Source: a virus
Reading direction: 5' to 3' (one strand)
DNA length: 63,207 nucleotides
IMG/VR virus record: IMGVR_UViG_3300013102_000033
Span: 1-63,207 of that record
Translations under genes and position numbers: made by a program
Notes under the pieces: model-generated
The model's input: the letters and a program-made list of their open reading frames with translations, nothing else
What the model was told of the DNA's origin: nothing
Databases searched by the model: none
Shown: positions 1 through 63,207 of the stretch, piece by piece
How positions within the stretch are numbered: position 1 is the first letter of the stretch
Layout: each line of letters begins with the position of its first letter

Positions 1-123
1 GAATCAAAACTATTCAGCAGCGTATAACTACAGATGGTGCATGTCATAGCCAGCGGACCTGCGCTGATTAAACATACAAAAATAAAGGTATATATAGAGA
101 TATAAATATATATATAAAAAAAA
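1..123. repeat. Terminal direct repeat, left copy
   Basis: The first 123 bases are identical to bases 63085-63207. Seen directly. This either marks a circular (circularly permuted or cos-ended) genome whose assembly overlaps itself by 123 bp, or a short true terminal repeat. The repeat ends inside an A-run with no gene boundary, which favours an assembly overlap. Confidence 0.95.
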
Positions 124-405
124 AGCCTTAAATAACAATATTTCTTGAACTTAAATATCTTTGTAGTATTTCTTACTGCCAACTATTCCTATAACTAAAC
201 ATCTGTAGTACTAAATCAACTCATTAACTCATTAATTTAAGCTTCTCATTCAACTCATTCAATCAATCCCTTTTTTTGATTTTCAATTTGATTTTATAAA
301 AATTTTTTATAAAAATATTTTATTATATAGGTCTTTTTGATTTTGGGATTTTTTCAATGGGTTGCTTGAGTTTATTAAGTTAATGAGCTATAATGGGTTA
401 GCAGC
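88..405 (+). repeat. AT-rich element, inverted partner of 28300-28560
   Basis: This AT-rich stretch matches the reverse complement of 28300-28560 block by block. Shared blocks include the GTATATATAGAGATATAAAT run, the CTTAAATAACA block, repeated AACTCATT(A/C)A units, a TTTTGATTTTC segment, TATATAGG, and GCTTGAGTTTATT. Both copies contain internal near-palindromic arms built from AACTCATT/AATGAGTT. Each copy lies upstream of a gene block that reads away from it (575 rightward, 28289 leftward). It could be a shared leader/control region or an iteron-type replication origin. The gap 1-540 holds no other gene I can see. Confidence 0.75.
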
Positions 406-543
406 AAGTCGTTCAAAGCCTTGCCCCGTATGGGTTTGTGCCGCTTCGGTATTTACTCATTATTAACTCAATTAATTAATCAACCCATTCAACTCATTAT
501 CCATAATCATTTTCACGGATTTGTTATGTCTTGATCCTGGGGC

Positions 544-561
544 GCGTATAATATTAATAGG
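544..561 (+). promoter_or_regulatory. Putative phage promoter, 18-bp element copy 1
   Basis: GCGTATAATATTAATAGG contains a perfect -10 hexamer (547-552) and runs straight into the AGGAGG ribosome-binding site of gene 575. The same 18 bases recur at 50114-50131 and, with one change, at 56083-56100, both on the minus strand in front of late genes. A weak -35 TTATGT lies 17 bp upstream of the -10. Confidence 0.6.
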
Positions 562-574
562 AGGGTGATTATCA

Positions 575-1030
575 ATGAAAATGTGTAAATGCTGCGTCAC
601 TGCGTTGGTTAGTTACAACACTGCTCCACAACATCCTACACTATGCAAGGATTGCTATAGGGATGTACAGTGGTATAAGACGCATACAATTGATCTTGAG
701 GCGCAATCAGCACAGAACTTAAAGCGTCTTGGTGAGATCGAAGTTAAGCTTAATGCGTCGCTGCTACGCGGAGGTTATGTTCCGAAGTGGTACGTACCTA
801 CCTTACTACAGTGTACTTGCCTTTACTGCGGCGCTGCGTTCTATGATAGCATGGACGCCACTATGTGCCCTGTATGCGTTGATCAAGAAAACAACTATGT
901 ATTCTTACACAAGAAAGATCATGTGTCAAAAGTAATAAGTGCTATGGATAGACTGTACACAGATAAGTTTAATGCTGGCTATAAAGTACCAGCGTTGTAT
1001 GACAAAAGAAAAAGACGTCGCTATTTCTAA
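575..1030 (+). CDS. Small two-zinc-ribbon protein
   Basis: A 151-residue protein of unknown function. Cysteine pairs near the N-terminus (C4, C6, C7, C24, C27) and in the middle (around residues 80-100, CTCLYCG followed by CPVC) suggest two small zinc-binding modules. The C-terminus is very basic (KRKRRRYF), consistent with nucleic-acid binding. AGGAGG sits 9 bases before the ATG. In the circular genome it is the last gene of the rightward arm, converging on the leftward operon. The function is inferred only as possible nucleic-acid binding; no family is recognised. Confidence 0.75.
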   Translation: MKMCKCCVTALVSYNTAPQHPTLCKDCYRDVQWYKTHTIDLEAQSAQNLKRLGEIEVKLNASLLRGGYVPKWYVPTLLQCTCLYCGAAFYDSMDATMCPVCVDQENNYVFLHKKDHVSKVISAMDRLYTDKFNAGYKVPALYDKRKRRRYF

Positions 1031-1039
1031 CGACGTCTT
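1012..1039 (-). terminator. Terminator of the leftward early operon
   Basis: Perfect 9-bp inverted repeat AAGACGTCG / CGACGTCTT with a 10-base loop. Read on the minus strand it is followed by TTTTTCTTTT, as in a rho-independent terminator. It lies between convergent genes and overlaps the end of gene 575-1030, whose basic C-terminus is encoded by the stem. Confidence 0.75.
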
Positions 1040-1070
1040 AGTGTATGAGGCCTGCTCTTATGAGTGGGTC

Positions 1071-1631
1071 TTATTCATTATCATAGTAAGCATCTTCATA
1101 ATCATCGAACCGCTTGAGAATTTCATTAAGCACATCACGGAATGTATCATCATAGATTGGCGCCAGCGTGACTGGATCAACGCCTGTAGGTTTCTTGTAC
1201 TTAGCCAGCAATTCACTGGATACCTGTTCAAGATCGTCGGGCTTAAAGGCCTCAAGGTCAACTGTCAACCAATGTTGTAGATCATGAGGGATGGTGTCCG
1301 GTGGTGCAGCAGATACTACGTCCTTGGCTTGTGCCTGTTGTCTTGCAAGGGCAGCTACAATGTCGATTGACTCGGTCTCTGCGGCGCCGGGTGGCTTCAG
1401 TCCTTGGGAGCGTTGTACATTGTACAGTTCCTGGATGAGCTGCATCTCGGTGTCGTCGGAGCTTGAGCGGTTGGGCTTCTTGCTGAGGTACTTATACCGC
1501 TGGTTGATCTTCTCGCAGGACTTGCAAACCTTGTAGCTCGACTTGGCGTTCTCGTGATAGTACTTGCGGAAGTTCTCTATTGCTGGCTTGATTTCTCCGC
1601 ACTGCTTACAACGCTTAAGAGTTCCGGGCAT
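1071..1631 (-). CDS. Zinc-finger protein with acidic tail
   Basis: 186 residues. Residues 8-40 form a CxxC...CxxC module (CKQCG ... CKSC) with a conserved P and F between the pairs. The same module begins the HNH endonuclease at 54865 and occurs in the small protein at 3847 and the HNH protein at 13994. The remainder is polar and helical, ending in a strongly acidic tail (DDYEDAYYDNE). It overlaps the next upstream gene by 55 bases. Last gene of the leftward early operon. Likely binds nucleic acid or protein through the zinc module; function unknown. Confidence 0.7.
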   Translation of the reverse strand: MPGTLKRCKQCGEIKPAIENFRKYYHENAKSSYKVCKSCEKINQRYKYLSKKPNRSSSDDTEMQLIQELYNVQRSQGLKPPGAAETESIDIVAALARQQAQAKDVVSAAPPDTIPHDLQHWLTVDLEAFKPDDLEQVSSELLAKYKKPTGVDPVTLAPIYDDTFRDVLNEILKRFDDYEDAYYDNE

Positions 1632-1882
1632 TTGTCACTCAGCTCCTTCAGTTCAATATCGATCGTAGTGAACAGACCGTTTATGTCATCCAAGCGTTGT
1701 TGCCGCTTAGCGATAACTGTGGCAAAGATCTCTTGTTGTTCATCTTCCGGCAGGTACATGTACTGGTTGCCGTTTGGCTTGGTCAACATGATGTTGATGT
1801 CTGTAGCATCCAGGAATCTCAGGTTAGATTCGATGTCTTCCTTCTCTTGAAGCAGCACTGCGAGTATGTTTGTAGTAATCAT
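1577..1882 (-). CDS. Helical protein of a tandem paralog family, member 1
   Basis: 101 residues with no recognised family. The plan is an N-terminal helix ending in LRFLD, a short strand segment (INIMLTKPNGNQYMYLP), and a long C-terminal amphipathic helix (VIAKRQQRLDDINGLF...). The neighbours at 1879, 2160 (C-terminal half) and 2717 share this layout, so four related units lie in a row. GGAGG lies 9 bases before the ATG, overlapping the end of the upstream gene. Probably a small oligomeric or regulatory protein. Confidence 0.7.
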   Translation of the reverse strand: MITTNILAVLLQEKEDIESNLRFLDATDINIMLTKPNGNQYMYLPEDEQQEIFATVIAKRQQRLDDINGLFTTIDIELKELSDKCPELLSVVSSAEKSSQQ

Positions 1883-2163
1883 AGCGGTGTACCTCCGTTT
1901 TCTAATGCGTAATTCTGTAGTGCATCGTCCATGAGCCTGAGTTCAGTTGTGATATCTACAAGGCGGGTTTGCAGTCCGTTAATGATACCGCGAGTTACAG
2001 CAGGCATATGACCAGGGTCCATCAAGCGAAAGGCTTGGTATTTGACTTCTACTGTAATTAATGTAACTGGGTCGTTGGCAACCATGTCGGTAAGCTCTTT
2101 GATCAAATCCTTGACAGCTTCCTGTGCAGCAAGCAGCTCTGCTATCTTCTCGATGTACCTCAT
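1879..2163 (-). CDS. Helical protein of a tandem paralog family, member 2
   Basis: 94 residues: helix (IEKIAELLAAQEAVKDLIKELTDM), a beta-like segment (VTLITVEVKYQAFRL), then a long helix (RGIINGLQTRLVDITTELRLMDDAL). Same architecture as its three neighbours. Start and stop overlap adjacent genes by 4 bases each, implying translational coupling, and its own ribosome-binding site is weak. No function recognised. Confidence 0.7.
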   Translation of the reverse strand: MRYIEKIAELLAAQEAVKDLIKELTDMVANDPVTLITVEVKYQAFRLMDPGHMPAVTRGIINGLQTRLVDITTELRLMDDALQNYALENGGTPL

Positions 2164-2717
2164 AAGCCCGTTACCATGTTGAGTGCGACGTTCACAGAAT
2201 CAAGTTGCTTGGTCACGGCGTCACTGCGTTGCTGCAGATTATGGACGACAAGATCAATGACAGCCAGCTTATTCTTGTCTGTGATAGTCATCGCATCGTC
2301 TTCCTTAGGGAAGTAAATACTGATGTTAACGTCATCCAACCCCGTGCTGTTGAGTAACCTGATCTGTTTATCAAGTGCCGCAGCCTCTTCTACAAGCTCG
2401 ATTACCTTGTCGATCTTATTCATACTCTTAGTCTCCTTCGTGTTTAATGCTGAGTAATATCGCTGCTTATCAGGATCAAAGTTGTTAGACGTAATCAGCT
2501 CTTTCACATCACCGTTGAATCGTGATACTGCGTGCACAAGGGCTTCTTCCAATGACACAGACTGTGGTTTGTAACTGAGTGCACTCAACACATAGGTAAG
2601 TGCTTCATGAGTGGTCATTGCCGTAACATTAGCAATGGAGATAGCAGCCTTGTAGATATACGGCTGCACTGTCTTTCCCCAACCAGCTCTTGCAATGCGC
2701 TCACCATAGGTTTCCAT
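2160..2717 (-). CDS. Fusion protein whose C-terminal half is paralog member 3
   Basis: 185 residues. Residues 1-95 are an unrelated helical domain of unknown function. Residues 99-185 repeat the helix-strand-helix plan of the neighbouring small proteins (IDKVIELVEEAAALDKQI..., VNISIYFP, LVVHNLQQRSDAVTKQL). Between the halves is an in-frame ATG preceded by a strong ribosome-binding site (AAGGAG, 9-base spacing), so the C-terminal half is probably also made alone. The upstream start is coupled to the 2717-3016 gene by a one-base overlap. Confidence 0.7.
   Translation of the reverse strand: METYGERIARAGWGKTVQPYIYKAAISIANVTAMTTHEALTYVLSALSYKPQSVSLEEALVHAVSRFNGDVKELITSNNFDPDKQRYYSALNTKETKSMNKIDKVIELVEEAAALDKQIRLLNSTGLDDVNISIYFPKEDDAMTITDKNKLAVIDLVVHNLQQRSDAVTKQLDSVNVALNMVTGL
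2421..2438 (-). promoter_or_regulatory. Internal in-frame ribosome-binding site and start
   Basis: On the minus strand AAGGAG is followed after 9 bases by ATG at 2423, in frame inside the 2160-2717 gene. Initiation here would give an 87-residue protein of the same size and layout as the neighbouring paralogs. The site is as good as those of independent genes in this operon. Confidence 0.55.
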
Positions 2718-3016
2718 CAGAGCGCCTCACTTATCATGAGCCGGTGCTGCTCAAGTATCACTGCGATGCTCTCTTCACCTTTGGCTACTTCGGCCAGTGT
2801 CACGTCAATGACATCAAGTTGGGCTGCGATGATCTTTTGTGCATAGACACCTATTGCAGTTGCAAGTGTCTTGTCACGAAGCTTAAACCCAACTCCGATG
2901 TGTGCTGTACCAGGACTGTAGCTTTCACCGACGTTATTCAAGTACATCATCTGTTCATTGAGATGCTCCTTAAGACCTACAATGGCATTAAGCTCTTTGA
3001 TCTGATCTTCTACCAT
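2717..3016 (-). CDS. Helical protein of a tandem paralog family, member 4
   Basis: 99 residues starting MVEDQIKELNAIVGL. Helix, variable loop rich in G and S, beta-like segment (HIGVGFKLRD), long C-terminal helix (AAQLDVIDVTLAEVAKGEESIAVIL). The ATG at 3016 was chosen because AAAGGGTG lies just upstream; a TTG two codons earlier is possible. Belongs with the three downstream relatives. No known function. Confidence 0.7.
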   Translation of the reverse strand: MVEDQIKELNAIVGLKEHLNEQMMYLNNVGESYSPGTAHIGVGFKLRDKTLATAIGVYAQKIIAAQLDVIDVTLAEVAKGEESIAVILEQHRLMISEAL

Positions 3017-3357
3017 GCCCAATCACCCTTTCCTGGTCCATTTAGAAACTCAGCGATTCTCTCGTACTTGATGCGTTGCTTAAGCACTGGTCTGTATACA
3101 TCCATGATGACGTGGTAGGATTCATCATTGAGCCTGTTGAGTCTGTGGTACATATCCAAGGTAGTGGCCAACGCTTGTGCTACATCCTCGAAGTTAACTA
3201 CAGGCTTGTGACCTTCTTCAAGACCCACGTTGTAGGCTTCCTTACTAGAAAGACTGTAGAACTTAGCAATGACGATCTCTTCATCATTACGTTTGATAGC
3301 GATGTGCTTTCTAGGATCAGCGTCGTTGCTGCTATTGCGTACGATAAATGTAGCCAT
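3010..3357 (-). CDS. Hypothetical protein
   Basis: 115 residues. The N-terminal third is beta-rich (TFIVRNSSNDADPRKHIAI, EEIVIAKFYSL), the rest helical with a proline/glycine end (LNGPGKGDWAW). The stop of the upstream gene and this ATG overlap as TAATG, so translation is coupled. No recognised family. Confidence 0.7.
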   Translation of the reverse strand: MATFIVRNSSNDADPRKHIAIKRNDEEIVIAKFYSLSSKEAYNVGLEEGHKPVVNFEDVAQALATTLDMYHRLNRLNDESYHVIMDVYRPVLKQRIKYERIAEFLNGPGKGDWAW

Positions 3358-3674
3358 TATACATCAACCTCATTTCTTGCATTGTCTGCAACCATCATTG
3401 CGAAGTTAGCCACGTTGGCGCTGCGGCGCAGGATAGCTGACAGCCATTCCTTACGGAGTTCAGTGTGAGCAGTGTGCGCTGCACGGTTGAAGTTAGAGCA
3501 CGCAACATCAAGAGCGTCAAAGTTGCGCTCGCATTCCATTAAAAGGTATTCTGACGACTCACTGCTCCAGCCTTGCTTGTGGTCATTCGCTTGCAGCATG
3601 AGCTCCATTTGCTCTGCGAACCATTGTACTTCAGGTCTTAATACAATAGCCACTTCGTTGGTATCCTTAGCCAT
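3357..3674 (-). CDS. MazG-like phage protein (possible nucleotide pyrophosphohydrolase)
   Basis: 105 residues beginning with a pattern (LRPEVQWFAEQMELMLQAND, then HKQGW) that I recognise from a widespread phage family annotated as MazG-like or dATP/dGTP pyrophosphohydrolase-like. The all-helical character fits the MazG fold, and the location in a nucleotide-metabolism operon fits nucleotide house-cleaning. The metal-binding ExxE/ExxD signature is not clearly complete, so enzymatic activity is uncertain. Confidence 0.55.
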   Translation of the reverse strand: MAKDTNEVAIVLRPEVQWFAEQMELMLQANDHKQGWSSESSEYLLMECERNFDALDVACSNFNRAAHTAHTELRKEWLSAILRRSANVANFAMMVADNARNEVDV

Positions 3675-3850
3675 TTCAACTCACTCTCCACTTCTTTATT
3701 AGGTTCAATAACAATTGCTTGCGCCAGGTTCTTATTAACGTGTAGTAAGCCGGCTGCTGAAGTAACTACACGGTAATCCCTTCTGCCAATCTTGTTTTCC
3801 CTTGCCCAACGATGAGCTCTACCAGGCGTCGCTGCAACTATGAGTATCAT
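3638..3850 (-). CDS. Small basic phage protein
   Basis: 70 residues. The start (ILIVAATPGRAHRWARENKI) followed by an RRDYRVV strand resembles short unnamed phage proteins with a Rossmann-like beginning. It overlaps the 3847 gene by 4 bases (ATGA) and the next gene by 37 bases, so it is translationally coupled. Function unknown. Confidence 0.6.
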   Translation of the reverse strand: MILIVAATPGRAHRWARENKIGRRDYRVVTSAAGLLHVNKNLAQAIVIEPNKEVESELKWLRIPTKWLLY

Positions 3851-4101
3851 TTCTTTTTACTGCGGCGGCGCTTCGGCTTAACTTCGATTGGGTCTGGCAT
3901 CCGTTTAGCTCTGCGAGCCATCAACCTGTTCTTGCGGTAGCACTCTTTGCAATCACGACGGTATTTCTCAGAGCCGTCTGCATCTTTGCCATCGCGGTAG
4001 AACTTAGTGACCGGAAGTCTCTCCAAGCAAGTGCCGCAGGTCCGCTTCCCTTCGTTGTCAGGCTGGATTGGATTGATGGGCAGACTGTGTAACATACTCA
4101 T
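3847..4101 (-). CDS. Small zinc-finger protein
   Basis: 84 residues. CGTC ... CKEC flanks a K/R- and aromatic-rich loop with conserved P and F (LPVTKFYRDG), followed by a very basic tail (KPKRRRSKKK). The module is the same as at the N-terminus of the HNH endonuclease at 54865, but the HNH catalytic part is absent. Probably binds nucleic acid. Overlaps both neighbours by 4 bases. Confidence 0.7.
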   Translation of the reverse strand: MSMLHSLPINPIQPDNEGKRTCGTCLERLPVTKFYRDGKDADGSEKYRRDCKECYRKNRLMARRAKRMPDPIEVKPKRRRSKKK

Positions 4102-4343
4102 AGAGTGCCTCCAGCCACATTGTATTTGTATATAGCTGCTTCGCCGAAGCTCTGCGATACCAAGGATTTAAGCTCTGGCGGGTTCTTAACATCGATAGAC
4201 TGTGCGTTGATTGCCAGGAAAGATAATCCAAGGTCAACGTACTTAGGGTCGAATGGGATGTTGGAGTTCTTAGCAAGCTCAGTGATCTCTTGCTTGATCT
4301 GCTCCGCATAGTCAGGACCGTATACGATTAAGTTAGTACTCAT
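4098..4343 (-). CDS. Hypothetical protein
   Basis: 81 residues beginning MSTNLIVYGPDYAEQIKQEI. The ATG at 4343 overlaps the upstream stop (ATGA) and follows GGAGGAG by 10 bases, so it is preferred to a start 15 codons earlier. Contains a helical N-terminal part and an LGLSFLAINAQSIDV segment. No family recognised. Confidence 0.65.
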   Translation of the reverse strand: MSTNLIVYGPDYAEQIKQEITELAKNSNIPFDPKYVDLGLSFLAINAQSIDVKNPPELKSLVSQSFGEAAIYKYNVAGGTL

Positions 4344-4915
4344 TGCATCAACACTCCTCCGATGTAAGCTGACTTGCAAGATGCACACTGGGAAAGCACT
4401 TCGTCAATAACTTCTTGGGAGCAGCTACCGCATACATCACATACAAATTCTGCTTCAAAGCGGTTGCTGTCGGTATTAAATTTGAATTTGGCTTCACAAT
4501 CGTTACACTTAAGCTTACCGATAGATAGCTTGTCAAACGTGAACTCAGTGCATCCACAACTACACGTTAAGTCCTGAGGTATCTCCTCTTCGTTGTGCTT
4601 TTCAGGACCAATTTGTAGATTAACAGCGTGCGGTATGACGTCGGTTGAGAACTTTTCGAACAATTCTTGCTGGCCATTTACGATACGGCCGAAGTAGCTT
4701 TCAAGCATTGGAAGGTGTTGTTCTACAAGCGCGTATACAGATGCGCCATAGTTTTGTGCTGTAGGATACACTGTGTTGCTTACCAAGGCCCCAATAAAGG
4801 CCTTGGCTGCTTCCAAATAATCAGCAGTTACTGTGAATTCAATGTAAGCGCATTGAGTACAGAATAAGTGGGCGCCGGATTGATGCAGCTTTGCTGCGCA
4901 TATTGGGCACTTCAT
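4340..4915 (-). CDS. Multi-zinc-ribbon protein
   Basis: 191 residues from the ATG at 4915. Three cysteine clusters are visible: CPIC ... CTQC at the N-terminus, CSCGC ... CNDC around residue 120, and CDVCGSC ... CASC near the end. A helical segment lies between. Proteins of this type usually contact DNA, RNA or transcription machinery, but no family is recognised. The start overlaps the stop of the small membrane protein upstream. Confidence 0.7.
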   Translation of the reverse strand: MKCPICAAKLHQSGAHLFCTQCAYIEFTVTADYLEAAKAFIGALVSNTVYPTAQNYGASVYALVEQHLPMLESYFGRIVNGQQELFEKFSTDVIPHAVNLQIGPEKHNEEEIPQDLTCSCGCTEFTFDKLSIGKLKCNDCEAKFKFNTDSNRFEAEFVCDVCGSCSQEVIDEVLSQCASCKSAYIGGVLMQ

Positions 4916-5067
4916 GAGAACACCCACTTAATGAACAGCAGCACAATGCCGGCAGCAATAATATAAAGTACCATTGGTGATAGTACTAACCACCAGCTCC
5001 ATGTAATAACCTTGCACAATTTAAGAGCTATGAACAAAATAAGTAACATTCCAGCTGCCTTAATCAT
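4912..5067 (-). CDS. Small two-helix membrane protein
   Basis: 51 residues, almost entirely hydrophobic: segments AAGMLLILFIALKLCKV and WWLVLSPMVLYIIAAGIVLLF form two likely transmembrane helices. AAAGGAG precedes the ATG, which overlaps the thymidylate synthase stop (ATGA). Placement inside a replication operon rather than the lysis cassette argues against a holin role, but that cannot be excluded. Confidence 0.65.
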   Translation of the reverse strand: MIKAAGMLLILFIALKLCKVITWSWWLVLSPMVLYIIAAGIVLLFIKWVFS

Positions 5068-5927
5068 ACTGAAATCTCTCCTTTAATGGCAGGATGTGGT
5101 GAATAAAACATAAGTCTAATGTCCTCAAACTTGAAGTCATCAATGTTAGTAATCTTTCTGTTGAGCTTAAGCTCAGGCAGTGGCCAAGGTTCGCGGCTCA
5201 GCTGCTCCTTAACTTGCTCGATATGATTAAGATAAATGTGCGTGTCACCAAAGTTAAAGATCAGTTCACCAGGTTTGTAGCCTGTAAGTTGTGCTACCAT
5301 ACTGAGTTGAATAGCATAAGATGCAAGATCAAACGGTAAGCCGAGGAATAAATCTACAGATCGCATTTGAACCATGCAGTCAAGTTGATCATCGTTAACA
5401 TAGAATTGGTAAGCATAATGGCAAGGAGGAAGCTTCATAATGCTGAGATCAGCTGGATTCCAAGCTGAGATAAGATGACGCCGACTGAAAGGGTCAGTCC
5501 TGATATTTTCAATTGTTACTTTTAATTGGTCAATATAGATAGGGTCATATGATTCATAAGACCATTGTACATCCCCTAAGCTATTGTACAAGTCGTTATT
5601 TTCTAACTCAAAAGCTTGCCAGTGTCTCCATTGTGCGCCGTATACTGGACCAAGATGATTGTTTTCATCCGCCCACTCTTTCCAGATACGCACGCCATTG
5701 TCAAGCATGTAAGTTATATCACCTGTACGGTCACCTTTCAACATCCACAAAAGCTCATGTACTACAGACTTGATATGGATCTTCTTTGTAGTTACCAGTG
5801 GAAAGCCATCCTGTAGATTCACTCTCAAGCTGTGGCCGAACATTGACAGGGTACCCGTGCCAGTACGATCTTCACGGCGCTTACCGTTTTCAAGCACATG
5901 TTGTAGCAGATCAAGGTATGCTCTCAT
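5064..5927 (-). CDS. thyA: Thymidylate synthase, ThyA type
   Basis: 287 residues, close to the usual 264-280 for ThyA. It methylates dUMP to dTMP using methylene-tetrahydrofolate. Visible landmarks are the N-terminal RTGTGT phosphate-binding segment (21-26), the RRHLISAWNP block (149-158), the catalytic cysteine C169 in LPPCHYAYQFYV, QMRSVDLFLGLPFD and the folate/nucleotide block FGDTHIYLNH. With the dCMP deaminase, kinase and dUTPase encoded further upstream it completes a phage-encoded dTTP route. No residue is obviously missing. Confidence 0.97.
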   Translation of the reverse strand: MRAYLDLLQHVLENGKRREDRTGTGTLSMFGHSLRVNLQDGFPLVTTKKIHIKSVVHELLWMLKGDRTGDITYMLDNGVRIWKEWADENNHLGPVYGAQWRHWQAFELENNDLYNSLGDVQWSYESYDPIYIDQLKVTIENIRTDPFSRRHLISAWNPADLSIMKLPPCHYAYQFYVNDDQLDCMVQMRSVDLFLGLPFDLASYAIQLSMVAQLTGYKPGELIFNFGDTHIYLNHIEQVKEQLSREPWPLPELKLNRKITNIDDFKFEDIRLMFYSPHPAIKGEISV

Positions 5928-6241
5928 AGACGTTCGCTCACTTTCTTCGTTGCGCGTTCTCCAAGAATGAATTGAACATCAATCACTTCACCGCTTACAA
6001 GCTCATCAAAGTGCTCTTCAATGAACTGATGAGCAACCTGCATAGTTCTGTTACCGTACATATTAGGTGAATTAAGCGGTCGTACGGTAATTTCTACAAT
6101 CCGTGCTGTAAGAACTTCAGGCTTAAAGAAACCAACACGGTCTAACAAGAATCTTTCAGCTGCATTGGCTGCTTCCATCTTAACGGCCATTACAGGAATG
6201 AACGTAGCGCTGTCACGTATCTCAAACAGTTTAACTTCCAT
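5924..6241 (-). CDS. Conserved phage protein of unknown function
   Basis: 105 residues from the ATG at 6241, chosen because GGGAGGCG lies upstream and the codon overlaps the preceding stop as TAATG. The opening KLFEIRDSATFIPVMAVKM, followed by AANAAERFLLDRVGF, resembles a protein found in many phages and conjugative elements, without an assigned function. The remainder is mixed alpha/beta. Confidence 0.7.
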   Translation of the reverse strand: MEVKLFEIRDSATFIPVMAVKMEAANAAERFLLDRVGFFKPEVLTARIVEITVRPLNSPNMYGNRTMQVAHQFIEEHFDELVSGEVIDVQFILGERATKKVSERL

Positions 6242-6591
6242 TAGTTTACGCCTCCCATATGTTTCTGCATAGCTGTTATACAAGCCACATCTTCACAGGT
6301 TACAATTTCGTATTGATCATGATCAAGTTCCACGTCGCTACCGCATACATTACACTGCATTGTAACTTTCTTCTTCTTTGGTACGTAAGCTTTTCTGAAA
6401 TGATGAACAGCGACTAGGCCATCACGATTGAAGATTTGTTTCAGGTTCTTTATTGCTTCTCTGTCATCGCAGGTATGTTCCCAATAAATCTGTAGACCGC
6501 TTGTCTTGCTGACATCCAGTCTAATAGTAATGCCGCGTTGCTTAGCACAATTGACGAAGTCCATGGTATGCACTAGCTTATACTGTTGCAC
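6241..6591 (-). CDS. Zinc-ribbon protein
   Basis: About 116 residues with a probable GTG start at 6591; an ATG nine codons downstream is the alternative but lacks a ribosome-binding site. The C-terminus carries CNVCG ... C ... C, a zinc ribbon, preceded by a basic PKKKK stretch. Probable nucleic-acid or protein adaptor; function unknown. Confidence 0.6.
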   Translation of the reverse strand: MQQYKLVHTMDFVNCAKQRGITIRLDVSKTSGLQIYWEHTCDDREAIKNLKQIFNRDGLVAVHHFRKAYVPKKKKVTMQCNVCGSDVELDHDQYEIVTCEDVACITAMQKHMGGVN

Positions 6592-6655
6592 GTTTCACCA
6601 ACTTTTCAAGTACGACATAATCAATCGGATGAATGCGAGCTACGAAGTTTTGCAT
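6578..6655 (-). CDS. Possible 25-residue peptide
   Basis: A short frame MQNFVARIHPIDYVVLEKLV... is preceded by AAAGGAG at a 9-base spacing and bridges the two neighbouring genes by short overlaps, as expected in this tightly packed operon. It could equally be a leader that couples translation of the 6241-6591 gene. No function can be suggested. Confidence 0.45.
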   Translation of the reverse strand: MQNFVARIHPIDYVVLEKLVKRATV

Positions 6656-6921
6656 TTGGATTTCTCCTTTATCAGTTCTTCAAACCATGCTTTGTCTTTC
6701 AGAAGCAGAGCCAGATCAATAACTGCATCTAGCTCTTCTTCAGTGTAATACACAGGGCATACGGCCAGCTGTTCTAACTTAAAAGGTACGAAGCTACCAT
6801 CATCTATAAAGTGAATGCCAGCAGTGGTGCCTACAATCTGGGTTACGTATCCAGTGAACACATCGCCATCAGCGTTCTCTGCTGTAACCCAGTCCCCAAG
6901 TTTGACCCGTCTCTTAGTCAT
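6640..6921 (-). CDS. Small SH3-like/IDEAL-like protein
   Basis: 93 residues. The N-terminal half (VKLGDWVTAENADGDVFTGY, then GIHFIDDGSFVPF) has the beta-barrel character of SH3-like phage proteins. The C-terminal helix (ELDAVIDLALLLKDKAWFEEL) resembles the IDEAL motif, a short protein-interaction helix common in Bacillus proteins. Starts by overlapping the upstream gene by 4 bases. Role unknown. Confidence 0.6.
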   Translation of the reverse strand: MTKRRVKLGDWVTAENADGDVFTGYVTQIVGTTAGIHFIDDGSFVPFKLEQLAVCPVYYTEEELDAVIDLALLLKDKAWFEELIKEKSKCKTS

Positions 6922-7100
6922 ATGCGTTGCGCCTTTGTATTGGATAGCGCAACAAGCGCCGTTGACTTAGCTTGCATAAGTGCAATCATCTCTGTAGTAA
7001 TGTACAATTCTCCATTGCGCTCACGCATTGCTTCTATTGCGTCAGTCAACTGATTCAGATGGTTGATTATCTCCGCTTGTATCGGCCCCGAGTTCATCAT
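6918..7100 (-). CDS. Hypothetical helical protein
   Basis: 60 residues from the ATG at 7100 (MMNSGPIQAEIINHLNQLTD...). The gene begins inside the 3' end of the YhaM-like gene in another frame (59-base overlap). A weak AGGGGGC lies upstream. Strongly helical; no family recognised. Confidence 0.55.
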   Translation of the reverse strand: MMNSGPIQAEIINHLNQLTDAIEAMRERNGELYITTEMIALMQAKSTALVALSNTKAQRI

Positions 7101-8043
7101 ATCCAAGCAGCCCCCTAACATATTCTTGAGTGAACATTTGGCGATTCTCCAGCGACCAGACTTTGTCAGTATACATTGCACCTAGCTTAGCTTTACGGTT
7201 AGCATCAAGGATAGTCTCAGCTTTTGCATCAATCATATCAGCCGCATTGACAATCCATGCTTCGAGGAACTTAGGAGTCATTGGAGAACCGTACTCAAGC
7301 TTTCCATGATGTGACACCATAATGTGCTGCAACAAGTCAAGCGCTTTTGAGTTCTCTTCGGTGCGATATTTCTCAGAATGTTTCACTCCAGCTACAAGGT
7401 GCTCAATCATGTTGCCTTCTTCAGTGAACTCGATAGAAGCGCCATCAAACATGTACACCCAAAGTTTACCGAAGTCATGCAGCAATCCACCAATAGTGCA
7501 AAGGTCAATATCAGCGGTAGGGATAAGCGTTGCAAGCTCACGCGCTTTAATAGCTACATCTACAGAGTGCTTCAATTGAGCACCAACGTATGCATGGTGC
7601 ACTGACTTAGCGGCCGGCAGCGTTCTCCATTGCTTATCGTAATCAGAGAATATTTGCATAGCCAAGTCCTGTAGATGTACATGCCCGCAGTATGACATCA
7701 AACGCTCTGCTTCTTTCATGTACAAGTCAATATCCACATCGCCAGACGGTACAAATGCTTCAGGACCATACTCTTCGTTCTTGGTGATGACTTTAATGTT
7801 GAGCTGCTTTGCACCCATCCATTCTTGCACTGTAGCATGTACGTTGAGAACAGTGTTCTTTGGCGGTGGATTCTTATCACCATAGTCCCAGTGGTTGCCA
7901 CTGATAGTGTCTGTTCCATCAAATACCGTGAGATTCAGATAAGGCTTATTGCCTGGTGGCTTAGTCTTCTTAGGAATAGCTTCAGATACGATAGCGATAA
8001 GTACAATGTTGTCACCGACGTTAAGATCTTTGATTTTGAGCAT
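7042..8043 (-). CDS. YhaM-like 3'-5' exonuclease (OB fold + HD domain)
   Basis: 333 residues, compared with about 314 for B. subtilis YhaM. Residues 1-90 form the OB-fold (VGDNIVLIAIVSEAIPKKTK, LNLTVFDGTDTISGNHW); the HD domain follows, with HHAYVGAQLKHSVDV, GGLLHDFGK (the metal-binding HD) and IMVSHHGK. The family degrades RNA or single-stranded DNA 3' to 5', so it could process replication intermediates or turn over mRNA. GGAGG precedes the ATG. Confidence 0.9.
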   Translation of the reverse strand: MLKIKDLNVGDNIVLIAIVSEAIPKKTKPPGNKPYLNLTVFDGTDTISGNHWDYGDKNPPPKNTVLNVHATVQEWMGAKQLNIKVITKNEEYGPEAFVPSGDVDIDLYMKEAERLMSYCGHVHLQDLAMQIFSDYDKQWRTLPAAKSVHHAYVGAQLKHSVDVAIKARELATLIPTADIDLCTIGGLLHDFGKLWVYMFDGASIEFTEEGNMIEHLVAGVKHSEKYRTEENSKALDLLQHIMVSHHGKLEYGSPMTPKFLEAWIVNAADMIDAKAETILDANRKAKLGAMYTDKVWSLENRQMFTQEYVRGLLGYDELGADTSGDNQPSESVD

Positions 8044-8047
8044 TTAA

Positions 8048-8644
8048 TTAACCCTCCAAATATTCAATAGTATGAATGCCTTTTTTAAGATAATCATCGA
8101 GCGTACCATTCATTGGGATAAGACGCTTAGTATCTTGCTGGCCTTCAGTGAATACAAGACTCACATAGCCAGGATTAAACAATTCGTCTACAGCCAGCAC
8201 AGTGTCTTTCAAGTTAATCTTGTAGACACCACCTACTTCAAAGCCAAGCTTTGGCGCTGTGTACAAGGCAAGCTCATTGATAGCGTAGCTGTAACGAGAG
8301 CGTTGCTCAGAATACTTTTCAATCTTGTTTGACACAACGACGACGCGGTTCTTATGAAATTCATAACCTACAACTTTACCAATGAGTGCATTTTCAATAT
8401 TAGCAGAAAGCAATGAACGAATTTGTGAATGAAGTGGGAATAAGTCAGAGCATACTTCTTGTAATGAGCTAAGAGGTATCATTGATGTTGACCCAATGCC
8501 GTACATAGAACCATCATCAAAGTTTTCTATCGTACGCACTTCATGATGTATAATACCTGCTACATGCTGAGCCAACCCAGTGAGCACTACATGACGACCA
8601 TGCAAGAACAATCTTTGGCCTAGTCTATAATCCACGCAACCCAT
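8048..8644 (-). CDS. Hypothetical protein
   Basis: 198 residues. Starts MGCVDYRLGQRLFLHGRHVV and is mainly beta-stranded, with segments resembling small barrel folds (GKVVGYEFHKNRVVVVSNKI, GGVYKINLKDTVLAVDELF). GAGGGG precedes the ATG two bases after the upstream stop. Conserved placement next to the YhaM-like gene suggests a nucleic-acid role, but nothing specific can be assigned. Confidence 0.65.
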   Translation of the reverse strand: MGCVDYRLGQRLFLHGRHVVLTGLAQHVAGIIHHEVRTIENFDDGSMYGIGSTSMIPLSSLQEVCSDLFPLHSQIRSLLSANIENALIGKVVGYEFHKNRVVVVSNKIEKYSEQRSRYSYAINELALYTAPKLGFEVGGVYKINLKDTVLAVDELFNPGYVSLVFTEGQQDTKRLIPMNGTLDDYLKKGIHTIEYLEG

Positions 8645-8646
8645 AA

Positions 8647-9024
8647 TTACCCCTCCAGTTCTTTGAGTTGGATAAGCATTGAAGCAACTTCAGCGTCTTC
8701 CTCAGCCATGATGCTATACATACGTTGAGTTTCAAACTGACGTTGCTTAGCAGCAAGTTGTGCACGAAGTGCTTTAGCGTGCTCTTCACGTTGAATACGT
8801 TTGACATGCGCTTCCAGGTCAACCTTGCATACAATCCACTTTGTAGCACGACCTGAGAAGCTGTCAGCGACTTCCCTGATCTCTTTGATAACGCCAACAG
8901 AATAGCCGCGAGCAGTGTCACATACTACAGTGTCATTTGCCTTTGCAACGTCGTCAGCAATGTAGAATTCATACAGCTTAATTTCCCCAACAAACTTAAC
9001 CTTCGCGATCTTCTTCATTTTCAT
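8647..9024 (-). CDS. Hypothetical protein
   Basis: About 125 residues beginning MKMKKIAKVKFVGEIKLYEF. Two ATGs (9024, 9018) follow AAAAGGAG. N-terminal beta-rich domain (TVVCDTARGYSVGVIKEI resembles the small barrel seen in other phage SH3-like proteins), then a long basic/acidic coiled-coil (HVKRIQREEHAKALRAQLAA). Overlaps the small acidic gene upstream. Function unknown. Confidence 0.6.
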   Translation of the reverse strand: MKMKKIAKVKFVGEIKLYEFYIADDVAKANDTVVCDTARGYSVGVIKEIREVADSFSGRATKWIVCKVDLEAHVKRIQREEHAKALRAQLAAKQRQFETQRMYSIMAEEDAEVASMLIQLKELEG

Positions 9025-9112
9025 CAAGCTCCTTTTTGTATTGTTCAATTTCATCTTGCTCTTGCTTAGGCTTCTTGTCCTCGCCCCACAGTGGTTGGCT
9101 GAATCTATCCAT
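8996..9112 (-). CDS. Small acidic protein
   Basis: 38 residues (MDRFSQPLWGEDKK..., ending ENEEDREG), highly charged. The ATG overlaps the preceding stop as TAATG and the frame overlaps the next gene by about 29 bases in a different phase. The coupling makes it a credible gene despite its size. No function recognised. Confidence 0.55.
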   Translation of the reverse strand: MDRFSQPLWGEDKKPKQEQDEIEQYKKELDENEEDREG

Positions 9113-9447
9113 TAGTATCGATTCTCCTCTGCTGTGTCCCAATAGACTTTAGTACCTTCTAACGGGAAGTTTGGTGCAAGCTGTATTGCCTTGCTTATTA
9201 ATAACAGTAGCTCAGCGGCAGGCGTTGTAACTACCATATCAACCGGAATCTTTACTGGTGTTGTGTGTCCGTTTCCGTTAGGCATCCATTCAGGGGTGTC
9301 TTCCTTCCTGTAAAACTCACGGACGTTCACTGACTTGACACCTTTCTGAGACACAATAGAAACTACAAGCTTTATATTCTTGCCTTTGATGACTTCGCCG
9401 ACGTATTCATAATTGTCATACAGCTTACGTCTAGTTCTTTTCACCAT
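9112..9447 (-). CDS. PC4/YdbC-like single-stranded DNA-binding protein
   Basis: 111 residues. The block KSVNVREFYRKEDTPEWMPN, with a following strand and the C-terminal helix AAELLLLISKAIQLA, matches the layout of the PC4/YdbC fold, which dimerises and binds single-stranded DNA. A basic N-terminus (MVKRTRRK) supports DNA binding. Assignment is by pattern only. The position beside a polymerase operon is consistent. Confidence 0.5.
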   Translation of the reverse strand: MVKRTRRKLYDNYEYVGEVIKGKNIKLVVSIVSQKGVKSVNVREFYRKEDTPEWMPNGNGHTTPVKIPVDMVVTTPAAELLLLISKAIQLAPNFPLEGTKVYWDTAEENRY

Positions 9448-10285
9448 CCCTTGCTAATGCCTCCTTAAGTGCTAACAGCATATCTTTACCTTTACCAGTA
9501 AAGCCAAACAATAATGCTTTCTGTTTATTTGGCGGTACACTGATAGTATACTTACCGTTCAAATAACCCAAGAAACCGTAATCCCATACATTACTGAAGT
9601 CGTTGAATTGCTGTGTTGATAAGGTTAGTTCGATCAATAAATCATACAGCTTACCGGTGTACCAAGCCCGCTCAAGCTTCTCAAAGATGTCATCTTTATT
9701 AGGCCAATCTTCTTTGTGTTCAATCACATCAGTAGCAGCCAATACACAGAAGTTTTTGAAAGCATCTTCAAAGTACATCTGATCACCAAATGTGAAACGC
9801 TCGTAGCCTGTATGATTATTGATAAGCGTCACTTCACAGAAGTGATTAGCTGTCTTGATGACATTGTTAGCTAGCTCTTGACCAGCAGTAATCCAATCAC
9901 TAAGTAAGAATGATTTACCGAAATAATCGATTGGATCAACGCGCTTTCCTTCAAAGAAGAATGGATTGTAGATCGTTTGTCCGCGATATTCAAATGTAAT
10001 GAAGTAGTCTTGTTTTCCTTTTTGATTGAACGTGTTAATCTGATGAGCACCAATTGCCATGAGCGCTGGCATATCAAGATTAGCCTCTTCTACAAGAAGT
10101 TTCACTAATGCTTCGCTGATGTAGCAATATGCATCAGCACTGAATGGCAGAGCAGTATTGAAAGTATCAATAGTAATTTTGAGATCAAAACTTGGGTCGT
10201 ACTTACCTGTCCATACCATTGTATCAGCTGCGGCATCCATGGTCTTAATAGTTTCGACGAGTTTTAAAACAGTTTCCTTTGCCAA
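9431..10285 (-). CDS. Hypothetical protein
   Basis: 284 residues with a probable TTG start at 10285 preceded by GGGAGG at 8 bases. Mixed alpha/beta and acidic; contains NPFFFEGKRVDPIDYFGKSF and FGDQMYFEDAFKNF segments but no motif I recognise. First gene of a leftward transcription unit with its own sigma-A-like promoter. The last 17 bases overlap the PC4-like gene. Confidence 0.7.
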   Translation of the reverse strand: MAKETVLKLVETIKTMDAAADTMVWTGKYDPSFDLKITIDTFNTALPFSADAYCYISEALVKLLVEEANLDMPALMAIGAHQINTFNQKGKQDYFITFEYRGQTIYNPFFFEGKRVDPIDYFGKSFLLSDWITAGQELANNVIKTANHFCEVTLINNHTGYERFTFGDQMYFEDAFKNFCVLAATDVIEHKEDWPNKDDIFEKLERAWYTGKLYDLLIELTLSTQQFNDFSNVWDYGFLGYLNGKYTISVPPNKQKALLFGFTGKGKDMLLALKEALARDGEKN

Positions 10286-10320
10286 TTTATTTTCCTCCCT
10301 TTTCTCATTGCCTATAACTT

Positions 10321-10349
10321 ATTATACCATATTTTACCGCAGCCGAACA
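10321..10349 (-). promoter_or_regulatory. Sigma-A-like promoter for the 10285 operon
   Basis: Minus strand: TGTTCG, 17-base spacer, TATAAT preceded by TGG (extended -10). Belongs to the promoter family described for 13021, 20935, 27762, 56467, 58791 and others. A second element in this gap, TATATTATAATAGAAGGAAC on the plus strand (10387-10406), recurs near 29541. Confidence 0.6.
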
Positions 10350-10411
10350 TCAGTATTTCTCTTCTCTAAAGTATCACTTCTCCCTTATATTATAATAGAA
10401 GGAACAGGTAA

Positions 10412-12424
10412 TTAAGCTGCTATGTCAAACACACTTCCATCAAAAACATTGTAGGAAAGCGTGCGTTCCATCTCTTCAGCTGTCAATGGTTCGAAGCCGA
10501 TATCCTCAGCAGGTGAAACCTTCTGACCCCATGATGGATCCCCATACTCGGCACCAGCCGTGATAGGCACTCTGAACGTTTCAAAGTCAGACATCAACCA
10601 TCTGATCTTAGGCGCCAAGAACGTTTCTGAATTATGGATTTCTGGTAACAATTCATCATGTACAATATTAACTACACGTGACTTGTACTCATGAGCGCGT
10701 AGGAACTTATAGATCAATATCAGCTTGGATTTGATGTAATCTGCTGCGGCGCCTTGGATAAGAGCATTTGGTGCCTTGTACACTTCGTCAGATTTCAAGC
10801 GTCTGCGTCTGCCATAGAAGTTACGCACATAGCCTCTTGTTCTTGTTACACGCTGCACTGTACCAATGAATGGCTCAATTTCAGGCATGCTAGCGTAGTA
10901 GTTACGTTTGAATCTGCGTGCATCATTGATTGTCATCTTCAGGGAGATAGACGTTGCTTCGTCGCCTTGTCCATATACAATAGAGAAGTTAACTGTCTTG
11001 GCTTTCTGACGCTCTTCACCATCAGGGTCAATCTCACTGATATCCTTGTTATATATAAGAGCCGCTGTGGCGCTGTGAATATCGTGACCGTTTTTAATAG
11101 CTTCGATCAGAGCCGTTGCTTGGGCGTAGTGAGCAAGCAACCGGTATTCTATCTGGTCTAAGTCCATGAACCACAGGGTATACCCATCGGCCGGAAGGAA
11201 CAACCGTCTAACACGCTTATCTTTCTTCGGCAATGTTTGCAGAGCTGGCTTGGTGATTGACATACGCCCTGTAGTTGCCTCAGTCTGATTGATCGAGCAG
11301 TGTACCTTGTGCTCAGCGTCGCGTTGGTCATAAATACCGACGGCATAAGTGTTTAAAAGCTTTTCATTTTTGCGATACGCCTGAATCTTAACTACAAGTT
11401 CAATGCCCATAGCTTCGAAGCGCTCAAGCTGCTTCTTATCCAAGCATACATTACCTTTATCAGTATACTGGAACAGGTCTTTATTAACACCCATACCAAG
11501 CATTGCTTTATGAATCTGTGGATTAGAGTTCATATTAAATTCGTATCCAACGGCATCATATACTGCTTGTTCTTGCTCATCTACAATCTTGCGAAGCTCC
11601 TTCTTAAGAGGCTCTTCGTAATCAGGGTCTGATGTCATACCATAGCGTTCCATTGCATACAATGCAAACATATCTTCTAATTCAGTTTCATACAGCGTCT
11701 CAAGCTCATCTTCAATAAGCTTCTTATACTCAGACATGAATACCCAGTAACCGTTCCACACATCGGCATTAGCATATTGACTTAAAAGCTCTCTGACGAT
11801 CATACGGTAGTCTGTAACCTTATTAACTTGCTTGTAGTTATCGACCATGTATTCAAACTTGACGATACCGCGTGGGTGCTTCTCAGCAAGGTCTCTGAGT
11901 TGGAATGAGTGCCGGTTTTCATTGGCAAGCTTAGCAATAACTACAGTATCGTGTATCTTACCAATAATCTTCATGCGAATGTTAGCCAGCATGTGCATAT
12001 CAAACTTTGCATTATGAAAGATGAATTCAATTTCAGGGTCCAGGAACCAGCAGTTAAGCTTCTTAAATTCAGCGTAGTCATTTTCAATAGAGTCATACAG
12101 CGTTACTGAGTTTATGCCGTCACAAAAGCTCACGCAAAACGGAAGATCTACAGGCACAGCTTTCTTACCAGTGCCAATCCATCTACGAACATGCGTCGCT
12201 GGGATGTCGTGATTTTTGACCTTCATTGCATAGTCTTCCGTATCGCATACCAGGAACTTACGTCCTAGGAACTCAAACGGCTTAATCAATCGTATCACAT
12301 CTTCTGCCTTGTTAGTGTCATAGAAGTTAGGCAGCATATGATCTTTGAACGTCGGCGCATGATAAGTCATGTTAGCCCCTTTCTTAATAACTGGGGCTTT
12401 CTTCGGTTTAATTACTGGTGCCAT
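10412..12424 (-). CDS. polA: Family A DNA polymerase with 3'-5' exonuclease domain
   Basis: 670 residues. The N-terminal proofreading exonuclease shows motif ExoI (FLVCDTEDYAMK) and ExoII (EFIFHNAKFDMH). The polymerase half carries motif A (FMDLDQIEYRLLAHY), motif B (KAKTVNFSIVYGQG, the O-helix) and motif C (NIVHDELLPEI). No 5'-3' exonuclease domain is present, as in T7-type enzymes. This is the replicative polymerase of the phage. Its ATG overlaps the stop of the winged-helix gene (TAATG). Confidence 0.97.
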   Translation of the reverse strand: MAPVIKPKKAPVIKKGANMTYHAPTFKDHMLPNFYDTNKAEDVIRLIKPFEFLGRKFLVCDTEDYAMKVKNHDIPATHVRRWIGTGKKAVPVDLPFCVSFCDGINSVTLYDSIENDYAEFKKLNCWFLDPEIEFIFHNAKFDMHMLANIRMKIIGKIHDTVVIAKLANENRHSFQLRDLAEKHPRGIVKFEYMVDNYKQVNKVTDYRMIVRELLSQYANADVWNGYWVFMSEYKKLIEDELETLYETELEDMFALYAMERYGMTSDPDYEEPLKKELRKIVDEQEQAVYDAVGYEFNMNSNPQIHKAMLGMGVNKDLFQYTDKGNVCLDKKQLERFEAMGIELVVKIQAYRKNEKLLNTYAVGIYDQRDAEHKVHCSINQTEATTGRMSITKPALQTLPKKDKRVRRLFLPADGYTLWFMDLDQIEYRLLAHYAQATALIEAIKNGHDIHSATAALIYNKDISEIDPDGEERQKAKTVNFSIVYGQGDEATSISLKMTINDARRFKRNYYASMPEIEPFIGTVQRVTRTRGYVRNFYGRRRRLKSDEVYKAPNALIQGAAADYIKSKLILIYKFLRAHEYKSRVVNIVHDELLPEIHNSETFLAPKIRWLMSDFETFRVPITAGAEYGDPSWGQKVSPAEDIGFEPLTAEEMERTLSYNVFDGSVFDIAA

Positions 12425-12660
12425 TATTTAACCACCTCATATTTGTATCGGATATAATTCGCGTTAAAAGCCTTTGTAGCTTCACGTTTGATAGTACCTT
12501 CTTCAAGCATTTCTTCAAGTATGAAGCGCGCTCGATTAGGGTTAATGCCGGCTTCCTTAGCAATCTTAGACACAGCTACAGTTTGACCTTCAAGCTTCTT
12601 AACGGCTGCTTTCAAGTCAACCTTTTCATGTGGTTCAATCTTAAGCTTCATACCAGCCAT
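12424..12660 (-). CDS. Winged-helix DNA-binding protein
   Basis: 78 residues. AVSKIAKEAGINPNRARFIL, then EEMLEEGTIKR, reads as a helix-turn-helix followed by a wing, as in small transcriptional regulators. Sits directly upstream of, and translationally coupled to, the DNA polymerase, so it could be an autoregulator of this operon or a replication accessory protein. Confidence 0.65.
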   Translation of the reverse strand: MAGMKLKIEPHEKVDLKAAVKKLEGQTVAVSKIAKEAGINPNRARFILEEMLEEGTIKREATKAFNANYIRYKYEVVK

Positions 12661-12843
12661 TTATTGGCCTCCCTCTACAGTCAATTGAATAAAGTTTGTG
12701 TACTCAGTTATTTCTATAATGCGATTAGTAGTAATTTGCACTTGAATTTCTGTGGCCAAAGACCTAGCATTTCTAGCACCAAACACTTTACCTTGTTGCA
12801 TACGTTTAAACTGTTCAAGCGTTAAATAAAGCGTAATAAACAT
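12661..12843 (-). CDS. Hypothetical protein
   Basis: 60 residues (MFITLYLTLEQFKRMQQGKV...). Preceded by GGGGGTGA, it abuts the next gene with one base between stop and start. First gene of the polymerase operon, downstream of the 111-bp palindromic element. No family recognised. Confidence 0.65.
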   Translation of the reverse strand: MFITLYLTLEQFKRMQQGKVFGARNARSLATEIQVQITTNRIIEITEYTNFIQLTVEGGQ

Positions 12844-12859
12844 CGAAAATCACCCCCAA

Positions 12860-12970
12860 TTTAACTTGTTACAAGTGTACGATCTTTGTTACAAGCCCGT
12901 GATAGCTAGGCAAGGTGTTTATAAGGGCCTATTAATCACGGACCCGTAAAGGGGCGTTATACGCGTCCGG
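12860..12970 (-). promoter_or_regulatory. 111-bp multi-palindrome element, copy 1
   Basis: Aligns over its whole length with 29587-29698 (same orientation) and 56156-56267 (opposite orientation), about 70-75% identical by eye. Shared parts are the near-palindrome ACTTGT-T-ACAAGT, the core CGTGATAGCTAGG, a TTTATAAG block and the paired arms CGGACCCGT / ACGCGTCCG. It lies upstream of the polymerase operon. It may be a transcription-factor site array, a promoter for the phage sigma factor, or a leader structure. Confidence 0.7.
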
Positions 12971-12981
12971 GATTTTACAGT

Positions 12982-13014
12982 TTATCATAAGGGGCCACCA
13001 AAATCAGCCCCTTT
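12982..13014. terminator. Hairpin upstream of the polymerase operon
   Basis: Inverted repeat AAGGGGC ... GCCCCTT around an A-rich loop, between the 13021 promoter and the 111-bp element. The following T-run is weak on both strands, so it could be an attenuator rather than a full terminator. Confidence 0.4.
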
Positions 13015-13020
13015 AGGTAT

Positions 13021-13049
13021 ATTATACCACATATTTTATAACGCGTACA
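13021..13049 (-). promoter_or_regulatory. Sigma-A-like promoter for the polymerase operon
   Basis: Minus strand: TGTACG, 17-base spacer, TATAAT with an extended TGG. The transcript would carry a leader of about 170 bases containing the hairpin and the 111-bp element before the first gene at 12843. Confidence 0.6.
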
Positions 13050-13062
13050 CAGCCAATTTCAA

Positions 13063-13227
13063 TTATTTACCATCAGGTTTAAACAAAGCCTTCGTTAATT
13101 CCAGCGCAATACGCATAGAATCTTCATGGCTAAAACCTGCTGCTATATGCGCATCATAGTTGGCTTTAGTTATTTTAGCTATGTCTTTAACTGCTTCAAA
13201 GAATTGATCAAGATCAGCTACGTTCAT
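13063..13227 (-). CDS. Small phage protein
   Basis: 54 residues (MNVADLDQFFEAVKDIAKIT...). The pattern 'ANYDAHIAAGFSHEDSMRIA' is typical of a short helical protein found in many phages, with no known role. GGGAGG lies 9 bases before the ATG; the gene overlaps the upstream gene by 14 bases. Last gene of its unit before the polymerase promoter. Confidence 0.7.
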   Translation of the reverse strand: MNVADLDQFFEAVKDIAKITKANYDAHIAAGFSHEDSMRIALELTKALFKPDGK

Positions 13228-13597
13228 CTTCGTCTACCTCCCTTAAATCTGGTCTTGGTGAATACAAGCGAATTTCGAAAGTTACGGCCGCTGGGTCGCT
13301 GCTTCTTAGTCTTGCTCGCATGTACTGTATGGCCTTATGCTCATAAGGTACATTCCATACATGAAGCACTTGCACATCATAAGCTGCTGCTCTGAATACA
13401 TCCATATCTTCATAAGTAGCAGACCACTCACGCCACTCAGATTTCTGTCTGTAGTCATAAGCGCCTACAACCATAAGCTTGTGACTGTGGATATACGCAC
13501 GGGTACTCTCAGATAAGGTCCTAAGGGAGGGTACTACAACTGCCGCACCAACCTGATGGTAAGCTTCATCTAACACCTCAAGCAAGGTCTTGTTCAT
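13214..13597 (-). CDS. Hypothetical protein
   Basis: 127 residues from the ATG at 13597, which overlaps the deaminase stop (ATGA). Alternating strands and helices (GAAVVVPSLRTLSESTRAYI, KLMVVGAYDYRQ) could be a Rossmann-like fold. Acidic end (REVDEDERS). No recognised family. Confidence 0.65.
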   Translation of the reverse strand: MNKTLLEVLDEAYHQVGAAVVVPSLRTLSESTRAYIHSHKLMVVGAYDYRQKSEWREWSATYEDMDVFRAAAYDVQVLHVWNVPYEHKAIQYMRARLRSSDPAAVTFEIRLYSPRPDLREVDEDERS

Positions 13598-14007
13598 ACT
13601 TTGATCACCTGTATTCCCGCATGGCGGAGTAATGTGATGCCTGTATCTTCTTTCCAATCAGTGATGTAATACACTGTCTTGAAACCACCTGGCGCATTTA
13701 TGATCGCCGCGGCGCATACGTTACAGGGAGCCAGTGTAGTTATCATCACTTTGTCTTGCCCTGTGTAACTGTTCTTTATCAAGCAGTTAATCTCAGCATG
13801 TACGCAACCATATTTGGTATCGATCTTACACATGCAATCTACAAGGTTTTTTGGCCCGCCGTTAATGCCGATGCTATGCACTTGGCTAAACTCCGCATCT
13901 GTGATAATAGCTGCGACGCCGCGTTCACAACACTTAGATAGGCTAGCGAGGTTGTTAGTGAAGTTAATGAATACCGCTAGCTTTCTGTCTTTACTAGACA
14001 CTGCCAT
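13594..14007 (-). CDS. Deoxycytidylate deaminase family protein
   Basis: 137 residues. The zinc-dependent deaminase signature is clear: CVHAEINCL (HAE, zinc ligand and catalytic glutamate) and TLAPCNVCA (PCxxC, the other zinc ligands). Substrate is probably dCMP, giving dUMP for the phage ThyA; a related cytidine/guanine deaminase specificity cannot be ruled out. The ATG at 14007 is favoured over a GTG one codon earlier. Confidence 0.88.
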   Translation of the reverse strand: MAVSSKDRKLAVFINFTNNLASLSKCCERGVAAIITDAEFSQVHSIGINGGPKNLVDCMCKIDTKYGCVHAEINCLIKNSYTGQDKVMITTLAPCNVCAAAIINAPGGFKTVYYITDWKEDTGITLLRHAGIQVIKV

Positions 14008-14617
14008 CACGCACCTTCTCTATTTGCATTATGAAGTATTCAATCAATCGTTCCTTGCGTTCTGGCTTAATGAAGTGTTGCTTATCAATCCATGAGAAAG
14101 GATTGTCAGTCACGCGCTTATGATCTGCACATGTACCGCACACAGGATACATGTTCCATGGAGCATAACGTCCGCCATCTTCGAAGTGTATAAAGAATTG
14201 GCGGGCTTCAATATGCGGGTTACCACACAATGCACATCCATTAAAGAAGGCACATGCCTCTAACCATTGTTCTTCGGTCATTGGCTTAAACGGCAGTTGT
14301 GTAGAAGCTTTCCAGTCCTCATAGATCTTGTTGGCTGCGGCACGGCGATCAGCGTGGTATCGTCTGTTGTATTGCAAGTCCCACTCTGGGTTTTCTTGCT
14401 TAAAAGCATTGCCGCGTACCGATCTACAAAGCTTGCAGATATTGTCTTTGTAACCATTGTTTTTGATATAAAAGTTGTTGAGATACTTCCATTCCCCGCA
14501 GTCTGAACACTGGTGAATATCAATGAATGATTTGCAGAAGCGGCATTTACCAAGATTGTAGCTGAGAGGGAACTCCCAGCCACATTCAGGGTTAGTACAT
14601 TTTCTTACTGATTGCAT
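13994..14617 (-). CDS. HNH-like zinc protein
   Basis: 207 residues. Successive cysteine pairs: C...C...CRFC, CSDCG ... CKLC (the shared zinc module), then a candidate HNH core CALCG ... FIHFEDGG ... MYPVCGTCADHKR. The central histidine and C-terminal CxxC with an asparagine-containing loop (WNMYP) fit the HNH fold, although the HH pair is imperfect. Possibly a homing endonuclease or DNA-nicking enzyme. Stop overlaps the deaminase start. Confidence 0.65.
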   Translation of the reverse strand: MQSVRKCTNPECGWEFPLSYNLGKCRFCKSFIDIHQCSDCGEWKYLNNFYIKNNGYKDNICKLCRSVRGNAFKQENPEWDLQYNRRYHADRRAAANKIYEDWKASTQLPFKPMTEEQWLEACAFFNGCALCGNPHIEARQFFIHFEDGGRYAPWNMYPVCGTCADHKRVTDNPFSWIDKQHFIKPERKERLIEYFIMQIEKVRDGSV

Positions 14618-15065
14618 ATCTGAACACTGGCAGGATGTGTTTCTCTTGATGCATCAGCATTTCATAATGAAGCGTGATGTCAGCAAGTTTATGAAAGTCT
14701 GTGATATAATCTTCGCCGCGGCTCTGCAACCGTTTCCAGATATCGTCAACCTTATCAGTGCAATGAATAATGATTCCACCACCAAAAGCTTTGATGCCTT
14801 CTTCGAAATATAGCATCTGATCAGTGTCAATGTAAGATTGGTCACGCATTACTTTGCCGTATACCATTTCAGAGTACCAGCAGCGATCTACAATGAGGTC
14901 ATTGTAACTGTGACACATCTCTTCATACTCGTAATACATCAGCTGCTTTTCTTCCTCAGTCTCAGGTTTGCCGCGATGCTGGATTGGATATCCAGTCATC
15001 ATAGCAATCTTGTTAGCCAGTGTAGTCTTACCGGTTCCATCTGGTCCCTCAAGTATTATTTTCAT
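14592..15065 (-). CDS. Deoxynucleoside monophosphate / thymidylate kinase-like protein
   Basis: 157 residues. P-loop GPDGTGKTT at residues 7-15, then VDRCWYSEMVYGK (the DR(x) motif of TMP-kinase-like enzymes) and a lid-like arginine stretch (RLQSRGEDYI). Phosphorylates a (deoxy)nucleoside monophosphate, probably dTMP. Start chosen at 15065 after GGAG; it overlaps the upstream gene by 17 bases. Fits the nucleotide-supply cluster. Confidence 0.85.
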   Translation of the reverse strand: MKIILEGPDGTGKTTLANKIAMMTGYPIQHRGKPETEEEKQLMYYEYEEMCHSYNDLIVDRCWYSEMVYGKVMRDQSYIDTDQMLYFEEGIKAFGGGIIIHCTDKVDDIWKRLQSRGEDYITDFHKLADITLHYEMLMHQEKHILPVFRYAISKKMY

Positions 15066-15339
15066 TTGCACCAGCTCCCCACACAAGATCGCGAACCTCA
15101 TCTTTCATGTCCGGCGATAAAGCATTGAATGCTTCTGTTGCCATTTGCTGCAGAAGTACTAACGACTTCAGTAAAGTAAGCGCATCAGCGTTCAGAGTGT
15201 ATTCAAGATCATTCTTTTCATCACTCCAGCCAAAGGCTACAAACTCAGTATACTTCATTGCAGTGCCGCTGAGCTTAATAGTCATAACAGGCTCAGCATC
15301 CTTAGGCACTGGGTTGTTGCTTACCAGTTTAAGTTCCAT
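15049..15339 (-). CDS. Hypothetical protein
   Basis: 96 residues. N-terminal beta part (EPVMTIKLSGTAMKYTEFVA), C-terminal helices. The ATG overlaps the dUTPase stop (TAATG). No family recognised; placed between dUTPase and the kinase. Confidence 0.65.
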   Translation of the reverse strand: MELKLVSNNPVPKDAEPVMTIKLSGTAMKYTEFVAFGWSDEKNDLEYTLNADALTLLKSLVLLQQMATEAFNALSPDMKDEVRDLVWGAGANENNT

Positions 15340-15839
15340 TAGGCACCTGTGCTTCCGAAGCCATTAGAGCCTCTAGAGGTATCCACAGACTCAACCGGTA
15401 TAGCGTAAGCTACAGGGTACACAACCAGTTGACCAAAGCGAGTACCTGCTGGATACTCAATGATATCCGGTGCGATGTTAATTACAATTGCCGTGATGTT
15501 GCCGGTATATCCTGGGTCAATAGGCGGACTCTGCGCCAGCAATGAAACACCGCGTGGGTACTTATCTCTTACCAGCACATTGTCAGGGTCATTAGGGTGT
15601 TTGCGAGGATTGTGGATAACCAAGTCCATAGTCTTCTCTCCTGATGCCATGCCAGTTCTTGGCCGAATTTCAGCACTGTAGCCAATAGGTACATCGATAG
15701 AAATGCAGAGATCAATCTTGTTTGGACCAGGATACAATACACCAGCTGCAGGGCAGAATACATCCAAGCCTACATCAATATCATGACCGCGTTCCGGTAG
15801 CTTTGCTCCAGGGCCAGTAAGTCTAGTTACAAGTTTCAT
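15339..15839 (-). CDS. dut: dUTP diphosphatase (trimeric dUTPase)
   Basis: 166 residues. All five motifs of the trimeric family can be read: DVGLDVF (1), RPRTGMA (2), PPIDPGYTGNI (3), GTRFGQLV (4) and the glycine-rich RGSNGFGSTG (5) at the C-terminus. Hydrolyses dUTP to dUMP and pyrophosphate, preventing uracil incorporation and feeding ThyA. GGAGG before the ATG. Confidence 0.96.
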   Translation of the reverse strand: MKLVTRLTGPGAKLPERGHDIDVGLDVFCPAAGVLYPGPNKIDLCISIDVPIGYSAEIRPRTGMASGEKTMDLVIHNPRKHPNDPDNVLVRDKYPRGVSLLAQSPPIDPGYTGNITAIVINIAPDIIEYPAGTRFGQLVVYPVAYAIPVESVDTSRGSNGFGSTGA

Positions 15840-15850
15840 ATGAGTGCCTC

Positions 15851-16039
15851 CTAATCAAATTCAACAGTTGTTGTAACGCCGTTTATTGCAATATTACCGT
15901 CAATGAATAACACACCATCAACAAGTCTTACTGAGCTGCCTGTCAGTACTGCACCTACAAGTACCATTGCATGAAATGCATCGATGCGGCGAAGTGCCCA
16001 TGCTTCATGAATCTTAGCAAGCTTTTCATCATTAGTCAT
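15851..16039 (-). CDS. Hypothetical protein
   Basis: 62 residues: helical N-terminus (DEKLAKIHEAWALRRIDAFHAMV) and beta C-terminus (VRLVDGVLFIDGNIAINGVTTTV). Lies one base from the exonuclease gene. Function unknown. Confidence 0.6.
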   Translation of the reverse strand: MTNDEKLAKIHEAWALRRIDAFHAMVLVGAVLTGSSVRLVDGVLFIDGNIAINGVTTTVEFD

Positions 16040-16040
16040 C

Positions 16041-17030
16041 TTATTTCACCGTCAGCTTTCTGAACTTGATTTCCTTAGTGCATTTGCTATACACATCAGG
16101 ATAGTCTTCTTTCAGCTTTGTAGTATCTACACGTACTTGAGTTTGCAATGCCCATTTAAGCGTATGAGATAAGGTATGCCCAATTTCAAAATCAGCAAGA
16201 GCTTCTTTCATAATGTTACCAAGTGCGTCCACTTCTTTTTCAAGCGTCTTAAGCTCTTTCTTCTTCTCAAGGAACACCTCAGCAACATCGTCAAGCTCAA
16301 GGTTGTCAGATAGAATAGTCTCTGACCCTATCTTAGGATCTTTGTACTTATCTTTTATATAGTCACTATCAGCATCGCTGCCGGATAGTGGCGGCTCTAT
16401 TAACTCCTTAACATGATGGTTCCAGAAAGCATCAGCTTGAGGAATCATCTCTTCATTCAGCAGCTCATCATTACGGAACATCTCAATCATGATAAACCGG
16501 TTACCACCTATCAAGCAAGCAAATGCGCCAAACTTAAGATCAAGAATCCAGAGGTACCAGTTAAGTTGATAGATGTATGATACAGGAATATCTCCGTCTT
16601 CCCAGTCTGACCAGTTACGAGCGTCTGTAGTTTTGCACTCAAGAATACCATATGGAATGCCTTCTTCGTCAACAATCAATCTGTCAACATTCGCGATAGC
16701 CCATGGGAAATCTTTGTGTACCATAGTAGCCGGTGATTCTACAACCTTGTTACCGCTGCGGCGCATATATTCTTCAGCAACGATTGGTTCCAGCAGATGT
16801 CCGAAACGCATACGATCCTTTGATGCATCAGATATTTCTTCATTATCGTATTGGCCGGTCTTTTTCAGATAGATAAGACGAGCTGTAGCGTAATTGCTTA
16901 CGCCACAGATCGCACCAATATCAGAACCGCCAATACCACGAGTACGTGCTTTGAGCCAGCCTTCTTCGTCATCTTCCTGTTTAATTGTAGACAGGATTTT
17001 AACGTTAGGCAAGTAGTCAAGTACACTCAT
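16041..17030 (-). CDS. YqaJ-type phage exonuclease
   Basis: 329 residues. GIGGSDIGAICGVSNY at residues 32-47 is the characteristic YqaJ opening; RFGHLLEPIVAEEY, PWAIANVDRL and LECKTTDARNWSDW give the catalytic E...D...ExK constellation of the PD-(D/E)XK fold. Degrades double-stranded DNA 5' to 3' to expose single strands for recombination; its usual partner is an annealing protein, for which the 20069 gene is a candidate. AGGAGG precedes the ATG. Confidence 0.92.
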   Translation of the reverse strand: MSVLDYLPNVKILSTIKQEDDEEGWLKARTRGIGGSDIGAICGVSNYATARLIYLKKTGQYDNEEISDASKDRMRFGHLLEPIVAEEYMRRSGNKVVESPATMVHKDFPWAIANVDRLIVDEEGIPYGILECKTTDARNWSDWEDGDIPVSYIYQLNWYLWILDLKFGAFACLIGGNRFIMIEMFRNDELLNEEMIPQADAFWNHHVKELIEPPLSGSDADSDYIKDKYKDPKIGSETILSDNLELDDVAEVFLEKKKELKTLEKEVDALGNIMKEALADFEIGHTLSHTLKWALQTQVRVDTTKLKEDYPDVYSKCTKEIKFRKLTVK

Positions 17031-17041
17031 TGGTTGGCCTC

Positions 17042-20011
17042 CTAAAATTCGCTTTGGTATAGTGTTGCACGTGCTTTATCAACACGTTCTTTTGTCAAAC
17101 GATTTGCTCTAAGATGCTCAAGGAACTCAGTACCTAATGGTTGGCGTCTGTAGTCTCCGCGAACCTTCTCAACCAGATGATTGTTAATAAGGAATTTGGT
17201 GAGAAGCTTCAGATCATCTCTAGGCATGCTGGTAGCATCGTCGAGGGTATTACGACTGAAGTAAGGGAACATGTACAAGGTATCTACAAGCTCGTTAAAG
17301 TCCATAACAGGTAGCATCAGGAACTTGTTAACAAGGTCTTCGATACGAACATCAGACGAGTCGCTGTTGACAGAATCAATCTCACTCAGCTTGTCATAGC
17401 CAAAGCTTTTTGTACTGTAAATCTTGTGCATGAAGTTGACAACGTATTCAACGTGTTCTTCTTCAACTAGCACATTGTTACCGTCCTTAGTAGAGAACAT
17501 ACAACAAGCGCAGCTCACAGCAAGACGAGCAATCGTGATACGTTGGTCAGCAGATTCTACAATCGGTATCTCTGACGTGTACTTGTTACCCATAAGTGTC
17601 GCATGTTTCAGAATAGACTTTGTAGCTGCATCAGAGAATGTAACGTTCTCAGGGCGCCGGCTCCATGCCCACATGACACGTGTGTTGCATAGGTCTGAGT
17701 CATACTTGTGTATAACCTCAGGCATACTGTCAACATTCACGTTAATCAGCTCGGGGTCCACATCCCCAGAAGCAACCGACATAGCCATATCTAGTCGTCG
17801 AACATCTTCTGTCTTCCCAAAGAGTTTAAGTACTGCGCTGACGCCATGCGTCTCTGTCTTAAGTTTCCGCCCATTACGTGGATTTGAAATGTAGATCGCT
17901 CTGGTTCTTGCAGTAGTTTCTGCAGTAACCACTCCTGTTGCTTTTGCGACTCCAGAGGACCGTACATCGGACATGACGGCAAGATCATCTTCTGATATAC
18001 CTGAGAGTTCGTCGAGTGTGATAAGGCCGCCGTCGTTGAGAGGGAAAGCTCCCCAAACGAGGAACCATCTCTTGTTGCTTTGCTGGATAGAATAGACCAA
18101 GCCTGTTCGTTTCGATGATTCACCACTGTGCATCTCTCCCAGCCTGTAGTGCGCCATCATGCGTTCTACAAGGGTTGATTTTGCTTGACCCGAGTCTCCG
18201 ATAATAAGAAGCTCGCCCCAGCCACGTTTAACGAATTGACCTTGGAAGTACCAGTTAAGAACTGTATGATAGATAAGGTCAACTGCTATTGAAACGTCGC
18301 GGCGTTCCCACACATAAGTGACATTGCGTTCAAAGTCCTTGTGTATCTCTTCCATCTTAGCTTCGATGCTTTGGCCAGGCGCTGGTTGAAATATTTTAAG
18401 CTGTTCATACATATCATCTGTCATGTCGAAGTCACTGATCAAGTCCTTCTCAGGATACGCTTCGTCAAACAGATAATGCGCGTATTGCGTATGTGGGTCT
18501 GGATACATAAAGCCAACCATGCTGTAGCGCTTATTAGCTTTAGTTTTATCACCGATGTAATAACCATTGCGGACTACGTATTCATGTTCTTTGCTAAAGC
18601 TGAAGTTAGCCTCTGCCTGTGGAATCATACGTAACTCTTCAATGTTCATGTATTCTTCGACTGTAAGATCAAATAAAGGGCATTTGTTGTTAACTCCAAG
18701 CATACCTACAAGAGTGTCATACTGTTGCTTCTCAGTACATTTGATGAGCTTCATAAGGTCTTTATCCAAGGACGTCAACTCTTTAGTTGTCTCACCAGCA
18801 GACTTAAGTAACGCACAGTTCTGACACATTTTCTTTTCAGAGTCAGCGTTCTCACCGCAAGACACCTTAACTTTCTTAGGCGCTATGTAAGGAGTGCTGT
18901 CCTTACCTGATACCATGATAGGTATCTCAACTCGCTTACCGTATAAATCCGCTCTGGCTGACTCCGCTAAATGCACATTCTTTGCTTCGATTGAAGAAGC
19001 ACTCACATGATCCATGCGTGGGTCAACATATTTCACGGCACTGTCAAGCAGCTGTTGGAAATCTCCAGCTGACATCTTTGATTTAACGAAGAAGTCAGTG
19101 ATGTCGCCTTTCTCAGGGAATCCTTCAGGCCATGTAATAATGTACACGTCCGTTGCTTTATTCATTTTCTCAGCCAACTTCTTAGTGGCCGTGCGTCCAG
19201 CGTCATCATTATCTTGTGCAAGATATACGCGCTCTTTGCTTCTGAAGTATCGCAACCATTCAGGCTTCCAAGAACCAGCGCCACTTGTAGGACACGCAGC
19301 AGGGAATCCGTATTGCTCAGCAATCATACGGTCAGTCTCACCTTCAGTCCATACTACAAACCCAAGGTCCTCATTGATAAGATTCTCAATGCCGAAGATT
19401 CTAACTTCACCGTACGTATTACCATATTCATCTTGATAGTTTATAAGCTTGTATTGATCGTTGTCTGAATTCCACTTATACTTACGGAAGTTCACGACGT
19501 TATTGAATTCGTCATAGATAGGGATAGTAACACGTTCTCCGTCCCAACCAAGTTGGAAGCGGTTAAGCGTTTCATCGGTAAAGCCTCGTTTAGTGCGCAA
19601 GATTTTTCTGATAGGCCCAGTCAGTTCCATGAGATCTTTATGGTATTTATAAATAAGATCTGTATCTATCTCAGGTCTAGCTGGCTTGGTGCTTTCTGGC
19701 CGTTCGATTTTAAGGGCATCTCCAAGGTCAAACCAGGCTTGCTCATTTGACTTCTTGTATATGTTCTTATAGAGGGTATGAGCATTGCCCTTGCTTCTAC
19801 ACGTTTGACAGAAGTATACGCCCTTACTAAGATTGACTGTCAGCGAGGGCGTCTTATCTTCACCAGCTTCATGGAGTTCTCTGTACGGACACTCGGCCTT
19901 TATCTCAGTCCCCCGTCGATCTACGTTATTCAGCTCGCCAAGAAAGAAAGACTCATTGTCAAGTTCCGCAAGGATTTTGTTCCGATAGTCGGACCATTTA
20001 ATTGTACTCAC
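17042..20011 (-). CDS. TOPRIM primase fused to MCM-like helicase
   Basis: 989 residues, GTG start (no other start is available after the upstream stop). Domains: zinc-binding primase N-terminus (CPYRELHE ... CQTC, 41-70); TOPRIM (WTEGETDRM near 222, AQDNDDAGR near 265); a cysteine cluster SCG...CQNC (~400) like the zinc site of the MCM N-domain; AAA+ core with Walker A GDSGQAKS (~605), Walker B LITLDEL (~664), SNPRNGR and the arginine-containing EDVRRLDMAMS (~739); lid; C-terminal winged helix. Expected to unwind the fork and lay down primers. T7-like fusions use a RecA-type helicase instead, so this pairing is unusual. Confidence 0.85.
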   Translation of the reverse strand: MSTIKWSDYRNKILAELDNESFFLGELNNVDRRGTEIKAECPYRELHEAGEDKTPSLTVNLSKGVYFCQTCRSKGNAHTLYKNIYKKSNEQAWFDLGDALKIERPESTKPARPEIDTDLIYKYHKDLMELTGPIRKILRTKRGFTDETLNRFQLGWDGERVTIPIYDEFNNVVNFRKYKWNSDNDQYKLINYQDEYGNTYGEVRIFGIENLINEDLGFVVWTEGETDRMIAEQYGFPAACPTSGAGSWKPEWLRYFRSKERVYLAQDNDDAGRTATKKLAEKMNKATDVYIITWPEGFPEKGDITDFFVKSKMSAGDFQQLLDSAVKYVDPRMDHVSASSIEAKNVHLAESARADLYGKRVEIPIMVSGKDSTPYIAPKKVKVSCGENADSEKKMCQNCALLKSAGETTKELTSLDKDLMKLIKCTEKQQYDTLVGMLGVNNKCPLFDLTVEEYMNIEELRMIPQAEANFSFSKEHEYVVRNGYYIGDKTKANKRYSMVGFMYPDPHTQYAHYLFDEAYPEKDLISDFDMTDDMYEQLKIFQPAPGQSIEAKMEEIHKDFERNVTYVWERRDVSIAVDLIYHTVLNWYFQGQFVKRGWGELLIIGDSGQAKSTLVERMMAHYRLGEMHSGESSKRTGLVYSIQQSNKRWFLVWGAFPLNDGGLITLDELSGISEDDLAVMSDVRSSGVAKATGVVTAETTARTRAIYISNPRNGRKLKTETHGVSAVLKLFGKTEDVRRLDMAMSVASGDVDPELINVNVDSMPEVIHKYDSDLCNTRVMWAWSRRPENVTFSDAATKSILKHATLMGNKYTSEIPIVESADQRITIARLAVSCACCMFSTKDGNNVLVEEEHVEYVVNFMHKIYSTKSFGYDKLSEIDSVNSDSSDVRIEDLVNKFLMLPVMDFNELVDTLYMFPYFSRNTLDDATSMPRDDLKLLTKFLINNHLVEKVRGDYRRQPLGTEFLEHLRANRLTKERVDKARATLYQSEF

Positions 20012-20024
20012 CCCTTACGGTATT

Positions 20025-20047
20025 AAAAGGAGAGCCGAAGCTCCCCC
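20025..20047 (-). terminator. Attenuator hairpin before the primase-helicase
   Basis: Minus strand: GGGGAGC, UUCG-type loop, GCTCTCC (one G-U pair), then TTTTAAT. It sits between the highly placed ssDNA-binding-like gene and the primase gene and should lower expression of the latter. Confidence 0.65.
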
Positions 20048-20068
20048 AAAACAATGATAGCAGTTATA

Positions 20069-20857
20069 TTAGAATTCAGAGTTTTTGAGCTGTTCTTCAG
20101 TTGCGCCAGGTTGCGGCTCAGAAGAACCACTAGTGTCCTCAACGTCGAAGTTAAGCTGCGAATTACGGAACATCTTGAACATTTCCAAGGCGAATGCTTG
20201 GTCTTCAGGAGAGGTTGTGCCATTAGGAACAACTACAATGTTGAACCATTCATTGGCGGCTTTCTTCATCAGCTTGGATTCAAGCTTATAACCGTTTGCC
20301 CACATGTTCTTCATGGATACTTTAGCCAGACTGTACATACGCTTACCTTCAGCATAGTTAGTCTTGGCAAAGCTCATGATGATCGGCATGCGTTCTCCTT
20401 CAAAGAAACCGAAGAAGTTGATATACTTGACGTGTGTAGGTTGAGCATCTTTACCAGTCTTCGTATTGTCGAAGTCGGCCAGCTTCCCTACAGGATATGG
20501 CGCAGAACCATCGGCCGGAACCATGATCTTGCCGTCATGCGAAATAGCTGCGATGCCGCCACCGTCTGCACGATCTTTCCAAAGGATCACGTTTGTGAAC
20601 TTGTAGATTGGAATGAAGATCTTGCCGTTGAGCTTTTCTTTAGTCAGCGAGTTAATGATGTCGCCTTCCTCAGCTAACTTGTCTTTACGCTCAGGGCTCA
20701 GTGCATTGATGACTTTGATACGAGGGATGATAAGGTCAGAGGCATCGTCATCTTCAAATCCCATAGGTGCGTCGTCTTGCACTTGAATCTGCGTTTCAGT
20801 CTCTTTAACCTCTGCTACTGCCTGCTCTGCTGCCTTCACTTGCTCTTCTTTACTCAC
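20069..20857 (-). CDS. Conserved phage replication protein (probable ssDNA-binding)
   Basis: 262 residues, GTG start after AAGGTGG. The central part (LIIPRIKVINALSPE, EGDIINSLTKEKL, FIPIYKFTNVILW, MPIIMSFAKTNYAEGKR) matches a conserved protein usually encoded in phage replication modules. The acidic, disordered C-terminal tail (DVEDTSGSSEPQPG...) is typical of single-stranded DNA-binding proteins that recruit partners. It stands first after a strong promoter and is followed by a terminator, as expected for an abundant product. Confidence 0.6.
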   Translation of the reverse strand: MSKEEQVKAAEQAVAEVKETETQIQVQDDAPMGFEDDDASDLIIPRIKVINALSPERKDKLAEEGDIINSLTKEKLNGKIFIPIYKFTNVILWKDRADGGGIAAISHDGKIMVPADGSAPYPVGKLADFDNTKTGKDAQPTHVKYINFFGFFEGERMPIIMSFAKTNYAEGKRMYSLAKVSMKNMWANGYKLESKLMKKAANEWFNIVVVPNGTTSPEDQAFALEMFKMFRNSQLNFDVEDTSGSSEPQPGATEEQLKNSEF

Positions 20858-20934
20858 TTAAATTCCACCTTCACTTTGTGATTTTATATTAACAGTTACC
20901 TGTCAATAACAACTTTTGTGCGGCATCAACCTTA

Positions 20935-20964
20935 ATTATACGTCTCTTGCCGTGTACTTGTAAA
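20935..20964 (-). promoter_or_regulatory. Sigma-A-like promoter for the replication operon
   Basis: Minus strand: TTTACA, 18-base spacer, TATAAT. Best promoter in the 190-base gap 20858-21046, which holds no gene. The predicted start is about 70 bases upstream of the 20857 start codon. Confidence 0.7.
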
Positions 20965-21046
20965 CCATTAATTTAACAAATATTACCTTGTATAAATATA
21001 CCATGGAAGTAAGTAGCTGTATACCAGTTCTTTTAGATATCGTTGA

Positions 21047-21727
21047 TTACTGCGTGGCCAGTGTTTTTTCCAACTCATCGATAGTATAGCCGGCAACTAC
21101 ATCAGCTACAGTATTGCAAGCGATAAGTTCTACAAGCACTTCATCATCCGGAACAAAGCCATGGTTCTTGTCAAAAGTTTCCAAGGCCTTAAGGAATGCT
21201 TCGTCGCTGCGTTCAGCAACCAATACAGTTGCCGCGTTCTTGGCGAAGTTGTACAGCGCAGCGCCGAAGTCCTGGTCAAACAGCTTCTTGCCCTGAGCTT
21301 TTGTGATCTTAACCAAGTGTCCTTTGATGTGGTACATAGGCACTTCAAGACCCTGTTCATCAATACTATTAAGCAGTTCAGCTACACTTTCCCATTGGTC
21401 GCGGTTCTTAACCGGCGTACCTTCTGCAGTGACCCAGTCTTTGTTAGCCCAGTTCTTGTACCATTCCTTAGTCACTGTATTGTAGATGTACTCGGAATCA
21501 GACACCATGATAAGATCGCTTACGTTCCTACCATTAGCCTTGATGCGGTCAAGCGCCGAAAGCAGCGCGTTAATTTCACCGCGTTGGCTAGTTGACTCAT
21601 GCTCTGCGGTATTAATAAATTGATGAGAGCCGGACACCGTGTTGTGGATATAGACTGTTCCCATGGATAAGCAGTTAGGTTTTCCGTTACGACGCGAAGC
21701 GCCATCGATAGCTACAATGATTGGCAT
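21047..21727 (-). CDS. rnhA: Ribonuclease H-like protein
   Basis: 226 residues. RNase HI landmarks: AIDGASRRNGK (first aspartate, D8), QRGEINALLSAL (glutamate), MVSDSEYIYN (second aspartate) and MYHIKGH with a downstream acidic D in KLFDQD. The N-terminal ~150 residues form the nuclease; about 60 extra residues follow. Removes RNA primers during replication, acting with the polymerase and ligase. AAAGGAGG before the ATG. Confidence 0.88.
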   Translation of the reverse strand: MPIIVAIDGASRRNGKPNCLSMGTVYIHNTVSGSHQFINTAEHESTSQRGEINALLSALDRIKANGRNVSDLIMVSDSEYIYNTVTKEWYKNWANKDWVTAEGTPVKNRDQWESVAELLNSIDEQGLEVPMYHIKGHLVKITKAQGKKLFDQDFGAALYNFAKNAATVLVAERSDEAFLKALETFDKNHGFVPDDEVLVELIACNTVADVVAGYTIDELEKTLATQ

Positions 21728-21729
21728 TT

Positions 21730-21900
21730 TTATTTTCCTCCTTTAGATACTGGGCCTTGGCGCCAGTCGAACTGGTTACCGGTTTCATGATCAGTAAGAA
21801 CTATTGCAGTGCCGTAGTAAAATGTTTCAGTGCTAATGCTGATATTATTCTTGCTAAGCAAATCAACCATTTGTGCGTGTACTTGTGCTAATTTTTCCAT
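21730..21900 (-). CDS. Small protein
   Basis: 56 residues (MEKLAQVHAQMVDLLSKNNI...). Helical start followed by a beta segment (TAIVLTDHETGNQFDW). The start overlaps the upstream stop region by 13 bases; the stop lies two bases before the RNase H gene's ribosome-bound start. No function recognised. Confidence 0.6.
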   Translation of the reverse strand: MEKLAQVHAQMVDLLSKNNISISTETFYYGTAIVLTDHETGNQFDWRQGPVSKGGK

Positions 21901-22208
21901 TTCGCAAACGTCCCTTCCAGCAATTCCTTAGCCCAAGGACTCATAGGAACTGGCTTAGAATTTTTGGCATTCTTGTAGTACCTCCACCGATCAGTGATCA
22001 CCCATGTGAAGACAAAGCGATTGAAGCCGCGGTTCTTGTATCCCATAGGTACAATGCCGAACTTACCTACAGGAGTTGGCTTACGAATTTCACGCGGCGG
22101 GTCCTTCAACATTTCACGCAGCGTCGCGTCACCGATGTCATCTAGCGGCCCTGGTTTAGATTTGATGGCCATTGTAGGTGCATCGGCGTAGGTCTTTTGC
22201 TTTGCCAT
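21888..22208 (-). CDS. Hypothetical protein
   Basis: 106 residues, basic, rich in prolines and tryptophans (KFGIVPMGYKNRGFNRFVFT, TDRWRYYKNAKN). The ATG overlaps the ligase stop (TAATG) after GAGGAG. Could bind DNA; no family recognised. Confidence 0.65.
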   Translation of the reverse strand: MAKQKTYADAPTMAIKSKPGPLDDIGDATLREMLKDPPREIRKPTPVGKFGIVPMGYKNRGFNRFVFTWVITDRWRYYKNAKNSKPVPMSPWAKELLEGTFAKWKN

Positions 22209-23536
22209 TACTCCTCACCTACAAACCGTTTAAAGATAGGGACATTCAGTGATACCTTTCCAGTCTTATCGGTAGATTCGCCGAAGGTGTCAATTTCCAT
22301 TTTGCGTCCGATATAATTTGCAGGGTTTGCCCAGATACTGCGGCGCTGCGCAACTGATAGGCCAGACCCGGCCTTCACTTGGTTACCCTTGTAATCGAAC
22401 GTAAGAGCCCCAGCCATGCCCTCAAACTCCCCCTCTCCAGGGGTGTGACCAGTTACAGTGACCACCAGCTCTTCGACCTTTTTAACCTTGAGGATGTCGC
22501 GGCTACGATCTACAATGTAGTCATACTTTCCGTCGAATGTGTTAAGCATTACGCCCTCATAGTGGCGGGCCCATATTGGCTCAGCGAATGACAATACTTC
22601 ATCCTCAGTCGTAGCGACGCCGAGAATAGGTGCCGGACGAAGATACTTGAAGTCATAGTCAATTCCTAGTGAGTCAATTAACTGTTGATAATCATCGGGT
22701 CTAATAAGCTTAAGCGACGGATCTTTGAACATTGCAGCTATCAAGATCTTACGAGTCGACGCTGGTTGGTTAGACCTGCCAGTCTCAAACTCGCTCAGCG
22801 GCAGCGCGTCGAAGATTACAAGCTCAACACCACGCTTGGTACCCTTGGAATTGAATAGCCCATTAGAAGCTTGACGAAGCGCAATTGAATCTGGGAAGTT
22901 ACCAATCTTCAATCCCTCAGTATCAATGACGAAGTTATCCGGTAAGTACTTCAGCTCTTCAGCGATCTCAGGATATAACTCAAGCTCATCAACATGACCA
23001 GAGCGCGTATACATTCCAGGGAGTCCGTTCGTCTTAACTACAATCCGGCGAGCTCCGTCAAACTTCTCAGTGACGATGAACGGCCCCTTGACCTTGTTCT
23101 TGAAATCCTTATACTTCTCGGCTTTCATGATGCCGATCATCGGGATAAAGTCGTCGCCGTAAGCTTTATTGAGCGATGTAGCCGTTACGCCGATCTTAAG
23201 GGTTTTAGTTACAAGGGCTTCTGCCAGCGCCGTGGCGTCCTCTGTCTGTTGTGCTTGGATAAATCCTTTTGCCAGAGACACGTCTTCGTCGCGTCCAGTT
23301 TGATGCTTGGAATAGTATTCAATGATCTGCTGCCATGTGAATTCAATAGCAGCAATATGAGGCTTGGCCTTTTTAAGCTTCGCCGCAGCGATGCCGGTAC
23401 GAATGTAAGGATTGTAGATGAACTGCAGAATTTCTTTGAAGCCTGGCACATCTTTGTAGTACTCCAACAGGCTCATTTTGTCATTACGACCAGAAGTTCT
23501 GCCAACTGTCATTATAGCTCTTGACACATCAATCAT
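22208..23536 (-). CDS. ATP-dependent DNA ligase
   Basis: 442 residues from the ATG at 23536, which follows GGGAGG and overlaps the sigma-factor stop (ATGA). Nucleotidyltransferase motif I is FIVTEKFDGARR (catalytic lysine), followed by YTRSGHVDELE, FVIDTEGL, LVIFDALPL, YEGVMLNTFDGKY and the motif V DILKVKKVEEL; a C-terminal OB-fold (ELVVTVTGHTPGEGEFEGMAGAL) completes it. Seals nicks after RNase H and polymerase action. Confidence 0.93.
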   Translation of the reverse strand: MIDVSRAIMTVGRTSGRNDKMSLLEYYKDVPGFKEILQFIYNPYIRTGIAAAKLKKAKPHIAAIEFTWQQIIEYYSKHQTGRDEDVSLAKGFIQAQQTEDATALAEALVTKTLKIGVTATSLNKAYGDDFIPMIGIMKAEKYKDFKNKVKGPFIVTEKFDGARRIVVKTNGLPGMYTRSGHVDELELYPEIAEELKYLPDNFVIDTEGLKIGNFPDSIALRQASNGLFNSKGTKRGVELVIFDALPLSEFETGRSNQPASTRKILIAAMFKDPSLKLIRPDDYQQLIDSLGIDYDFKYLRPAPILGVATTEDEVLSFAEPIWARHYEGVMLNTFDGKYDYIVDRSRDILKVKKVEELVVTVTGHTPGEGEFEGMAGALTFDYKGNQVKAGSGLSVAQRRSIWANPANYIGRKMEIDTFGESTDKTGKVSLNVPIFKRFVGEE

Positions 23537-24132
23537 TGATATCCCGCCTCCCATATTTGCTTCATCGACGCTTTGAACCATTTGATGGTTTGGCTAACAT
23601 ACGACTGAGCGCAACCAAGTTCCTCAGCGATTTTAGCGTGCGTCATTGTGAAGTTTGAATCATACCATAAGCTTATGATCTGCTTATGTAAGTCACTGCG
23701 TACCAACTCTTTTAGGCAGTATTTGAATACCTTATGAAAGTACTCAACTCCGGCTTCTGAAAGTATGCTTTCATCTACAGTGTCTGGCGATTCAAGCGTG
23801 TCAATCAGTCTGAGTTCTTCATACGCCACTTCTTCATACGAGCCAGTATTAGTTATGATTTGAGTATTGAGGCTACGTATATGAGAACCAAGCCGATTGT
23901 AGATACAGACTGTTGCATACGTTGAGAACGCCGACTTACCTGGAGTAAACGTTAGTATCGCTTTGTAAAGAGCTTCGTATCCATAGCTTATTGCATCAGG
24001 GTCATTTACCAGATAAAATTTCTTGAGCTGAGCATGAAGCAAACCATAATTGAGTTGCACCAGCTCATTAAGAACATCAGCTGTCTTCTCCTGATTCAGA
24101 AGGTAGACAACGCGCTCTTTGTCGTACTTCAT
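23533..24132 (-). CDS. RNA polymerase sigma factor-like protein
   Basis: 199 residues. Residues 20-95 read as sigma region 2 (NYGLLHAQLKKFYLVNDPDA, YGYEALYKAILTFTPGKSAF, TYATVCIYNRLGSHI). Residues 160-195 form a region 4 helix-turn-helix (THAKIAEELGCAQSYVSQTI). Such proteins redirect host RNA polymerase to phage middle or late promoters. The repeated 18-bp and 111-bp intergenic elements are natural candidate targets (inference). Confidence 0.85.
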   Translation of the reverse strand: MKYDKERVVYLLNQEKTADVLNELVQLNYGLLHAQLKKFYLVNDPDAISYGYEALYKAILTFTPGKSAFSTYATVCIYNRLGSHIRSLNTQIITNTGSYEEVAYEELRLIDTLESPDTVDESILSEAGVEYFHKVFKYCLKELVRSDLHKQIISLWYDSNFTMTHAKIAEELGCAQSYVSQTIKWFKASMKQIWEAGYQ

Positions 24133-24466
24133 TCATAAGCACCGTCCTTTGTCGTGCCTGTTCTACAAGGGCTTTTACTTCGCCCAGTGTATAACAAACA
24201 CCAGCTATTCCATTCACATTAAGCATAGTCTTTATGAACAGATTCTGCTGTGGCGACGGTACACCATCATCTGCTTTTAATTCAGCGCCAACAAACCACC
24301 CACCAACACATAGAATAAGATCACACACACCTTTGGTATACCTATCAGAAGCTTTCCAGTAACCTATATCACCTTGACAGTCTAGCCAGTCTTTTACCTT
24401 TGAGGTGAGGGTAGCTTCCTGAGGATATCTTACATGGTCTAACGACGACTGACTGGCTTTCTTCAT
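24077..24466 (-). CDS. VRR-NUC domain nuclease
   Basis: 129 residues. YWKASDRYTKGVCDLILCVG, GWFVGAELKADDGVPSPQQ gives the GxxDL...ExK...Q pattern of VRR-NUC/PD-(D/E)XK proteins, which cleave branched DNA such as Holliday junctions or Y forms. Often encoded in phage replication modules for debranching before packaging. GGAGG lies 9 bases before the ATG. Overlaps the sigma gene by 56 bases. Confidence 0.82.
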   Translation of the reverse strand: MKKASQSSLDHVRYPQEATLTSKVKDWLDCQGDIGYWKASDRYTKGVCDLILCVGGWFVGAELKADDGVPSPQQNLFIKTMLNVNGIAGVCYTLGEVKALVEQARQRTVLMNEVRQRARCLPSESGEDS

Positions 24467-24581
24467 TGTAGCATACCTCCAACTTGCTGTCCTGGTTCAA
24501 CCCCCATTTGCTGGCGATGAAGCCCGGTATTTGAACCAGGACATTTTTGGGGTTTGTCACGTTGACGTTCTTCACGTGCAT
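24369..24581 (-). CDS. AbrB/MazE-like DNA-binding protein
   Basis: 70 residues. VLVQIPGFIASKWGLNQDSK, then LEVCYNEESQSVVVRP, is the swapped-hairpin AbrB pattern of transition-state regulators and antitoxins. It overlaps the nuclease gene by about 98 bases. A perfect 13-bp inverted repeat lies inside the gene (24488-24543) and could be an autoregulatory site. AAAGGCGG precedes the ATG. Confidence 0.65.
   Translation of the reverse strand: MHVKNVNVTNPKNVLVQIPGFIASKWGLNQDSKLEVCYNEESQSVVVRPCKISSGSYPHLKGKRLARLSR
24488..24543. repeat. Perfect 13-bp inverted repeat inside the AbrB-like gene
   Basis: TGTCCTGGTTCAA at 24488-24500 is repeated in inverse at 24531-24543, with 30 bases between. Both arms are coding. 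Possible operator or mRNA hairpin. Confidence 0.6.
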
Positions 24582-24582
24582 T

Positions 24583-26274
24583 CTAAATACCGCCTTTCAA
24601 GTGAGCTAGAACAGCGGCACTCATGTCTCCTTTGTTTGTCAGCGTTTCATGGATAGCCACATCCACTGTACCTTTTGCTATAAAAGTATAGTAGGTACAA
24701 CGTTCAGGCTGCGACGTAATGCTGCCATAGATACGCTCTAAACTTTGCTTGAAGTATTCATACGAATATCCTAAGCTAAAGTAAACAGCTATGTGAGCAT
24801 TAGTCAACGTTAATCCTTTGTCGGCAGACGCTGGGTTAGCAATCAACCATTGAACTTTACCAGCCTTGAAGTCACGAAGAGCTTCGTTCTTTTGTTCATT
24901 GTTTACACCGCCGTAGACTAAAGCACACTTGTCGCCAAGAAGCTCTTTAATGACTCTGAACTCTTCGCGATAGTAGCACCAGATAATAGCTTGGTTATTG
25001 CCAAATGTGTCTAAAAGTTCTACAAGCTTTTCAAACCGGTACATGCTTAGAAGGTAGACTTCCTTCTCAATTTTAATACCGTCATACATGTTCTTGTTCA
25101 TCTTAGCAGCAGCTGTATCCATAATGAAGCCTGACGAAACTTGGTTCAGCTTATTAAGAGCAGCCGCCGTGCTAGGTGAAGTTATAAGAACGTTGTCACC
25201 AAGTTCAAGGTAAAGTTCATTCTTCAACTTAGTGTAGTACTTCTTCAAGTCATCTGGCATCTTAAGCTCAATGATTTCGAAGTCTCTACCGGGTGTAGTC
25301 AGTACATCTTCTTTGTCAACATATAGTGACATGCTTTGTACCAAACTTATGAGCTCGGATTCACGATCCGATTTTACTCTGAGCTTTTGGTACTGCGGGT
25401 TTCTTGATATGTTGTCGAAAAAATATGACGTGAACTGCGCATACGATTGATGAACTCCGTAGAAGTCAATGGACTGAAGTTGCCGATAATATTCCCATTC
25501 ACCATTAGGTGCAGGGGTTCCTGATAGTAAATACCATTTATGGACACTGTAGGCATATTCAACTGCCTCCTTGCCAAACTTAGAGCTATTGCTTTTCATT
25601 GTAGAGCTTTCATCTACAAAGCAGCCATACGCTTTAAGCGCTTCAATCTGCGGCCTGTAGCTAACGAATGATTCGATGTTACAGATATACACGTTTGCTT
25701 TTTGCTTGAACAAGTCTAGCCTTTTCTTCTTTGTATCCGCATGCGTAGATATAATTTTAAGGTCAGGAAACATCGCTGCGGCGTCGGGAAGCCAAGCATT
25801 CTCGATCAAGATAAGCGGACATAAGACAACCCATTTATGATGCGGATTCCTTCGAATGTCGTCTTGGATAATCTGCAGACTCATAGGTGTCTTACCTGTA
25901 CGAGTGTCATAGAAGAACGCGAATCGCTCATTGGCCTTTGCAAGCTGTACACCTAACTGCTGATGTCTCCATAAGAAGGAGCTGCTGTCCTCAATAGGTC
26001 CAGTTGTTAGTAGCAAGTTAGTGTATACACGTCTTAGCATTTCCATCTCATGCAACTGTTGAATAGTCGCAGGAGCTTTGTCGATGTTGTTCTCATCAAT
26101 GCCTCTGAACAGCTTAAGCACAAGGTCAATGTTTCTTGGAGATGTAGTGAATGACGTGAGTGTCCTGTTCTTGTGTATGTATGGAATCTGGGATGCTAAC
26201 AGTTGAGAGTCAGTGTCATTACGATCTACAAGAATTTCGATTCGCCGTTCATTAAACTTGAGCTTGTTTGCCAT
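24583..26274 (-). CDS. SNF2-type DEAD/DEAH helicase
   Basis: 563 residues. Q-like motif LWRHQQLGVQLAKANERFAF, Walker A DTRTGKT, CPLILIENAW (Ia), CFVDESSTMK (DExx variant DESS), LSGTPAP (III), then the second lobe with IIWCYYREEF (IV), LIANPASADKGLTL (V) and FKQSLERIYG (VI, QxxxRxxR-like with the last arginine replaced). Probably an ATP-driven DNA translocase acting in replication, recombination or transcription. The final base-contact arginine finger looks divergent. Confidence 0.88.
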   Translation of the reverse strand: MANKLKFNERRIEILVDRNDTDSQLLASQIPYIHKNRTLTSFTTSPRNIDLVLKLFRGIDENNIDKAPATIQQLHEMEMLRRVYTNLLLTTGPIEDSSSFLWRHQQLGVQLAKANERFAFFYDTRTGKTPMSLQIIQDDIRRNPHHKWVVLCPLILIENAWLPDAAAMFPDLKIISTHADTKKKRLDLFKQKANVYICNIESFVSYRPQIEALKAYGCFVDESSTMKSNSSKFGKEAVEYAYSVHKWYLLSGTPAPNGEWEYYRQLQSIDFYGVHQSYAQFTSYFFDNISRNPQYQKLRVKSDRESELISLVQSMSLYVDKEDVLTTPGRDFEIIELKMPDDLKKYYTKLKNELYLELGDNVLITSPSTAAALNKLNQVSSGFIMDTAAAKMNKNMYDGIKIEKEVYLLSMYRFEKLVELLDTFGNNQAIIWCYYREEFRVIKELLGDKCALVYGGVNNEQKNEALRDFKAGKVQWLIANPASADKGLTLTNAHIAVYFSLGYSYEYFKQSLERIYGSITSQPERCTYYTFIAKGTVDVAIHETLTNKGDMSAAVLAHLKGGI

Positions 26275-26593
26275 GATATAAGCCAGCAGCTATTCTACCA
26301 GAACGACTAGCTTCAGCATTCATGTCTTTTATCTTTTGAGCGATATCTACAGGGTTGACGTCCGTACGAGGTTTAACGCCAAACAGTTCCTCGATCTGAC
26401 GACTTCTGTAGTACACCTGATGACCGATGGTTGCATGAGCAATTCCGCCACGCTTTGCTGTGAGTCTGCCAAGTTCCCTTACTTGATCCAACGTCAATTC
26501 ATATTTCGTCATTACTTCCATCATATCGATGTCAAAACCCTTTGGAGCTTTGTTCACTGCCTTGCGAACCGTCTTCAAGTTACGCGTTTGCAT
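26252..26593 (-). CDS. Helix-turn-helix protein
   Basis: 113 residues from the ATG at 26593 after AAGGTGG. YELTLDQVRELGRLTAKRGG, then IGHQVYYRSRQIEELFG, resembles the MerR-like winged helix found in small DNA-binding proteins. Basic N-terminus. Overlaps the helicase start. First gene after the large structured RNA. Likely a transcription or replication regulator. Confidence 0.6.
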   Translation of the reverse strand: MQTRNLKTVRKAVNKAPKGFDIDMMEVMTKYELTLDQVRELGRLTAKRGGIAHATIGHQVYYRSRQIEELFGVKPRTDVNPVDIAQKIKDMNAEASRSGRIAAGLYHGKQAQV

Positions 26594-26664
26594 GATCGAT
26601 TCCACCTTTTAAAAGATTTTAAAAACTAGTTCAAATAAAAGCGAAATTTACCAAGCCAAAAGAG

Positions 26665-27214
26665 TAAAAAATAATAAGCCAGAAGGCTTTTGGTAAAAGT
26701 GCTTTACGAGAGCTACAATCTCCGTCGCTAAGGTTGCAGCTCTGGTAAAACAGTTTTAGTGGCGCGGCGCCCATGGGATTAAGCGCCGCCGAACAAGGTG
26801 AGGTAGGAGTTGGCAGCTCCAGTGAAGACTACAGCCGTTGCTAGTGAGGCCGCGGAATCTCATAGCATTCGCCTGCAGTGCTTCATTGCAGCTGTCAACA
26901 TATGTACGGCCCGAAGAACACGCCCGCTGGCCTACGGTATTGATGCGTGCCTCCATGCGACATTCAAACCCGTTTAGGAGTGACCGCGGCTGTTAATCTC
27001 CTACGATTGTTTGAATGTCTCATGCAGGCAGGAAGTGGGTGACTTGCACACCCATGTCTCAAGCAAGCGTCGGTGCTGTAGTACATCTACAGACTCTGCT
27101 TACCACCGGCTTCCTATGAAGCATTTGCGTACACTGTCCAGGTGGGCCGGAAGGTTAGCGGCCAACGCAAATGCTTCATACGAAGGAGGAACCGAAGCTC
27201 CTCATCGGTATTTC
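26665..27214 (-). ncRNA. Probable large structured non-coding RNA
   Basis: About 550 bases with no credible gene on either strand but dense inverted repeats: a perfect 16-bp pair (TATGAAGCATTTGCGT, 27115-27130 with 27165-27180), a perfect 11-bp pair (GACATTCAAAC, 26959-26969 with 27009-27019) enclosing TAGGAG/CTCCTA, TTTACcAGAGCTGCAA with its partner at 26703-26718, CTGTAG/CTACAG, GGGTG/CACCC, and GGCGC-rich pairs. On the minus strand it ends in AAGCC-TTCT-GGCTT followed by ATTATTTTTT, a good intrinsic terminator. It starts just after the 27215 stop. The size, hairpin density and phage context recall the GOLLD/ROOL class of ornate RNAs; membership is unproven. Confidence 0.75.
26667..26692 (-). 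terminator. Terminator at the end of the structured RNA
   Basis: Minus strand: AAAAGCC, TTCT loop, GGCTT, then ATTATTTTTT. The hairpin stem can also extend into flanking ACCAA/TTGGT pairs. It fixes the direction of the non-coding RNA as leftward. Confidence 0.7.
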
Positions 27215-27706
27215 TTACAGTTCGCCTTCTACAGGGTGACTGTCTGACGCTTCAGTTTGATCAACAACTGTAGCACCTTCGTCACCGGCAGGAGCCGCTT
27301 CATCAGGAGTCTGAGTAGTAACGGTTTCACCGTCAACAACATCAGTCACTGCTTTTTCCGGTTCGCGCTTAGCTTTTTCAGCCTTAGCTGCATCAACGCG
27401 GGCTTGGTTTTTCGCAATTGTATCAGCGGAAGCTTTACGCTGCGTAGCTTTGTACAGCACGCTGTTAGCGTTGATCAGCTCACGTTTCAACTGCTCATCG
27501 GTCATGCTTTCCAGCTCCAGGCCAGACAATTGGCCGCGGCGCACGGAAGTTTGAACCGGAGTATTTACGATCGCTTCAAGATTCTCAAGTACATAAGCTG
27601 TGGCAACGGATTCATCAGTCACAGTCTTCAGGAACTCGATAAAATCACCGATCGTTTTGAATTCGGGTACTTCTGGTGTTTCCTGAGTTTCAACAACTTC
27701 ACTCAT
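27215..27706 (-). CDS. Hypothetical acidic protein
   Basis: 163 residues. A folded N-terminal part (FKTIGDFIEFLKTVTDESVA...), a helical middle (ELESMTDEQLKRELINANSV, then lysine/alanine-rich helix) and a disordered acidic C-terminal half (DEAAPAGDEGATVVDQTEAS). AGGAGG before the ATG. It directly precedes the structured RNA and shares its promoter, so the two may work together. No family recognised. Confidence 0.7.
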   Translation of the reverse strand: MSEVVETQETPEVPEFKTIGDFIEFLKTVTDESVATAYVLENLEAIVNTPVQTSVRRGQLSGLELESMTDEQLKRELINANSVLYKATQRKASADTIAKNQARVDAAKAEKAKREPEKAVTDVVDGETVTTQTPDEAAPAGDEGATVVDQTEASDSHPVEGEL

Positions 27707-27761
27707 TGGTAATTCCTCCTAATATAGTTTTGCGGGCTTGTGTGTCGCCCTTACATTTATT

Positions 27762-27790
27762 ATTATATCTCTTTTAAGGGGTAAAGTACA
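27762..27790 (-). promoter_or_regulatory. Sigma-A-like promoter before the 27706 gene and structured RNA
   Basis: Minus strand: TGTACT, 17-base spacer, TATAAT. Matches the family consensus. Lies 50-80 bases upstream of the 27706 start codon. Confidence 0.6.
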
Positions 27791-27835
27791 CATTTATTTT
27801 TACGGGTTTCTACAGGCTATTTTGGACTGTGGGCT

Positions 27836-28015
27836 TTATCTTAAATCTTCCAAATGCGTTGGTCTAACTACAATCCATTCATCCAGTGCATTGTAGGTAA
27901 TAGCAATTTGATCACCATTAGACGCAGTGATTACAAGTTGCCCAACTGCATCAATTGATACGTTTCTAACTTTGTGTGTTTTGAGAAAGTCTTGGATCTT
28001 CTGTAAGTCATTCAT
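27836..28015 (-). CDS. Small protein
   Basis: 59 residues (MNDLQKIQDFLKTHKVRNVS...). Beta-rich second half (GQLVITASNGDQIAITYNAL). The ATG overlaps the upstream stop (ATGA) and GGTGG lies nearby. No function recognised. Confidence 0.6.
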   Translation of the reverse strand: MNDLQKIQDFLKTHKVRNVSIDAVGQLVITASNGDQIAITYNALDEWIVVRPTHLEDLR

Positions 28016-28137
28016 TTTATTACCACCTTATCAAGCATGTTTTGAACAGCTGTAGTGTTTTTGTTTTCTTTCTTGCTGTGGCGCCACGCTTTTACACCGC
28101 CGCTTGCTTTCCAACGCATGATTTCATATATGCTCAT
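28012..28137 (-). CDS. Small basic protein
   Basis: 41 residues (MSIYEIMRWKASGGVKAWRH...), very basic in the middle. AAGGAGGTGAT precedes the start and the ATG overlaps the previous stop (TAATG). Likely nucleic-acid binding by charge only. Confidence 0.6.
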   Translation of the reverse strand: MSIYEIMRWKASGGVKAWRHSKKENKNTTAVQNMLDKVVIK

Positions 28138-28289
28138 TATTTATCACCTCCTTGCTTAATAAACTTAACCTGCAATCCGTCATCTTCAAGTACTACAAAC
28201 TTGTCACGCTTCATTTGCTTTGCGTGTTGCTTCTTTTCTTTCTCGTCTGCATATGAATAAGTACGTGTAGTATTCAATAGTTTTGGCAT
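28137..28289 (-). CDS. Small basic protein
   Basis: 50 residues (MPKLLNTTRTYSYADEKEKK..., ending VKFIKQGGDK). AAAGGAGAA precedes the ATG. First gene of a three-gene mini-operon just downstream of the 28300-28560 AT-rich element. No function recognised. Confidence 0.6.
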   Translation of the reverse strand: MPKLLNTTRTYSYADEKEKKQHAKQMKRDKFVVLEDDGLQVKFIKQGGDK

Positions 28290-28299
28290 GTCTGTGTTC

Positions 28300-28560
28300 T
28301 CCTTTTAACTCATTAACCCATTATCTCAATAAACTCAAGCATCCCATTCAATCAGGCACCTTTTTATAAAAGGCCTATATAAGGATTTAAAAAACTATTT
28401 TTGAAAATCAAAATCGAAATTTAAAAAAGTAGCCTGATTGAATGGGTTGAATGAGAAACCTAAGTTAATGAGTTAATGAGTGATTAGTTCAATTGAAAGT
28501 GTTATTTAAGCTTTTTTAGAATATATATATTTATATCTCTATATATACTCTTTTAATTGT
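28300..28560 (-). repeat. AT-rich element, inverted partner of 88-405
   Basis: Read on the minus strand this region matches 88-405 over several blocks; see that entry. Within it AACTCATT/AATGAGTT arms can form a long imperfect hairpin (for example CATTCAATCAGGC at 28352 with GCCTGATTGAATG at 28434). It separates the DUF1256-like gene from the three-gene mini-operon. Confidence 0.75.
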
Positions 28561-29018
28561 TTATTTCTTATCAGGTCCAATAGCGCTGTAGTCATGTCAC
28601 GCGCCAAGCGGTGAACAATAGCGTTATCAACGGTCAGTAGATCAATTGGTTCTCTTGCTGTCCAGCATCTCATTGCAAAGTCACCTATAGGTTCAAGACA
28701 GCTACCATGTAGAATACCAGGAAGTGTGGAACCTTTGATAAAGCTATAATAGTATAGTGGACCCATCTTAGCAATGTGGGCGTCAACTACAATTGTAGGA
28801 ATATCTGGCAACAGTTCTTTAATGCGTTCATCATAATTGCTACGAAGAACCGGAGCAGCCAAGGTACCTACAATGTTTGTGTCCATTAATATGCCGTGAT
28901 TAATTATTGTACCATTAGAATAAAAACCGCCGCGACGCAGTAATTCAGTTCCAACAATAGGTCCAACAGAATCGCCAACAACCTCAGGGTCACCTAAGCA
29001 AAGAACATTACAATACAT
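28539..29018 (-). CDS. YyaC/DUF1256-like protein
   Basis: 159 residues from the ATG at 29018 after GGAGG. The sequence LCLGDPEVVGDSVGPIVGTE, GTLAAPVL, IPTIVVDAHIAK, KGSTLPGILHG and EPIGDFAM follows the conserved order of the DUF1256/YyaC family of sporulation proteins, related to the germination protease fold. Such proteins are normally bacterial; a phage copy suggests interference with, or use of, host sporulation. Activity unknown. Confidence 0.7.
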   Translation of the reverse strand: MYCNVLCLGDPEVVGDSVGPIVGTELLRRGGFYSNGTIINHGILMDTNIVGTLAAPVLRSNYDERIKELLPDIPTIVVDAHIAKMGPLYYYSFIKGSTLPGILHGSCLEPIGDFAMRCWTAREPIDLLTVDNAIVHRLARDMTTALLDLIRNKQLKEYI

Positions 29019-29364
29019 CAACAGAGGCCTCCAGATCATAAGGATAAATGCCTTTGTCTGTTTGCCAAGTACATTGAGGCAATCTTTTAAAGTATTCTGC
29101 ATCTTCAAGCATACGTTCTAAATTGAAGATAACGTTATTAAGCCTTTTTACACTCGCCTCTTCATTAATGCTGTATATACCATTAGGTAAGCTGAAGTTA
29201 GCCCAAGCTACTGTACCTTTGTCGTCTACCTCGTCACTAATGAATATGCCTACAGCGTCACAAGAACCAGTATAACTCATGTGAACCGAATACGTTTTAT
29301 TTGTTACAAGCATACACAGCTTTACAATACGCATTACTTTTTGTTCCACTTTATTTTCTTCCAT
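29008..29364 (-). CDS. Hypothetical protein
   Basis: 118 residues, mixed alpha/beta (VMRIVKLCMLVTNKTYSVHM, VAWANFSLPNGIYSI, then helices). GGGAGG precedes the ATG. Overlaps the DUF1256-like gene by 11 bases, so the two are probably coupled. No family recognised. Confidence 0.65.
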   Translation of the reverse strand: MEENKVEQKVMRIVKLCMLVTNKTYSVHMSYTGSCDAVGIFISDEVDDKGTVAWANFSLPNGIYSINEEASVKRLNNVIFNLERMLEDAEYFKRLPQCTWQTDKGIYPYDLEASVDVL

Positions 29365-29365
29365 T

Positions 29366-29449
29366 TTAATTACCTCCCATTAAATGTAATAACACAGCAC
29401 CAGCCATTAAAATCAATACAGCCAGAAGTTCTTGGTAACCTTCATCCAT
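29366..29449 (-). CDS. Small membrane peptide
   Basis: 27 residues (MDEGYQELLAVLILMAGAVL...), one hydrophobic helix with a charged N-terminus. AGGAGG precedes the ATG and the stop abuts the next gene. First gene of the small leftward operon. Confidence 0.5.
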   Translation of the reverse strand: MDEGYQELLAVLILMAGAVLLHLMGGN

Positions 29450-29464
29450 GTATTTTTCCTCCTC

Positions 29465-29497
29465 ACTTATTTATTATACCCTATTTCCTGGAAAATA
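29465..29497 (-). promoter_or_regulatory. -10 box with overlapping palindrome
   Basis: Minus strand TATAAT (with GGG upstream) lies beside CCTATTTTCC-A-GGAAATAGG, a near-perfect palindrome placed where a repressor would block the promoter. The -35 is weak, so regulation by an activator or repressor is plausible. Confidence 0.45.
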
Positions 29498-29540
29498 GGT
29501 ACGGTAAATTTTATATCGTAAGGAGGCTGCCTCGTGTATA

Positions 29541-29560
29541 TATTATAATAGAAGGAACGG
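29541..29560. repeat. 20-bp element shared with 10387-10406
   Basis: TATATTATAATAGAAGGAAC occurs here and upstream of the polymerase stop near 10387, same strand both times. It holds a TATAAT box on the plus strand. Significance unknown. Confidence 0.5.
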
Positions 29561-29586
29561 GTTTTATTGGGGAGTAAAACCAAAAA

Positions 29587-29698
29587 TTTAACTTGTAACG
29601 AGTGTGTAATACTCAGCACGCGTTCGTGATAGCTAGGTAAGGTGTTTATAAGCCCCTATAAACCACGGACCCGTATTAAAGGTTTTACGAGTCCGTAA
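29587..29698 (-). promoter_or_regulatory. 111-bp multi-palindrome element, copy 2
   Basis: Same orientation as the 12860 copy: ACTTGTAACGAGT, CGTGATAGCTAGG, GTTTATAAG, CACGGACCCGTA paired with TACGAGTCCG. The pairing base change between copies (C-C in one, T-G in another) keeps or improves the stem on the minus strand. Lies upstream of the 29449 operon. Confidence 0.7.
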
Positions 29699-29724
29699 TT
29701 TATTCTTATTGCGCTAAATACTTC

Positions 29725-29762
29725 TTAAGAAAAGAACTACAGTTTCCTGTAATTCTTTCTTT
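29725..29762 (-). terminator. Terminator after the tailspike gene
   Basis: Minus strand: AAAGAATTACAG, GAAA loop, CTGTAGTTCTTT, then TCTTAAG. A 12-bp stem with one wobble. Ends late transcription before the early region. The plus strand also shows a T-rich tail, so it may work in both directions. Confidence 0.7.
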
Positions 29763-29789
29763 TAATGAATAGTTTATTCCTTTAGCGAA

Positions 29790-31811
29790 TTAAACTGTTG
29801 CTCCTGTTGCATCTTTCCAAGCCGAACCACCCCACCAAATCGGTTTCTGTAGCGTGGTGTCGAAATACTGGAATCCAACAGTTGAAACGGTTGGTCGATT
29901 GGCGGTTGTCCCTGCATTAATGTTTGGCATCGTCCATCCATACCAACTGTTATCTGCATTATTTATATTTCTTCGATACACTTTACCATCTAAGGTTTCG
30001 TATAACTGGTAATTAAAGGACACATCATCATTGAGTCTAAACGTCGAAAAATAGCCGCCAGCCCCGCCAGGAAAACCATTAGCACTAGCAAATGCAGTTG
30101 TAATTGGTGTTATGGTAATGGTATTGCTCAGAAAACCAGTAATGAGCGTAGACAGCGTAAAAGCATTATTGGCCGTGTACTCTGTTCTGTTTTTCCACTG
30201 AATCCTTTTCCACGAGTTATCCCCCACGCTAAAAAATAGATAATTGGCATTGTAGGCTATGTTTCCCTCAACACCTGTAGCGCTAGATGCTAAATCTGTA
30301 GAAGAATGTACCGGATAATTCACTATAGTTGGGGACATAGAAGTTCCTTCGATGGCGTATAAGCTGTCTACGTACATAATATCGTTTGCCAGCCCGTTCG
30401 TTGTAACTCGACCTATGTTTAGCTGTAATACGGTGGCAGATGCTCCGACCAATTGTTTTGCAGAAATAAAGTGCCAGTTCCCATCGCGAGGTACAGGATC
30501 ACTCAATGTGAAATTAATGCCGTCTTGTATTCCTAATCTCATTTCTCCGGTGTTGGTATTCGGACACATCACCCAAGCACCAGCAGTTACCCATTTTCCT
30601 TTGAAATTATCTACATTTCGCATGCTGTAAGCGATATACCGATTCGATGTTGTTGATCTTAAAATTTTCATGCTGTATTTTCCAGAACGCACCGAGGACG
30701 TATTTAAAGTTACATTCACATCAGAGGGGTAAGCATTGATATAATCCATTAATCCATTTAGTTCAAAGTTGTAATTTTCAACCAAATTGCGTTTGCTATC
30801 GTCTGGTGAATTTTCACCGTCCGAGGAAAATCCTGAGCCGTCACAAGACACAACAAAGTGCGGATTGGCCTCTCCTTTTACATAGTCTCCTGTATCAATT
30901 AAATTTCCGATCTCTTCTATGGCTTCATTAACATTGACAATTTCAATATTTAAAGACTGTATATATTCAATGATATCTCTCAAGTATTGCTGTTGTGTGG
31001 CATCGAAAACAGGATTTCCCGGATGTAATTCAAAAATAAGGTACTCGTTGTTTTCTCGACATGCATCGACGTGGCTTTTATAGTATTCGTATGTGTCTGT
31101 TCCAGTACCAGCATCAAAATAAGACCCTAGAGCAACCCTATTCATCCGATATGTTGCTAAAGGGAAGTCATTTCTTCCGTTATACGAAATTGCCCCCGTT
31201 CGATAATATTTTCTTGCGAGTCTGCGAACACGCTCGTCTTCACTTCCAAATGGATAGATAATCGTATTGACTTCGTATCCCATCGATTTAAGTGTTTCCT
31301 TAGAGTCTCGCAGCTCGCTTTCTATTGCATCCTCGGTGGTTAGTTCAGCTAAATGTGCATGGTTCACTGTATGGGACATGACCTCCCATCCTAAACCATA
31401 CAACACATCAATGTGTGATTTCGCCATATATCCTGAATTACCGATAAAACTACTAATCAATGCTACACCACAGGTAATTCCATAAAACTCAAAGATAGCC
31501 TTTAATATAGTGAAATCTTGTATTGTTCCGTCATCCGATACAAAACTAATCATGGGCCTTCTTTGTCTTAATGCAAGTCTCATAGCTCCAGGGACATTTA
31601 TTTTTTCACCTTGGTTAGTTCCGTTGAGAGTATTCTCAGTATCCACCAACTGTTCATTAAGTGTAATAATATCTTCCTTTTTAGAAAGTTCCATATTTCC
31701 TGTATTAGTGCCTACAAAGTACCTTTTGGTGTCTGTAGTTAAAGCTACTTGCCCCTCCAATAAGGTGGGCAAGTTAGCTTCAAGGCCTCTAAAAATTTGA
31801 TAGTCTGGCAT
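29790..31811 (-). CDS. Tail fibre with NodB-type polysaccharide deacetylase domain
   Basis: 673 residues. Residues 1-45 (GLEANLPTLLEGQVALTTDT, KRYFVG) resemble the N-terminal attachment domain of tropism proteins such as Mtd. Residues 86-300 form a NodB deacetylase: SFVSDDGT (DD 93-94), SHTVNHAH (metal histidines 147 and 151), YPFGSED and FELHPGN. A carbohydrate-binding-like beta domain (350-490) and a pyocin-knob-like tail follow, ending FQYFDTTLQKPIWWGGSAW. Probably trims acetyl groups from surface polysaccharide during adsorption. Base composition is more AT-rich than its neighbour, suggesting exchange. Confidence 0.8.
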   Translation of the reverse strand: MPDYQIFRGLEANLPTLLEGQVALTTDTKRYFVGTNTGNMELSKKEDIITLNEQLVDTENTLNGTNQGEKINVPGAMRLALRQRRPMISFVSDDGTIQDFTILKAIFEFYGITCGVALISSFIGNSGYMAKSHIDVLYGLGWEVMSHTVNHAHLAELTTEDAIESELRDSKETLKSMGYEVNTIIYPFGSEDERVRRLARKYYRTGAISYNGRNDFPLATYRMNRVALGSYFDAGTGTDTYEYYKSHVDACRENNEYLIFELHPGNPVFDATQQQYLRDIIEYIQSLNIEIVNVNEAIEEIGNLIDTGDYVKGEANPHFVVSCDGSGFSSDGENSPDDSKRNLVENYNFELNGLMDYINAYPSDVNVTLNTSSVRSGKYSMKILRSTTSNRYIAYSMRNVDNFKGKWVTAGAWVMCPNTNTGEMRLGIQDGINFTLSDPVPRDGNWHFISAKQLVGASATVLQLNIGRVTTNGLANDIMYVDSLYAIEGTSMSPTIVNYPVHSSTDLASSATGVEGNIAYNANYLFFSVGDNSWKRIQWKNRTEYTANNAFTLSTLITGFLSNTITITPITTAFASANGFPGGAGGYFSTFRLNDDVSFNYQLYETLDGKVYRRNINNADNSWYGWTMPNINAGTTANRPTVSTVGFQYFDTTLQKPIWWGGSAWKDATGATV

Positions 31812-34800
31812 TAGAATGTACCTCCATCTGTAGTATTTATCCAGGTGATGCCCCAGTCAGTAGAGCGCTTAAGACCAGCTGTCACGTCCTCGTACATAAC
31901 AGGGCCTACAAGGTATCTAGTAGCAAAGCCTTGGCGCCAATGAGCATGGCCGAGATCGCACTTGGATTGTACAAGCAGTGGTCCGGCAGTCCATGCTACG
32001 TTGTTGAATTTAGCATTTGATTCCAGGGAAGTGGCTTTCTCATGAATCTCAATCAAGCTACCATGTCCTGCAATATCAATTGCTTTAACACTCTTCCAGT
32101 ATCCTTTAACACCGTTGTTCTCAAAGACAGCTTTAGACTGCTGGGCACCTGTTGCCTTCCAGATAGCCAGTGGCGCTGCAAGCAATCCAGGCGCACTACT
32201 GTCTGTTTGCAAGAAGCTGCAGTTTCTTACAGTCATAGTAACTTGACCGAACGAACGGAAGTTGTGCATGTATCGTGTTCCTTCGAAGTCAATACCATCA
32301 AAGATCAGATTTCCTACTGTGCCTGTAGCTCCAGTAATAAGATCCTTCCCGATAATGATAGCACCAGACAAGTCATCATCTACAGTACGTGCTGGACCGC
32401 CTGCAAGTTGACCACCGAAGAAGTGCCAGCCACCGCCATCCGGTGAAATCTGTACTGCAGCAGTGTTACCCGCGAACCAACAGTTATAGAAGTTCATATC
32501 ACTACCAGACACTGCGCCGGCGCGAAGATTCAACCCAACGCCGCCTAGCTGTGTACGGCAGTTGTAATAAACAGCTCCATAGCAGTTATCTATCATATCA
32601 AATCCGACAGGCATCTTCTTGACAGTTACATTGTGAACCTCAAACTGCCGCATGCCACTAAGCATCAACCCGACTGCATTATTTGTGGTAGCATGGTTTG
32701 TAGGCCCTTCAATATAGATGTCTTTGATGTAGCCGGATGGAGCAATACCAGACCCAGCGCCGCTGCCATTCTTGATCGTAACGGCATTGAACGTGTAGTC
32801 TACAGGCGCAAGTTTAGTTGCATTACCGCCGGCACCATACAGCATGATATTACGGTCACCAGATGTAGAATACTTCGAGCTATCAAAGACAAGCCCAGGC
32901 GATAAAATAGGATACGTACCTGGCGGTATAAACAGCGGTAAACGCAGCTCACAGGCCTTATCAGCAGCCAGTTGCAGTTTAGCAAAGTCATTGGTAGTGT
33001 TAGTACCAGCTGTGCCAAAGTCTTCAGCAGCGTGTACGAATCCGCGTTTCTCAGGTGTCATCACAAACGGTGTTCCGCCACCGCCACCAGTATCATTAAC
33101 TGCAGCTATCAGCTGCGGTATAGTAACGGTCGCTGTAAGCGCCGCCGCGCTGCCGATCTGTCTGAAGCCAGTTGACCCGTAACCAATAACGCCATTCCAG
33201 TCACCTACAACCATGTGGAAACCGTCACCGGTACCAACTTCGTTGTCTGTAAACTTGTAGGCTTTACGGCAGTTGTCAAAGCTTGGTAGCGTCATTACAA
33301 AGGTAGAACCAGTTGTCTCAGCTTTAACCCCAATGTCAAAGTTGAAGAACTTAGGATTATGCAGCTCGAAACCAATTACGCGGTTCAGCTTTATAGCGCA
33401 CTCAGGCTTTGCTGTCTGCCAGTTCTTGAAACTACAATTCCGGAATGAGATGTTTGAAGGTGCAACACCGTCTTCCTTACCTATCTCAATCTGATATCCA
33501 CCATTCTCTTCCATGTTCAAACCTTCAAACATGAGAGATCGAGTTTCACCACCGAAGATAGCGATACCACCAAGTGCGCAACGTTCTACAGCGCCACCAA
33601 TCCAAGTGAACACGTCAGGAGAGTTCTCGATATACATACCGTATCCAGAGCAGTCCTTGATAATGATGTTGAAGCGATCACTCGGTGAAGATGATGGATT
33701 GAATGATGGGTAGTACCAGCCGGTTATGCAGTTCGTTATCATGATATTCTCATAATGAGTGTACCACACACACTTCTCAAAGATGCCGTATCCATGCTTC
33801 ATTATCTGAACATCACGTACAGTGATGGTGTGACAGAACAGTATGTCAAGTCCATGCTGTGTGAAGAACGGCGTATTCTTGTCTGTAGTAAGCGTCATGC
33901 TACTTACTTCCCAATGATCCAGGAAACCTGGCTCACTAGAAACTGGACCGCCGATACCCTGTATAATAAGAGACGAACCAATCGGATGATGATTGACCAG
34001 AATGGTGTTGGCCTCAGAATTACCCTGGAACTTAACCTTATCCTTGAAGTAAATACCTCTATGCCGGTATGTTCCATCTGGTACCAATACTTTACCACCG
34101 CCAGCGTTACCTACAGCATTCATAGCCAGCTGAATCGCTCTGGTGTCATCGTGGCGTACCGTAACGTTAGACACCGTATAGTCTGCGTTTTTAGATAATG
34201 TAATACGTTTGTTCACGTAGTCAATATTAGAGATAGCGGCAATTAATTCACCCTTACCTGAGATAACCTGTTCTACAGTGACTTCAGCGCCAGTAGTAGA
34301 ACTGTAAACCGGCGGCGCTGCAAGTCCTACAGCATTTCTTTGGGCTACTGCCATGTAATCGCCGAGGCGCCACTGCGTATAGCCAGCCATCTTCAACACG
34401 TCGCCTAGACGATAACTGATGGAACCCATATTACCAGTACCGGCTTGAATCTGTGCAAAGTCGCCGTACATACCATTGGAGCCGAATGTCTGAGCGCCGT
34501 AGATACGTGGTCCAGTGGTCTTTGATGTAAACCTAACTACGTTGGTACCAGCAGTACCACTGATAGTCCAGGTAGGCCACAGGTCAGTAAAGTATGGGTC
34601 AGTCCGAATCCGGTTGGCAAACTGTATGGCTGTTTCACCAGCGAAGACTGTGATATACTTCGTCAACCACTCAAGCGAAATCCCGAACTGGAACTCACGC
34701 TCCGCAGTGCCGCCGAGAGTAAGGTCGAATATCTGAGGAACTACACTCAAGAAAGATGTATAGGTAACCCCGTCAACAGTCAGCATAGTATTACCAGACT

Positions 34801-35167
34801 GTGTAGGAGGAGATGTGACGGTCATGTACGTTGTAGCATTTACTGCCCCAGCGTCTTGCACTGCAATTTCTTGACCTATCTCGAAGGAAGCTACAGATGT
34901 TACTGTTAACACATTACTTCCGGCAGTAATAGATCCAATAGTTGTAGTCGCAGAACCACTGGCCCCAAAACTTTTTACGTTTAGGCCGCCGTCCTTCTGG
35001 TATGTTTGTAACTCTACTTTAAACGGGCCACCAGATAGCCAAGCGCCGCTAAGCCAAGTATACCAGTTATTATCTGCTAATACAAGGAAGTTACCCACAT
35101 TACCCGCAGGGTACGCGGCCTGCAAAGCATCTAAAGTTGGAAAGGAACCACTGATATTTGTTGCCAT
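31811..35167 (-). CDS. Tailspike with two parallel beta-helix domains
   Basis: 1118 residues. After an N-terminal attachment segment, VKSFGASGS ... DDTRAIQLAMNAVGNAGGGK, VLVPDGTYRHRG opens a pectate-lyase-like beta-helix; a second, EDFGTAGTNTTNDFAKLQLA, LPLFIPPGTYPI, opens at about residue 720. Both show the turn-rich NG/CSF repeats of beta-helices. The C-terminus (GLKRSTDWGITWINTTDGG) is a capping/receptor module. Expected to bind and possibly depolymerise host surface glycan. AAGGAGG precedes the ATG. Confidence 0.82.
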   Translation of the reverse strand: MATNISGSFPTLDALQAAYPAGNVGNFLVLADNNWYTWLSGAWLSGGPFKVELQTYQKDGGLNVKSFGASGSATTTIGSITAGSNVLTVTSVASFEIGQEIAVQDAGAVNATTYMTVTSPPTQSGNTMLTVDGVTYTSFLSVVPQIFDLTLGGTAEREFQFGISLEWLTKYITVFAGETAIQFANRIRTDPYFTDLWPTWTISGTAGTNVVRFTSKTTGPRIYGAQTFGSNGMYGDFAQIQAGTGNMGSISYRLGDVLKMAGYTQWRLGDYMAVAQRNAVGLAAPPVYSSTTGAEVTVEQVISGKGELIAAISNIDYVNKRITLSKNADYTVSNVTVRHDDTRAIQLAMNAVGNAGGGKVLVPDGTYRHRGIYFKDKVKFQGNSEANTILVNHHPIGSSLIIQGIGGPVSSEPGFLDHWEVSSMTLTTDKNTPFFTQHGLDILFCHTITVRDVQIMKHGYGIFEKCVWYTHYENIMITNCITGWYYPSFNPSSSPSDRFNIIIKDCSGYGMYIENSPDVFTWIGGAVERCALGGIAIFGGETRSLMFEGLNMEENGGYQIEIGKEDGVAPSNISFRNCSFKNWQTAKPECAIKLNRVIGFELHNPKFFNFDIGVKAETTGSTFVMTLPSFDNCRKAYKFTDNEVGTGDGFHMVVGDWNGVIGYGSTGFRQIGSAAALTATVTIPQLIAAVNDTGGGGGTPFVMTPEKRGFVHAAEDFGTAGTNTTNDFAKLQLAADKACELRLPLFIPPGTYPILSPGLVFDSSKYSTSGDRNIMLYGAGGNATKLAPVDYTFNAVTIKNGSGAGSGIAPSGYIKDIYIEGPTNHATTNNAVGLMLSGMRQFEVHNVTVKKMPVGFDMIDNCYGAVYYNCRTQLGGVGLNLRAGAVSGSDMNFYNCWFAGNTAAVQISPDGGGWHFFGGQLAGGPARTVDDDLSGAIIIGKDLITGATGTVGNLIFDGIDFEGTRYMHNFRSFGQVTMTVRNCSFLQTDSSAPGLLAAPLAIWKATGAQQSKAVFENNGVKGYWKSVKAIDIAGHGSLIEIHEKATSLESNAKFNNVAWTAGPLLVQSKCDLGHAHWRQGFATRYLVGPVMYEDVTAGLKRSTDWGITWINTTDGGTF

Positions 35168-35180
35168 CTACAATTCCTCC

Positions 35181-35411
35181 TTAAGTCAAATCGTGATTCT
35201 CAAGTACTTCTTTTTGCTTCTGACCTTTCTTGCTGATGTAGTTGTTTTTCCACCAGGTCCAGACGGAAACTACAATCGTGAAACTAGTGCTGATCAATAC
35301 GTCTACAGTCTCGTCTTCAATAGGCAGCGGTGACTTTCCTGCGGCGGTGAGAAGCTGATTGCCGAGCGCCAGTGCCAAAACGATTGTACGAGTAAGTGAA
35401 GCTTTATCCAT
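35181..35411 (-). CDS. Holin, SPP1 family
   Basis: 76 residues from the ATG at 35411 after GAGAGG. MDKASLTRTIVLALALGNQL, then GKSPLPIEDETVDVLIST and WTWWKNN match the SPP1-type holin family; two membrane helices (9-25 and 45-63). Opens the membrane to release or activate the endolysin encoded upstream in the same leftward unit. Confidence 0.88.
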   Translation of the reverse strand: MDKASLTRTIVLALALGNQLLTAAGKSPLPIEDETVDVLISTSFTIVVSVWTWWKNNYISKKGQKQKEVLENHDLT

Positions 35412-35431
35412 TATTATCATCCTCTCATAAG

Positions 35432-35461
35432 TGAAATGCCTCTGCGCCGCGGCAGCTCCGG
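35432..35461. terminator. GC-rich hairpin between endolysin and holin genes
   Basis: CTCTGCGCC ... GGGCACAGAG can pair with a small internal loop. A second hairpin follows at 35481. Together they may set relative holin and endolysin expression. Confidence 0.4.
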
Positions 35462-35480
35462 GCACAGAGACGAATATCAT

Positions 35481-35508
35481 CTATTATAAAGCCTTGCAGT
35501 GCAAGGGC
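35481..35508. terminator. Hairpin after the endolysin stop
   Basis: AAGCCTTGC / GCAAGGGCTT with a three-base loop. The T-run is strong only on the plus strand (opposite to the genes), so on the sense strand it is an attenuator or mRNA end-protecting structure rather than an obvious terminator. Confidence 0.5.
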
Positions 35509-36324
35509 TTATTTTTTCTTTTCTTCCTTGGTGCTGGCGGTTTCACTTAAAAGCTTAACAACATTAGGATTGGTCAAGTTTGCGTTGTGTAACATCGTAA
35601 TGATGTTCAACTCAATCTTGGACTTGTCAGCTACAGAAGTGATGAGGCCGGCATTCTTAGCTGCTTCAACCGGAACCTTATAATCACTTGCATAGGTTTC
35701 TTTGCCAAAGAGGTTAAGGCGCTTTTCAATGGCAGTGGCGCGGGCATCAAGCAACTCAACTTTGTTACGCAATACTTCTAATTCATTCATCTCATCATCC
35801 CTCTTCTCAATTTGTATGATTTTGTATATAATGGCATTTGCCTGTGCCGCAGAAGGCTTATTGCCAGATAGTAGGTCTGAGATGTCGTAACCGTAGGCAA
35901 TCTGAAAATGTGGGTTATCTACAAAGCTCTTCCAATCGCCGCCCCATTCAAACCCGAGCAACTTGGCTTGAGCAACGACTTCCATCCAGTCAGAATAACC
36001 ATCTTGGTCATTATCTGCTTTCATGTCATAACCGCCTTTGATAAGAACAAAATCAACGGCTAATCCATGGTTATGATATGAATGGCCGCCTTTTGCATTT
36101 GTTACAATAGGGTCACCTTTCTTACCACCAAGAGCTGGTCTTCCTTGTGCATACAATTTGTTCTGTTCAGCAATTGAACGATACCCAAAAACAAGTCTAA
36201 TTTCTACACCTGCTTTGTAGCTATATTCAATTAGTTTTCTTGCCGCATACGCTACGCCTGTATTAAGATTTGGATCATTGAGAACAGCCGCAGACTTAGC
36301 GATAGTTTCAACTAACGTTGCCAT
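35509..36324 (-). CDS. Endolysin, L-alanyl-D-glutamate peptidase type
   Basis: 271 residues. The N-terminal 150 residues are a VanY/CwlK-like zinc peptidase: RLVFGYRSIAEQNKLYAQGR, SYHNHGLAVDF (zinc ligands H84 and D91) and DNPHFQI (third ligand). Residues 178-271 hold a coiled-coil and a helical cell-wall-targeting region. An in-frame ATG at 35790 follows AGAGGG by 8 bases, so the C-terminal 93 residues may also be made separately, as known for some other endolysins. Cleaves the peptide of peptidoglycan at lysis. Confidence 0.9.
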   Translation of the reverse strand: MATLVETIAKSAAVLNDPNLNTGVAYAARKLIEYSYKAGVEIRLVFGYRSIAEQNKLYAQGRPALGGKKGDPIVTNAKGGHSYHNHGLAVDFVLIKGGYDMKADNDQDGYSDWMEVVAQAKLLGFEWGGDWKSFVDNPHFQIAYGYDISDLLSGNKPSAAQANAIIYKIIQIEKRDDEMNELEVLRNKVELLDARATAIEKRLNLFGKETYASDYKVPVEAAKNAGLITSVADKSKIELNIITMLHNANLTNPNVVKLLSETASTKEEKKK

Positions 36325-36336
36325 TTTGGCACCTCC

Positions 36337-36669
36337 TTATTTTACTGTGTCAGCTAAGTGAGAAATGAAATCGACAACCTTCCATACCAGCGCCGCAGAG
36401 CCTATAACAAGACCGATCATCCATTTCTTATCTGCAGAAGCGGTGCGACGTTCATCCTTAAGCGTGTCATCCAAATCTGTAAGCCGCTTATCAAGAACTA
36501 CAACCCGCTGTTCAAGAAGTAATACATTTCGTTCAGTTGTGGCAACCTGCATGGATAAGTTGGATAAGTTTCGCATCTCAACTTTAATCTCTGCCACTGT
36601 TACTAATATGTCATTAACACCCTTCTGTAGTTCTTTAATTTCATCCACAGCACTCACCCCCAATGACAT
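36337..36669 (-). CDS. XhlA-like lysis-associated protein
   Basis: 110 residues. A long coiled-coil (residues 5-80, heptads of L/V) followed by one C-terminal membrane helix (WMIGLVIGSAALVWKVVDFI): the layout of XhlA, which works with a holin and endolysin in Bacillus PBSX. A GTG eight codons downstream (36648) has a better ribosome-binding site than the first ATG and may be the true start. Confidence 0.75.
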   Translation of the reverse strand: MSLGVSAVDEIKELQKGVNDILVTVAEIKVEMRNLSNLSMQVATTERNVLLLEQRVVVLDKRLTDLDDTLKDERRTASADKKWMIGLVIGSAALVWKVVDFISHLADTVK

Positions 36670-36676
36670 AGTTTAC

Positions 36677-38002
36677 TTATTCACAAAACCAGTTAAGCTG
36701 TGCAGCGTTCTGTCCACGATTATCTCTAAAGTATGAACCCATTCCTAGACGGAATCCTGAATCTGTTATGCCTCCACCGAAACCAGTATTACCTGATCCT
36801 GGGGCACCTAGGTTTTCTTTGCTTTCCCAGTTGATACCTGATTGCCACATCTGGTCGCTTTCCGGATTCCACTGTTCCCAGAAATTTGAGCCAAAGCTAT
36901 TTGAGCTACCTGATGTAAAGCCGTTTGCTGCAACGTGTTTATAAGTACTTCCTGATAGTGACTTAGAGAAAAAGCCCATTCCCCAATATCTGTTCATTCC
37001 GTATTCATTATAAACGTTTTCTACGCCGTAGTATATCCACCACTGATAAAATACTATCATAGGCCTGTATCCTATATTTATATTCCAGTCAGCATCAACA
37101 TGGGAAGGCATATTCTGAAATCCGTTACTGGTCGAGGTTCTGCCACGTTCTACCATGGTACCGCCAACACCCAATATATTAGTGCCTTCTCTTAAGTTGT
37201 TAGGCACTAAAGCGGGCGCTGGCGCTGTAACCCAAGAGCTACCGTTATACCAGCCATCTGGAGGTTGTAAGAATATTCTGTCTCCAGCCCATACAGTAGA
37301 GTTGTTAGAAGGCATATGATCATTTTGCGCCGACCTATTTGGCATAGAACCCTCTGTTCCATAGATGTTATGACCAGACAAGATGTAAGGGCCTCTAAGC
37401 GAAGGTTCAGCTGATTGTAATTGAGCAGGTGTGACTTTTATCTCACCCTCACCAGCGCCTCCTTTTCTATATCCTCTAGACGGATACACAGCAAGACCAC
37501 CGTCTGGCCATTGACCTACACCAAGAGCAGGGTCTTGGCCTGAAGTAATTGTAGGTATAGTTCCTATCTGCTCTCCATCTTCATTGGTAAATGTTTGTGG
37601 CGCTAGTACATGTTCAGGCCGCGCCGTTCCACCACCTCCTTCACCCTGTAATATAAAAGCCGATCCACTGAATACAAATGTGTATATAGAATTCAATTTC
37701 AGGTTAGCAGCTGGTACTGCATTACCATTGGCTTTTCTTAGTACATATGCGCCTAAGCCATTGATATTGAGTGTTGCGTTAGCACCATTAGCGGAGTGTA
37801 ATTTAAGCGTAACCTTGACACCCTCTGTCATAGCTATTAGGCCAGGTATAGTGGTAATATACGCTGTGTTGCTACCTGTGGTAACTCCGTATAAACCACT
37901 GTAGTTAACTAAATGAGCAAGGTTACCTTCTATTCTATTTAAGTCATCGGTACTAACACCATTAGCTATACTCCAATCTACTTTGGGTGTTGTCCATGCC
38001 AT
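36677..38002 (-). CDS. Tail fibre / minor structural protein
   Basis: 441 residues. N-terminal region (WTTPKVDWSIANGVSTDDLN RI) is typical of phage minor tail proteins; a GANATLNINGLGAYVLRK repeat-like beta segment follows, then FTNEDGEQIGTIPTITSG motifs seen in fibre shafts, and an aromatic, glycine-rich C-terminal domain. Probably part of the tail tip or a fibre. Confidence 0.65.
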   Translation of the reverse strand: MAWTTPKVDWSIANGVSTDDLNRIEGNLAHLVNYSGLYGVTTGSNTAYITTIPGLIAMTEGVKVTLKLHSANGANATLNINGLGAYVLRKANGNAVPAANLKLNSIYTFVFSGSAFILQGEGGGGTARPEHVLAPQTFTNEDGEQIGTIPTITSGQDPALGVGQWPDGGLAVYPSRGYRKGGAGEGEIKVTPAQLQSAEPSLRGPYILSGHNIYGTEGSMPNRSAQNDHMPSNNSTVWAGDRIFLQPPDGWYNGSSWVTAPAPALVPNNLREGTNILGVGGTMVERGRTSTSNGFQNMPSHVDADWNINIGYRPMIVFYQWWIYYGVENVYNEYGMNRYWGMGFFSKSLSGSTYKHVAANGFTSGSSNSFGSNFWEQWNPESDQMWQSGINWESKENLGAPGSGNTGFGGGITDSGFRLGMGSYFRDNRGQNAAQLNWFCE

Positions 38003-38004
38003 GA

Positions 38005-39927
38005 TTAATCACTCCCTATTTTCTGAGCTTCTACTACAGAGCTTAACGAACCATCCCATGATAACGACTGTCTGACTATGGTATAATCAGTAACGCCTTG
38101 ATTAGCATAGTCTGGCACACTTACTCTATCGCCTAATGTTAATGCGATATGACCTCTAGTTTCAAGTACTGCGTCATGTCTAGGGTCTTTATAAGTGTTT
38201 AAGATTAGCGTTGCAATTGTTTTTGCCAGCGTAATATCTTGTATGAACTCATTGTCTAGCAGCTCATACGTATACTTGCCTTCATCTCTTATGCTTACAG
38301 CATCTTCCACTGTAACAACACGAGGACTTGTCAAAGACAGTACATCACCCTGAACTGTTAAGTCTGAAATAGATTTTTCTGATGAAGAGCTGTTCACAAT
38401 AGTTATAGCCATTCCCCATGCATACGCTTGGTATTCTGAAATAGTGATAGCAGGGTCAAGCGTAGCTACAGGTGCTTGAACATTAGTAGCTGGAGTATTG
38501 TCAAATATTATAGTTTCAACTACAGTGCTATTAGCTGGAATTAGGATAGGTGTAGATAGGCTGAATATCTGTGACTGCGGATCTAATGTTCTGTAGTTAG
38601 CTTGCACAGACACTGAGTTAACCACGCCAGGAGTAGATATAGGAAATGAGGTATTGAACAACGACTTATCATCACTATACGAATATAGAGCTTTTTCAGG
38701 CGGTTCAAATATTCTCATAACTATTCTTCCTTGTCTATCGCAGTATGTTCTAGCTAAGGCTACTGTAGCTAATTTGACTAATGCGTCCCTGTGACTAATT
38801 CTATCAAACCATGCGTACGGTACTATGATTGAATCAAGTGCATCGTCTAAAACGTAATCCTCTGTGTCAACATTAGCATCGTTGAGTATTAGTTGGGCTA
38901 GCCACTTTACTGACTTATTTTGATAAAGCGTCGATACCTCAAACGAGCTAATTCTCAATAACTCCATTCTATCTCGAGCTGAGAAATCAGCATACAAGCC
39001 AGCTCTTGGAGCATCCCATTTAGTTGTCCAGAATGTACCTAATAAGAACCAACGCATTTCTTCATGCATCATAGTACCTAGCCAAGCTTTGACTCGTCTA
39101 TTCTTTTTAAGCAAGCCATATAGCGGTGACTTTCTGTTATCAGCGTTAAAATGACCATTGTAGTTATAAAGTCGTACATCTATTTCATTGGAAGACACAT
39201 TACCAATAGGTAACGTCTGTTCTTCAAACATTTGCTCCTCAAGCAAGTTTATAGACACAATGGAATCAGTGTCATATTCTTCTTGTACAGCAGTATAAAA
39301 TTCTACTATCTTTGCAGTAGTGCTATGTGTAGTGTTTATCTTATGAATTATAATCTTAGCCATAACAACATTCAGTATAGGCTCATCCAATGACTTAGTC
39401 CAGTTAACAGCTGTGTTACCAGTTACAGTCTCATCATAGATAATTTCATCGAACTGATTGATAAGATTAATTGTGAAGTTTACAGGGAACTCATTTAGCT
39501 TGTTATCACCTACAACTCTTAACTGGTACATTGATCTTGGATCAAAGCTTATCATCAAAGTCGGCTCTACACCAGTAAAGTTGCCATTAGCGTCTGACAT
39601 AGTTTGGCTCCACCAGCCAACAGAAATGTTTGAGTCGTTACCAGGCAATAAATGAAAAGTACCATCAAGTTTATTGTTATTAAGAGAAAACCACTTATAA
39701 GGAGTTTCCAATGAGTTGTCAGCTGTTTCAATAGGGTACGTGTATCTGCCAGTGCTATTAGCCGAGGCAGCTATTGACTCATCTAAAAATGGATCCGTAT
39801 AAGTGACTTCAAGCTTACCAACAATGTGCCTAGCGTCTGCGTCCATAAGCCTATTAAGCAACTTAGTATCATCTGGGTCTTCTATACCGTCAACACCGAA
39901 ACCCATTCTGTTAAATTGATTAGCCAC
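38005..39927 (-). CDS. Tail tip / baseplate hub protein
   Basis: 640 residues, GTG start after AAGGGGG. Contains a fold of the Dit/Tal-hub type: VDVRLYNYNG...DNRKSPLYGLLKKNRRVKAWLG, a segment of hub proteins describing surface loops, and GQIVMRIFEPP. Ends with TYKDPRHDAVLETRGHIALT, LGDRVSVPD. Position between the tape measure neighbours and fibres supports a tail-tip role. Confidence 0.7.
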   Translation of the reverse strand: MANQFNRMGFGVDGIEDPDDTKLLNRLMDADARHIVGKLEVTYTDPFLDESIAASANSTGRYTYPIETADNSLETPYKWFSLNNNKLDGTFHLLPGNDSNISVGWWSQTMSDANGNFTGVEPTLMISFDPRSMYQLRVVGDNKLNEFPVNFTINLINQFDEIIYDETVTGNTAVNWTKSLDEPILNVVMAKIIIHKINTTHSTTAKIVEFYTAVQEEYDTDSIVSINLLEEQMFEEQTLPIGNVSSNEIDVRLYNYNGHFNADNRKSPLYGLLKKNRRVKAWLGTMMHEEMRWFLLGTFWTTKWDAPRAGLYADFSARDRMELLRISSFEVSTLYQNKSVKWLAQLILNDANVDTEDYVLDDALDSIIVPYAWFDRISHRDALVKLATVALARTYCDRQGRIVMRIFEPPEKALYSYSDDKSLFNTSFPISTPGVVNSVSVQANYRTLDPQSQIFSLSTPILIPANSTVVETIIFDNTPATNVQAPVATLDPAITISEYQAYAWGMAITIVNSSSSEKSISDLTVQGDVLSLTSPRVVTVEDAVSIRDEGKYTYELLDNEFIQDITLAKTIATLILNTYKDPRHDAVLETRGHIALTLGDRVSVPDYANQGVTDYTIVRQSLSWDGSLSSVVEAQKIGSD

Positions 39928-39941
39928 TCTTAATTACCCCC

Positions 39942-40484
39942 TTAATACGCTTGGAGTATAAATACGCAGCTAGTGGCGTCTTCTGGTAAAACACAGGAGA
40001 TGTCAGTAGCCGTTAAATTTATACTCAAGTTATTAAGTTGCTTTACTACACCATCAACGGTACATTTAACAGCTATAATAACTGTATTGTCTTTAGTATA
40101 ATAAGATGTAGGATAAGGGGCTTCAGCGTATCTACCAGACACCACTGTACCTACAGAAGTAGCGACGCTAGATGTCATTATAGATTGCAAGTTAAGTCTT
40201 AATGAGTCATAGTCATATGCAGTAAATCTTCTGGCCACAGGTGTCTGTGGTGGCCATTCTTTTGCAACTCCTTGAAAGCCTCTTGTAAGTCCTGTTATGG
40301 TATTACCAGTCTTGCCGGTATACAAAACAGTTTCAGCGTCATCCTCTTCACCTATAACAGCAATGTTAGGAGCCGCCGGAAGTACATTACCATCAGCTAA
40401 CGTAAGAGTTGTAGACGTGGCTGTGATAGCAATAATGTTTTCTGTTATGGGACTATTTACTTTACCCGGATACATGACAGACAT
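39942..40484 (-). CDS. Tail-tip associated structural protein
   Basis: 180 residues. The segment AETVLYTGKTGNTITGLTRG, FQGVAKEWPPQTPVARRFTA YD is a recurrent phage tail motif found next to hub proteins, followed by a small beta domain. AAGGAGG before the ATG. Exact role unknown. Confidence 0.65.
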   Translation of the reverse strand: MSVMYPGKVNSPITENIIAITATSTTLTLADGNVLPAAPNIAVIGEEDDAETVLYTGKTGNTITGLTRGFQGVAKEWPPQTPVARRFTAYDYDSLRLNLQSIMTSSVATSVGTVVSGRYAEAPYPTSYYTKDNTVIIAVKCTVDGVVKQLNNLSINLTATDISCVLPEDATSCVFILQAY

Positions 40485-40497
40485 GTATGTCGCCTCC

Positions 40498-40848
40498 TTA
40501 CTGTTCTATTAAGTCAAAGGTAACGCTCTTGTAGTACCAGCCCATATTATCCGATCTGAATCTTGTGGCTTTTATTGCACCAGAGTAAACGATGGCAACA
40601 TTAGAACCAGTCTCATCATCATACTCCAGCGAAAAAAACGGAACTTTAGCATTGAAAATTAGCGCCTTCAGTTTGGCCATATCAGCTCCAGCCATAACAG
40701 CATAACTAAAGCTAAATTTTCTCTTCTGAGCTACAATCTCCATGGTCATCTTGCCAGAAGCAACACGACCACTTTTAGTCAGGTTGTAGTATTCATAGCC
40801 AAAATCGGAAGGAGGCTTAATAGGTTCGCCGCTTATTCTATAGGCCAT
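40498..40848 (-). CDS. Tail protein
   Basis: 116 residues, beta-rich (YYNLTKSGRVASGKMTMEIV, FSFSYAVMAGADMAKLKALI). Resembles small tail proteins encoded between the tape measure and hub in Gram-positive siphophages. AGGGG before the ATG. Assignment rests on context and pattern. Confidence 0.6.
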   Translation of the reverse strand: MAYRISGEPIKPPSDFGYEYYNLTKSGRVASGKMTMEIVAQKRKFSFSYAVMAGADMAKLKALIFNAKVPFFSLEYDDETGSNVAIVYSGAIKATRFRSDNMGWYYKSVTFDLIEQ

Positions 40849-40850
40849 GA

Positions 40851-43800
40851 TTAGCCCCTCCCTTTACGTTCGTCCTCTTGTACTCTTATTACATTCAATT
40901 TTCTTTCCAACTCTTTAAGCGCTCTGTCATCTGCAACTAGTGTATGGACGTACATTATAGGTCTCATGTCGCCTCCGCCGCTTCCGCCACCAGAGTAGGT
41001 TACTTGCTCACCCATCATAGAAGCCAAGTCGCTTGCTACAGCTTTACTGAACGGTTTCATGTAAGCAGAGTTTTCAAGAGGTATTACGGCTTCTCGTTTA
41101 TTGCCTTCACCGATACGAACCAGCTGATCTTGATCGACGATACCACCAGTCTCAAGGGCAGCTAAACCAGCTAACGACCAACCGCCTGTAAACGGTGCTA
41201 ATGCAATTGCTCCACCTACAACACCGACAGTTATTGCAGCAGGTACTGCCCAGCTCTTATTCCTGTCATACCAAGCACCCATACTTACTGTGGCACCCTT
41301 AATGCTATCATCGATATTATCAGCGAAGCCCCCAAGAGCCTGCCCAGCAGCGGTCGCAAGATTTTTAAGCCAGCCCCAAGCTGCTTTGGCACCTTCTGCA
41401 ACCGTTCTTACAAAGCCCTTAGCCCATTCAGTAACTCCATCAGCCGAACCCTGGAAGAAAGCGTTTAAAGCGCTCCAGCCATTATTACCAAGTACATTCA
41501 TTGCCTTTGACGCAGAGTTTGCTACATCAGCGAATACTGTACTAATTGCAACGCCCCACTTAGCTGTCCATGAGCTTGTGTCATTTAAGAATGAAGCCCA
41601 TGAAGTTGATGTGGCCGTTATGAATTCACCGAACAAAGTATTGGATTGACCAAGCGCCCCAGCGATAACTGTACCAACGTTATTAGCCCAAGTAGTGATA
41701 TTCTCACCAGTCTTAGTTGCCCAGCTAGATAGTGAAGTTTGAACAGCTGTTGACCAATCAGTGAATAACGTTTCAACAGAAGTTCTCCAGCTTGAGAACG
41801 TTGCGTTAGTAGCTGTTTTCCACTTAGCAAGAGAATTACCGAAGTCTGTGGCCCAACCAGTGACAGTAGTATTGATAGCTGTTCTCCAGCCAGCGAATAC
41901 AGCTGCTACAGCAGTAGACCATGTAGAGAATGTCAATCCAGACGTAGTGCTCCAAGTAGTGAAGGCTGTGCCGATGTCAGTTGCCCATGTTGTCACAGTG
42001 CTCTTTATATTGGTAGCCCATGTACTAAATGTCGTGTTTACTTTACCACGCCATGTCTCAAACGCTGCTGCAGTTACAGCAACCCATGTAGCAATGGAAA
42101 TGCCGGTACCAAGCGTGGCTTCACCGATTTTGTCTACCAGCACTTTAGTCCAGGCTGTTACGTCCTCAATGATATCCACTCTTAATTGATCAAAGCCGAG
42201 TGTTAAATCTCCGACGAAGTCTACGATACTAGATGCAGCCAGTATTGTTGCAGTTCCTATTGCATCTACAATCTTTGTAGTCCATTCTGTAACGCTCTGT
42301 ATAATGTCGACATAGAGCTGTGAGAATGCGGCACCTGTATTTTTGGCGAAGTCACCTATCTTAACGTTTATGCCGTCAAAGATAGATTTCAAACCATCGA
42401 TCGCTGTACCCAGTCCATTTACAAAGCCGGTCACAGCATTAAAGGCCGCGCCAAGACCTGTTAGTACTCCAGCCGCTACTGCAGCTCCTGCCATAGCGTT
42501 AGCGAACGCATTACCGAAGTTTACGGCAACTTGTGTTGCATCAAGCAAGAATCCTTTGATAGCATTTAGAGGTACTTCAAATGCTAATACTGGGAACGAA
42601 GGCAGTGTAGGCCATTGGAAATCAGTGAACCATTTCTTAAGATTCTTAAGTAATGGAGGCATCTGATCGTCTCCGTCACCACCGCCGAGATTAGGTGTTG
42701 GAAGCTCAGGAATGCTGATGTCACCTGGTTTAAAGTCTAAGTCCATTCCTGGTAAAGAGCCTATACCGTCAAGGCCACTAGCAACATCATCAAGTTTATC
42801 TGGTATCTGATAAAGTTCATCAAAGGAAGCTACAAACTTCTCATCTACCTTCTTACCTGCTTTGTCTGCAGCTTTACCAGTGTCTTCCAGTCCTTCACCA
42901 ACACCGGACAAATTCTTATCTATGTTATCAAAGAAATCGTCATAGTCTTCTTTAGCACTGTCAAGGTCCTTACCGTCAGCAGGTGTGAATATCCCACTCG
43001 TATCCATGCCGACTAGCTTATTCAGTCTTGACATAACACCATCAAGCCAAGCTGATGCAGTCTTACTTGACATTGCTAATCCTATCAGTGCCGCAGCAAC
43101 TACGGTTATTAGCATGATGATTTTATTCTTGGATATGACAAGTGTTAGCGTAGCTATTGCCTTAGACAGCGTAGTAACAGCTGTAGCAACGAATGAACAC
43201 AAGGCACCAAGTCTTGTAACCTGCCATAAGAACATCAAAGCTTTTGCGGCTGTATTTGCTACTAATAGTGTTAATAGTGCCGCAGCGAATATACGCACTG
43301 CAGGGCTTACTCTCATTATTTCTGATACAACAACGGCTATTTGATGAATGAAATTAGCTATTAATGGTATAGCAACACCGAACGCTCTTATGAAAGTAGT
43401 TCCTACCATTTGTACTACAGGCTTGAAAGCATTATGCAACATACCAAGACTCTTGCCTATAGACATTATACCACCGGCCATAGAGCGTAAAGCAGTCTGT
43501 AGTTGTGGAGGTACAAAATGTTCAAACATACCGCCTAAGCCTTGCTTAGTTATTACAGCGCGAGCTGTTTCTAATGTGTCGTATATTTTTCTTACAAAGT
43601 TATTCAGGGCATTGTAAGGGCCGACAAAGGCTTGTTCACCAATTATGGACAAGTTATCTTTGATATTAGCCCACATGCCAGTAAGAGTTTCTTCACTTAT
43701 GCGCTTAGCTGCGCCTTGATATTTCTGCAGGCCTTTAAGTATAGCCGCTATACCTATGTCAGCGGGTATCTTAAGCTTACCGATCATTTTCATTTGATCG

Positions 43801-44456
43801 CCGGTAAGTCCGAGTTGTTCCTGCAGTATTTTGTAGATAGGTATATTAGCATTCGCTAACTGACGCAATTCCTGCCCTGCAAGGTAACCTTGTGTATTGA
43901 TCTGGCCTAATGCAATTACGATACGGTTAAGTTCGTCACCGGTACCGCCAGCAGCTGCAGTGGCATCTACAAGGGTTTGCATGACGTTAAGTATGGATTT
44001 AGACTGGAAACCCATGGCCATTAACTTTCTGGACAAGTCAATAGATTGCGCAGTAGAGAAAGGTGTAGTGGCGGCAAAGTCTTGCATAACAGCTACAAAG
44101 TCAGAGGCTTTCTCAGCAGTGCCTAAGAAGTATTCCATGGATACTTGAGCTACTTGCATCTGATTAGAAAACTCTACCAAAGAGCTTACAGCAGACTCAA
44201 TAGCCTGTACACCTTGATAGAACACTTGCGCTATGACAATGCCGCTTACAATTCGGTTAACATCTTTAAAGCTGTTAGCCAATCTGTTAGCGGCGTTTGC
44301 CGAGTTATTTAAGTTACCTTGCGCGCCAGGTCCAAACGCACTGCTCATTTGTTGGCCAGCTGATTTCAATGATGTAACAGCACCTGCTAAAGCTTTTGTA
44401 AAGCCGGTAGTCACCATATTCAAACTAGCTTGTATCACACCAGCATTAAAGGCCAT
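40851..44456 (-). CDS. Tape measure protein
   Basis: 1201 residues, the longest gene. The conserved tape-measure domain is at 90-230 (VSMEYFLGTAEKASDFVAVM, TTPFSTAQSIDLSRKLMAMG, GYLAGQELRQLANANIPIYK). Central hydrophobic segments (around 380-460 and 600-680) are likely membrane-insertion helices. Residues ~780-960 contain a tandem W-repeat of roughly 11 residues (FxxWxTxVxTxF). Sets tail length and helps DNA entry. It follows the chaperone frameshift pair as expected. Confidence 0.93.
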   Translation of the reverse strand: MAFNAGVIQASLNMVTTGFTKALAGAVTSLKSAGQQMSSAFGPGAQGNLNNSANAANRLANSFKDVNRIVSGIVIAQVFYQGVQAIESAVSSLVEFSNQMQVAQVSMEYFLGTAEKASDFVAVMQDFAATTPFSTAQSIDLSRKLMAMGFQSKSILNVMQTLVDATAAAGGTGDELNRIVIALGQINTQGYLAGQELRQLANANIPIYKILQEQLGLTGDQMKMIGKLKIPADIGIAAILKGLQKYQGAAKRISEETLTGMWANIKDNLSIIGEQAFVGPYNALNNFVRKIYDTLETARAVITKQGLGGMFEHFVPPQLQTALRSMAGGIMSIGKSLGMLHNAFKPVVQMVGTTFIRAFGVAIPLIANFIHQIAVVVSEIMRVSPAVRIFAAALLTLLVANTAAKALMFLWQVTRLGALCSFVATAVTTLSKAIATLTLVISKNKIIMLITVVAAALIGLAMSSKTASAWLDGVMSRLNKLVGMDTSGIFTPADGKDLDSAKEDYDDFFDNIDKNLSGVGEGLEDTGKAADKAGKKVDEKFVASFDELYQIPDKLDDVASGLDGIGSLPGMDLDFKPGDISIPELPTPNLGGGDGDDQMPPLLKNLKKWFTDFQWPTLPSFPVLAFEVPLNAIKGFLLDATQVAVNFGNAFANAMAGAAVAAGVLTGLGAAFNAVTGFVNGLGTAIDGLKSIFDGINVKIGDFAKNTGAAFSQLYVDIIQSVTEWTTKIVDAIGTATILAASSIVDFVGDLTLGFDQLRVDIIEDVTAWTKVLVDKIGEATLGTGISIATWVAVTAAAFETWRGKVNTTFSTWATNIKSTVTTWATDIGTAFTTWSTTSGLTFSTWSTAVAAVFAGWRTAINTTVTGWATDFGNSLAKWKTATNATFSSWRTSVETLFTDWSTAVQTSLSSWATKTGENITTWANNVGTVIAGALGQSNTLFGEFITATSTSWASFLNDTSSWTAKWGVAISTVFADVANSASKAMNVLGNNGWSALNAFFQGSADGVTEWAKGFVRTVAEGAKAAWGWLKNLATAAGQALGGFADNIDDSIKGATVSMGAWYDRNKSWAVPAAITVGVVGGAIALAPFTGGWSLAGLAALETGGIVDQDQLVRIGEGNKREAVIPLENSAYMKPFSKAVASDLASMMGEQVTYSGGGSGGGDMRPIMYVHTLVADDRALKELERKLNVIRVQEDERKGRG

Positions 44457-44471
44457 CAGTACATCTCCTTT

Positions 44472-45124
44472 CTACATCACCTGATCTATGAAACCTTGCT
44501 TAGGTGTGTTTTTGTCTTTGCCAGCACCATTAAGCCGGTAATGTACTTTTAGCAGTTCGTTCATTTTACGTGGTGTCATTCTCCAAAACATCTTTTCATC
44601 TCTATTCAATATTACTGTAGCCACATACAGAAGTAGAGGCCAATCCCATTCATCATCTGTAGGAGTGGCCTCTTCAACTGCGTGGCTTATACGTTTTTTG
44701 CTTGCTCAGCCTTTTCTTCATCTGTAAGTGCAACAGCAGCAACACCATCAGGTACTGTAGAAACAACAGTTGCTTGCTGTTCAGGCTGTACGAGCGATTG
44801 CGTCATAGCGCCGTTGATGAGTGTACCAAGCTTTTCAATGTCCTGTGCACCCAACCAAGAACCAACTTGTCTGCGCGTTATGTTGTATTTGATAGGCTCA
44901 CCAGTGACTTCATCAATAACCGCTTCATCATGGATAAGGCCTGCCCACAACATATCTCTAGCAGCAACAACGGACCCACTTTGCAGCTTAGTCATGGCAG
45001 TATCTACTGAGCCATAAATAAGTTCAAGTTCAGCAAAGGAATTGAGGTCATATAGAATTGTACGCTGTCTGCCACCAAGGTCCACAACTATTTTTGGTGT
45101 TTTAACTGCTTGTACTTTACTCAT
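44472..45124 (-). CDS. Tail assembly chaperone GT fusion (-1 frameshift product)
   Basis: Reading through the slippery site at 44693-44699 in the -1 frame extends the 145-residue G protein by 73 residues (continuing RISHAVEEATPTDDEWDW...) to a stop at 44472, giving about 217 residues. The extension has the tryptophan-rich, DEWDWPLL... NELLKVHYRL character of T domains of Gram-positive phage chaperones. The fusion coats the tape measure during tail assembly. Confidence 0.85.
44687..45124 (-). CDS. Tail assembly chaperone G protein
   Basis: 145 residues from the ATG at 45124, nine bases after GGAGG. KIVVDLGGRQRTILYDLNSF, AELELIYGSVDTAM and the IKYNITRRQVGSWLGAQD block are typical of the tail chaperone gene between major tail protein and tape measure. 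Its stop lies just past the slippery sequence. Confidence 0.88.
   Translation of the reverse strand: MSKVQAVKTPKIVVDLGGRQRTILYDLNSFAELELIYGSVDTAMTKLQSGSVVAARDMLWAGLIHDEAVIDEVTGEPIKYNITRRQVGSWLGAQDIEKLGTLINGAMTQSLVQPEQQATVVSTVPDGVAAVALTDEEKAEQAKNV
44693..44699 (-). promoter_or_regulatory. Programmed -1 ribosomal frameshift site
   Basis: Minus strand heptamer A AAA AAC in the correct phase (codons GCA AAA AAC GTA TAA). Backing up one base joins the G frame to a 73-codon open frame. The site lies two codons before the G stop, as in many phage G/GT pairs. Confidence 0.85.
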
Positions 45125-45146
45125 TTTATTTTCCTCCAATTTATTT

Positions 45147-45172
45147 GGCGCACTGCTTTTTGACAGTGCGCC
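45147..45172. terminator. Strong hairpin between major tail protein and chaperone genes
   Basis: Perfect 9-bp stem GGCGCACTG / CAGTGCGCC with an 8-base loop. The T-run (TTATTTTT) follows on the plus strand; on the coding strand there is none. Likely an mRNA-stabilising or partial-termination structure that keeps tail-tube protein levels above the downstream genes. Confidence 0.6.
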
Positions 45173-45181
45173 TTATTTTTA

Positions 45182-46078
45182 CTAAGCAGTAGTGAAGGCG
45201 GCAATCTTAGGTGCAACCAGTTGAATACCGTTAACGCCCTTTACATTCGCAGACACAATTGATGTGTACTGAGATGCTGCAGAAAGGTTAGCAGTAGACT
45301 TAAAGGTTACAACCTTTTTACTGCCACTAATAGTAAGTGTACCAGGGACAAGCGAACCATCGGAAGTCTTGATAACCGAGAAGTTTTCAATGGTCGCAGT
45401 AGAGTTAAGAATTTCTTTGTCGAAGGTCCACACCACAGAAGCAGTAACAGGTACAGCAGTAGCGGCAGCTGCCGGAGCAACCGATACGGAAGGAGCCACT
45501 GTATCTACAGTACCTGTACCGTAAGGGCCGTTAAACCAAGCCGCACCTTGAGATGGAGCGTAGTCCAGGGAATCTTCATCAATCTGTCTTTCCCACTGAT
45601 CATCACATTCGCGCTTAACGAACGAAGCAGATGCAGTAGGGGTTTGGAAGTTGATGGAGTCACCTTTAGTTTCATTGGCCTGCTCAGGAAGTGCGAACTT
45701 ACCTTTAAGCAACCAAGTGTAACGATATCGACCGTTAGACTTAAGGGACTTATAACCAACAGCCAACCAAGGAGGCACGTCACTGGACTTACGGATCAGT
45801 ACACCGTTTTCCATAGTATGACCGAATAGCTCAGCTTGCTGTTCAAGAGAAATATCGGCTACGTTTACTTCCAAGCCAATTTCACCGATTGTAGAAGCTG
45901 TTTCGTAAGGACCGTTTTCTGCGAACAATGTAGCGTTTGCAGAGTTAGGGTTTACGTTAGCAGAGATCAAACCGGGAATACGGTTAACTGCACCGTATGT
46001 AGCAAGGCCTTCGGTAGGGTCTTCCAAAAGTAATGCATACACAAAATTGGATACACCAATTTGTACACCTTTAGCCAT
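45182..46078 (-). CDS. Major tail tube protein with C-terminal Ig-like domain
   Basis: 298 residues. Residues 1-190 read as a tail-tube fold of Gram-positive siphophages (GVSNFVYALLLEDPTEGLAT, TASTIGEIGLEVNVADISLE, the RYRYTWLLKGKFA segment). Residues 200-298 are a Big-type Ig domain (APSVSVAPAAAATAVPVTAS VVWTFDKEI ... YTSIVSANVKGVNG) that would decorate the tube surface. AGGAGG before the ATG. Confidence 0.85.
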   Translation of the reverse strand: MAKGVQIGVSNFVYALLLEDPTEGLATYGAVNRIPGLISANVNPNSANATLFAENGPYETASTIGEIGLEVNVADISLEQQAELFGHTMENGVLIRKSSDVPPWLAVGYKSLKSNGRYRYTWLLKGKFALPEQANETKGDSINFQTPTASASFVKRECDDQWERQIDEDSLDYAPSQGAAWFNGPYGTGTVDTVAPSVSVAPAAAATAVPVTASVVWTFDKEILNSTATIENFSVIKTSDGSLVPGTLTISGSKKVVTFKSTANLSAASQYTSIVSANVKGVNGIQLVAPKIAAFTTA

Positions 46079-46090
46079 TTTGCAAACCTC

Positions 46091-46471
46091 CTAATCAGAA
46101 AATGTTGTTACCAATATGTTAAAGCAATAGTACACCATTTCTTTCTCAGTCTTAAGTTTGAATGGTGGTTGCTTGATATATATAAGCGACCATCTGTCAA
46201 CTGTAAGGTTGAGAATACCATCTTCAGTTTCCAGAGAATGATGCAACTCTCTAGCCTTAAGTTTTGCAGCGGTCGCGGATTTGTCTCTTGCAACAACCTG
46301 AATATTTCTGGAGGCACCGGCAACTTGTGGAAGCGCCCCAGCTCCTTCATACTCATAGATTATGACTGCAAAGTCTTTGGTTTCGGGAGAGGCATCTCGA
46401 AATATCTGATCTACAGTAGCAAGTCCCTTAGAGACAAAATACGACTGGAAGTCTTCTATTAAGTCAGCCAT
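46091..46471 (-). CDS. Tail terminator / minor capsid-like protein
   Basis: 126 residues from the ATG at 46471 after AGGAGG. DLIEDFQSYFVSKGLATVDQ, FAVIIYEYEGAG and SRNIQVVARDKSATAAK match the family annotated as phage minor capsid/tail completion protein in Gram-positive phages. Sits just upstream of the tail tube gene, the usual tail-terminator place. Confidence 0.7.
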   Translation of the reverse strand: MADLIEDFQSYFVSKGLATVDQIFRDASPETKDFAVIIYEYEGAGALPQVAGASRNIQVVARDKSATAAKLKARELHHSLETEDGILNLTVDRWSLIYIKQPPFKLKTEKEMVYYCFNILVTTFSD

Positions 46472-46481
46472 TTGTAACCTC

Positions 46482-46907
46482 CTACCAACCAACTTCACTT
46501 TTAAGAACATCTGCAATCTTAGCCCCAAATTTTAACTGGTAGCTAGCAACAGGTCTTTCCAAGAACTTAGCATTACCATTGGTATGCTTAGCAGATAAGT
46601 CCTCATGCACTACAACCATGTACTCAGAGGCTCTTCTGCCAGTCTTAGGATTGACTGGGTCATTATTTCCTCCATAGCCGAATTGTGCCGTGAAGTTTTT
46701 AGACTTACCGATGACTCTTGAAAAAGCACTTGAAGCAAGCGTGGCTGTTTCTTTTGGAACTTGCTTTAAAGAGTCAGCCATGATTTCTTCCACAGCTGCT
46801 ATAGTGGCTTTTTTAGTGCCGCGTTCAACTCTTCTTAGCAGTACTTCCAAGTTACGTTCGAATTTGGTGTAGTCAATATTAAACGATGCGCGTCCGCCTC
46901 TAGCCAC
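46482..46907 (-). CDS. HK97 gp10-like head-tail protein
   Basis: 141 residues, GTG start after GGTGGTG. Basic helix KFERNLEVLLRRVERGTKKA, then beta segments with EYMVVVHEDLSAKHTNGNAK, FLERPV, the pattern of HK97-gp10 family connectors. Links head and tail. Confidence 0.75.
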   Translation of the reverse strand: MARGGRASFNIDYTKFERNLEVLLRRVERGTKKATIAAVEEIMADSLKQVPKETATLASSAFSRVIGKSKNFTAQFGYGGNNDPVNPKTGRRASEYMVVVHEDLSAKHTNGNAKFLERPVASYQLKFGAKIADVLKSEVGW

Positions 46908-47221
46908 TAGATGTTCACCACCCAGATACTTTTCTTACCGCCTTCATAGTAAGCGTTAAGTGAAAGTATCGTATAATCTTCGTTCTCAAAGACTATTACA
47001 TCCTTGTGACCGACATTGTAGATAGTGTCCACATAAAGCGTAGTATTGGATATTTTTTCCTCACCGTCTCTAGTAACCACAGTTTTGACTTCGGCTGATG
47101 GATAGCACAAAGCCTCAACCAACGGCCCGTACTCTTTGTCTAACGCAGTGTTCTCTCCAATGAATGGTCTGATCTCGAAAGGAACATTAGCCCATCTTTT
47201 CAATGAGCTATACATTGTCAT
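46907..47221 (-). CDS. Head closure / minor capsid protein
   Basis: 104 residues, small beta-barrel pattern (ISNTTLYVDTIYNVGHKDVI, VFENEDYTILSLNAYY). Stop and start overlap the gp10-like gene as TAGTG. Head-tail connection role inferred from position and size. Confidence 0.65.
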   Translation of the reverse strand: MTMYSSLKRWANVPFEIRPFIGENTALDKEYGPLVEALCYPSAEVKTVVTRDGEEKISNTTLYVDTIYNVGHKDVIVFENEDYTILSLNAYYEGGKKSIWVVNI

Positions 47222-47561
47222 GCATTCCTATTCCAAAGATTGGTTTCACACATGGAGGGGATGGAAAGCCTGCGGAAGTCGTTAGAGATTTGAAGTACTT
47301 GACTCTATCTACAAAGTAGTTGAGTCTAGCGGTCGGGTCTTGAGATTGAGGTCCAAGGGACTTTTTAATTTCCCTGCTAAACAAATCTGCCGCCTTACTG
47401 AACAGATGGTACATGCGATAGTTATGATCGCTGTACTCAGCAAGAATGAAGTTAATTTCTCCATCTTGTAGTATAGGTTCCGCCTCAACCGTGTCGGAGA
47501 TTAAAAACCTGTACTTATCCAGTTCAGATGCAGAAGGGTCACCTGAGTAAGTCCAAGGCAT
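47208..47561 (-). CDS. Head-tail adaptor protein
   Basis: 117 residues. DKYRFLISDTVEAEPILQDG, EINFILAEY followed by a helix resembles the helical adaptor (gp6-like) proteins that sit under the portal. AAGGTG precedes the ATG. Overlaps the next gene by 14 bases. Confidence 0.7.
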   Translation of the reverse strand: MPWTYSGDPSASELDKYRFLISDTVEAEPILQDGEINFILAEYSDHNYRMYHLFSKAADLFSREIKKSLGPQSQDPTARLNYFVDRVKYFKSLTTSAGFPSPPCVKPIFGIGMHDNV

Positions 47562-47574
47562 TTATATCACCTTC

Positions 47575-47970
47575 TTAAGTGGTTTTAGGCGCTGTAGTTG
47601 GCTTCTTAACTTCAGGAGCTTTTACAGCTTCTTTAGCCTTTTTAGCTTCTTCTTCAGCTGCAGCTTTATCGGCTGCTTCTTTAGCTTCAGCTTCTTTCTG
47701 AGCAGTACGGTCAAGGTCTTCGATGTAAGCAAGCTCTTCAGCCGTCACAATAAGGAACCCCTCATCAAAACGCGCCTTAGCTTCTTCACCCTGCTTATGC
47801 AAAAGGTATTCAGACACATGATCGACGTTGTGCTCATCAACTTCTACGATCTTGCCTTCATTTACCTTTGTTCTATACAAACGAATTGCTGCAAGGTCTG
47901 TAATAACAGTCCCTGCAGCATAGAATACACCGTTTGTTTTGAACGGGTGTTTTACAACACTAATCGACAA
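47575..47970 (-). CDS. Head accessory protein with uncertain start
   Basis: About 131 residues. HPFKTNGVFYAAGTVITDLA, AIRLYRTKVNEGKIVEVDE is a small domain seen in phage head-region proteins; a charged alanine/lysine/glutamate helix and PTTAPKTT tail follow. No ATG or ribosome-binding site exists where the domain begins; a TTG at 47970 inside the capsid 3' end is the best start. A +1 frameshift from the capsid gene would also reach this frame. Confidence 0.55.
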   Translation of the reverse strand: MSISVVKHPFKTNGVFYAAGTVITDLAAIRLYRTKVNEGKIVEVDEHNVDHVSEYLLHKQGEEAKARFDEGFLIVTAEELAYIEDLDRTAQKEAEAKEAADKAAAEEEAKKAKEAVKAPEVKKPTTAPKTT

Positions 47971-48937
47971 TGTTGACGAAGAAGACGCCAAGGTCTTGAG
48001 CAATGACCTTTGCATCAAATGCAATCTCACCCTCGATACGTTCAGTACCAAGACCAAGAAGGTCGATTGGCAGACGCACGATACGGTTACCAAAAGCACC
48101 AGAACCAAGCAAGCCAGTCCATGTGAAGATGTAACCAGCAGAAGGCTTCTTCAAGGCAGGACGTGGGTTAACATAGCACAGAAGCATATGCTTACCCATG
48201 ATGAAGTCGATGTCATCTGCCGCGCCTTGGTTAGCAGAGTTAACTACGCCCCAAGCAACGTACACATTATCAACTTCAAACAGTGCGGCCAGCAAGTCAG
48301 CGGTTACGATACCTTTTTCAGTGTACTTGATACGGTCCAAGATATCCTCATGGTTTTTCAACGCATAGAATACTTCAGGTCCAAGCACAGTTGTATTCGG
48401 TTTGAAACCAGTCTGGCTCGCCATACCTACGATTTCAGCTGCAATTACTTTTACAGGATCGGAAGCCGGTAGATTGAACTTGATTACTTGGTTAGCAGAA
48501 GGCGCAGATGCTACACCAGTGATTTCACGCGTCCAAATACCTTGTTTGAAGTATTTGTTAGCCCACTGCGTTTCACGTCTGATAAGCATCTTCTGTGTAA
48601 CGAAGTCATTAGCATCCTTGTCAGCATCAAGCGGATCATCATAGTTAGCACGATCTTGCTCGTTAACGTCCTTGTGGAATGCGTGTACTCTGCAGTAGTA
48701 CGGAGTGTCTGTCTCAACAGCGTAGTCGCCGCCAGCAGATTCGGTTGCGGCTCCACGAACACGAGCCTCATCACGGAAGAAGTCGCCCTTGTTGTACTTG
48801 AAGTACACATCGGATTGTTTCTTAACCGGAATTTTAGGGAACACCTTATCAGCGATGAACGAGGATTCATCCTGCATGTATGCTACGGACATATTTGTCA
48901 GGGCTTTGTCAATATGAGCAGTCTGTCTTGTAGGCAT
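47960..48937 (-). CDS. Major capsid protein
   Basis: 325 residues. Follows scaffold and decoration genes and precedes connectors, the standard capsid position. NTTVLGPEVFYALKNHEDIL, DRIKYTEKGIV, and DNVYVAWGVVNSANQGAADD, FIMGKHMLLCYVNPRP are the conserved blocks of an HK97-fold capsid family of Gram-positive phages and prophages. No N-terminal delta domain is needed because a separate scaffold exists. AAAGGAG before the ATG. Confidence 0.88.
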   Translation of the reverse strand: MPTRQTAHIDKALTNMSVAYMQDESSFIADKVFPKIPVKKQSDVYFKYNKGDFFRDEARVRGAATESAGGDYAVETDTPYYCRVHAFHKDVNEQDRANYDDPLDADKDANDFVTQKMLIRRETQWANKYFKQGIWTREITGVASAPSANQVIKFNLPASDPVKVIAAEIVGMASQTGFKPNTTVLGPEVFYALKNHEDILDRIKYTEKGIVTADLLAALFEVDNVYVAWGVVNSANQGAADDIDFIMGKHMLLCYVNPRPALKKPSAGYIFTWTGLLGSGAFGNRIVRLPIDLLGLGTERIEGEIAFDAKVIAQDLGVFFVNIVD

Positions 48938-48960
48938 TGAATATTCGACTCCTTTCTAAA

Positions 48961-49305
48961 TTAGATTTTAACGGAGATTAACTCACCGATAGCTTTTGAC
49001 GCAGTAATAGTGACACCGGCTTGCACACCTGTAGAAGCAGGAGTGGCGATAGCCTTACCATTAAGATCAGAAGCTACCGATACACCAGCAGCAAGAATAG
49101 CGGCGGCTTCAACGATAACAATGCCGTCAGCGATTTCAAGCACTTCACCAGACTTAGTCTGGTTCATGGATGCGCCAACTACAAGAGCGTTTGCACCAGC
49201 TTGAATGCCTTGCTCGGTTGCATTAATGGCTACAAAGCGTCTACGTGCAACTACTCCGCCAGCCTCAGCACTAAAGCGCAGATTAGGAATTTCATAAGCG
49301 GACAT
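48961..49305 (-). CDS. Capsid decoration protein (DUF2190-like)
   Basis: 114 residues, alanine/glycine/valine-rich beta protein (GGVVARRRFVAINATEQGIQ, ADGIVIVEAAAILAAGVSVA, SDLNGKAIAT) matching the DUF2190/capsid cement family. AAGGAG before the ATG; sits just before the capsid gene. Stabilises the expanded head. Confidence 0.82.
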   Translation of the reverse strand: MSAYEIPNLRFSAEAGGVVARRRFVAINATEQGIQAGANALVVGASMNQTKSGEVLEIADGIVIVEAAAILAAGVSVASDLNGKAIATPASTGVQAGVTITASKAIGELISVKI

Positions 49306-50102
49306 TAGTTATTCACTCCTTTCATGTACTCTCTGTAGAGTTCAGGCTGCTCTTGGATAACAGCAGACACAGCTCTCTCTTGAGTGATGTTACGTTCACG
49401 CGCAACGTCTGTAGCACGCTTTTCAATCTTTGCCCAAGCAGCGTCTGCGTCAGTAGAGCCAGCAGCAGCTTTATCTTTGCTCTTTCCGACTTCTTCGAAA
49501 TTGACAGATTCTTCAATGGCTTTGTTAGCCGCTGTAAGAATTGCAATAACAGCAGGAGAGGCGCTCTTGCAAACTTCAACAAGTTCAGCTTCTTCAACCG
49601 GAATAGATTTCAGATTAGCCGCCTTAGCTACAGCCTCATCAATGATCGCTTTTTCAGCGGCTGCCTTTGCGACTGTTTCTGCTGCAATCTTCTGCTCGTT
49701 GAGCTTTTTGAACATGGCCTGAACAGCCGGGTCCATAGACTTAATGACTTCTTCAAAATCAGGCTCAGTAGTGGTTGTAGCCGCCTCCAGAGTTTTGATC
49801 TTGCTTTTCATCACTTCGCCTTCATCAAAGGCAGATTGGAACTTACCTTCTGCAGCTGCTTTTTCTTGCTTAGCTTTTTCAAGCTCTTCAGCAGTTTCAG
49901 CCGGAACTTCAGACTTAGCTTTAGCCATTGCGCCGCGAATTACTTCAGCGTCTGCAGTGTCCATCTTTGCAAGGATTTCATCATAGTTCATAATGGTCTT
50001 ATGCTCCTTTCTCTTATAGAGTGCAATAAAGGCCTCAGAGTTGTCGCCAACGTCAACGAGGTCAACTCTATCGACCTCAAGATCAATTACAAAGTTGGGC
50101 AT
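49305..50102 (-). CDS. Scaffold protein
   Basis: 265 residues from the ATG at 50102 after GGGGGTG. The N-terminal 37 residues (IDLEVDRVDLVDVGDNSEAF IALYKRKEHK) look like a separate small segment; the rest is a long acidic/alanine-rich coiled-coil (EELEKAKQEKAAAEGKFQSA) typical of scaffolds, ending in helices. An internal ATG (MNYDEILAKMD) with AAAGGAG 12 bases upstream may produce a shorter form. Directs capsid assembly and is removed by the protease next to it. Confidence 0.75.
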   Translation of the reverse strand: MPNFVIDLEVDRVDLVDVGDNSEAFIALYKRKEHKTIMNYDEILAKMDTADAEVIRGAMAKAKSEVPAETAEELEKAKQEKAAAEGKFQSAFDEGEVMKSKIKTLEAATTTTEPDFEEVIKSMDPAVQAMFKKLNEQKIAAETVAKAAAEKAIIDEAVAKAANLKSIPVEEAELVEVCKSASPAVIAILTAANKAIEESVNFEEVGKSKDKAAAGSTDADAAWAKIEKRATDVARERNITQERAVSAVIQEQPELYREYMKGVNN

Positions 50103-50113
50103 GGTTTGCACCC

Positions 50114-50131
50114 CCTATTAATATTATACGC
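50114..50131 (-). promoter_or_regulatory. Putative phage promoter, 18-bp element copy 2
   Basis: Minus strand GCGTATAATATTAATAGG, identical to the plus-strand copy at 544-561. TTATGG lies 17 bp upstream of the TATAAT, as in copy 1. Drives the scaffold and downstream capsid genes separately from the packaging genes. Confidence 0.6.
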
Positions 50132-50157
50132 TGATCAACCGTCAGCCATAATTCGAT

Positions 50158-50547
50158 TTAAACTTTTAGTTTTTTATATCTGCCTTGAATTGAAAACATT
50201 TTATATTCACCTGATCTGATTTTAGCGCAAACGTCATCATCAGGTATGTAGAATCCTACCCACCATCCCTCTGGTACAATACCTTCAGGGATGCCAATGG
50301 CTAGTTGCTTATCCTTGGTGAACATAATGCTCTCAATTAGATAACCTACAACGCCACCTTCATGCATTTCACCTGAGGCTCTATGCTTGAGAACAAAGTT
50401 ATACGCGGCCTTTTCAAGCACCTTTGGCGGTATCATATCGTCTGACCAGTCAATAGGGACAGTATCATCCCTATTGATAGATATGTTTGCCCATCCAAAT
50501 ACGAGATGGTTGTTATCATCTACAGAGTGAATTGTTAGCTCTTCCAT
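50158..50547 (-). CDS. XkdF-like prohead serine protease
   Basis: 129 residues from the ATG at 50547. LVFGWANISINRDDTVPIDW, EKAAYNFVLKHRASGEMHEG, GYLIESIMFTKDKQLAIGI, GWWVGFYI and GEYKMFSIQGR reproduce the XkdF/S78-like prohead protease pattern, with the catalytic histidine in MHEGG and serine in LIES. Matures the prohead. Separated from the scaffold gene by the 18-bp promoter element. Confidence 0.88.
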   Translation of the reverse strand: MEELTIHSVDDNNHLVFGWANISINRDDTVPIDWSDDMIPPKVLEKAAYNFVLKHRASGEMHEGGVVGYLIESIMFTKDKQLAIGIPEGIVPEGWWVGFYIPDDDVCAKIRSGEYKMFSIQGRYKKLKV

Positions 50548-50552
50548 TACGA

Positions 50553-51938
50553 TCACTCCCTCATATCATTTTGCTCAAGGTCATTTTCAGCGGTGTCATC
50601 ATCATTTTCTTCTGGCTCAGGTTTTTCTCCCTCAGTCTTTTTATCTGTTTGAGTAGCATATACTTTATCAAAAGTCTCTTTATCAATTTCAGGCAAGCTA
50701 GAAATCTTGCGCAAGTAATTCTGTAAGTCCATATCCTTGCTAATATCAAGTCCCATAGCACGAAGCAACAGTGATACTTCTTTGATAGCCGGCGTCATCA
50801 TTTGGCCTGGCTCAATTCTTGGGTACTCGGTAATGCCGTCAAAGTTATTCATTTTAATCAGCTTAGGGACGGCATAATTATTAAGAATATCAGAGATATT
50901 CCAAATCTGAGCACTCAATGCACTAGCCAGCAATGATTGTTTGGCTTCAGCTAACGCGAATGAGCCAGTCTTTTCGCCGCCGATCAAAATCAAGTCTGAT
51001 AGCATTGTAATTGCTATTCTGTTATCATACCGATTGATAATAGCGTTTGTGTCAAACTGACGAGAAGACCCGCTTGACAACAACGCAAGCTCCCATCCAT
51101 AAGGAAGCAAAACACCTTCTTCACCATCTCTACGGATGCTACTTACAAGCCCCTCAGCATTAGCTTTCAAAGCGACCATGCGCTCATCTCTCTCATCCCA
51201 AAGGTCCATACCCTGTGGAGCAGTTAATACAGGTAAACCAGCGAGGTCGCGCTCAATACCAATACCTTCAATTTCCTCAATACGTTTCTTAAAGTACCAA
51301 GGTCTGTACGCATTTCTGAGCAGTGATTTACCCTCTGGGTTATCTCTACTAACGCGTGTACGGAACAATAAGCCTTTGCTAAGTGGTATTTCTATAGGCT
51401 TGTAGTTAGGCATTGCAAGCTGTACAAAGCTTTTAATGTCCCCATCGTCATCAAATTTCCATTCATGTAACGATGCCTGTGAACGAATAGGCATACGTCT
51501 CCAACCTATTCTACCATCAGAATACTTACTGCGGTATTTACCGTTGGATTCAAATTTACCGCGTCTAATCTTAAATATGACTTCATGAAAGCTAAAACCA
51601 TATTGAAGCATAGAAAGTATCTCACTAATATTGTCCGCCCATGAAGTATCCATGTCATCCATACACTCTTTGGTGAATTTAGCAGCTGCAACATCTACAG
51701 GTTTGTCACTACCTGCTTGCACAACCCAGTCTGTGTTTCTGATTAACATTTCAGCAAGGTACAGTACAGAGCCTATAACAGGGTCGTTATCACCCATTTC
51801 TTGATAAATATCTGCTGCTCTTGGCCACCGCAGATTAGGCATAAATTCTTCATATACATAACCGCCTTGGCGTCTTAGACCAGATACACCAAGCTGTTTG
51901 AAGTTAGCTGCTTTAATTACGTCTTCAAGATCTGACAT
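50553..51938 (-). CDS. Portal protein
   Basis: 461 residues. DVIKAANFKQLGVSGLRRQG, MLQYGFSFHEVIFKI, SLHEWKFDDDGDIKSFVQLA, RPWYFKKRIEEIEGIGIERD LAG and ALAEAKQSLLASALSAQIWN are the conserved blocks of a DUF935-type portal. Acidic C-terminal tail. Forms the packaging vertex next to the terminase gene product. GGGGTGA before the ATG. Confidence 0.9.
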   Translation of the reverse strand: MSDLEDVIKAANFKQLGVSGLRRQGGYVYEEFMPNLRWPRAADIYQEMGDNDPVIGSVLYLAEMLIRNTDWVVQAGSDKPVDVAAAKFTKECMDDMDTSWADNISEILSMLQYGFSFHEVIFKIRRGKFESNGKYRSKYSDGRIGWRRMPIRSQASLHEWKFDDDGDIKSFVQLAMPNYKPIEIPLSKGLLFRTRVSRDNPEGKSLLRNAYRPWYFKKRIEEIEGIGIERDLAGLPVLTAPQGMDLWDERDERMVALKANAEGLVSSIRRDGEEGVLLPYGWELALLSSGSSRQFDTNAIINRYDNRIAITMLSDLILIGGEKTGSFALAEAKQSLLASALSAQIWNISDILNNYAVPKLIKMNNFDGITEYPRIEPGQMMTPAIKEVSLLLRAMGLDISKDMDLQNYLRKISSLPEIDKETFDKVYATQTDKKTEGEKPEPEENDDDTAENDLEQNDMRE

Positions 51939-51960
51939 TTAGCTTCACCCCTATCTTATA

Positions 51961-53325
51961 TTACGTTCCATATCTCCAATAAGAACCGCTGGACTTTCTT
52001 GAACCTGTAGGTGCCGACATTACAACATTAGATCTGAAATGGTTAAACGATCCAGACAGACCGTCAATTGTATCATCTTTAACGCCATATGGGAATACGT
52101 CAGCTTCATCAAAGAAGGCCAGCATGTTTCTACAATCTTGTGCAATGAACACTCTTCCTTGTTTTGCAGCTGCCGCAGCTGGTCTGACTCGTTCAACTTT
52201 GGAGCCGGTTGACCGAACACCCTCAAAGTCATAGCCGTGTAGCACATTTCTGGCATAGTGATCAATAGTAATATCACCGGATGAACCAGGCTCTTGCTCC
52301 ATTCTAATGGCACAAAGTATACCATCAAGCTCTGCTGTTGCCTTTATTACCTTCTCAGTATCGGCAGGGTCGTTCTGAACGCGGACAATATCTGCTATCC
52401 AGTATATGCCCTGTTGATGATACATCTTAAATCCAACCGTGTAATCGGGATTTCGTTTGTCTTTGCTCTTGCGTTTATTCGGGTCTGTAGACGCCATATC
52501 CCAGAATCTAACGCATGAAGCAGCTGATGGGAAACTTGTTCTAGGCGTCGTAAGAAACCAGTTTCTGCTGAGAATATCACCTGCTTCTTTGATTTCCCAG
52601 TTACCATTCAGCAATTGCTCTCTTGTTACAGGATCTAGTTCTTGTAGCGTCTCAGCGTATTCTTCGGCATCCAGATAAGGGTTATCCTTCAAACCGGCAC
52701 CTACAAAGACTCGGCCGCGTTCGCCACCTTCTACAAAGAACCGCTGGTAGTAATATTCTCCGTATTGTCCACCAGGGTTGGCGGTCGCTCTGAAACGCAG
52801 CGGCACATTCAAGCTCTTTGGTTTACGCAAACGAGAGAACAAATATCTGTAGTTACTCGGTGAAATATGCGTAACTTCATCCATTCCTATATACTGGAAC
52901 TCAGCACCTTGATAACGGTAGCAGTCATTATCTGACTCAAGGTATCCGAATGACAGTGTAGCACCAGATGGGAATGTAAATGTTGCACGTTTTTCTGACC
53001 AATGTACTTCACCTTTTTCTACAAACGGCATAAGCCATTCCTTAGCCATGGACATCAAAGCCCCTGGCAAGTTCAAGTCAGAGAATGTTTTACGGAAAAG
53101 TATGGCTGAATATCCAGGTACATCCACAAACTGCAAAGCGGCTGCTAGCTGGTAGACGGACTTTCCGCCACCAGCTGCACCGCCGTATAGTATCTCTTTC
53201 ACCGTATTCATAAGCAGACATGCAGTCTGTTTAGGGGTAGGCGTGATAGGAATGTACTTGGTCAGCCTAGGTCTTAGTGATTGTTGTAGAGCGACTAAGT
53301 CAACTCCAGTCAAATCAACGCCCAT
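51961..53325 (-). CDS. terL: Terminase large subunit
   Basis: 454 residues from the ATG at 53325 after GGAGGCG. ATPase: Walker A YGGAAGGGKS, Walker B YIGMDEVTHI, coupling motif RATANPGG. Nuclease: FWDMAST (first acidic residue), DITIDHYA and PYGVKDDTIDGLSGSF. Motor that pumps DNA into the prohead and cuts it. The order HNH - (SGNH) - TerL - portal is consistent with a cos-type packaging module. Confidence 0.95.
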   Translation of the reverse strand: MGVDLTGVDLVALQQSLRPRLTKYIPITPTPKQTACLLMNTVKEILYGGAAGGGKSVYQLAAALQFVDVPGYSAILFRKTFSDLNLPGALMSMAKEWLMPFVEKGEVHWSEKRATFTFPSGATLSFGYLESDNDCYRYQGAEFQYIGMDEVTHISPSNYRYLFSRLRKPKSLNVPLRFRATANPGGQYGEYYYQRFFVEGGERGRVFVGAGLKDNPYLDAEEYAETLQELDPVTREQLLNGNWEIKEAGDILSRNWFLTTPRTSFPSAASCVRFWDMASTDPNKRKSKDKRNPDYTVGFKMYHQQGIYWIADIVRVQNDPADTEKVIKATAELDGILCAIRMEQEPGSSGDITIDHYARNVLHGYDFEGVRSTGSKVERVRPAAAAAKQGRVFIAQDCRNMLAFFDEADVFPYGVKDDTIDGLSGSFNHFRSNVVMSAPTGSRKSSGSYWRYGT

Positions 53326-53340
53326 AGCTAACGCCTCCAA

Positions 53341-54456
53341 TTATAAGTATGGTGCTATAATACTAGCAATATACCTGTGTCCTTTATCACCAGGGTGAGC
53401 TGTATTAGTGCCAGAACCACCAGTGAAGTCTTCAGTAGCAGTACCAAACAATCCGCGAGTCTGCATAGATGCATAGTCTTTATTCCACGCAGCATACATA
53501 TCTACAAGTGCCGTATTGTACTTCTTGCACAAGTCATAGTTAACTTGTACATACTCTGGCCAAGCAGATGTCCAAGCAGAACCACCTCTCATGTAAGGAA
53601 CTAGCATTACACTTGATCCAAGGCTTATTGCATGCTGCACCAAGCTGTCCATAGCTGTTCTATAGTTAGGTACTCCACCGCCGGTACCGCCGTCATTTAC
53701 ACCAAGTGCAATGATAGTGAGGTGAGGAGGTACTGCAGCCCATGCAAGTTTGGTGTTAGCATTATTCCAATCTGTAGATAAGTAACCAGCCACACCGTTT
53801 TTATGCACAATGATACCAGAAGCCGTGATCTCAGCTACAATGCCTTCGAGCATGATTTGAGCAGAGGTTGCTGGCGTTATTGTTAACACATGAGCAGCGT
53901 TTGTCAGCCCTGTGAACGATTGTACGTTGTTAAAGCTAGCTGCAGCAGCGTTACAGTTCAACGTACCTACAGACACACCGTCAATCTTCACGTCAGCACT
54001 ACCGCCAACGGTACCCTTGACATACACAATAGTGAACTTATCGCCAGTGAAGTTAAATGTAGCTGCGGTTGTAGCACCGTTAGATGATACATATCCACCA
54101 CCAAAACCAGATTTGGTGCCAGTCGCTTGTATCCACCCAGTGCCGTAACTAACCCTAGGATGGGCACCAGCCGGAAGAAGTCCCTCAAGTGAGCTAATCC
54201 AACCCACGCCTGCATTACCGTACTTAGCCTGTAGAGTAGTGCGCAATACACTTGCCCAAGCAGTTTCAGGTTCATTCGATGTAAACTGACCGCGCATGAT
54301 AGAGTCACCGAGACAGTGAATCTTCACAGGGGTAGATAAAGACTTTTCACCTAGTGCAATCCTGTAGTCAATAAGTCCTGGGCCGATGTTGTAACCGAAG
54401 CTGGTAGCCAGTCTGTCAGCGTGCTTTTTCGCAGCGCCGAATGCTTGCATATCCAT
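53341..54456 (-). CDS. SGNH/GDSL hydrolase
   Basis: 371 residues. SGNH blocks: I HCLGDSIMRG (serine nucleophile), II-like SSLEGLLPAG region, III IIALGVNDGG, V NTAHPGDKGH (catalytic D/H). A beta-sandwich insert (110-220) resembles a carbohydrate-binding module. SGNH enzymes remove acyl groups from polysaccharide; as a virion part it could help penetrate capsule or cell wall. Its place between terminase and structural genes is unusual. Confidence 0.85.
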   Translation of the reverse strand: MDMQAFGAAKKHADRLATSFGYNIGPGLIDYRIALGEKSLSTPVKIHCLGDSIMRGQFTSNEPETAWASVLRTTLQAKYGNAGVGWISSLEGLLPAGAHPRVSYGTGWIQATGTKSGFGGGYVSSNGATTAATFNFTGDKFTIVYVKGTVGGSADVKIDGVSVGTLNCNAAAASFNNVQSFTGLTNAAHVLTITPATSAQIMLEGIVAEITASGIIVHKNGVAGYLSTDWNNANTKLAWAAVPPHLTIIALGVNDGGTGGGVPNYRTAMDSLVQHAISLGSSVMLVPYMRGGSAWTSAWPEYVQVNYDLCKKYNTALVDMYAAWNKDYASMQTRGLFGTATEDFTGGSGTNTAHPGDKGHRYIASIIAPYL

Positions 54457-54878
54457 TAATACACCAACTTTCCTTTTACAGTTAAGTTACCACCATTGAT
54501 AGACACAAGGTCAGCAATGAAGCTCACCAAACCAGTTACATCGAACGACCAGATTTCACCTCTAGTACCGGATGTTCCGATCTCAAGGTCAGCAATACGA
54601 ACACCCATGAGATTCAGCGCCGTGCCACTCTCTGACACAGCCTTGAAGTTGACCAGCGAGTACGTAGCCGTTCCATACATCTCAAGGATCAGCGTCTTTG
54701 CGGTACCTACAGGGATTGTTCCAGCCGCTACGGCGGTAACCGCATTCAGTGCTGTAACTGCTAACGGAGGAGTTGTTCCACCGCCGCCACTTCCACCAGA
54801 TACTACAAGTGTTCCATCAGTTGTAACTTGCACCGGTACTCTCACACCAGCAGAAGTATACCCACTAATTACTGTCAT
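54456..54878 (-). CDS. Probable virion structural protein
   Basis: 140 residues, beta-rich with a glycine/threonine linker (VVSGGSGGGGTTPPL). The C-terminal domain (AVTAVAAGTIPVGTAKTLIL, IWSFDVTGLVSFIADLVSIN GG) has a jelly-roll or Ig-like character. Its stop overlaps the SGNH start (TAATG), so the two may form one surface unit. Possibly an attachment or decoration protein. Confidence 0.6.
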   Translation of the reverse strand: MTVISGYTSAGVRVPVQVTTDGTLVVSGGSGGGGTTPPLAVTALNAVTAVAAGTIPVGTAKTLILEMYGTATYSLVNFKAVSESGTALNLMGVRIADLEIGTSGTRGEIWSFDVTGLVSFIADLVSINGGNLTVKGKLVY

Positions 54879-55353
54879 TGCAAATCACTCCTTTTTGCCA
54901 TTTTTTAATCTTGCTGTACCGCTCCTCAGTGAAGCTCTTTCGCTTCGGATACCATTCTTCAAGGTCGTTATCAGCCTTCGAGCAATTGCAACTTGTGCAT
55001 GCTGGGATGATGTTCTTCCTTGTAGTTGGGCCACCCTTCGAAACCGGGATTACATGCTCCTTAGTCAAGACGGTCTGTCGGCTTCTCTTTACACCACAAT
55101 ACCCGCAGGCACCGCGGAAATACAGCATCGCTTCTTTCCAGTCTTTCAAAGTGAGTAATTCCAGTTCACCTGTGCGAAACTTCGCATTGCTAACATACTT
55201 GCTATGTTTCTTCTTACTGATCTTACGCGCGATGCCGTAGCACTCTTTACAGTCGTTGCGATACCGCGTGTCACCGTTTATCTCTTTGCCATTCTTCGGG
55301 AAGTCTACAATGGGTTTATCGATTCCACAGACACTGCAAGCTTTAGTCTCCAT
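54865..55353 (-). CDS. HNH endonuclease with N-terminal zinc module
   Basis: 162 residues. Residues 6-38 are the shared CxxC...CxxC module (CSVCG ... CKECYG). The nuclease core is CGYCG ... LTKEHVIPVSKGG ... NIIPACTSCNCSKAD with the HNH residues in place. HNH proteins beside terminases are needed for cos cleavage in several phages, which suggests this genome has cohesive ends. Starts inside the 3' end of the small-terminase-like gene. Confidence 0.88.
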   Translation of the reverse strand: METKACSVCGIDKPIVDFPKNGKEINGDTRYRNDCKECYGIARKISKKKHSKYVSNAKFRTGELELLTLKDWKEAMLYFRGACGYCGVKRSRQTVLTKEHVIPVSKGGPTTRKNIIPACTSCNCSKADNDLEEWYPKRKSFTEERYSKIKKWQKGVICNDSN

Positions 55354-56071
55354 CCTTCACGACCACCTCTGTAGTTTCAGTCGTAGTCTTCGTCTGCCGA
55401 ATGCCAAAGTTGCTAAGCACCCCGGCGGCGCCGAGAATACCAATAACCTCCGCCAAGTTCTCTGTAGGCAACGTGGCGCTCTTCAAGTCTGGGTTGTCGT
55501 CGTTGATGATCGCGGTTGTTGCGATCGGCTGATCCAGCCTTGCTTTGCGCTCAAGGTCCGTCGCAACCTTCATGAGACCCTGAATCTCCTTCGCCGACAA
55601 GTTCTCCGGCACAATCAAATCTACAGCTCTTGCCAACTTCTTGTTCAAGGTGGCTGCCATAGTTGTGTGTTGCTCGTTCATGCTGATTATCGCTTCTTCA
55701 CGTGCCTTGCGTGTCAGCTCATCACAATGGGTAGCCCAAGCCTGTATTCTCACAGGGAAGCTCCAACGCTGCGCGATCTTACTTACTACATTCACAGTGC
55801 AGTCGAGCTGTTCAGCTACAAGCCTGTATGATGGACGAACGCTTGGGTACGCATCTCTGTACGCTAACCAAACCTGCCAGTCTCTATCCGTCTCCTCCGG
55901 TTGCCGTTCCCATAGTTCAAGCTCGGCTTCCTTCGCTACATCAATCCAGGAACTGTTTTGTTGACGCATATATGATATTCTACTGCCTTCGGCCCTTACA
56001 CAGGCATCACATCTATTTGGATCACTCTTGTGAGGCTCAGTTTCAAGCCCACAGCCTTTACAAACGATCAT
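55343..56071 (-). CDS. Terminase small subunit-like protein with zinc ribbon
   Basis: 242 residues from the ATG at 56071 after GGAGGTG. N-terminal zinc ribbon CKGCG ... CDAC, then a helix-turn-helix (RPSYRLVAEQLDCTVNVVSK) and helical oligomerisation region, as in DNA-recognition subunits. First gene of the packaging/late operon. The start overlaps the 18-bp promoter element by only a few bases. Recognises the packaging site (inference from position and HTH). Confidence 0.75.
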   Translation of the reverse strand: MIVCKGCGLETEPHKSDPNRCDACVRAEGSRISYMRQQNSSWIDVAKEAELELWERQPEETDRDWQVWLAYRDAYPSVRPSYRLVAEQLDCTVNVVSKIAQRWSFPVRIQAWATHCDELTRKAREEAIISMNEQHTTMAATLNKKLARAVDLIVPENLSAKEIQGLMKVATDLERKARLDQPIATTAIINDDNPDLKSATLPTENLAEVIGILGAAGVLSNFGIRQTKTTTETTEVVVKDGD

Positions 56072-56082
56072 TTTGATCACCT

Positions 56083-56100
56083 CCTAGTAATATTATACGC
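56083..56100 (-). promoter_or_regulatory. Putative phage promoter, 18-bp element copy 3
   Basis: Minus strand GCGTATAATATTACTAGG, one base different from the other two copies, running into the AGGAGG of the small-terminase gene. Just upstream is the palindrome TGTAGCTACA (56104-56113). Starts the late packaging operon. Confidence 0.6.
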
Positions 56101-56155
56101 GCTTGTAGCTACAATCAGAGCTGTTTAGATAAAATTTGGACATTTTGGTGTTTTC

Positions 56156-56267
56156 ACGGACGCGTACAACCCCTTTATACGGGTCCGTAATAATATACCC
56201 CTTATAAATACCCTACCTAGCTATCACGGACGCGTGTTAAAGACTACACACTTGTTACAAGTTAATT
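56156..56267 (+). promoter_or_regulatory. 111-bp multi-palindrome element, copy 3 (inverted)
   Basis: Plus strand carries ACGGACGCGT twice (56156 and 56226) with an inverted ACGGGTCCGT between, CCTAGCTATCACGG, and ACTTGTTACAAGT. Copies 1 and 2 read leftward toward their operons; this one reads rightward toward the 56516 gene and the right arm, so in each case the element points at the operon it precedes. Confidence 0.7.
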
Positions 56268-56298
56268 TTACCCTATATTTAACCCTCGTTTTGTTAAT

Positions 56299-56321
56299 AA
56301 AGGCCCTAAATAGGGGCCCTT
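56299..56321. terminator. Hairpin in the divergent gap
   Basis: AAGGCCCTA / TAGGGGCCCTT can pair with small bulges. T-runs on either side are weak. It separates the left and right promoters in the 56.1-56.5 kb divergent region, which holds no gene I can see. Confidence 0.35.
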
Positions 56322-56466
56322 CGACTAGTTATTTAGCTGTGTGTAGTTGCGTCGGCCGGCATACCCAGCGGCGCGGCTTGGCTTCAGCCCAGTGTTTATT
56401 TTGCCAGAATTTTTGCGGTGTATGACGGCTTGTAGGCTTAGCCGGTTTTGGCAGAAATCTGGACTA

Positions 56467-56496
56467 TTTACATTGGAAGTCCACTAATGTTATAAT
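56467..56496 (+). promoter_or_regulatory. Sigma-A-like promoter for the rightward arm
   Basis: TTTACA, 18-base spacer, TATAAT, the same as the minus-strand promoter at 20935. Overlaps an inverted repeat CCACT / AGTGG and is followed by GGAGGTG and the 56516 ATG. Confidence 0.65.
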
Positions 56497-56515
56497 ATAA
56501 GTGGAGGTGTTAATA

Positions 56516-57004
56516 ATGTTCAAAAGTATTGTAGATGTACCTGGCTATAGCGTTAACGAAAGTGGTGTTGTTATCAATGATAAGACTCATAAAGTACAAA
56601 AGCAATATACACAAAACGGCTATGTCAAAACAAGGATAGGTACGAAGCATTATAACGTGCATAGACTAGTAGCTGTTGCGTTTATAGGTGCAGCGCCGCA
56701 GGGCCGCGACAAGGTTAATCACAAGGACGGTAATAAGCTTAATAACTATTACACTAATTTAGAGTGGGTCTCACACAGTGAGAATATCCGGCATGCGTTT
56801 TCTACAGGTTTGTGCGTACCAGACAGCAAATCGTCAAAGCCTAAACCCGTCAGAAGATTGGACCCTACGGGTAAATTACCAGTAGTTGAGTATCCGTCTA
56901 TAACCAGCGCCGCTATGGCTAATAATGCCAGCGTATCCTGTATACTGAGATGCACTAGAGGAGAGCTCAAAACGTCAGGTGGTTTTATATGGACTTTGGT
57001 CTAG
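56516..57004 (+). CDS. HNH homing-endonuclease-like protein (NUMOD4-HNH-NUMOD1)
   Basis: 162 residues from the ATG at 56516 after GGAGGTG. N-terminal NUMOD4 pattern (VDVPGYSVNESGVVINDKTH), HNH core VHRLVAVAFIG ... VNHKDGNKLNNYYTNLEWVS (H, N, H present), then a NUMOD1-like helix-turn-helix (PSITSAAMANNASVSCILRC). Likely a free-standing homing nuclease that spreads itself between phage genomes. Confidence 0.88.
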   Translation: MFKSIVDVPGYSVNESGVVINDKTHKVQKQYTQNGYVKTRIGTKHYNVHRLVAVAFIGAAPQGRDKVNHKDGNKLNNYYTNLEWVSHSENIRHAFSTGLCVPDSKSSKPKPVRRLDPTGKLPVVEYPSITSAAMANNASVSCILRCTRGELKTSGGFIWTLV

Positions 57005-57033
57005 CCGGTTCCAGCGTCATGACGCTAGGCGCG

Positions 57034-57066
57034 GCCGAAAATGACTGAAAATTTTCGGCAATTTTT
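57034..57066 (+). terminator. Terminator after the homing-endonuclease gene
   Basis: GCCGAAAAT / ATTTTCGGC stem (9 bp) with an 8-base loop, followed by AATTTTTGG. A 14-bp perfect palindrome AGCGTCATGACGCT lies just upstream (57013-57026). Confidence 0.7.
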
Positions 57067-57320
57067 GGACTTTTTTCGTAACGTTTTCGTAAATTTTCAT
57101 TGCGCATTTTCGTCAACTTGTATATAGTTGTCGCAAATTCGTCGCAAATTCTTTTCTAAAATGTTCGCAATTTAGACACATACAGAAGTTGAATAATAAT
57201 ATATAATAAATATATAAAGTAAATAAATAAATTAATTAATAAATAAATACAAATTATTTATTAAATCTAAATTAATTTATTTAATTCAAAATCTAATTAA
57301 ATTTAAGTAAAAGGAGGCTT
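57067..57320. other. AT-rich region with short repeats, candidate origin
   Basis: TCGTAA and (G)TCGCAAATTC units repeat between 57076 and 57175 (TCGCAAATTC twice in a row), then about 130 bases of nearly pure A/T. This arrangement of short repeats beside an unwinding-prone block is what a phage replication origin often looks like. No gene seen. Function is inference. Confidence 0.4.
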
Positions 57321-57328
57321 GTTTAAGC

Positions 57329-57481
57329 ATGTATGTATGCCAACTAAATAAAAAACAACAAGAGCTTATTAAATCTGCACTCTTAAAAGCAGACATAAAA
57401 GGCGAAGATCTAGAAAATGCAATGGACTCAAAAGTTTCAGATTTAAGTGAAGTTATTAATTTAAAAAATATTTTAAAATAA
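57329..57481 (+). CDS. Small protein
   Basis: 50 residues (MYVCQLNKKQQELIKSALLK...), helical, preceded by AAGGAGG at 12 bases. AT-rich like its surroundings. No family recognised. Confidence 0.6.
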   Translation: MYVCQLNKKQQELIKSALLKADIKGEDLENAMDSKVSDLSEVINLKNILK

Positions 57482-57494
57482 TTTAAAAAAGCTA

Positions 57495-57523
57495 TTTACT
57501 TTTTCTAAGTTCTATGTTATAAT
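57495..57523 (+). promoter_or_regulatory. Sigma-A-like promoter
   Basis: TTTACT, 17-base spacer, TATAAT. A palindrome AAGTTATT-AATA-AATAACTT follows at 57547-57566 and could be an operator or leader hairpin. Confidence 0.6.
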
Positions 57524-57660
57524 AAATATATAAGTTAATAAGTAATAAGTTATTAATAAATAACTTAAATATAACTTACTTATAACTTTATTTAAAATCT
57601 GCTCTTTGACAATTTAATAATAGTAAACTGCTACAGTAAGCTAAAACTCTAGCAGTAAAA

Positions 57661-57996
57661 GCAGCAGCTAACTAATGCGCATGCTAAATAAAACAATAGA
57701 GGTGTATTTAGCATGCAAAAAGTACAAGTATCAATGCAGTTGTTAAAAGCTATGACAGCTTATTGCTTAGAACAAGCAGTAAGCAGCGATATTAACATTC
57801 ATGACTTTGCAGAAAACTATCAAGGCCTAGATCTAGCAGATGCAATAGCAGATTTAGCAGACTTAAAAGAAGCTATAAAAGCAGATAATGCAGATTTAAA
57901 AGACTTAGTAATCATTCAAGCAGAGACATATGCTTATTTAGAAAGCTTAGATCAAGACTAGTAAAAGCGCTAGCATGCGCATTAGTTAGCTGCTGC
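57661..57996 (+). promoter_or_regulatory. Nested inverted repeats around gene 57713 (possible RNA switch)
   Basis: Bases 57661-57686 are perfectly inverted at 57971-57996 (26 bp), enclosing the whole gene. The inner part of the left arm (57679-57690, GCATGCTAAATA) is also perfectly inverted at 57705-57716, which contains the gene's ATG; the GAGGTG ribosome-binding site lies in the 14-base loop. The left arm therefore can pair either with the start codon or with the distal arm, but not both. Confidence 0.65.
57713..57961 (+). CDS. Small acidic helical protein under a nested hairpin
   Basis: 82 residues (MQKVQVSMQLLKAMTAYCLE...), ending in acidic helices (LADAIADLADLKEAIKADNA). GAGGTG precedes the ATG by 8 bases but both lie inside a hairpin. 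The 15-base unit CAGTAAGCTAAAACT flanks the gene on both sides (57636 and 57995). No function recognised. Confidence 0.7.
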   Translation: MQKVQVSMQLLKAMTAYCLEQAVSSDINIHDFAENYQGLDLADAIADLADLKEAIKADNADLKDLVIIQAETYAYLESLDQD

Positions 57997-58032
57997 AGTA
58001 AGCTAAAACTAAACTAAGAAAAGAGTGATTTT

Positions 58033-58551
58033 ATGTCAACATTAAAAAACATTAGCGAATTAGCAAAAGAGTTTGACTCTGTAGATGCAGTAAAAGCAGA
58101 GTTAAAGCGCATACAGTCTGTAAAGTGCAGACTTAAAAAGCAGAAGTCTCTTAGCAGCTATGAAGCTAAAATGCAAGAAGTTCTTGCGCATGAGCAAGCA
58201 GTAAAAGAAGTAAGAGCTTTGCTTGAGCCAAGAGCTGTCACTTTTACAAGCATGACTGCAGAACAAGTAAAAGAGTTGAACTATGATGAGACTATTCGCG
58301 CTATAAAAAGCGTGCAGTCTAAAAAGTGCAATACTCAATACTTAACAGATGATATATCTACAAATGTGGAATATCAAGCAGCAATTGCTCAAGAAGCATT
58401 ATTGCTTGAGCATAAAAAGACAGTAAAGCCAATTGAAGATACTGTTGTAAAGAAGTCACAAATTAATGACTTAATTGAACAGTTGTCTGTTTTAGAACAA
58501 GAGCTTGATAAAGACTTTGTGATTGCAAGATTGCAAGAACTCTTAGCATAA
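58033..58551 (+). CDS. Helical protein with internal duplication
   Basis: 172 residues. Two units share the pattern (I)(Q/K)SV-x-K(C) ... (Y)(E)x...A ... (E)xxxxKxVxxxE: residues 26-68 (RIQSVKCRLKKQKSLSSYEA) and 88-136 (AIKSVQSKKCNTQYLTDDIS). Highly charged, coiled-coil-like. GTGAT upstream of ATG is weak. No known family. Confidence 0.65.
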   Translation: MSTLKNISELAKEFDSVDAVKAELKRIQSVKCRLKKQKSLSSYEAKMQEVLAHEQAVKEVRALLEPRAVTFTSMTAEQVKELNYDETIRAIKSVQSKKCNTQYLTDDISTNVEYQAAIAQEALLLEHKKTVKPIEDTVVKKSQINDLIEQLSVLEQELDKDFVIARLQELLA

Positions 58552-58585
58552 GCTAAGAGTTTCAACTAAAAGGAGGAAGTTAAAA

Positions 58586-58768
58586 ATGACTAAAGAACAA
58601 ATTGCAGCTTTAAGAAAGTTACAAGAAGCATTGGAAATGTTGTCTATAGAGTACGATAACAGTCCCGATGAGTTCGGAATGATGCTTGACTACAAAGCTT
58701 GGTTCGGAAAAGACTTGTTGGAAATGCATCGTGACATCTCTCACGAAATTGAGAAGCTGCAGCGATAA
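58586..58768 (+). CDS. Small helical protein
   Basis: 60 residues (MTKEQIAALRKLQEALEMLS...), with AAAGGAGG 10 bases before the ATG. Two amphipathic helices. Followed by an intrinsic terminator. No family recognised. Confidence 0.65.
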   Translation: MTKEQIAALRKLQEALEMLSIEYDNSPDEFGMMLDYKAWFGKDLLEMHRDISHEIEKLQR

Positions 58769-58785
58769 GCTGCAGTTTCTTAATT
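58751..58785 (+). terminator. Terminator
   Basis: GAAGCTGCAG / CTGCAGTTTC (one G-U) overlapping the stop of the 58586 gene, with TTTCTTAATT after. Ends the 57.5-58.8 kb unit. Confidence 0.65.
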
Positions 58786-58790
58786 ACTTG

Positions 58791-58819
58791 TTTACAACTG
58801 CATAGAAACATGATATAAT
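58791..58819 (+). promoter_or_regulatory. Sigma-A-like promoter
   Basis: TTTACA, 17-base spacer, TATAAT within ATGATATAATTAA. The ATGATATAATTA surround recurs at 59811, 60124 and 61430. Confidence 0.7.
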
Positions 58820-58842
58820 TAAGTTAATAAGGAGATGATAAT

Positions 58843-58959
58843 ATGTTTAAAGATCATAGGTTTGAAAGATTGCTTGCTAGCTATAATAATGGCCAAATAT
58901 CATTGGAAAAGTATACTGCTTGCTACAGTTACCTATTGGAGTTGAAATTATGGTCATAG
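58843..58959 (+). CDS. Small protein
   Basis: 38 residues (MFKDHRFERLLASYNNGQIS...), with GGAGATG 9 bases upstream of the ATG. Shares a 10-base overlap with the next gene. No function recognised. Confidence 0.5.
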   Translation: MFKDHRFERLLASYNNGQISLEKYTACYSYLLELKLWS

Positions 58960-59090
58960 CTAAATATGTAGGAAAAGGTAAAGGTCTAAAACCTTACCTA
59001 TTGTCGCTGCTGATAGAGGTCGCTAAGGCGGAAGGAGGTAATGCGCCGACCCTCAGTGCGAGCCATCGACCGCACGAACAACTCCGTTAG
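58950..59090 (+). CDS. Small basic protein
   Basis: 46 residues (MVIAKYVGKGKGLKPYLLSL...), GGAG nine bases before the ATG, coupled to the preceding gene and followed by a strong terminator. Function unknown. Confidence 0.45.
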   Translation: MVIAKYVGKGKGLKPYLLSLLIEVAKAEGGNAPTLSASHRPHEQLR

Positions 59091-59103
59091 GAATCCTCAG
59101 TTT

Positions 59104-59130
59104 GCCGCCTCCCATTGGCGGCTTTTTTAT
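59104..59130 (+). terminator. Terminator
   Basis: GCCGCC-tcccatt-GGCGGC followed by TTTTTTAT; a textbook intrinsic terminator. Confidence 0.85.
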
Positions 59131-59325
59131 TTGCCCAAGCAGCTGCAGCTGCGATCGATCCGAGTCCTGCTTTGATCTACAAGTTAGCAGCTCTCTATTG
59201 GCTGCGCCAGGCCCCGAACTGGCCGCATAAAAGCCTCACAGCAGCTGCAACCAGCTCGCGCTGTACTTCACGGCGCAGCTTCAATCCTGCTTCGCAGTCC
59301 CGCTTGCCGGCTGCATAAAAGCCCA
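59130..59325 (+). ncRNA. GC-rich non-coding element A
   Basis: About 190 bases without a credible gene (no ribosome-binding site; alanine-rich frames only). Shares ordered blocks with 61101-61390 and 62794-63060: GATCTACAAGT(T)AGCAG, GGCTGCGCC and CGCATAAAAGCC (twice). Lies between convergent terminators. Could be a small RNA or a spread regulatory element. Confidence 0.4.
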
Positions 59326-59326
59326 A

Positions 59327-59346
59327 ACAAAAAGCCGCCTCGCGGC
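59327..59346 (-). terminator. Terminator of the 59788 gene
   Basis: Minus strand: GCCGC-gag-GCGGC then TTTTTGTTT. Clear intrinsic terminator 20 bases after the stop. Confidence 0.8.
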
Positions 59347-59362
59347 GACTCTGTGCTGACTG

Positions 59363-59788
59363 CTATTTCATCGATTCAAAAGTACCATCAGCATGATGCG
59401 ATCCTATAGCATCGTTGTCATGCCATAAGTCAGTCAATATTTCCCAACCATCTCTAAGAACCAATTCTGTAAGTGTCTCGCAGCCAAATTCTTTACGTGC
59501 AGTAAGTGCGAAACGTTCGAATGGTACTTCTTTGTTATTGTTCGCTCGCGCTAGTTTGCCGTAAGTATCATACAACATTTTGTTACCAATATCGCACGAA
59601 CTACTGATTGATATCAAGCGGATTTCATTAGGCCAGATTTTATTATCAGTTTCCATAAGTCTATCAAGTTCGACAGTTTCAGCAATGAAATTCTGCAGCG
59701 ACGCAGCTTCTTCAGGATCTGTAGTTTCGACAGTTTCGTAATAGTGCAGTAGCGCAGCTTTCAGTACGTTCATTTTCAATTCAATCAT
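59363..59788 (-). CDS. Hypothetical protein
   Basis: Up to 141 residues. Helical N-terminal half (VLKAALLHYYETVETTDPEE), beta/alpha middle with ISISSSCDIGNKM. Unusually for this part of the genome it is leftward and has its own promoter (59811) and terminator. AAAGGA touches the first ATG; the second ATG, five codons on, is an alternative. No family recognised. Confidence 0.65.
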   Translation of the reverse strand: MIELKMNVLKAALLHYYETVETTDPEEAASLQNFIAETVELDRLMETDNKIWPNEIRLISISSSCDIGNKMLYDTYGKLARANNNKEVPFERFALTARKEFGCETLTELVLRDGWEILTDLWHDNDAIGSHHADGTFESMK

Positions 59789-59810
59789 TCCTTTTCTATT
59801 GGTATAATTA

Positions 59811-59839
59811 ATTATATCATACTTCTATGCAGCTGTACA
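59811..59839 (-). promoter_or_regulatory. Sigma-A-like promoter
   Basis: Minus strand: TGTACA, 17-base spacer, TATAAT, for the 59788 gene. The downstream bases ATAATTA match the rightward promoters. Confidence 0.65.
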
Positions 59840-60094
59840 TCATTTCTTTATAACAGCCAGCAGCTCTCCTTCGTCAGTCGGCGCGAATAGAGCTACAATC
59901 TGGTCTCCTTTGACTAACTGCTTGCCGCCAAGAATCTCGCTGCGCGTGAACACGACATACTCGTGGACACCGTCGTTTGCGAAGTACCATTCAGAATCTG
60001 TTGGGACTTTATCAACCGTGTAGGTATGAACGATTGGCGTGCCGTGAGCTAGAGACAAACTAAGACCGGCTAGCACTAGAAGCTGCTTAATCAT
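59840..60094 (-). CDS. Small secreted protein
   Basis: 84 residues. The first 18 (MIKQLLVLAGLSLSLAHG) form a signal peptide with a plausible cleavage after AHG; the rest is a small beta domain (WYFANDGVHEYVVFTRSEIL, GDQIVALFAP). Exported phage proteins of this size may act in superinfection exclusion or envelope modification, but nothing specific is shown. GGAGG before the ATG. Confidence 0.65.
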   Translation of the reverse strand: MIKQLLVLAGLSLSLAHGTPIVHTYTVDKVPTDSEWYFANDGVHEYVVFTRSEILGGKQLVKGDQIVALFAPTDEGELLAVIKK

Positions 60095-60123
60095 TTGATG
60101 ACCCCCTCCTTCGATATAATATA

Positions 60124-60152
60124 ATTATATCATACTTCCAAGTAGAAGTACA
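60124..60152 (-). promoter_or_regulatory. Sigma-A-like promoter for the secreted protein
   Basis: Minus strand: TGTACT, 17-base spacer, TATAAT, preceded by GAAGTATGA as at 59811. Confidence 0.65.
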
Positions 60153-60154
60153 GC

Positions 60155-60236
60155 AGTATTTCTCTTTCCGCACCATCTCCGCCGCGCCGCTACGATCTGA
60201 CTGAATCAGGTAGTGCCAATCGATTAGAGAAATACT
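60155..60236. repeat. Inverted repeat between divergent promoters
   Basis: AGTATTTCTCT at 60155-60165 is perfectly inverted at 60226-60236; inside are GCCGCGCCGC and a CTGACTGAATCAG hairpin. It separates the leftward 60124 and rightward 60239 promoters, a natural place for a common operator. No gene inside. Confidence 0.55.
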
Positions 60237-60238
60237 GT

Positions 60239-60267
60239 TTTACAACTAAGGAAAATTATGGTAAAAT
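60239..60267 (+). promoter_or_regulatory. Sigma-A-like promoter
   Basis: TTTACA, 17-base spacer, TAAAAT, upstream of the 60361 gene. The leader contains the hairpin CCATAC-taca-GTATGG. Confidence 0.6.
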
Positions 60268-60360
60268 TAAATAGAAGCAGGAAATGGGCCTTCCATACTA
60301 CAGTATGGGACAAGCTCTCAGATTCGCTGCTCACTAACTTTATACAAGGAGATGATTCAC

Positions 60361-60810
60361 ATGACTACGCAGTATGAGATTGTGTATGTCAGAGCAAACA
60401 AAGAACCCGAGACGATCGCAACAGTCAAGACCGACGAGGAAGTACGAGCCATCACAGAGACTGCTAGATTCGCAGGAACGTGGGTTAACGATCAGAAGAA
60501 GGTATTACGGTATGGTCGTGGTGAACTGAGAGTACACGTAAGAAACCTGTTGCCAAAGATTGTAGATTGCAAGACCATCATTTACTACCAGTACCGCGCG
60601 TATGACCTCGAAGTACAAAATGACCCAGCACTAACCGCCATTCGCATTAACGCGCATTTCATCTCCGGTTATAACAAGGATGACAAGCAGCTATGGGAAA
60701 CACCCAGCTTCAGAGAGCTATCAGAGATTGTAGGTAAGGAGCTTGCATATGTGTGTTCACAGTACTATGAGCGGTTTATCGGCGAATTCAAACTAGCGAG
60801 CGCGATGTAG
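60361..60810 (+). CDS. Hypothetical protein
   Basis: 149 residues from the ATG at 60361, ten bases after GGAG. Beta-rich N-terminal half (YEIVYVRANKEPETIATVKT), mixed C-terminal half with YYQYRAYDLEVQNDPALTAI. A stem GCGAGCG / CGCTCGC spans the stop. No family recognised. Confidence 0.65.
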   Translation: MTTQYEIVYVRANKEPETIATVKTDEEVRAITETARFAGTWVNDQKKVLRYGRGELRVHVRNLLPKIVDCKTIIYYQYRAYDLEVQNDPALTAIRINAHFISGYNKDDKQLWETPSFRELSEIVGKELAYVCSQYYERFIGEFKLASAM

Positions 60811-60850
60811 ACGCTCGCTAAATATTCGGCAACGTTAGCAGCTGCGACCA

Positions 60851-60886
60851 TCCAGTGCTGTGTCAACACTCCAGTGCAGCACTGGA
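60851..60886 (+). repeat. Perfect 10-bp hairpin upstream of gene 60930
   Basis: TCCAGTGCTG / CAGCACTGGA with a 16-base loop, in the leader of the small 60930 gene. No T-run, so regulatory or stabilising rather than a terminator. Confidence 0.5.
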
Positions 60887-60929
60887 TCAGAAACAGAAAT
60901 ACGTACATATATGAGAGGAGTCGTTGTTA

Positions 60930-61082
60930 ATGGATTTACTGAAAGCACTGAATGAGGATGGCCGGATCATCATCACACCAGAGGAGTACCACACCATACT
61001 GCTGAGCGTCAACGGTTGCCATGTGATTCATGATCGCGGTAAAGTAATCGTTGAACTCATTACGCCAGAGAGAGTCAATTGA
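60930..61082 (+). CDS. Small protein
   Basis: 50 residues (MDLLKALNEDGRIIITPEEY...). AGGAG lies 10 bases before the ATG. Beta-rich C-terminal part (HVIHDRGKVIVELI). Function unknown. Confidence 0.6.
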   Translation: MDLLKALNEDGRIIITPEEYHTILLSVNGCHVIHDRGKVIVELITPERVN

Positions 61083-61100
61083 CTTTCTCTAACTGTGATA

Positions 61101-61299
61101 GCAGCCATGATAGGCCCGAACCGCGGTGGCGACCTACAAGTCAGTTGACATAGCATGTTCAAACTAACCCAGCGCCGCGGCGTTGCAGCTTTAGTTCGTT
61201 ACCTCAGTCCCAAACCTGCGCCGCATAAAAGCAGCCATGATAAGCCCACGCGATGCTGCGCCGCAGTGATGAAGTGCGATGCGTTCCTATCATGGCTGC
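61101..61299 (+). ncRNA. GC-rich non-coding element B with perfect closing stem
   Basis: GCAGCCATGATAGG at 61101-61114 is perfectly inverted at 61286-61299 (14 bp) and closes a ~200-base region without genes. Inside: CGCCGCGGCG palindrome, CGACCTACAAGTCAG and CCGCATAAAAGC blocks shared with elements A and C. Looks like a folded RNA or attenuating leader before the 61407 promoter. Confidence 0.45.
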
Positions 61300-61406
61300 G
61301 ACCTTTGGTCCGGCCACGCCGAAACTACGCTGCGCAGCCATAGTCGGACCGTACCTATAGTTACCTACGACGCTGCGCCGCGGCTTCTCTGAATTGGAAG
61401 AACTGT

Positions 61407-61435
61407 TTTACTTCCTTACTAGAACGTGATATAAT
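61407..61435 (+). promoter_or_regulatory. Sigma-A-like promoter
   Basis: TTTACT, 17-base spacer, TATAAT in GTGATATAATTATA, upstream of the 61487 gene. Confidence 0.7.
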
Positions 61436-61486
61436 TATAAATGTAAGGAAGATCATTGACAACTAAATTATAGAGGAGCGATTCAA

Positions 61487-62416
61487 ATGACAAAGATTGA
61501 TCTGAAGAAAGCTGCAAAAACCGACGGCGACGGTAAGGAAGAAGTAATCGAAGAGCAACAGCAAACCGGCGGTGAACAAACAGTAACTGAGGAGAAACCA
61601 GCGTCACTTCTTCAATCGCTGATTGCAACTGGTGATGAAAGCGCGCCGTCTTCAAGAGGCAACCAAAAAGTTGCGACCGCTGATTTGACAGCGAACGCTA
61701 CGTCGTTAGCTAATGATATTTTGCGCGATCTTGATAAACCTGAGAACATCGCAAAGTACAAAGAGCTGTTCGATAAAAGCGTTACTGACAACGACTCACT
61801 GGATCTGCTTATTGCAAGTATCAGTCCACTTGATGATATTGAAGTAGGCTACTTGGTTGCAGTCGGTGAAGAAGAACTTGACAAGATGCTTCGGTCTCAA
61901 CAGTCCAAGCGTAGTCGTTCGAAGAACAAAGACGACTTCAAGCTTGATGACTACAAGACGATGTTGGTTGCAGCTATTGCTGAAGGTCTTATCCGCAAAG
62001 CGATGGGTAAGCCTAAGGGAAGCGGCAGTGCAACATTCGACGGTAGCGACTTCACAGACAAGCAGATTGAAGAGTTTAAGACAGATGATGACAAGCTTGC
62101 CAAAGCGATTCGCAATGTGCAAAGCAAAAAGTCGATCGCAAAAGCTAAACGCGATCATGACGAAACTGGTGATCTTTGGCAGCACCTGCTGCGTCAAGAA
62201 GCATTCCTCAAGAACTTGCGCGATAATCGTAAACCGGTCATCACTCCAGAGATCGAGGATGCACTGACAGCTAAGGAAGCTGCAGAAGCACTGCTTGCAT
62301 CCGTAGAGGACCCTAACAACATGTCGCTGGATGATGCTAAGGCACTGTTCGAAAAGCTTAGAGAAACATTAGCTTCCGCGGCGCCGCAAGACGAACAGTC
62401 AGAGGCTGAAGAATGA
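61487..62416 (+). CDS. Large charged protein of unknown function
   Basis: 309 residues, GGAG before the ATG. N-terminal 65 residues are polar and disordered (EEQQQTGGEQTVTEEKPASL); the middle is helical (LANDILRDLDKPENIAKYKE) with a basic patch KRSRSKNKDDFK; the C-terminal third is coiled-coil-like (EAFLKNLRDNRK... EALLASVEDP). Largest gene of the right arm and headed by a strong promoter, so probably an abundant early product. No family recognised. Confidence 0.7.
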   Translation: MTKIDLKKAAKTDGDGKEEVIEEQQQTGGEQTVTEEKPASLLQSLIATGDESAPSSRGNQKVATADLTANATSLANDILRDLDKPENIAKYKELFDKSVTDNDSLDLLIASISPLDDIEVGYLVAVGEEELDKMLRSQQSKRSRSKNKDDFKLDDYKTMLVAAIAEGLIRKAMGKPKGSGSATFDGSDFTDKQIEEFKTDDDKLAKAIRNVQSKKSIAKAKRDHDETGDLWQHLLRQEAFLKNLRDNRKPVITPEIEDALTAKEAAEALLASVEDPNNMSLDDAKALFEKLRETLASAAPQDEQSEAEE

Positions 62417-62601
62417 GAGGGGACTTATCCCCTCTTCTTTCAATCATGGCATTAATGAAGGTAGCGTACGGTGAATCAGAACTGATTGATGAAGATGTGA
62501 TTGACGACGTAACTACAGTCTTTGTGTTTAAGCTAAAAGACTCTGCAAAGTATGTCACTGTAAGTGTAGGTTTGACTGACGTTATATTCATAGAGTCATA
62601 A
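62413..62601 (+). CDS. Small protein
   Basis: 62 residues; the ATG overlaps the preceding stop (ATGA). Alternatively the short frame from M12 or M15. Beta-rich (DVTTVFVFKLKDSAKYVTVS). No function recognised. Confidence 0.55.
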   Translation: MRGDLSPLLSIMALMKVAYGESELIDEDVIDDVTTVFVFKLKDSAKYVTVSVGLTDVIFIES

Positions 62602-62613
62602 GGAGCTGACAAC

Positions 62614-62772
62614 ATGGGAGAACTGATCATGCTTGGCCTGATTGTGTATTTCATATGGTATCATCATGAAGCAAAGAAGCTGGCCGCCCGCGAAGAGGAA
62701 GCTAAGAAGACAGTCAAGGAATCAACACGCTTAGAAACTTGGATGACCAACTTCAAGGGCGACGACAAATAG
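62614..62772 (+). CDS. Small membrane-anchored protein
   Basis: 52 residues: a hydrophobic segment (GELIMLGLIVYFIWYHH) then a charged helix (EEEAKKTVKESTRLETWMTN). AAGGAG 9 bases before the ATG; the stop lies inside an intrinsic terminator. Single-pass membrane protein of unknown role. Confidence 0.6.
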   Translation: MGELIMLGLIVYFIWYHHEAKKLAAREEEAKKTVKESTRLETWMTNFKGDDK

Positions 62773-62787
62773 TCGCCTTTTTCTTTC
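62759..62787 (+). terminator. Terminator at the end of the 61.4-62.8 kb operon
   Basis: GGCGAC / GTCGCC around the stop codon, followed by TTTTTCTTTC. Confidence 0.8.
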
Positions 62788-62793
62788 GGCACT

Positions 62794-63060
62794 GCGGCGC
62801 AGCCGTGATAGGACTTCATTGTAGCTTCACTGCACAGGAAGTATTGAATCGGCCGTCGCGCTGCGCTGATCTACAAGTCTGCTGACGTGGTCGATTCGTT
62901 CTATGGCTGCGCCGCCTCTATAAAAGCAGGCTGGATACGACGCCGGGTCGCTGAGACTCCTGGCAAGGACTATAAAAGCCTTTGTATCCTGGCATCTTAG
63001 CGTCGCCGCGCCGCTGCGTTGGACGTATTGGACATTAAAAGTTAATCGACGCCGCGCAGC
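62794..63060 (+). ncRNA. GC-rich non-coding element C with closing stem
   Basis: GCGGCGCAGCC at 62794-62804 is perfectly inverted at 62905-62915. Contains GATCTACAAGTCTGCTGAC, GGCTGCGCCGC, and TATAAAAGC twice, as in elements A and B, plus GGATAC/GTATCC and GACGC/GCGTC pairs. About 270 bases with no credible gene. Nature unknown; likely a family of structured RNAs or regulatory DNA shared across the right arm. Confidence 0.45.
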
Positions 63061-63084
63061 GTCAGGCCAGACGATGATCGATAG

Positions 63085-63207
63085 GAATCAAAACTATTCA
63101 GCAGCGTATAACTACAGATGGTGCATGTCATAGCCAGCGGACCTGCGCTGATTAAACATACAAAAATAAAGGTATATATAGAGATATAAATATATATATA
63201 AAAAAAA
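63085..63207. repeat. Terminal direct repeat, right copy
   Basis: Exact copy of bases 1-123; see the left copy. Joining the two gives a circle of about 63,084 bp in which the rightward gene arm of 56.5-62.8 kb runs on into gene 575-1030. Confidence 0.95.

What the first reader, a model, noticed from the sequence alone, without database searches (positions are those of the whole stretch)
26665..27214. A ~550-base gene-free region that folds like a large ornate RNA
Between the 27215 and 26252 genes lies half a kilobase with no usable frame but at least seven inverted repeats, including perfect 16-bp and 11-bp stems that enclose further stems. It ends on the minus strand in an intrinsic terminator and has a sigma-A promoter in front of the one gene that precedes it. 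Among phage RNAs of this size the known classes are GOLLD and ROOL, large ornate RNAs of phages and bacteria. This could be a member or a new class.
Basis: partly seen in the sequence, partly recalled or inferred. Interest (0 to 1): 0.88.

Follow-up and report, generated by a model that had tools for sequence, protein, structure and literature searches.

The report
Structured phage RNA behind p163 gene
Just after a small unknown phage gene lies a half-kilobase stretch that codes for no protein and folds as an RNA; uncultured relatives of the phage keep the same odd folding plan at the same place with almost entirely different letters, which points to a new RNA family, neither GOLLD nor ROOL, whose job is unknown.

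Summary
The feature is real. The minus strand of 26640-27214 folds at -235.6 kcal/mol (z -7.5), has no convincing reading frame and ends in a weak intrinsic terminator. It is not GOLLD, ROOL, OLE or any other Rfam family, even at E<=10.

It lies directly behind an undescribed 163-aa gene (p163). About 30 uncultured relatives keep p163 upstream of the same helicase, usually followed by an ORF-poor, strongly folded gap that often holds tRNAs. Sequence is not conserved there, but a plan is: hairpin a1:a', then long hairpin b:b', then a2, a copy of a1 that competes for a'. It occurs at the expected place in 20 of 30 gaps, against 4/1200 shuffles and 5/795 control stretches.

In ten relatives the a'b:b'a2 helix covaries in 18 of 24 pairs. 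Strong helices favour G-U over A-C (67:28), so the p163-strand RNA is selected.

The window has the plan at the right place (7/1000 shuffles), but no sequence homologue of its own RNA was found, and a model from the relatives hits it only weakly (9.4 bits, E 0.03). Its membership is inferred.

Best reading: a new p163-linked phage RNA family with a strand-exchange core. Function open: read-through or 3'-end control, or a stable RNA.

The parts
27215..27706 (-). p163: 163-aa protein without family; conserved C-terminal helical hairpin, variable N-terminus; always upstream of the structured gap
   Evidence: no hit in Pfam or PHROGs; tblastn in relatives; alignment A1; AF2 of relative L011: two helices, pLDDT 84-93 in the core, rest poor
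27762..27767 (-). TATAAT, -10-like hexamer of the likely p163 promoter; -35 poor
   Evidence: sequence; not listed by the sigma-70 scan
27713..27720 (-). AGGAGGAA, Shine-Dalgarno of p163; complementary to TTCCTCCT inside a'
   Evidence: sequence
27197..27211 (-). a1: 5' arm of the first hairpin, begins 4 nt after the p163 stop
27178..27192 (-). a': pairs with a1 or with a2
   Evidence: the two states differ by 0.4 kcal/mol
27183..27189 (-). CCTCCTT, anti-Shine-Dalgarno-like motif inside a'; CTCCTT is over-represented in the relatives' gaps
   Evidence: 13/30 gaps; 3.2 expected from shuffles, 0.7 from equal stretches elsewhere
27165..27177 (-). b: 5' arm of the long hairpin
27118..27130 (-). 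b': 3' arm of the long hairpin
27110..27117 (-). a2: repeats part of a1 and competes with it for a'
   Evidence: 7/1000 shuffles of the first 320 nt give such an element
26948..27030 (-). second long hairpin with a smaller nested stem (contains the 11-bp stem); seen only in the window
   Evidence: 33-nt arms, 79%
26809..26899 (-). third long hairpin, arms 26881-26899 and 26809-26827, interrupted by single mismatches
26761..26790 (-). GC-rich hairpin GGCGGCGC...GCGCCGC
   Evidence: sequence and MFE
26694..26758 (-). last long hairpin, arms 26731-26758 and 26694-26721
26666..26689 (-). intrinsic terminator AAGCC-TTCT-GGCTT + ATTATTTTTT; likely 3' end of the transcript
   Evidence: weak: 2.2 expected in shuffles
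26252..26605 (-). p117: small conserved protein without family match, next gene downstream
24583..26274 (-). SNF2-type helicase, the anchor gene used to find relatives
   Evidence: Pfam SNF2-rel_dom 4e-15, Helicase_C 4e-11

Best explanation
The region is the 3' part of the p163 transcript: an untranslated, strongly folded RNA made from the minus strand, probably starting at the promoter before p163 and ending at the terminator at 26666-26689. It belongs to a family of p163-linked RNAs in a clade of uncultured phages. What is conserved is a folding plan, not a sequence: a1:a' forms first during transcription, b:b' forms next, and a2, a copy of a1, can then displace a1 from a' by branch migration. 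The window carries this core plus about 400 nt of further hairpins; relatives carry the core alone or with tRNAs and other RNA modules. SHOWN: structure, position behind p163, covariation and sense-strand bias in the relatives, the shared plan in the window. INFERRED: that the window's RNA is a member, that it is transcribed with p163, that the exchange takes place. FUNCTION (my estimate): the exchange controls what happens at the end of p163, i.e. termination or processing versus read-through toward the next genes (about 0.4); a stable free RNA acting in trans or as an assembly, as GOLLD and ROOL do (about 0.3); protection of the p163 message end, other roles, or no role of the exchange (the rest).
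For: Fold z -7.5. p163 lies 5' of the helicase in nearly all relatives found, and many of the gaps fold far better than shuffles (z about -7 in L009, L011, L013, L018, L019). The a1-a'-b-b'-a2 plan within 110 nt of the p163 stop: 20/30 gaps, 4/1200 shuffles, 5/795 other stretches of the same loci; window 7/1000 shuffles. Covariation: A4, 24 pairs, 18 with compensatory change, 98.3% of cells paired (shuffled 77.3 +/- 1.6; slid 31-44%), score 0.71 vs 0.27, 0/500. Whole gaps: 32 compensatory pairs in L009/L011 (null 14.9 +/- 3.2) and 30 in L024/L029 (null 13.4 +/- 2.6). RNA on the p163 strand: 67 G-U vs 28 A-C in helices scoring 32 or more, p 8e-5. Model R1 finds copies outside its training set: second copy in L030 (46.3 bits), L018 (39.4 bits), always better on the sense strand. 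The two pairing states differ by under 2 kcal/mol in 10 of 21 units, window 0.4. For 3'-end control: in L006 and L043 the b'-a2 arm runs straight into a U-rich tract (sequence).
Against: No sequence homologue of the window's RNA exists in the collections I could search, so its own base pairs have no covariation support. R1 scores the window only 9.4 bits, E 0.03 for 1.3 kb. Inside the window alone the wobble bias is absent (3 G-U, 6 A-C). L017/L019 show no excess of compensatory changes (4, null 4.5). The a1:a' helix was not tested by an unguided alignment; A4 was made of sequences chosen because they carry the plan. The energies are not equal in all relatives (differences up to 19 kcal/mol). 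In most relatives no U-tract follows a2, so a terminator role would not be general. Ten of 30 gaps lack the plan at the thresholds used. No transcript data.
Confidence: 0.5

Rival explanations
1. A new large ornate phage RNA that works as a stable, possibly self-assembling particle, like GOLLD and ROOL, with no cis role.
For: Size and density of structure; phage origin; tRNAs next to the homologous RNA in several relatives, the setting of GOLLD and ROOL (PMC12286853); covariation.
Against: Gap lengths run from about 100 to over 1200 nt, and no nucleotide core is shared across the clade, whereas GOLLD has a universally conserved 3' region (PMC12286853). No Rfam match. No expression data.
Confidence: 0.25
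2. 3' untranslated armour: a series of stable hairpins that protects and processes the p163 message; the exchange plan only helps the stems form.
For: Directly behind p163 in the phages examined; long near-perfect stems; the terminator closes the unit.
Against: A single stem would do; it does not explain why a2 keeps copying a1 in about 20 divergent phages.
Confidence: 0.2
3. A DNA-level element (replication origin, cruciform or recombination site) that acts as double- or single-stranded DNA.
For: Long inverted repeats fold equally well on both strands; it lies in front of the helicase and replication genes.
Against: G-U over A-C bias in the relatives; R1 always scores the sense strand higher; no change of GC skew sign here; tRNAs and other RNA modules share the gap.
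Confidence: 0.1
4. Chance or mutational by-product: replication template switching makes near-perfect palindromes that have no function.
For: Template switching can create a1/a2 copies and perfect stems (general knowledge); no homologue of the window's extra hairpins was found.
Against: Same plan at the same distance from p163 in 20/30 gaps against 0.3-0.6% in controls; sense-strand G-U bias.
Confidence: 0.08

Closest known systems
GOLLD RNA (Rfam)
   Same: Large, highly structured, untranslated phage RNA; tRNAs nearby or inside in relatives
   Different: No match to the model; no universally conserved 3' region; size varies several-fold; linked to p163; strand-exchange 5' core
ROOL RNA (Rfam)
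   Same: Size near 550-600 nt in the window, many stems, phage origin, tRNA islands in relatives
   Different: No match to the model; no conserved sequence core; multimer formation untested
OLE RNA (Rfam)
   Same: About 600 nt, ornate, linked to a protein gene
   Different: No match to the model; a phage element next to an unrelated protein gene
Attenuators and metastable mRNAs (e.g. hok mRNA; recalled, not tested)
   Same: Two mutually exclusive pairings of one strand; anti-SD-like stretch that could pair with the gene's own SD
   Different: Lies after the reading frame; a U-tract directly after the exchange stem only in some relatives; no known ligand or antisense RNA

Membership tests
GOLLD | match to the Rfam covariance model | tested here: not met
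   gathering; E<=10, 26600-27900; relatives, E<=5
GOLLD | phage or prophage location near tRNAs | tested here: inconclusive
   virus record; no tRNA in the window, but tRNAs in relatives' gaps
GOLLD | forms a 14-mer cage | not testable with these tools
   needs cryo-EM or native sizing
ROOL | match to the Rfam covariance model | tested here: not met
ROOL | forms a multimeric cage, very abundant RNA | not testable with these tools
   no transcript data
OLE | match to the Rfam covariance model | tested here: not met
p163-linked strand-exchange RNA (defined here) | a1-a'-b-b'-a2 plan within 110 nt of the p163 stop | tested here: met
   window positive, 7/1000 shuffles
p163-linked strand-exchange RNA (defined here) | directly behind a p163 homologue, 5' of the SNF2-type helicase | tested here: met
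p163-linked strand-exchange RNA (defined here) | significant match to covariance model R1 of ten relatives | tested here: inconclusive
   9.4 bits, E 0.03 in 1.3 kb, best hit at the expected place and strand, a2 side not aligned; no hit in the wider search
p163-linked strand-exchange RNA (defined here) | compensatory changes in its own helices | not testable with these tools
   no sequence homologue found
Coding region | conserved reading frame | tested here: not met
   no tblastn hit to the 66-aa frame

The most novel reading that the evidence does not exclude
Founding example of a new class of phage RNA in which a branch-migrating three-strand switch, kept for its folding plan while its letters turn over almost completely, is fixed behind one small protein (p163) that may bind it, and which exposes or hides an anti-Shine-Dalgarno stretch to act on translation or ribosomes.
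Probability: 0.15. Interest if true: 0.88.

Novelty: new variant of a known kind. Interest (0 to 1): 0.6.

Why it matters
Large structured phage RNAs are few and their functions unknown; GOLLD and ROOL were recently found to build RNA cages (PMC12286853). A further family, linked to one protein gene and defined by a strand-exchange plan rather than by sequence, would be missed by ordinary homology searches. It suggests that more phage RNAs hide in gaps that look unconserved. The shared plan and the fixed neighbour p163 make the function directly testable.

Tried and rejected
Rfam at gathering and permissive thresholds: nothing but tRNAs in the relatives and noise. DNA similarity to phages: only chance 27-base matches. 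p163 in phage and plasmid records: none. Scan with p163 alone: no relative confirmed; the profile of 16 worked. p117 profile: no new contig. Exact DNA patterns from the window's stems: none, or two unrelated stretches without p163. An eyeballed match of a relative's motif 'module B' (CCGAYGCAG...CTGTCAAGG) to the window was rejected: an HMM finds it in five relatives, not in the window. Second strand-exchange unit in the window (gap position 422 on): poor a1:a' pairing, not claimed. Structured stretch 47562-47959 (z -4.1): lies behind the major head gene and reads as coding. An earlier count said 24 of 32 gaps carry the plan; the output shows 22 of 32, and the stricter test is 20 of 30.

Full report
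WHAT WAS CHECKED. The window is a 63,207-base virus record with terminase, portal, major head and tape-measure genes, a family A DNA polymerase, primase/helicase and thymidylate synthase, most genes on the minus strand. The finding lies between p163 (27215-27706) and p117 (26252-26605), in front of an SNF2-type helicase. The minus strand of 26640-27214 folds at -235.6 kcal/mol, z -7.5; the plus strand does as well. The named 16-bp and 11-bp stems are there. The terminator is present but weak; the promoter has a perfect -10 and a poor -35. Two short open frames cross the region, without family support.

NOT A KNOWN FAMILY. No Rfam family reaches threshold anywhere in the window. On 26600-27900 with permissive filters up to E 10 only two unrelated chance hits appear. 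Relatives show only tRNAs. So the GOLLD/ROOL/OLE reading fails its main test.

RELATIVES. The helicase and p163 profiles brought in about 35 contigs from uncultured viruses and one 54.9-kb contig of a Bacteroidales MAG. p163 has no match among phage and plasmid records. In the relatives p163 lies 5' of the helicase; the gap after its stop runs from 98 to about 2100 bases, often without a good frame, folds strongly (z about -7 in L009, L011, L013, L018, L019) and in several cases carries tRNA genes. The closest relatives by the shared p117 gene (L003, L006, L043, L050) have short gaps, so the window's further hairpins are an extension.

THE SHARED PLAN. Reading the gaps showed a recurrent arrangement: a1, loop, a', directly b, loop, b', then a2, where a2 repeats a1 and can also pair with a'. 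A descriptor search found it in 22 of 32 gaps. Asked only near the p163 stop it occurs in 20 of 30 gaps, in 4 of 1200 dinucleotide shuffles and in 5 of 795 other stretches of the same loci. Arms differ almost completely between phages. In the window the arms are 27197-27211, 27178-27192, 27165-27177, 27118-27130 and 27110-27117; 7 of 1000 shuffles of the first 320 nt do as well.

COVARIATION. MAFFT alignment A4 of ten relatives, not fitted to the structure, gives a 24-pair helix (a'b with b'a2); 18 pairs show compensatory change and 98.3% of cells pair, against 77.3 +/- 1.6 in shuffles and 31-44% when slid. These ten were chosen because they carry the plan, which favours the result. Whole-gap comparisons without a structure imposed also exceed the null: L009/L011 32 vs 14.9 +/- 3.2, L024/L029 30 vs 13.4 +/- 2.6; L017/L019 do not (4 vs 4.5). 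Model R1 then found a second copy in L030 (46.3 bits) and the element in L018 (39.4 bits), neither in its training set. The window scores 9.4 bits at the expected place and strand: suggestive, not proof.

RNA, NOT DNA. With scoring blind to strand, strong helices in the gaps contain 67 G-U and 28 A-C oppositions (p 8e-5); weak helices show no bias. R1 scores the sense strand above the antisense strand in each case. The window alone does not show the bias (3 to 6). GC skew does not change sign here.

ENERGETICS AND MOTIFS. The two states (a1:a' or a':a2) differ by under 2 kcal/mol in 10 of 21 units, window 0.4; in others one state wins clearly. CTCCTT, matching the anti-Shine-Dalgarno end of 16S rRNA, is in 13 of 30 gaps, against 3.2 in shuffles and 0.7 in equal stretches elsewhere. 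In the window it lies in a', and TTCCTCCT there is complementary to the p163 Shine-Dalgarno AGGAGGAA (sequence). Whether this pairing occurs is unknown; in the window's predicted fold the motif is paired (2% unpaired).

HOW IT LIKELY WORKS. During transcription a1:a' closes first; once b' and a2 are made, b:b' places a2 next to a' and strand exchange can free a1. In L006 and L043 a U-rich tract follows a2 directly, so there the a'b:b'a2 hairpin could be the terminator and a1 its competitor. In the window the terminator is separate. I therefore favour, without strong conviction, control of what happens at the end of p163, with a stable free RNA as the nearest rival. p163 could be the partner protein; its model (of the relative L011) shows only a two-helix hairpin with confidence.

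LIMITS. The claim about the family rests on the relatives; the window joins it by position and plan. No transcript data were available, and the metagenome collection, where nearer relatives are most likely, could not be scanned.

Noticed in passing
window 29459-29790 (-): A second gene-poor stretch between tail and small genes; the 400-nt segment 29601-30000 folds with z about -5.3 (24 shuffles); contains another CCTCCTT.
   Followed up: partly
L009 4115-4204, L013 4860-4948, L018, L034, L049: 'Module B', a sequence-conserved RNA-like motif (GGAAG..CCGAYGCAG..CTGTCAAGG..CAAGC) in five relatives' gaps, no Rfam match.
   Followed up: partly
gaps of L029, L030, L084: 'Module C', conserved stretch CCTGGCAGMCGAAA...GGACCGGATAC...ATGCGTTCATTG...AAGCTGGGAAGCT next to tRNA genes; unidentified.
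   Followed up: no
gaps of L009, L011, L013, L018, L024, L029: Hairpins near the 3' end of the gap with pyrimidine-rich loops containing CTCGCTTTC or CTCACTTTC.
   Followed up: no
gaps of L004, L042, L008, L013, L018: Degenerate tRNA-like sequences that ARAGORN does not call.
   Followed up: no
L030 3894-3999 and 4053-4163: Two strand-exchange units in tandem behind one p163 gene.
   Followed up: partly
p163 N-termini in relatives: The N-terminal part is swapped between a zinc-ribbon type (L005, L008, L017, L019), a beta-type and a helical type (window), while the C-terminal helical hairpin is kept.
   Followed up: partly

What the first reader, a model, noticed from the sequence alone, without database searches (positions are those of the whole stretch)
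57661..57996. Mutually exclusive hairpins controlling a small gene
The 26-base left arm pairs perfectly with a distal arm beyond the gene, and its inner 12 bases pair perfectly with the sequence containing the ATG while leaving the ribosome-binding site in the loop. This is the geometry of a translation or RNA-stability switch: the proximal hairpin hides the start, the distal one frees it and wraps the whole message. The same 15-base unit also flanks the gene directly.
Basis: partly seen in the sequence, partly recalled or inferred. Interest (0 to 1): 0.72.

Follow-up and report, generated by a model that had tools for sequence, protein, structure and literature searches.

The report
Small phage gene between pairing arms
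A tiny gene of unknown function in a bacterial virus sits between two perfectly matching 26-letter arms and has its start signal folded into a hairpin, so its message may stay silent until the whole gene has been copied; the fold is real on paper, but no relative carries it and nothing has been tested.

Summary
The sequence facts hold. The 26/26 inverted repeat 57661-57686/57971-57996 encloses an 82-codon ORF (p82). A 12/12 hairpin 57679-57690/57705-57716 buries its ATG with GAGGTG in the loop. CAGTAAGCTAAAACT flanks the unit twice. The repeat exceeds chance (300 shuffles, longest 16), and no other start among 84 in the window or 241 in relatives is buried by more than 8 perfect pairs. "Mutually exclusive" is only partly right: the helices contest 8 nt, and 18 distal pairs coexist with the hairpin. 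Folding supports the proposed direction: opening SD-to-ATG costs 12.5 kcal/mol until the distal arm is made, 5.9 after, and 12.5 again if that arm is shuffled. Relatives give no covariation test: 26 related leaders keep the downstream gene, and 14 a boxA-like rRNA antitermination element, but none has p82 or arms. So arms and gene probably arrived together, behind boxA, between 15-bp direct repeats. Best reading: an RNA-level delay of p82 translation by a start-burying hairpin that a trailing arm relieves. Main rival: an inert insertion scar. New variant of a known kind; untested.

The parts
57495..57523 (+). early promoter, TTTACT-17-TATAAT with TG before the second hexamer
   Evidence: consensus scan; a similar promoter-like sequence stands in the same place in several relatives
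57600..57619 (+). boxA-like rRNA antitermination element TGCTCTTTGACAATTTAATA
   Evidence: 17 of 20 bases equal the E. coli rrnB leader TGCTCTTTAACAATTTATCA; similar element in 14 of 26 related leaders at up to 3 mismatches, 3% of shuffled leaders
57621..57648 (+). left direct repeat (last 15 nt identical to right copy; 25 of 28 over the long version)
57661..57686 (+). left arm of the 26-nt inverted repeat
   Evidence: 26/26 complementary to 57971-57996
57679..57690 (+). 5' strand of the proximal start-codon hairpin
   Evidence: predicted pair probability 0.99 in transcripts ending before the distal arm
57699..57704 (+). Shine-Dalgarno-like GAGGTG, in the hairpin loop
   Evidence: sequence
57705..57716 (+). 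3' strand of the proximal hairpin, holds the ATG
57713..57961 (+). p82, 82-codon ORF of unknown function, acidic (16 D/E, 5 K/R)
   Evidence: no relative found; GC by codon position 0.54/0.26/0.22, like its neighbours
57971..57996 (+). right (distal) arm, begins 9 nt after the stop codon
57996..58010 (+). right direct repeat CAGTAAGCTAAAACT (long version 57983-58010)
58033..58551 (+). p172, downstream gene, undescribed conserved phage family
   Evidence: 26 related leader loci; no reliable family or fold match

Best explanation
A small phage gene (p82), gained as a unit between a boxA-bearing early leader and the conserved gene p172, is controlled through its own RNA folds. Shown in sequence: a perfect 12-bp hairpin buries the ATG, and a perfect 26-nt arm beyond the stop codon matches the leader arm and contests 8 nt of that hairpin. 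Predicted by folding: the nascent message is closed until RNA polymerase passes 57996; the distal helix then forms, 18 pairs always and the inner 8 in about half of molecules, and lowers the cost of opening the start by about 6.6 kcal/mol. Inferred: translation of p82 is thus delayed until the whole gene has been transcribed, decoupling it from transcription, while boxA would protect the untranslated stretch from Rho; the long helix may also be cut by RNase III or shield the message ends.
For: Repeat and hairpin far beyond chance and placed exactly on a gene. Structure signal lies in the leader and arms, not in the coding part: z -3.67 for 57621-57720, +0.56 for 57717-57970, -4.93 for the whole. 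Opening cost of SD-to-ATG 12.5 before the distal arm, 5.9 with it; 12.5 (sd 0.3, n=40) with the right arm shuffled and 6.3 (sd 1.5, n=40) with the left arm shuffled. The hairpin has 4 pairs beyond the arm (57687-57690/57705-57708), which the arm repeat alone does not explain. Upstream promoter and boxA make it likely that the region is transcribed as one message.
Against: No relative has p82 or the arms, so no covariation or conservation supports function. The two full-length states are equal in energy, so the model predicts a loose bias, not a clean switch. Folding ignores ribosomes, proteins and kinetics, and one energy set was in effect used. GCATGC is itself a palindrome, which makes part of the pairing cheap. 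Direct repeats and patchy presence fit an insertion scar. Transcription and translation of p82 are unproven.
Confidence: 0.45

Rival explanations
1. Insertion scar: p82 came in as a small DNA unit with inverted-repeat ends between duplicated target or recombination sequences; the arms are recent ends of that unit and have no RNA role.
For: 26 of 26 related leaders lack p82 and arms. Flanking 15-bp direct repeats. With p82 and one repeat copy left out, the leader aligns better to its TerL relative L015 (score 85.0 against 72.0). Perfect identity of the arms suggests youth.
Against: Ends are not those of a usual transposon: 12 nt between direct repeat and left arm, 1-nt overlap on the right. No second copy in the window; no PF00239 or PF00589 recombinase (transposase families were not tested). 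The empty-site gain is not seen for all: L016, L018 and L038 score higher with the full form. A scar does not explain the hairpin on the start.
Confidence: 0.27
2. Processing helix: the long stem is mainly an RNase III site or end shield that cuts p82 out of the early transcript, like the leader-trailer helix behind boxA in rRNA operons.
For: 18 outer pairs form in every predicted full-length state; boxA precedes the arm, the order of rRNA leaders (PMC10250234, abstract); 5'-3' UTR duplexes of an mRNA are RNase III substrates in icaR (PMC3868564, passages).
Against: Does not need the start-codon hairpin; no cleavage data; no relative has a helix here.
Confidence: 0.18
3. DNA operator or inversion site: the repeats are recognised by a repressor or an invertase.
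For: TAGCATGC-type words recur at 57675-57686, 57709 and 57971; 26-bp inverted sites could flip the gene.
Against: No resolvase or tyrosine recombinase family in the window; no inverted form seen; the sites lie about 150 nt or more downstream of the promoter; the 26-mer is not itself a two-half palindrome (read from the sequence).
Confidence: 0.05
4. Chance arrangement without function or event.
For: A 12-bp hairpin alone turns up in 7 of 300 shuffles of 1.8 kb.
Against: The 26-nt perfect repeat is far outside the shuffles (longest 16).
Confidence: 0.02

Closest known systems
T4-type hairpins that sequester the ribosome binding site (I-TevI, segB, mobE, soc, gene e; PMC2988022 section 12 read, PMC3014915 passages)
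   Same: A strong hairpin over the start region of a small or inserted phage gene on a message from an upstream promoter.
   Different: There, expression comes from a late promoter placed so that late messages lack the hairpin's 5' part; here a distal arm beyond the gene competes for the stem, and no such promoter is shown. Here the ATG is in the stem and the SD in the loop.
timP mRNA (PMC11228461, abstract and part of the introduction)
   Same: Mutually exclusive mRNA folds proposed to set translation of a small gene and to prevent co-transcriptional translation.
   Different: timP uses a pseudoknot and an antisense sRNA and encodes a membrane toxin; here a long-range helix, no antisense RNA known, and an acidic protein.
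icaR 5'-3' UTR pairing in Staphylococcus aureus (PMC3868564, abstract and passages)
   Same: 3' UTR pairs with the 5' UTR of the same message; possible RNase III substrate.
   Different: In icaR the pairing covers the SD and represses; here it lies upstream of the SD and is predicted to relieve repression.
rRNA boxA leader with leader-trailer helix (PMC10250234, abstract)
   Same: boxA followed by a long helix that encloses the product.
   Different: Encloses a protein-coding gene, not rRNA; helix of 18-26 bp.

Membership tests
T4-type RBS-sequestering hairpin | stable hairpin covering SD and/or start codon | tested here: met
   12/12 stem with ATG inside, SD in loop; pair probability 0.99 before the distal arm
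T4-type RBS-sequestering hairpin | message from an upstream promoter carries the hairpin | tested here: inconclusive
   promoter-like site 57495-57523; no transcript data
T4-type RBS-sequestering hairpin | internal late promoter gives a message without the 5' strand | not testable with these tools
   late promoter consensus of this phage unknown
5'-3' UTR pairing control (icaR type) | perfect or near-perfect pairing of 5' and 3' UTR | tested here: met
   26/26
5'-3' UTR pairing control (icaR type) | pairing covers the SD | tested here: not met
   arm 57661-57686, SD 57699-57704
5'-3' UTR pairing control (icaR type) | RNase III cleavage of the duplex | not testable with these tools
   needs RNA experiments
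type I toxin mRNA | small hydrophobic membrane toxin | tested here: not met
   82 aa, 16 D/E and 5 K/R; low-confidence helical model, pLDDT 60.5
type I toxin mRNA | antisense antitoxin RNA | not tested
   only a promoter consensus scan was made
transposon or MITE-like unit | terminal inverted repeats | tested here: met
   26/26
transposon or MITE-like unit | target duplication directly abutting both ends | tested here: not met
   15-bp direct repeats, but 12 nt from the left arm and overlapping the right one by 1 nt
transposon or MITE-like unit | further copies | tested here: not met
   one copy in the window; no relative of p82 in 31 related records, phages or plasmids
invertible segment | site-specific recombinase encoded nearby | tested here: not met
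   no PF00239 or PF00589 match in the window
boxA antitermination leader | boxA sequence in the leader RNA | tested here: met
   17/20 to E. coli rrnB; 14 of 26 related leaders
boxA antitermination leader | Nus-factor binding and read-through | not testable with these tools
   needs experiments

The most novel reading that the evidence does not exclude
A phage protein gene arranged like an rRNA operon: a boxA leader lets polymerase run through an untranslated message, a hairpin keeps the start shut, and the trailing arm completes a leader-trailer helix that opens the start only once the whole gene has been transcribed, so translation is gated by completeness of the message.
Probability: 0.12. 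Interest if true: 0.7.

Novelty: new variant of a known kind. Interest (0 to 1): 0.42.

Why it matters
If true, it would be a compact way to uncouple translation from transcription with no protein or antisense RNA: the message reports its own completeness through a trailing arm. The sequence is short enough for a simple reporter test. Apart from that, the boxA-like element conserved in front of p172-type genes suggests that this unstudied phage group borrows the host rRNA antitermination machinery for early transcription.

Tried and rejected
p82 homology: no relative in viral contigs, phages, plasmids, 31 related records (which warns that an empty answer without a positive control shows nothing), Pfam or PADLOC. 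PHROGs gave only E 0.0095 (holin) and 0.022, in a low-complexity acidic helix; I do not take these as homology. A 20-base exact arm pattern was absent from viral contigs. Rfam found nothing in the window at gathering scores. DNA comparison with the 31 related records gave only short weak matches, the best being the boxA stretch in the record of L026 (E 0.005).

Structure: the p82 model is too weak for a fold search (pLDDT 60.5). p172 folds as helices (pLDDT 83.0, 25 sequences), with no PDB match at E 0.001 or better. The weak similarity of p50 to p82 (best three local matches E 0.027-0.077, no composition correction) was not taken as homology. The local pairing of 57621-57632 with the left arm is disfavoured by 5.5 kcal/mol (ensemble -99.9 against -105.4). 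The 22-bp inverted repeat of L005 (7957-8348) was checked as a possible parallel: it lies in a spacer between divergent genes and does not enclose a small gene in the manner of p82.

Limits of my own calls: the second energy set gave the same numbers as the first, so it is no independent check, and the opening costs for the forced '18+12' state are meaningless because the constraints conflict. The multiple alignment is poor in the AT-rich leader.

Literature: searches listed no paper that I recognised as describing this phage group, a boxA in its early leader, or a completeness-gated start; most listed papers were judged by title and start of abstract only.

Full report
What is there. The window is a 63.2-kb virus record. 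At 57495-57523 stands a promoter-like site. It is followed by a leader with a boxA-like element at 57600-57619, a 15-nt direct repeat (57634-57648), a 26-nt arm (57661-57686), an 82-codon ORF (p82, 57713-57961), the second arm (57971-57996), the second direct repeat (57996-58010) and the gene p172 (58033-58551). The arms are 26/26 complementary. A 12/12 hairpin (57679-57690/57705-57716) holds the ATG in its stem and GAGGTG in its loop.

Chance. In 300 dinucleotide shuffles of 57001-58800 the longest perfect inverted repeat (span up to 400) was 16; within a span of 45, 7 of 300 reached 12 or more. So the 26-nt repeat is not chance, while the hairpin alone would be unremarkable if it did not lie on a start. 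Among 85 ORFs picked greedily in the window (some surely not genes), only p82 has more than 8 perfect pairs over its start. In 31 related loci 0 of 241 ATG+SD starts exceeded 8. The 15-nt direct repeat was matched in length by 1 of 500 mononucleotide shuffles.

Is p82 a gene? It has a Shine-Dalgarno-like sequence at a normal distance (8 nt between the last G and the ATG), GC 0.54/0.26/0.22 by codon position, and similar alanine and leucine codon habits to p172 and p50. It is acidic (16 D/E, 5 K/R). No homologue was found. Probably a gene; function unknown.

Folding. Transcripts from 57528 that end at or before 57970 form the hairpin with mean pair probability 0.99. Once the right arm is included, the outer 18 distal pairs form with probability 1.00, the inner 8 with 0.56, and the hairpin falls to 0.48 on average. 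The best structure with 26 distal pairs (-136.2) and that with 18 distal plus 12 proximal pairs (-136.3) are equal. The cost of opening 57699-57715 is 12.5 kcal/mol before the distal arm and 5.9 with it. Shuffling the letters of the right arm puts it back to 12.5 (n=40, sd 0.3); shuffling the left arm, which removes both helices, gives 6.3 (n=40, sd 1.5). So on paper the distal arm cancels what the hairpin does. The sign holds at 25, 30, 50 and 55 C. The leader is unusually structured (z -3.67), the coding part is not (z +0.56).

Relatives. p172 is a conserved, undescribed family: 26 distinct related leader loci (three in metagenome-assembled genomes). Their leaders were read over up to 700 nt. 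None has p82 or a perfect inverted repeat longer than 17, and the repeats of 16-17 found (L017, L018, L020, L029) do not enclose an ORF with a Shine-Dalgarno sequence as far as I could see. One (L036, same record as L012) has another small ORF with a Shine-Dalgarno sequence just before the family gene. 14 of 26 have the boxA-like element at up to 3 mismatches within 500 nt upstream (11 of 26 at up to 1), against 3% of shuffled upstream regions. The window's copy equals the E. coli rrnB leader in 17 of 20 bases. Thus the p82 unit sits between an older boxA leader and p172. Leaving out p82 and one direct repeat makes the leader align better to L015 (85.0 against 72.0), L039 (88.0 against 83.0) and L037 (48.5 against 44.0), but worse to L016, L018 and L038 (6 relatives scored); this supports insertion only weakly beyond plain presence and absence.

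Reading. Arms and gene are absent together, so they probably came together. The hairpin extends 4 pairs beyond the arm, and the arms hug the gene (26 nt before the ATG, 9 nt after the stop). This favours an RNA role, but perfect arms between direct repeats are also what a young insertion would leave. I put 0.45 on RNA-level control of p82, 0.27 on an insertion scar without RNA role, and 0.18 on a processing helix. Steps shown: pairing, place, absence in relatives. Predicted: closing and loosening of the start. Inferred: delay of translation until the gene is fully transcribed, protection of the untranslated message by boxA, RNase III cleavage.

Compared with the known. Hairpins over starts of inserted phage genes are established in T4 and relatives (PMC2988022, section 12 read; PMC3014915, passages). 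Alternative mRNA folds that prevent co-transcriptional translation are proposed for timP (PMC11228461, abstract and part of the introduction), and 5'-3' UTR pairing for icaR (PMC3868564, abstract and passages). The rRNA leader-trailer helix with boxA (PMC10250234, abstract) is the nearest analogue in layout. The combination here - a trailing arm that competes with a start hairpin behind boxA - was not met in my searches. It works like members of known kinds; it is a proven member of none.

Noticed in passing
window 57600-57619 and 61452-61469; L020:3669, L027:5817: boxA-like rRNA antitermination sequences close behind the early promoters of two operons in the window, and in 14 of 26 related leaders; suggests that this phage group uses host Nus-factor antitermination.
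   Followed up: partly
window 58033-58551 and 61487-62416: p172 and p309 share a repeated [IV]QSKK[CS] motif (tblastn E 0.001-0.003); both belong to undescribed families conserved in related phages.
   Followed up: partly
L004 4020-4250, L025 and L029 leaders, window 57202-57255 and 57518-57571: The early promoter module (TTTAC...TATAAT) is repeated two or three times in tandem in front of the p172 family gene.
   Followed up: no
window 56516-57004: HNH homing endonuclease gene just upstream, without a match in the related loci held; perhaps another recent arrival in the same spacer.
   Followed up: no
window 28308-28481: 58-nt inverted repeat, 78% complementary, 58 nt between the arms.
   Followed up: no
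window 58793-58822 and 59808-59837: Near-identical early promoters on opposite strands (90% over 30 nt), reported as an inverted repeat.
   Followed up: no
L012 1571-1759: Long nested hairpin with perfect arms of 22, 16 and 27 nt in an AT-rich spacer of a related phage.
   Followed up: no
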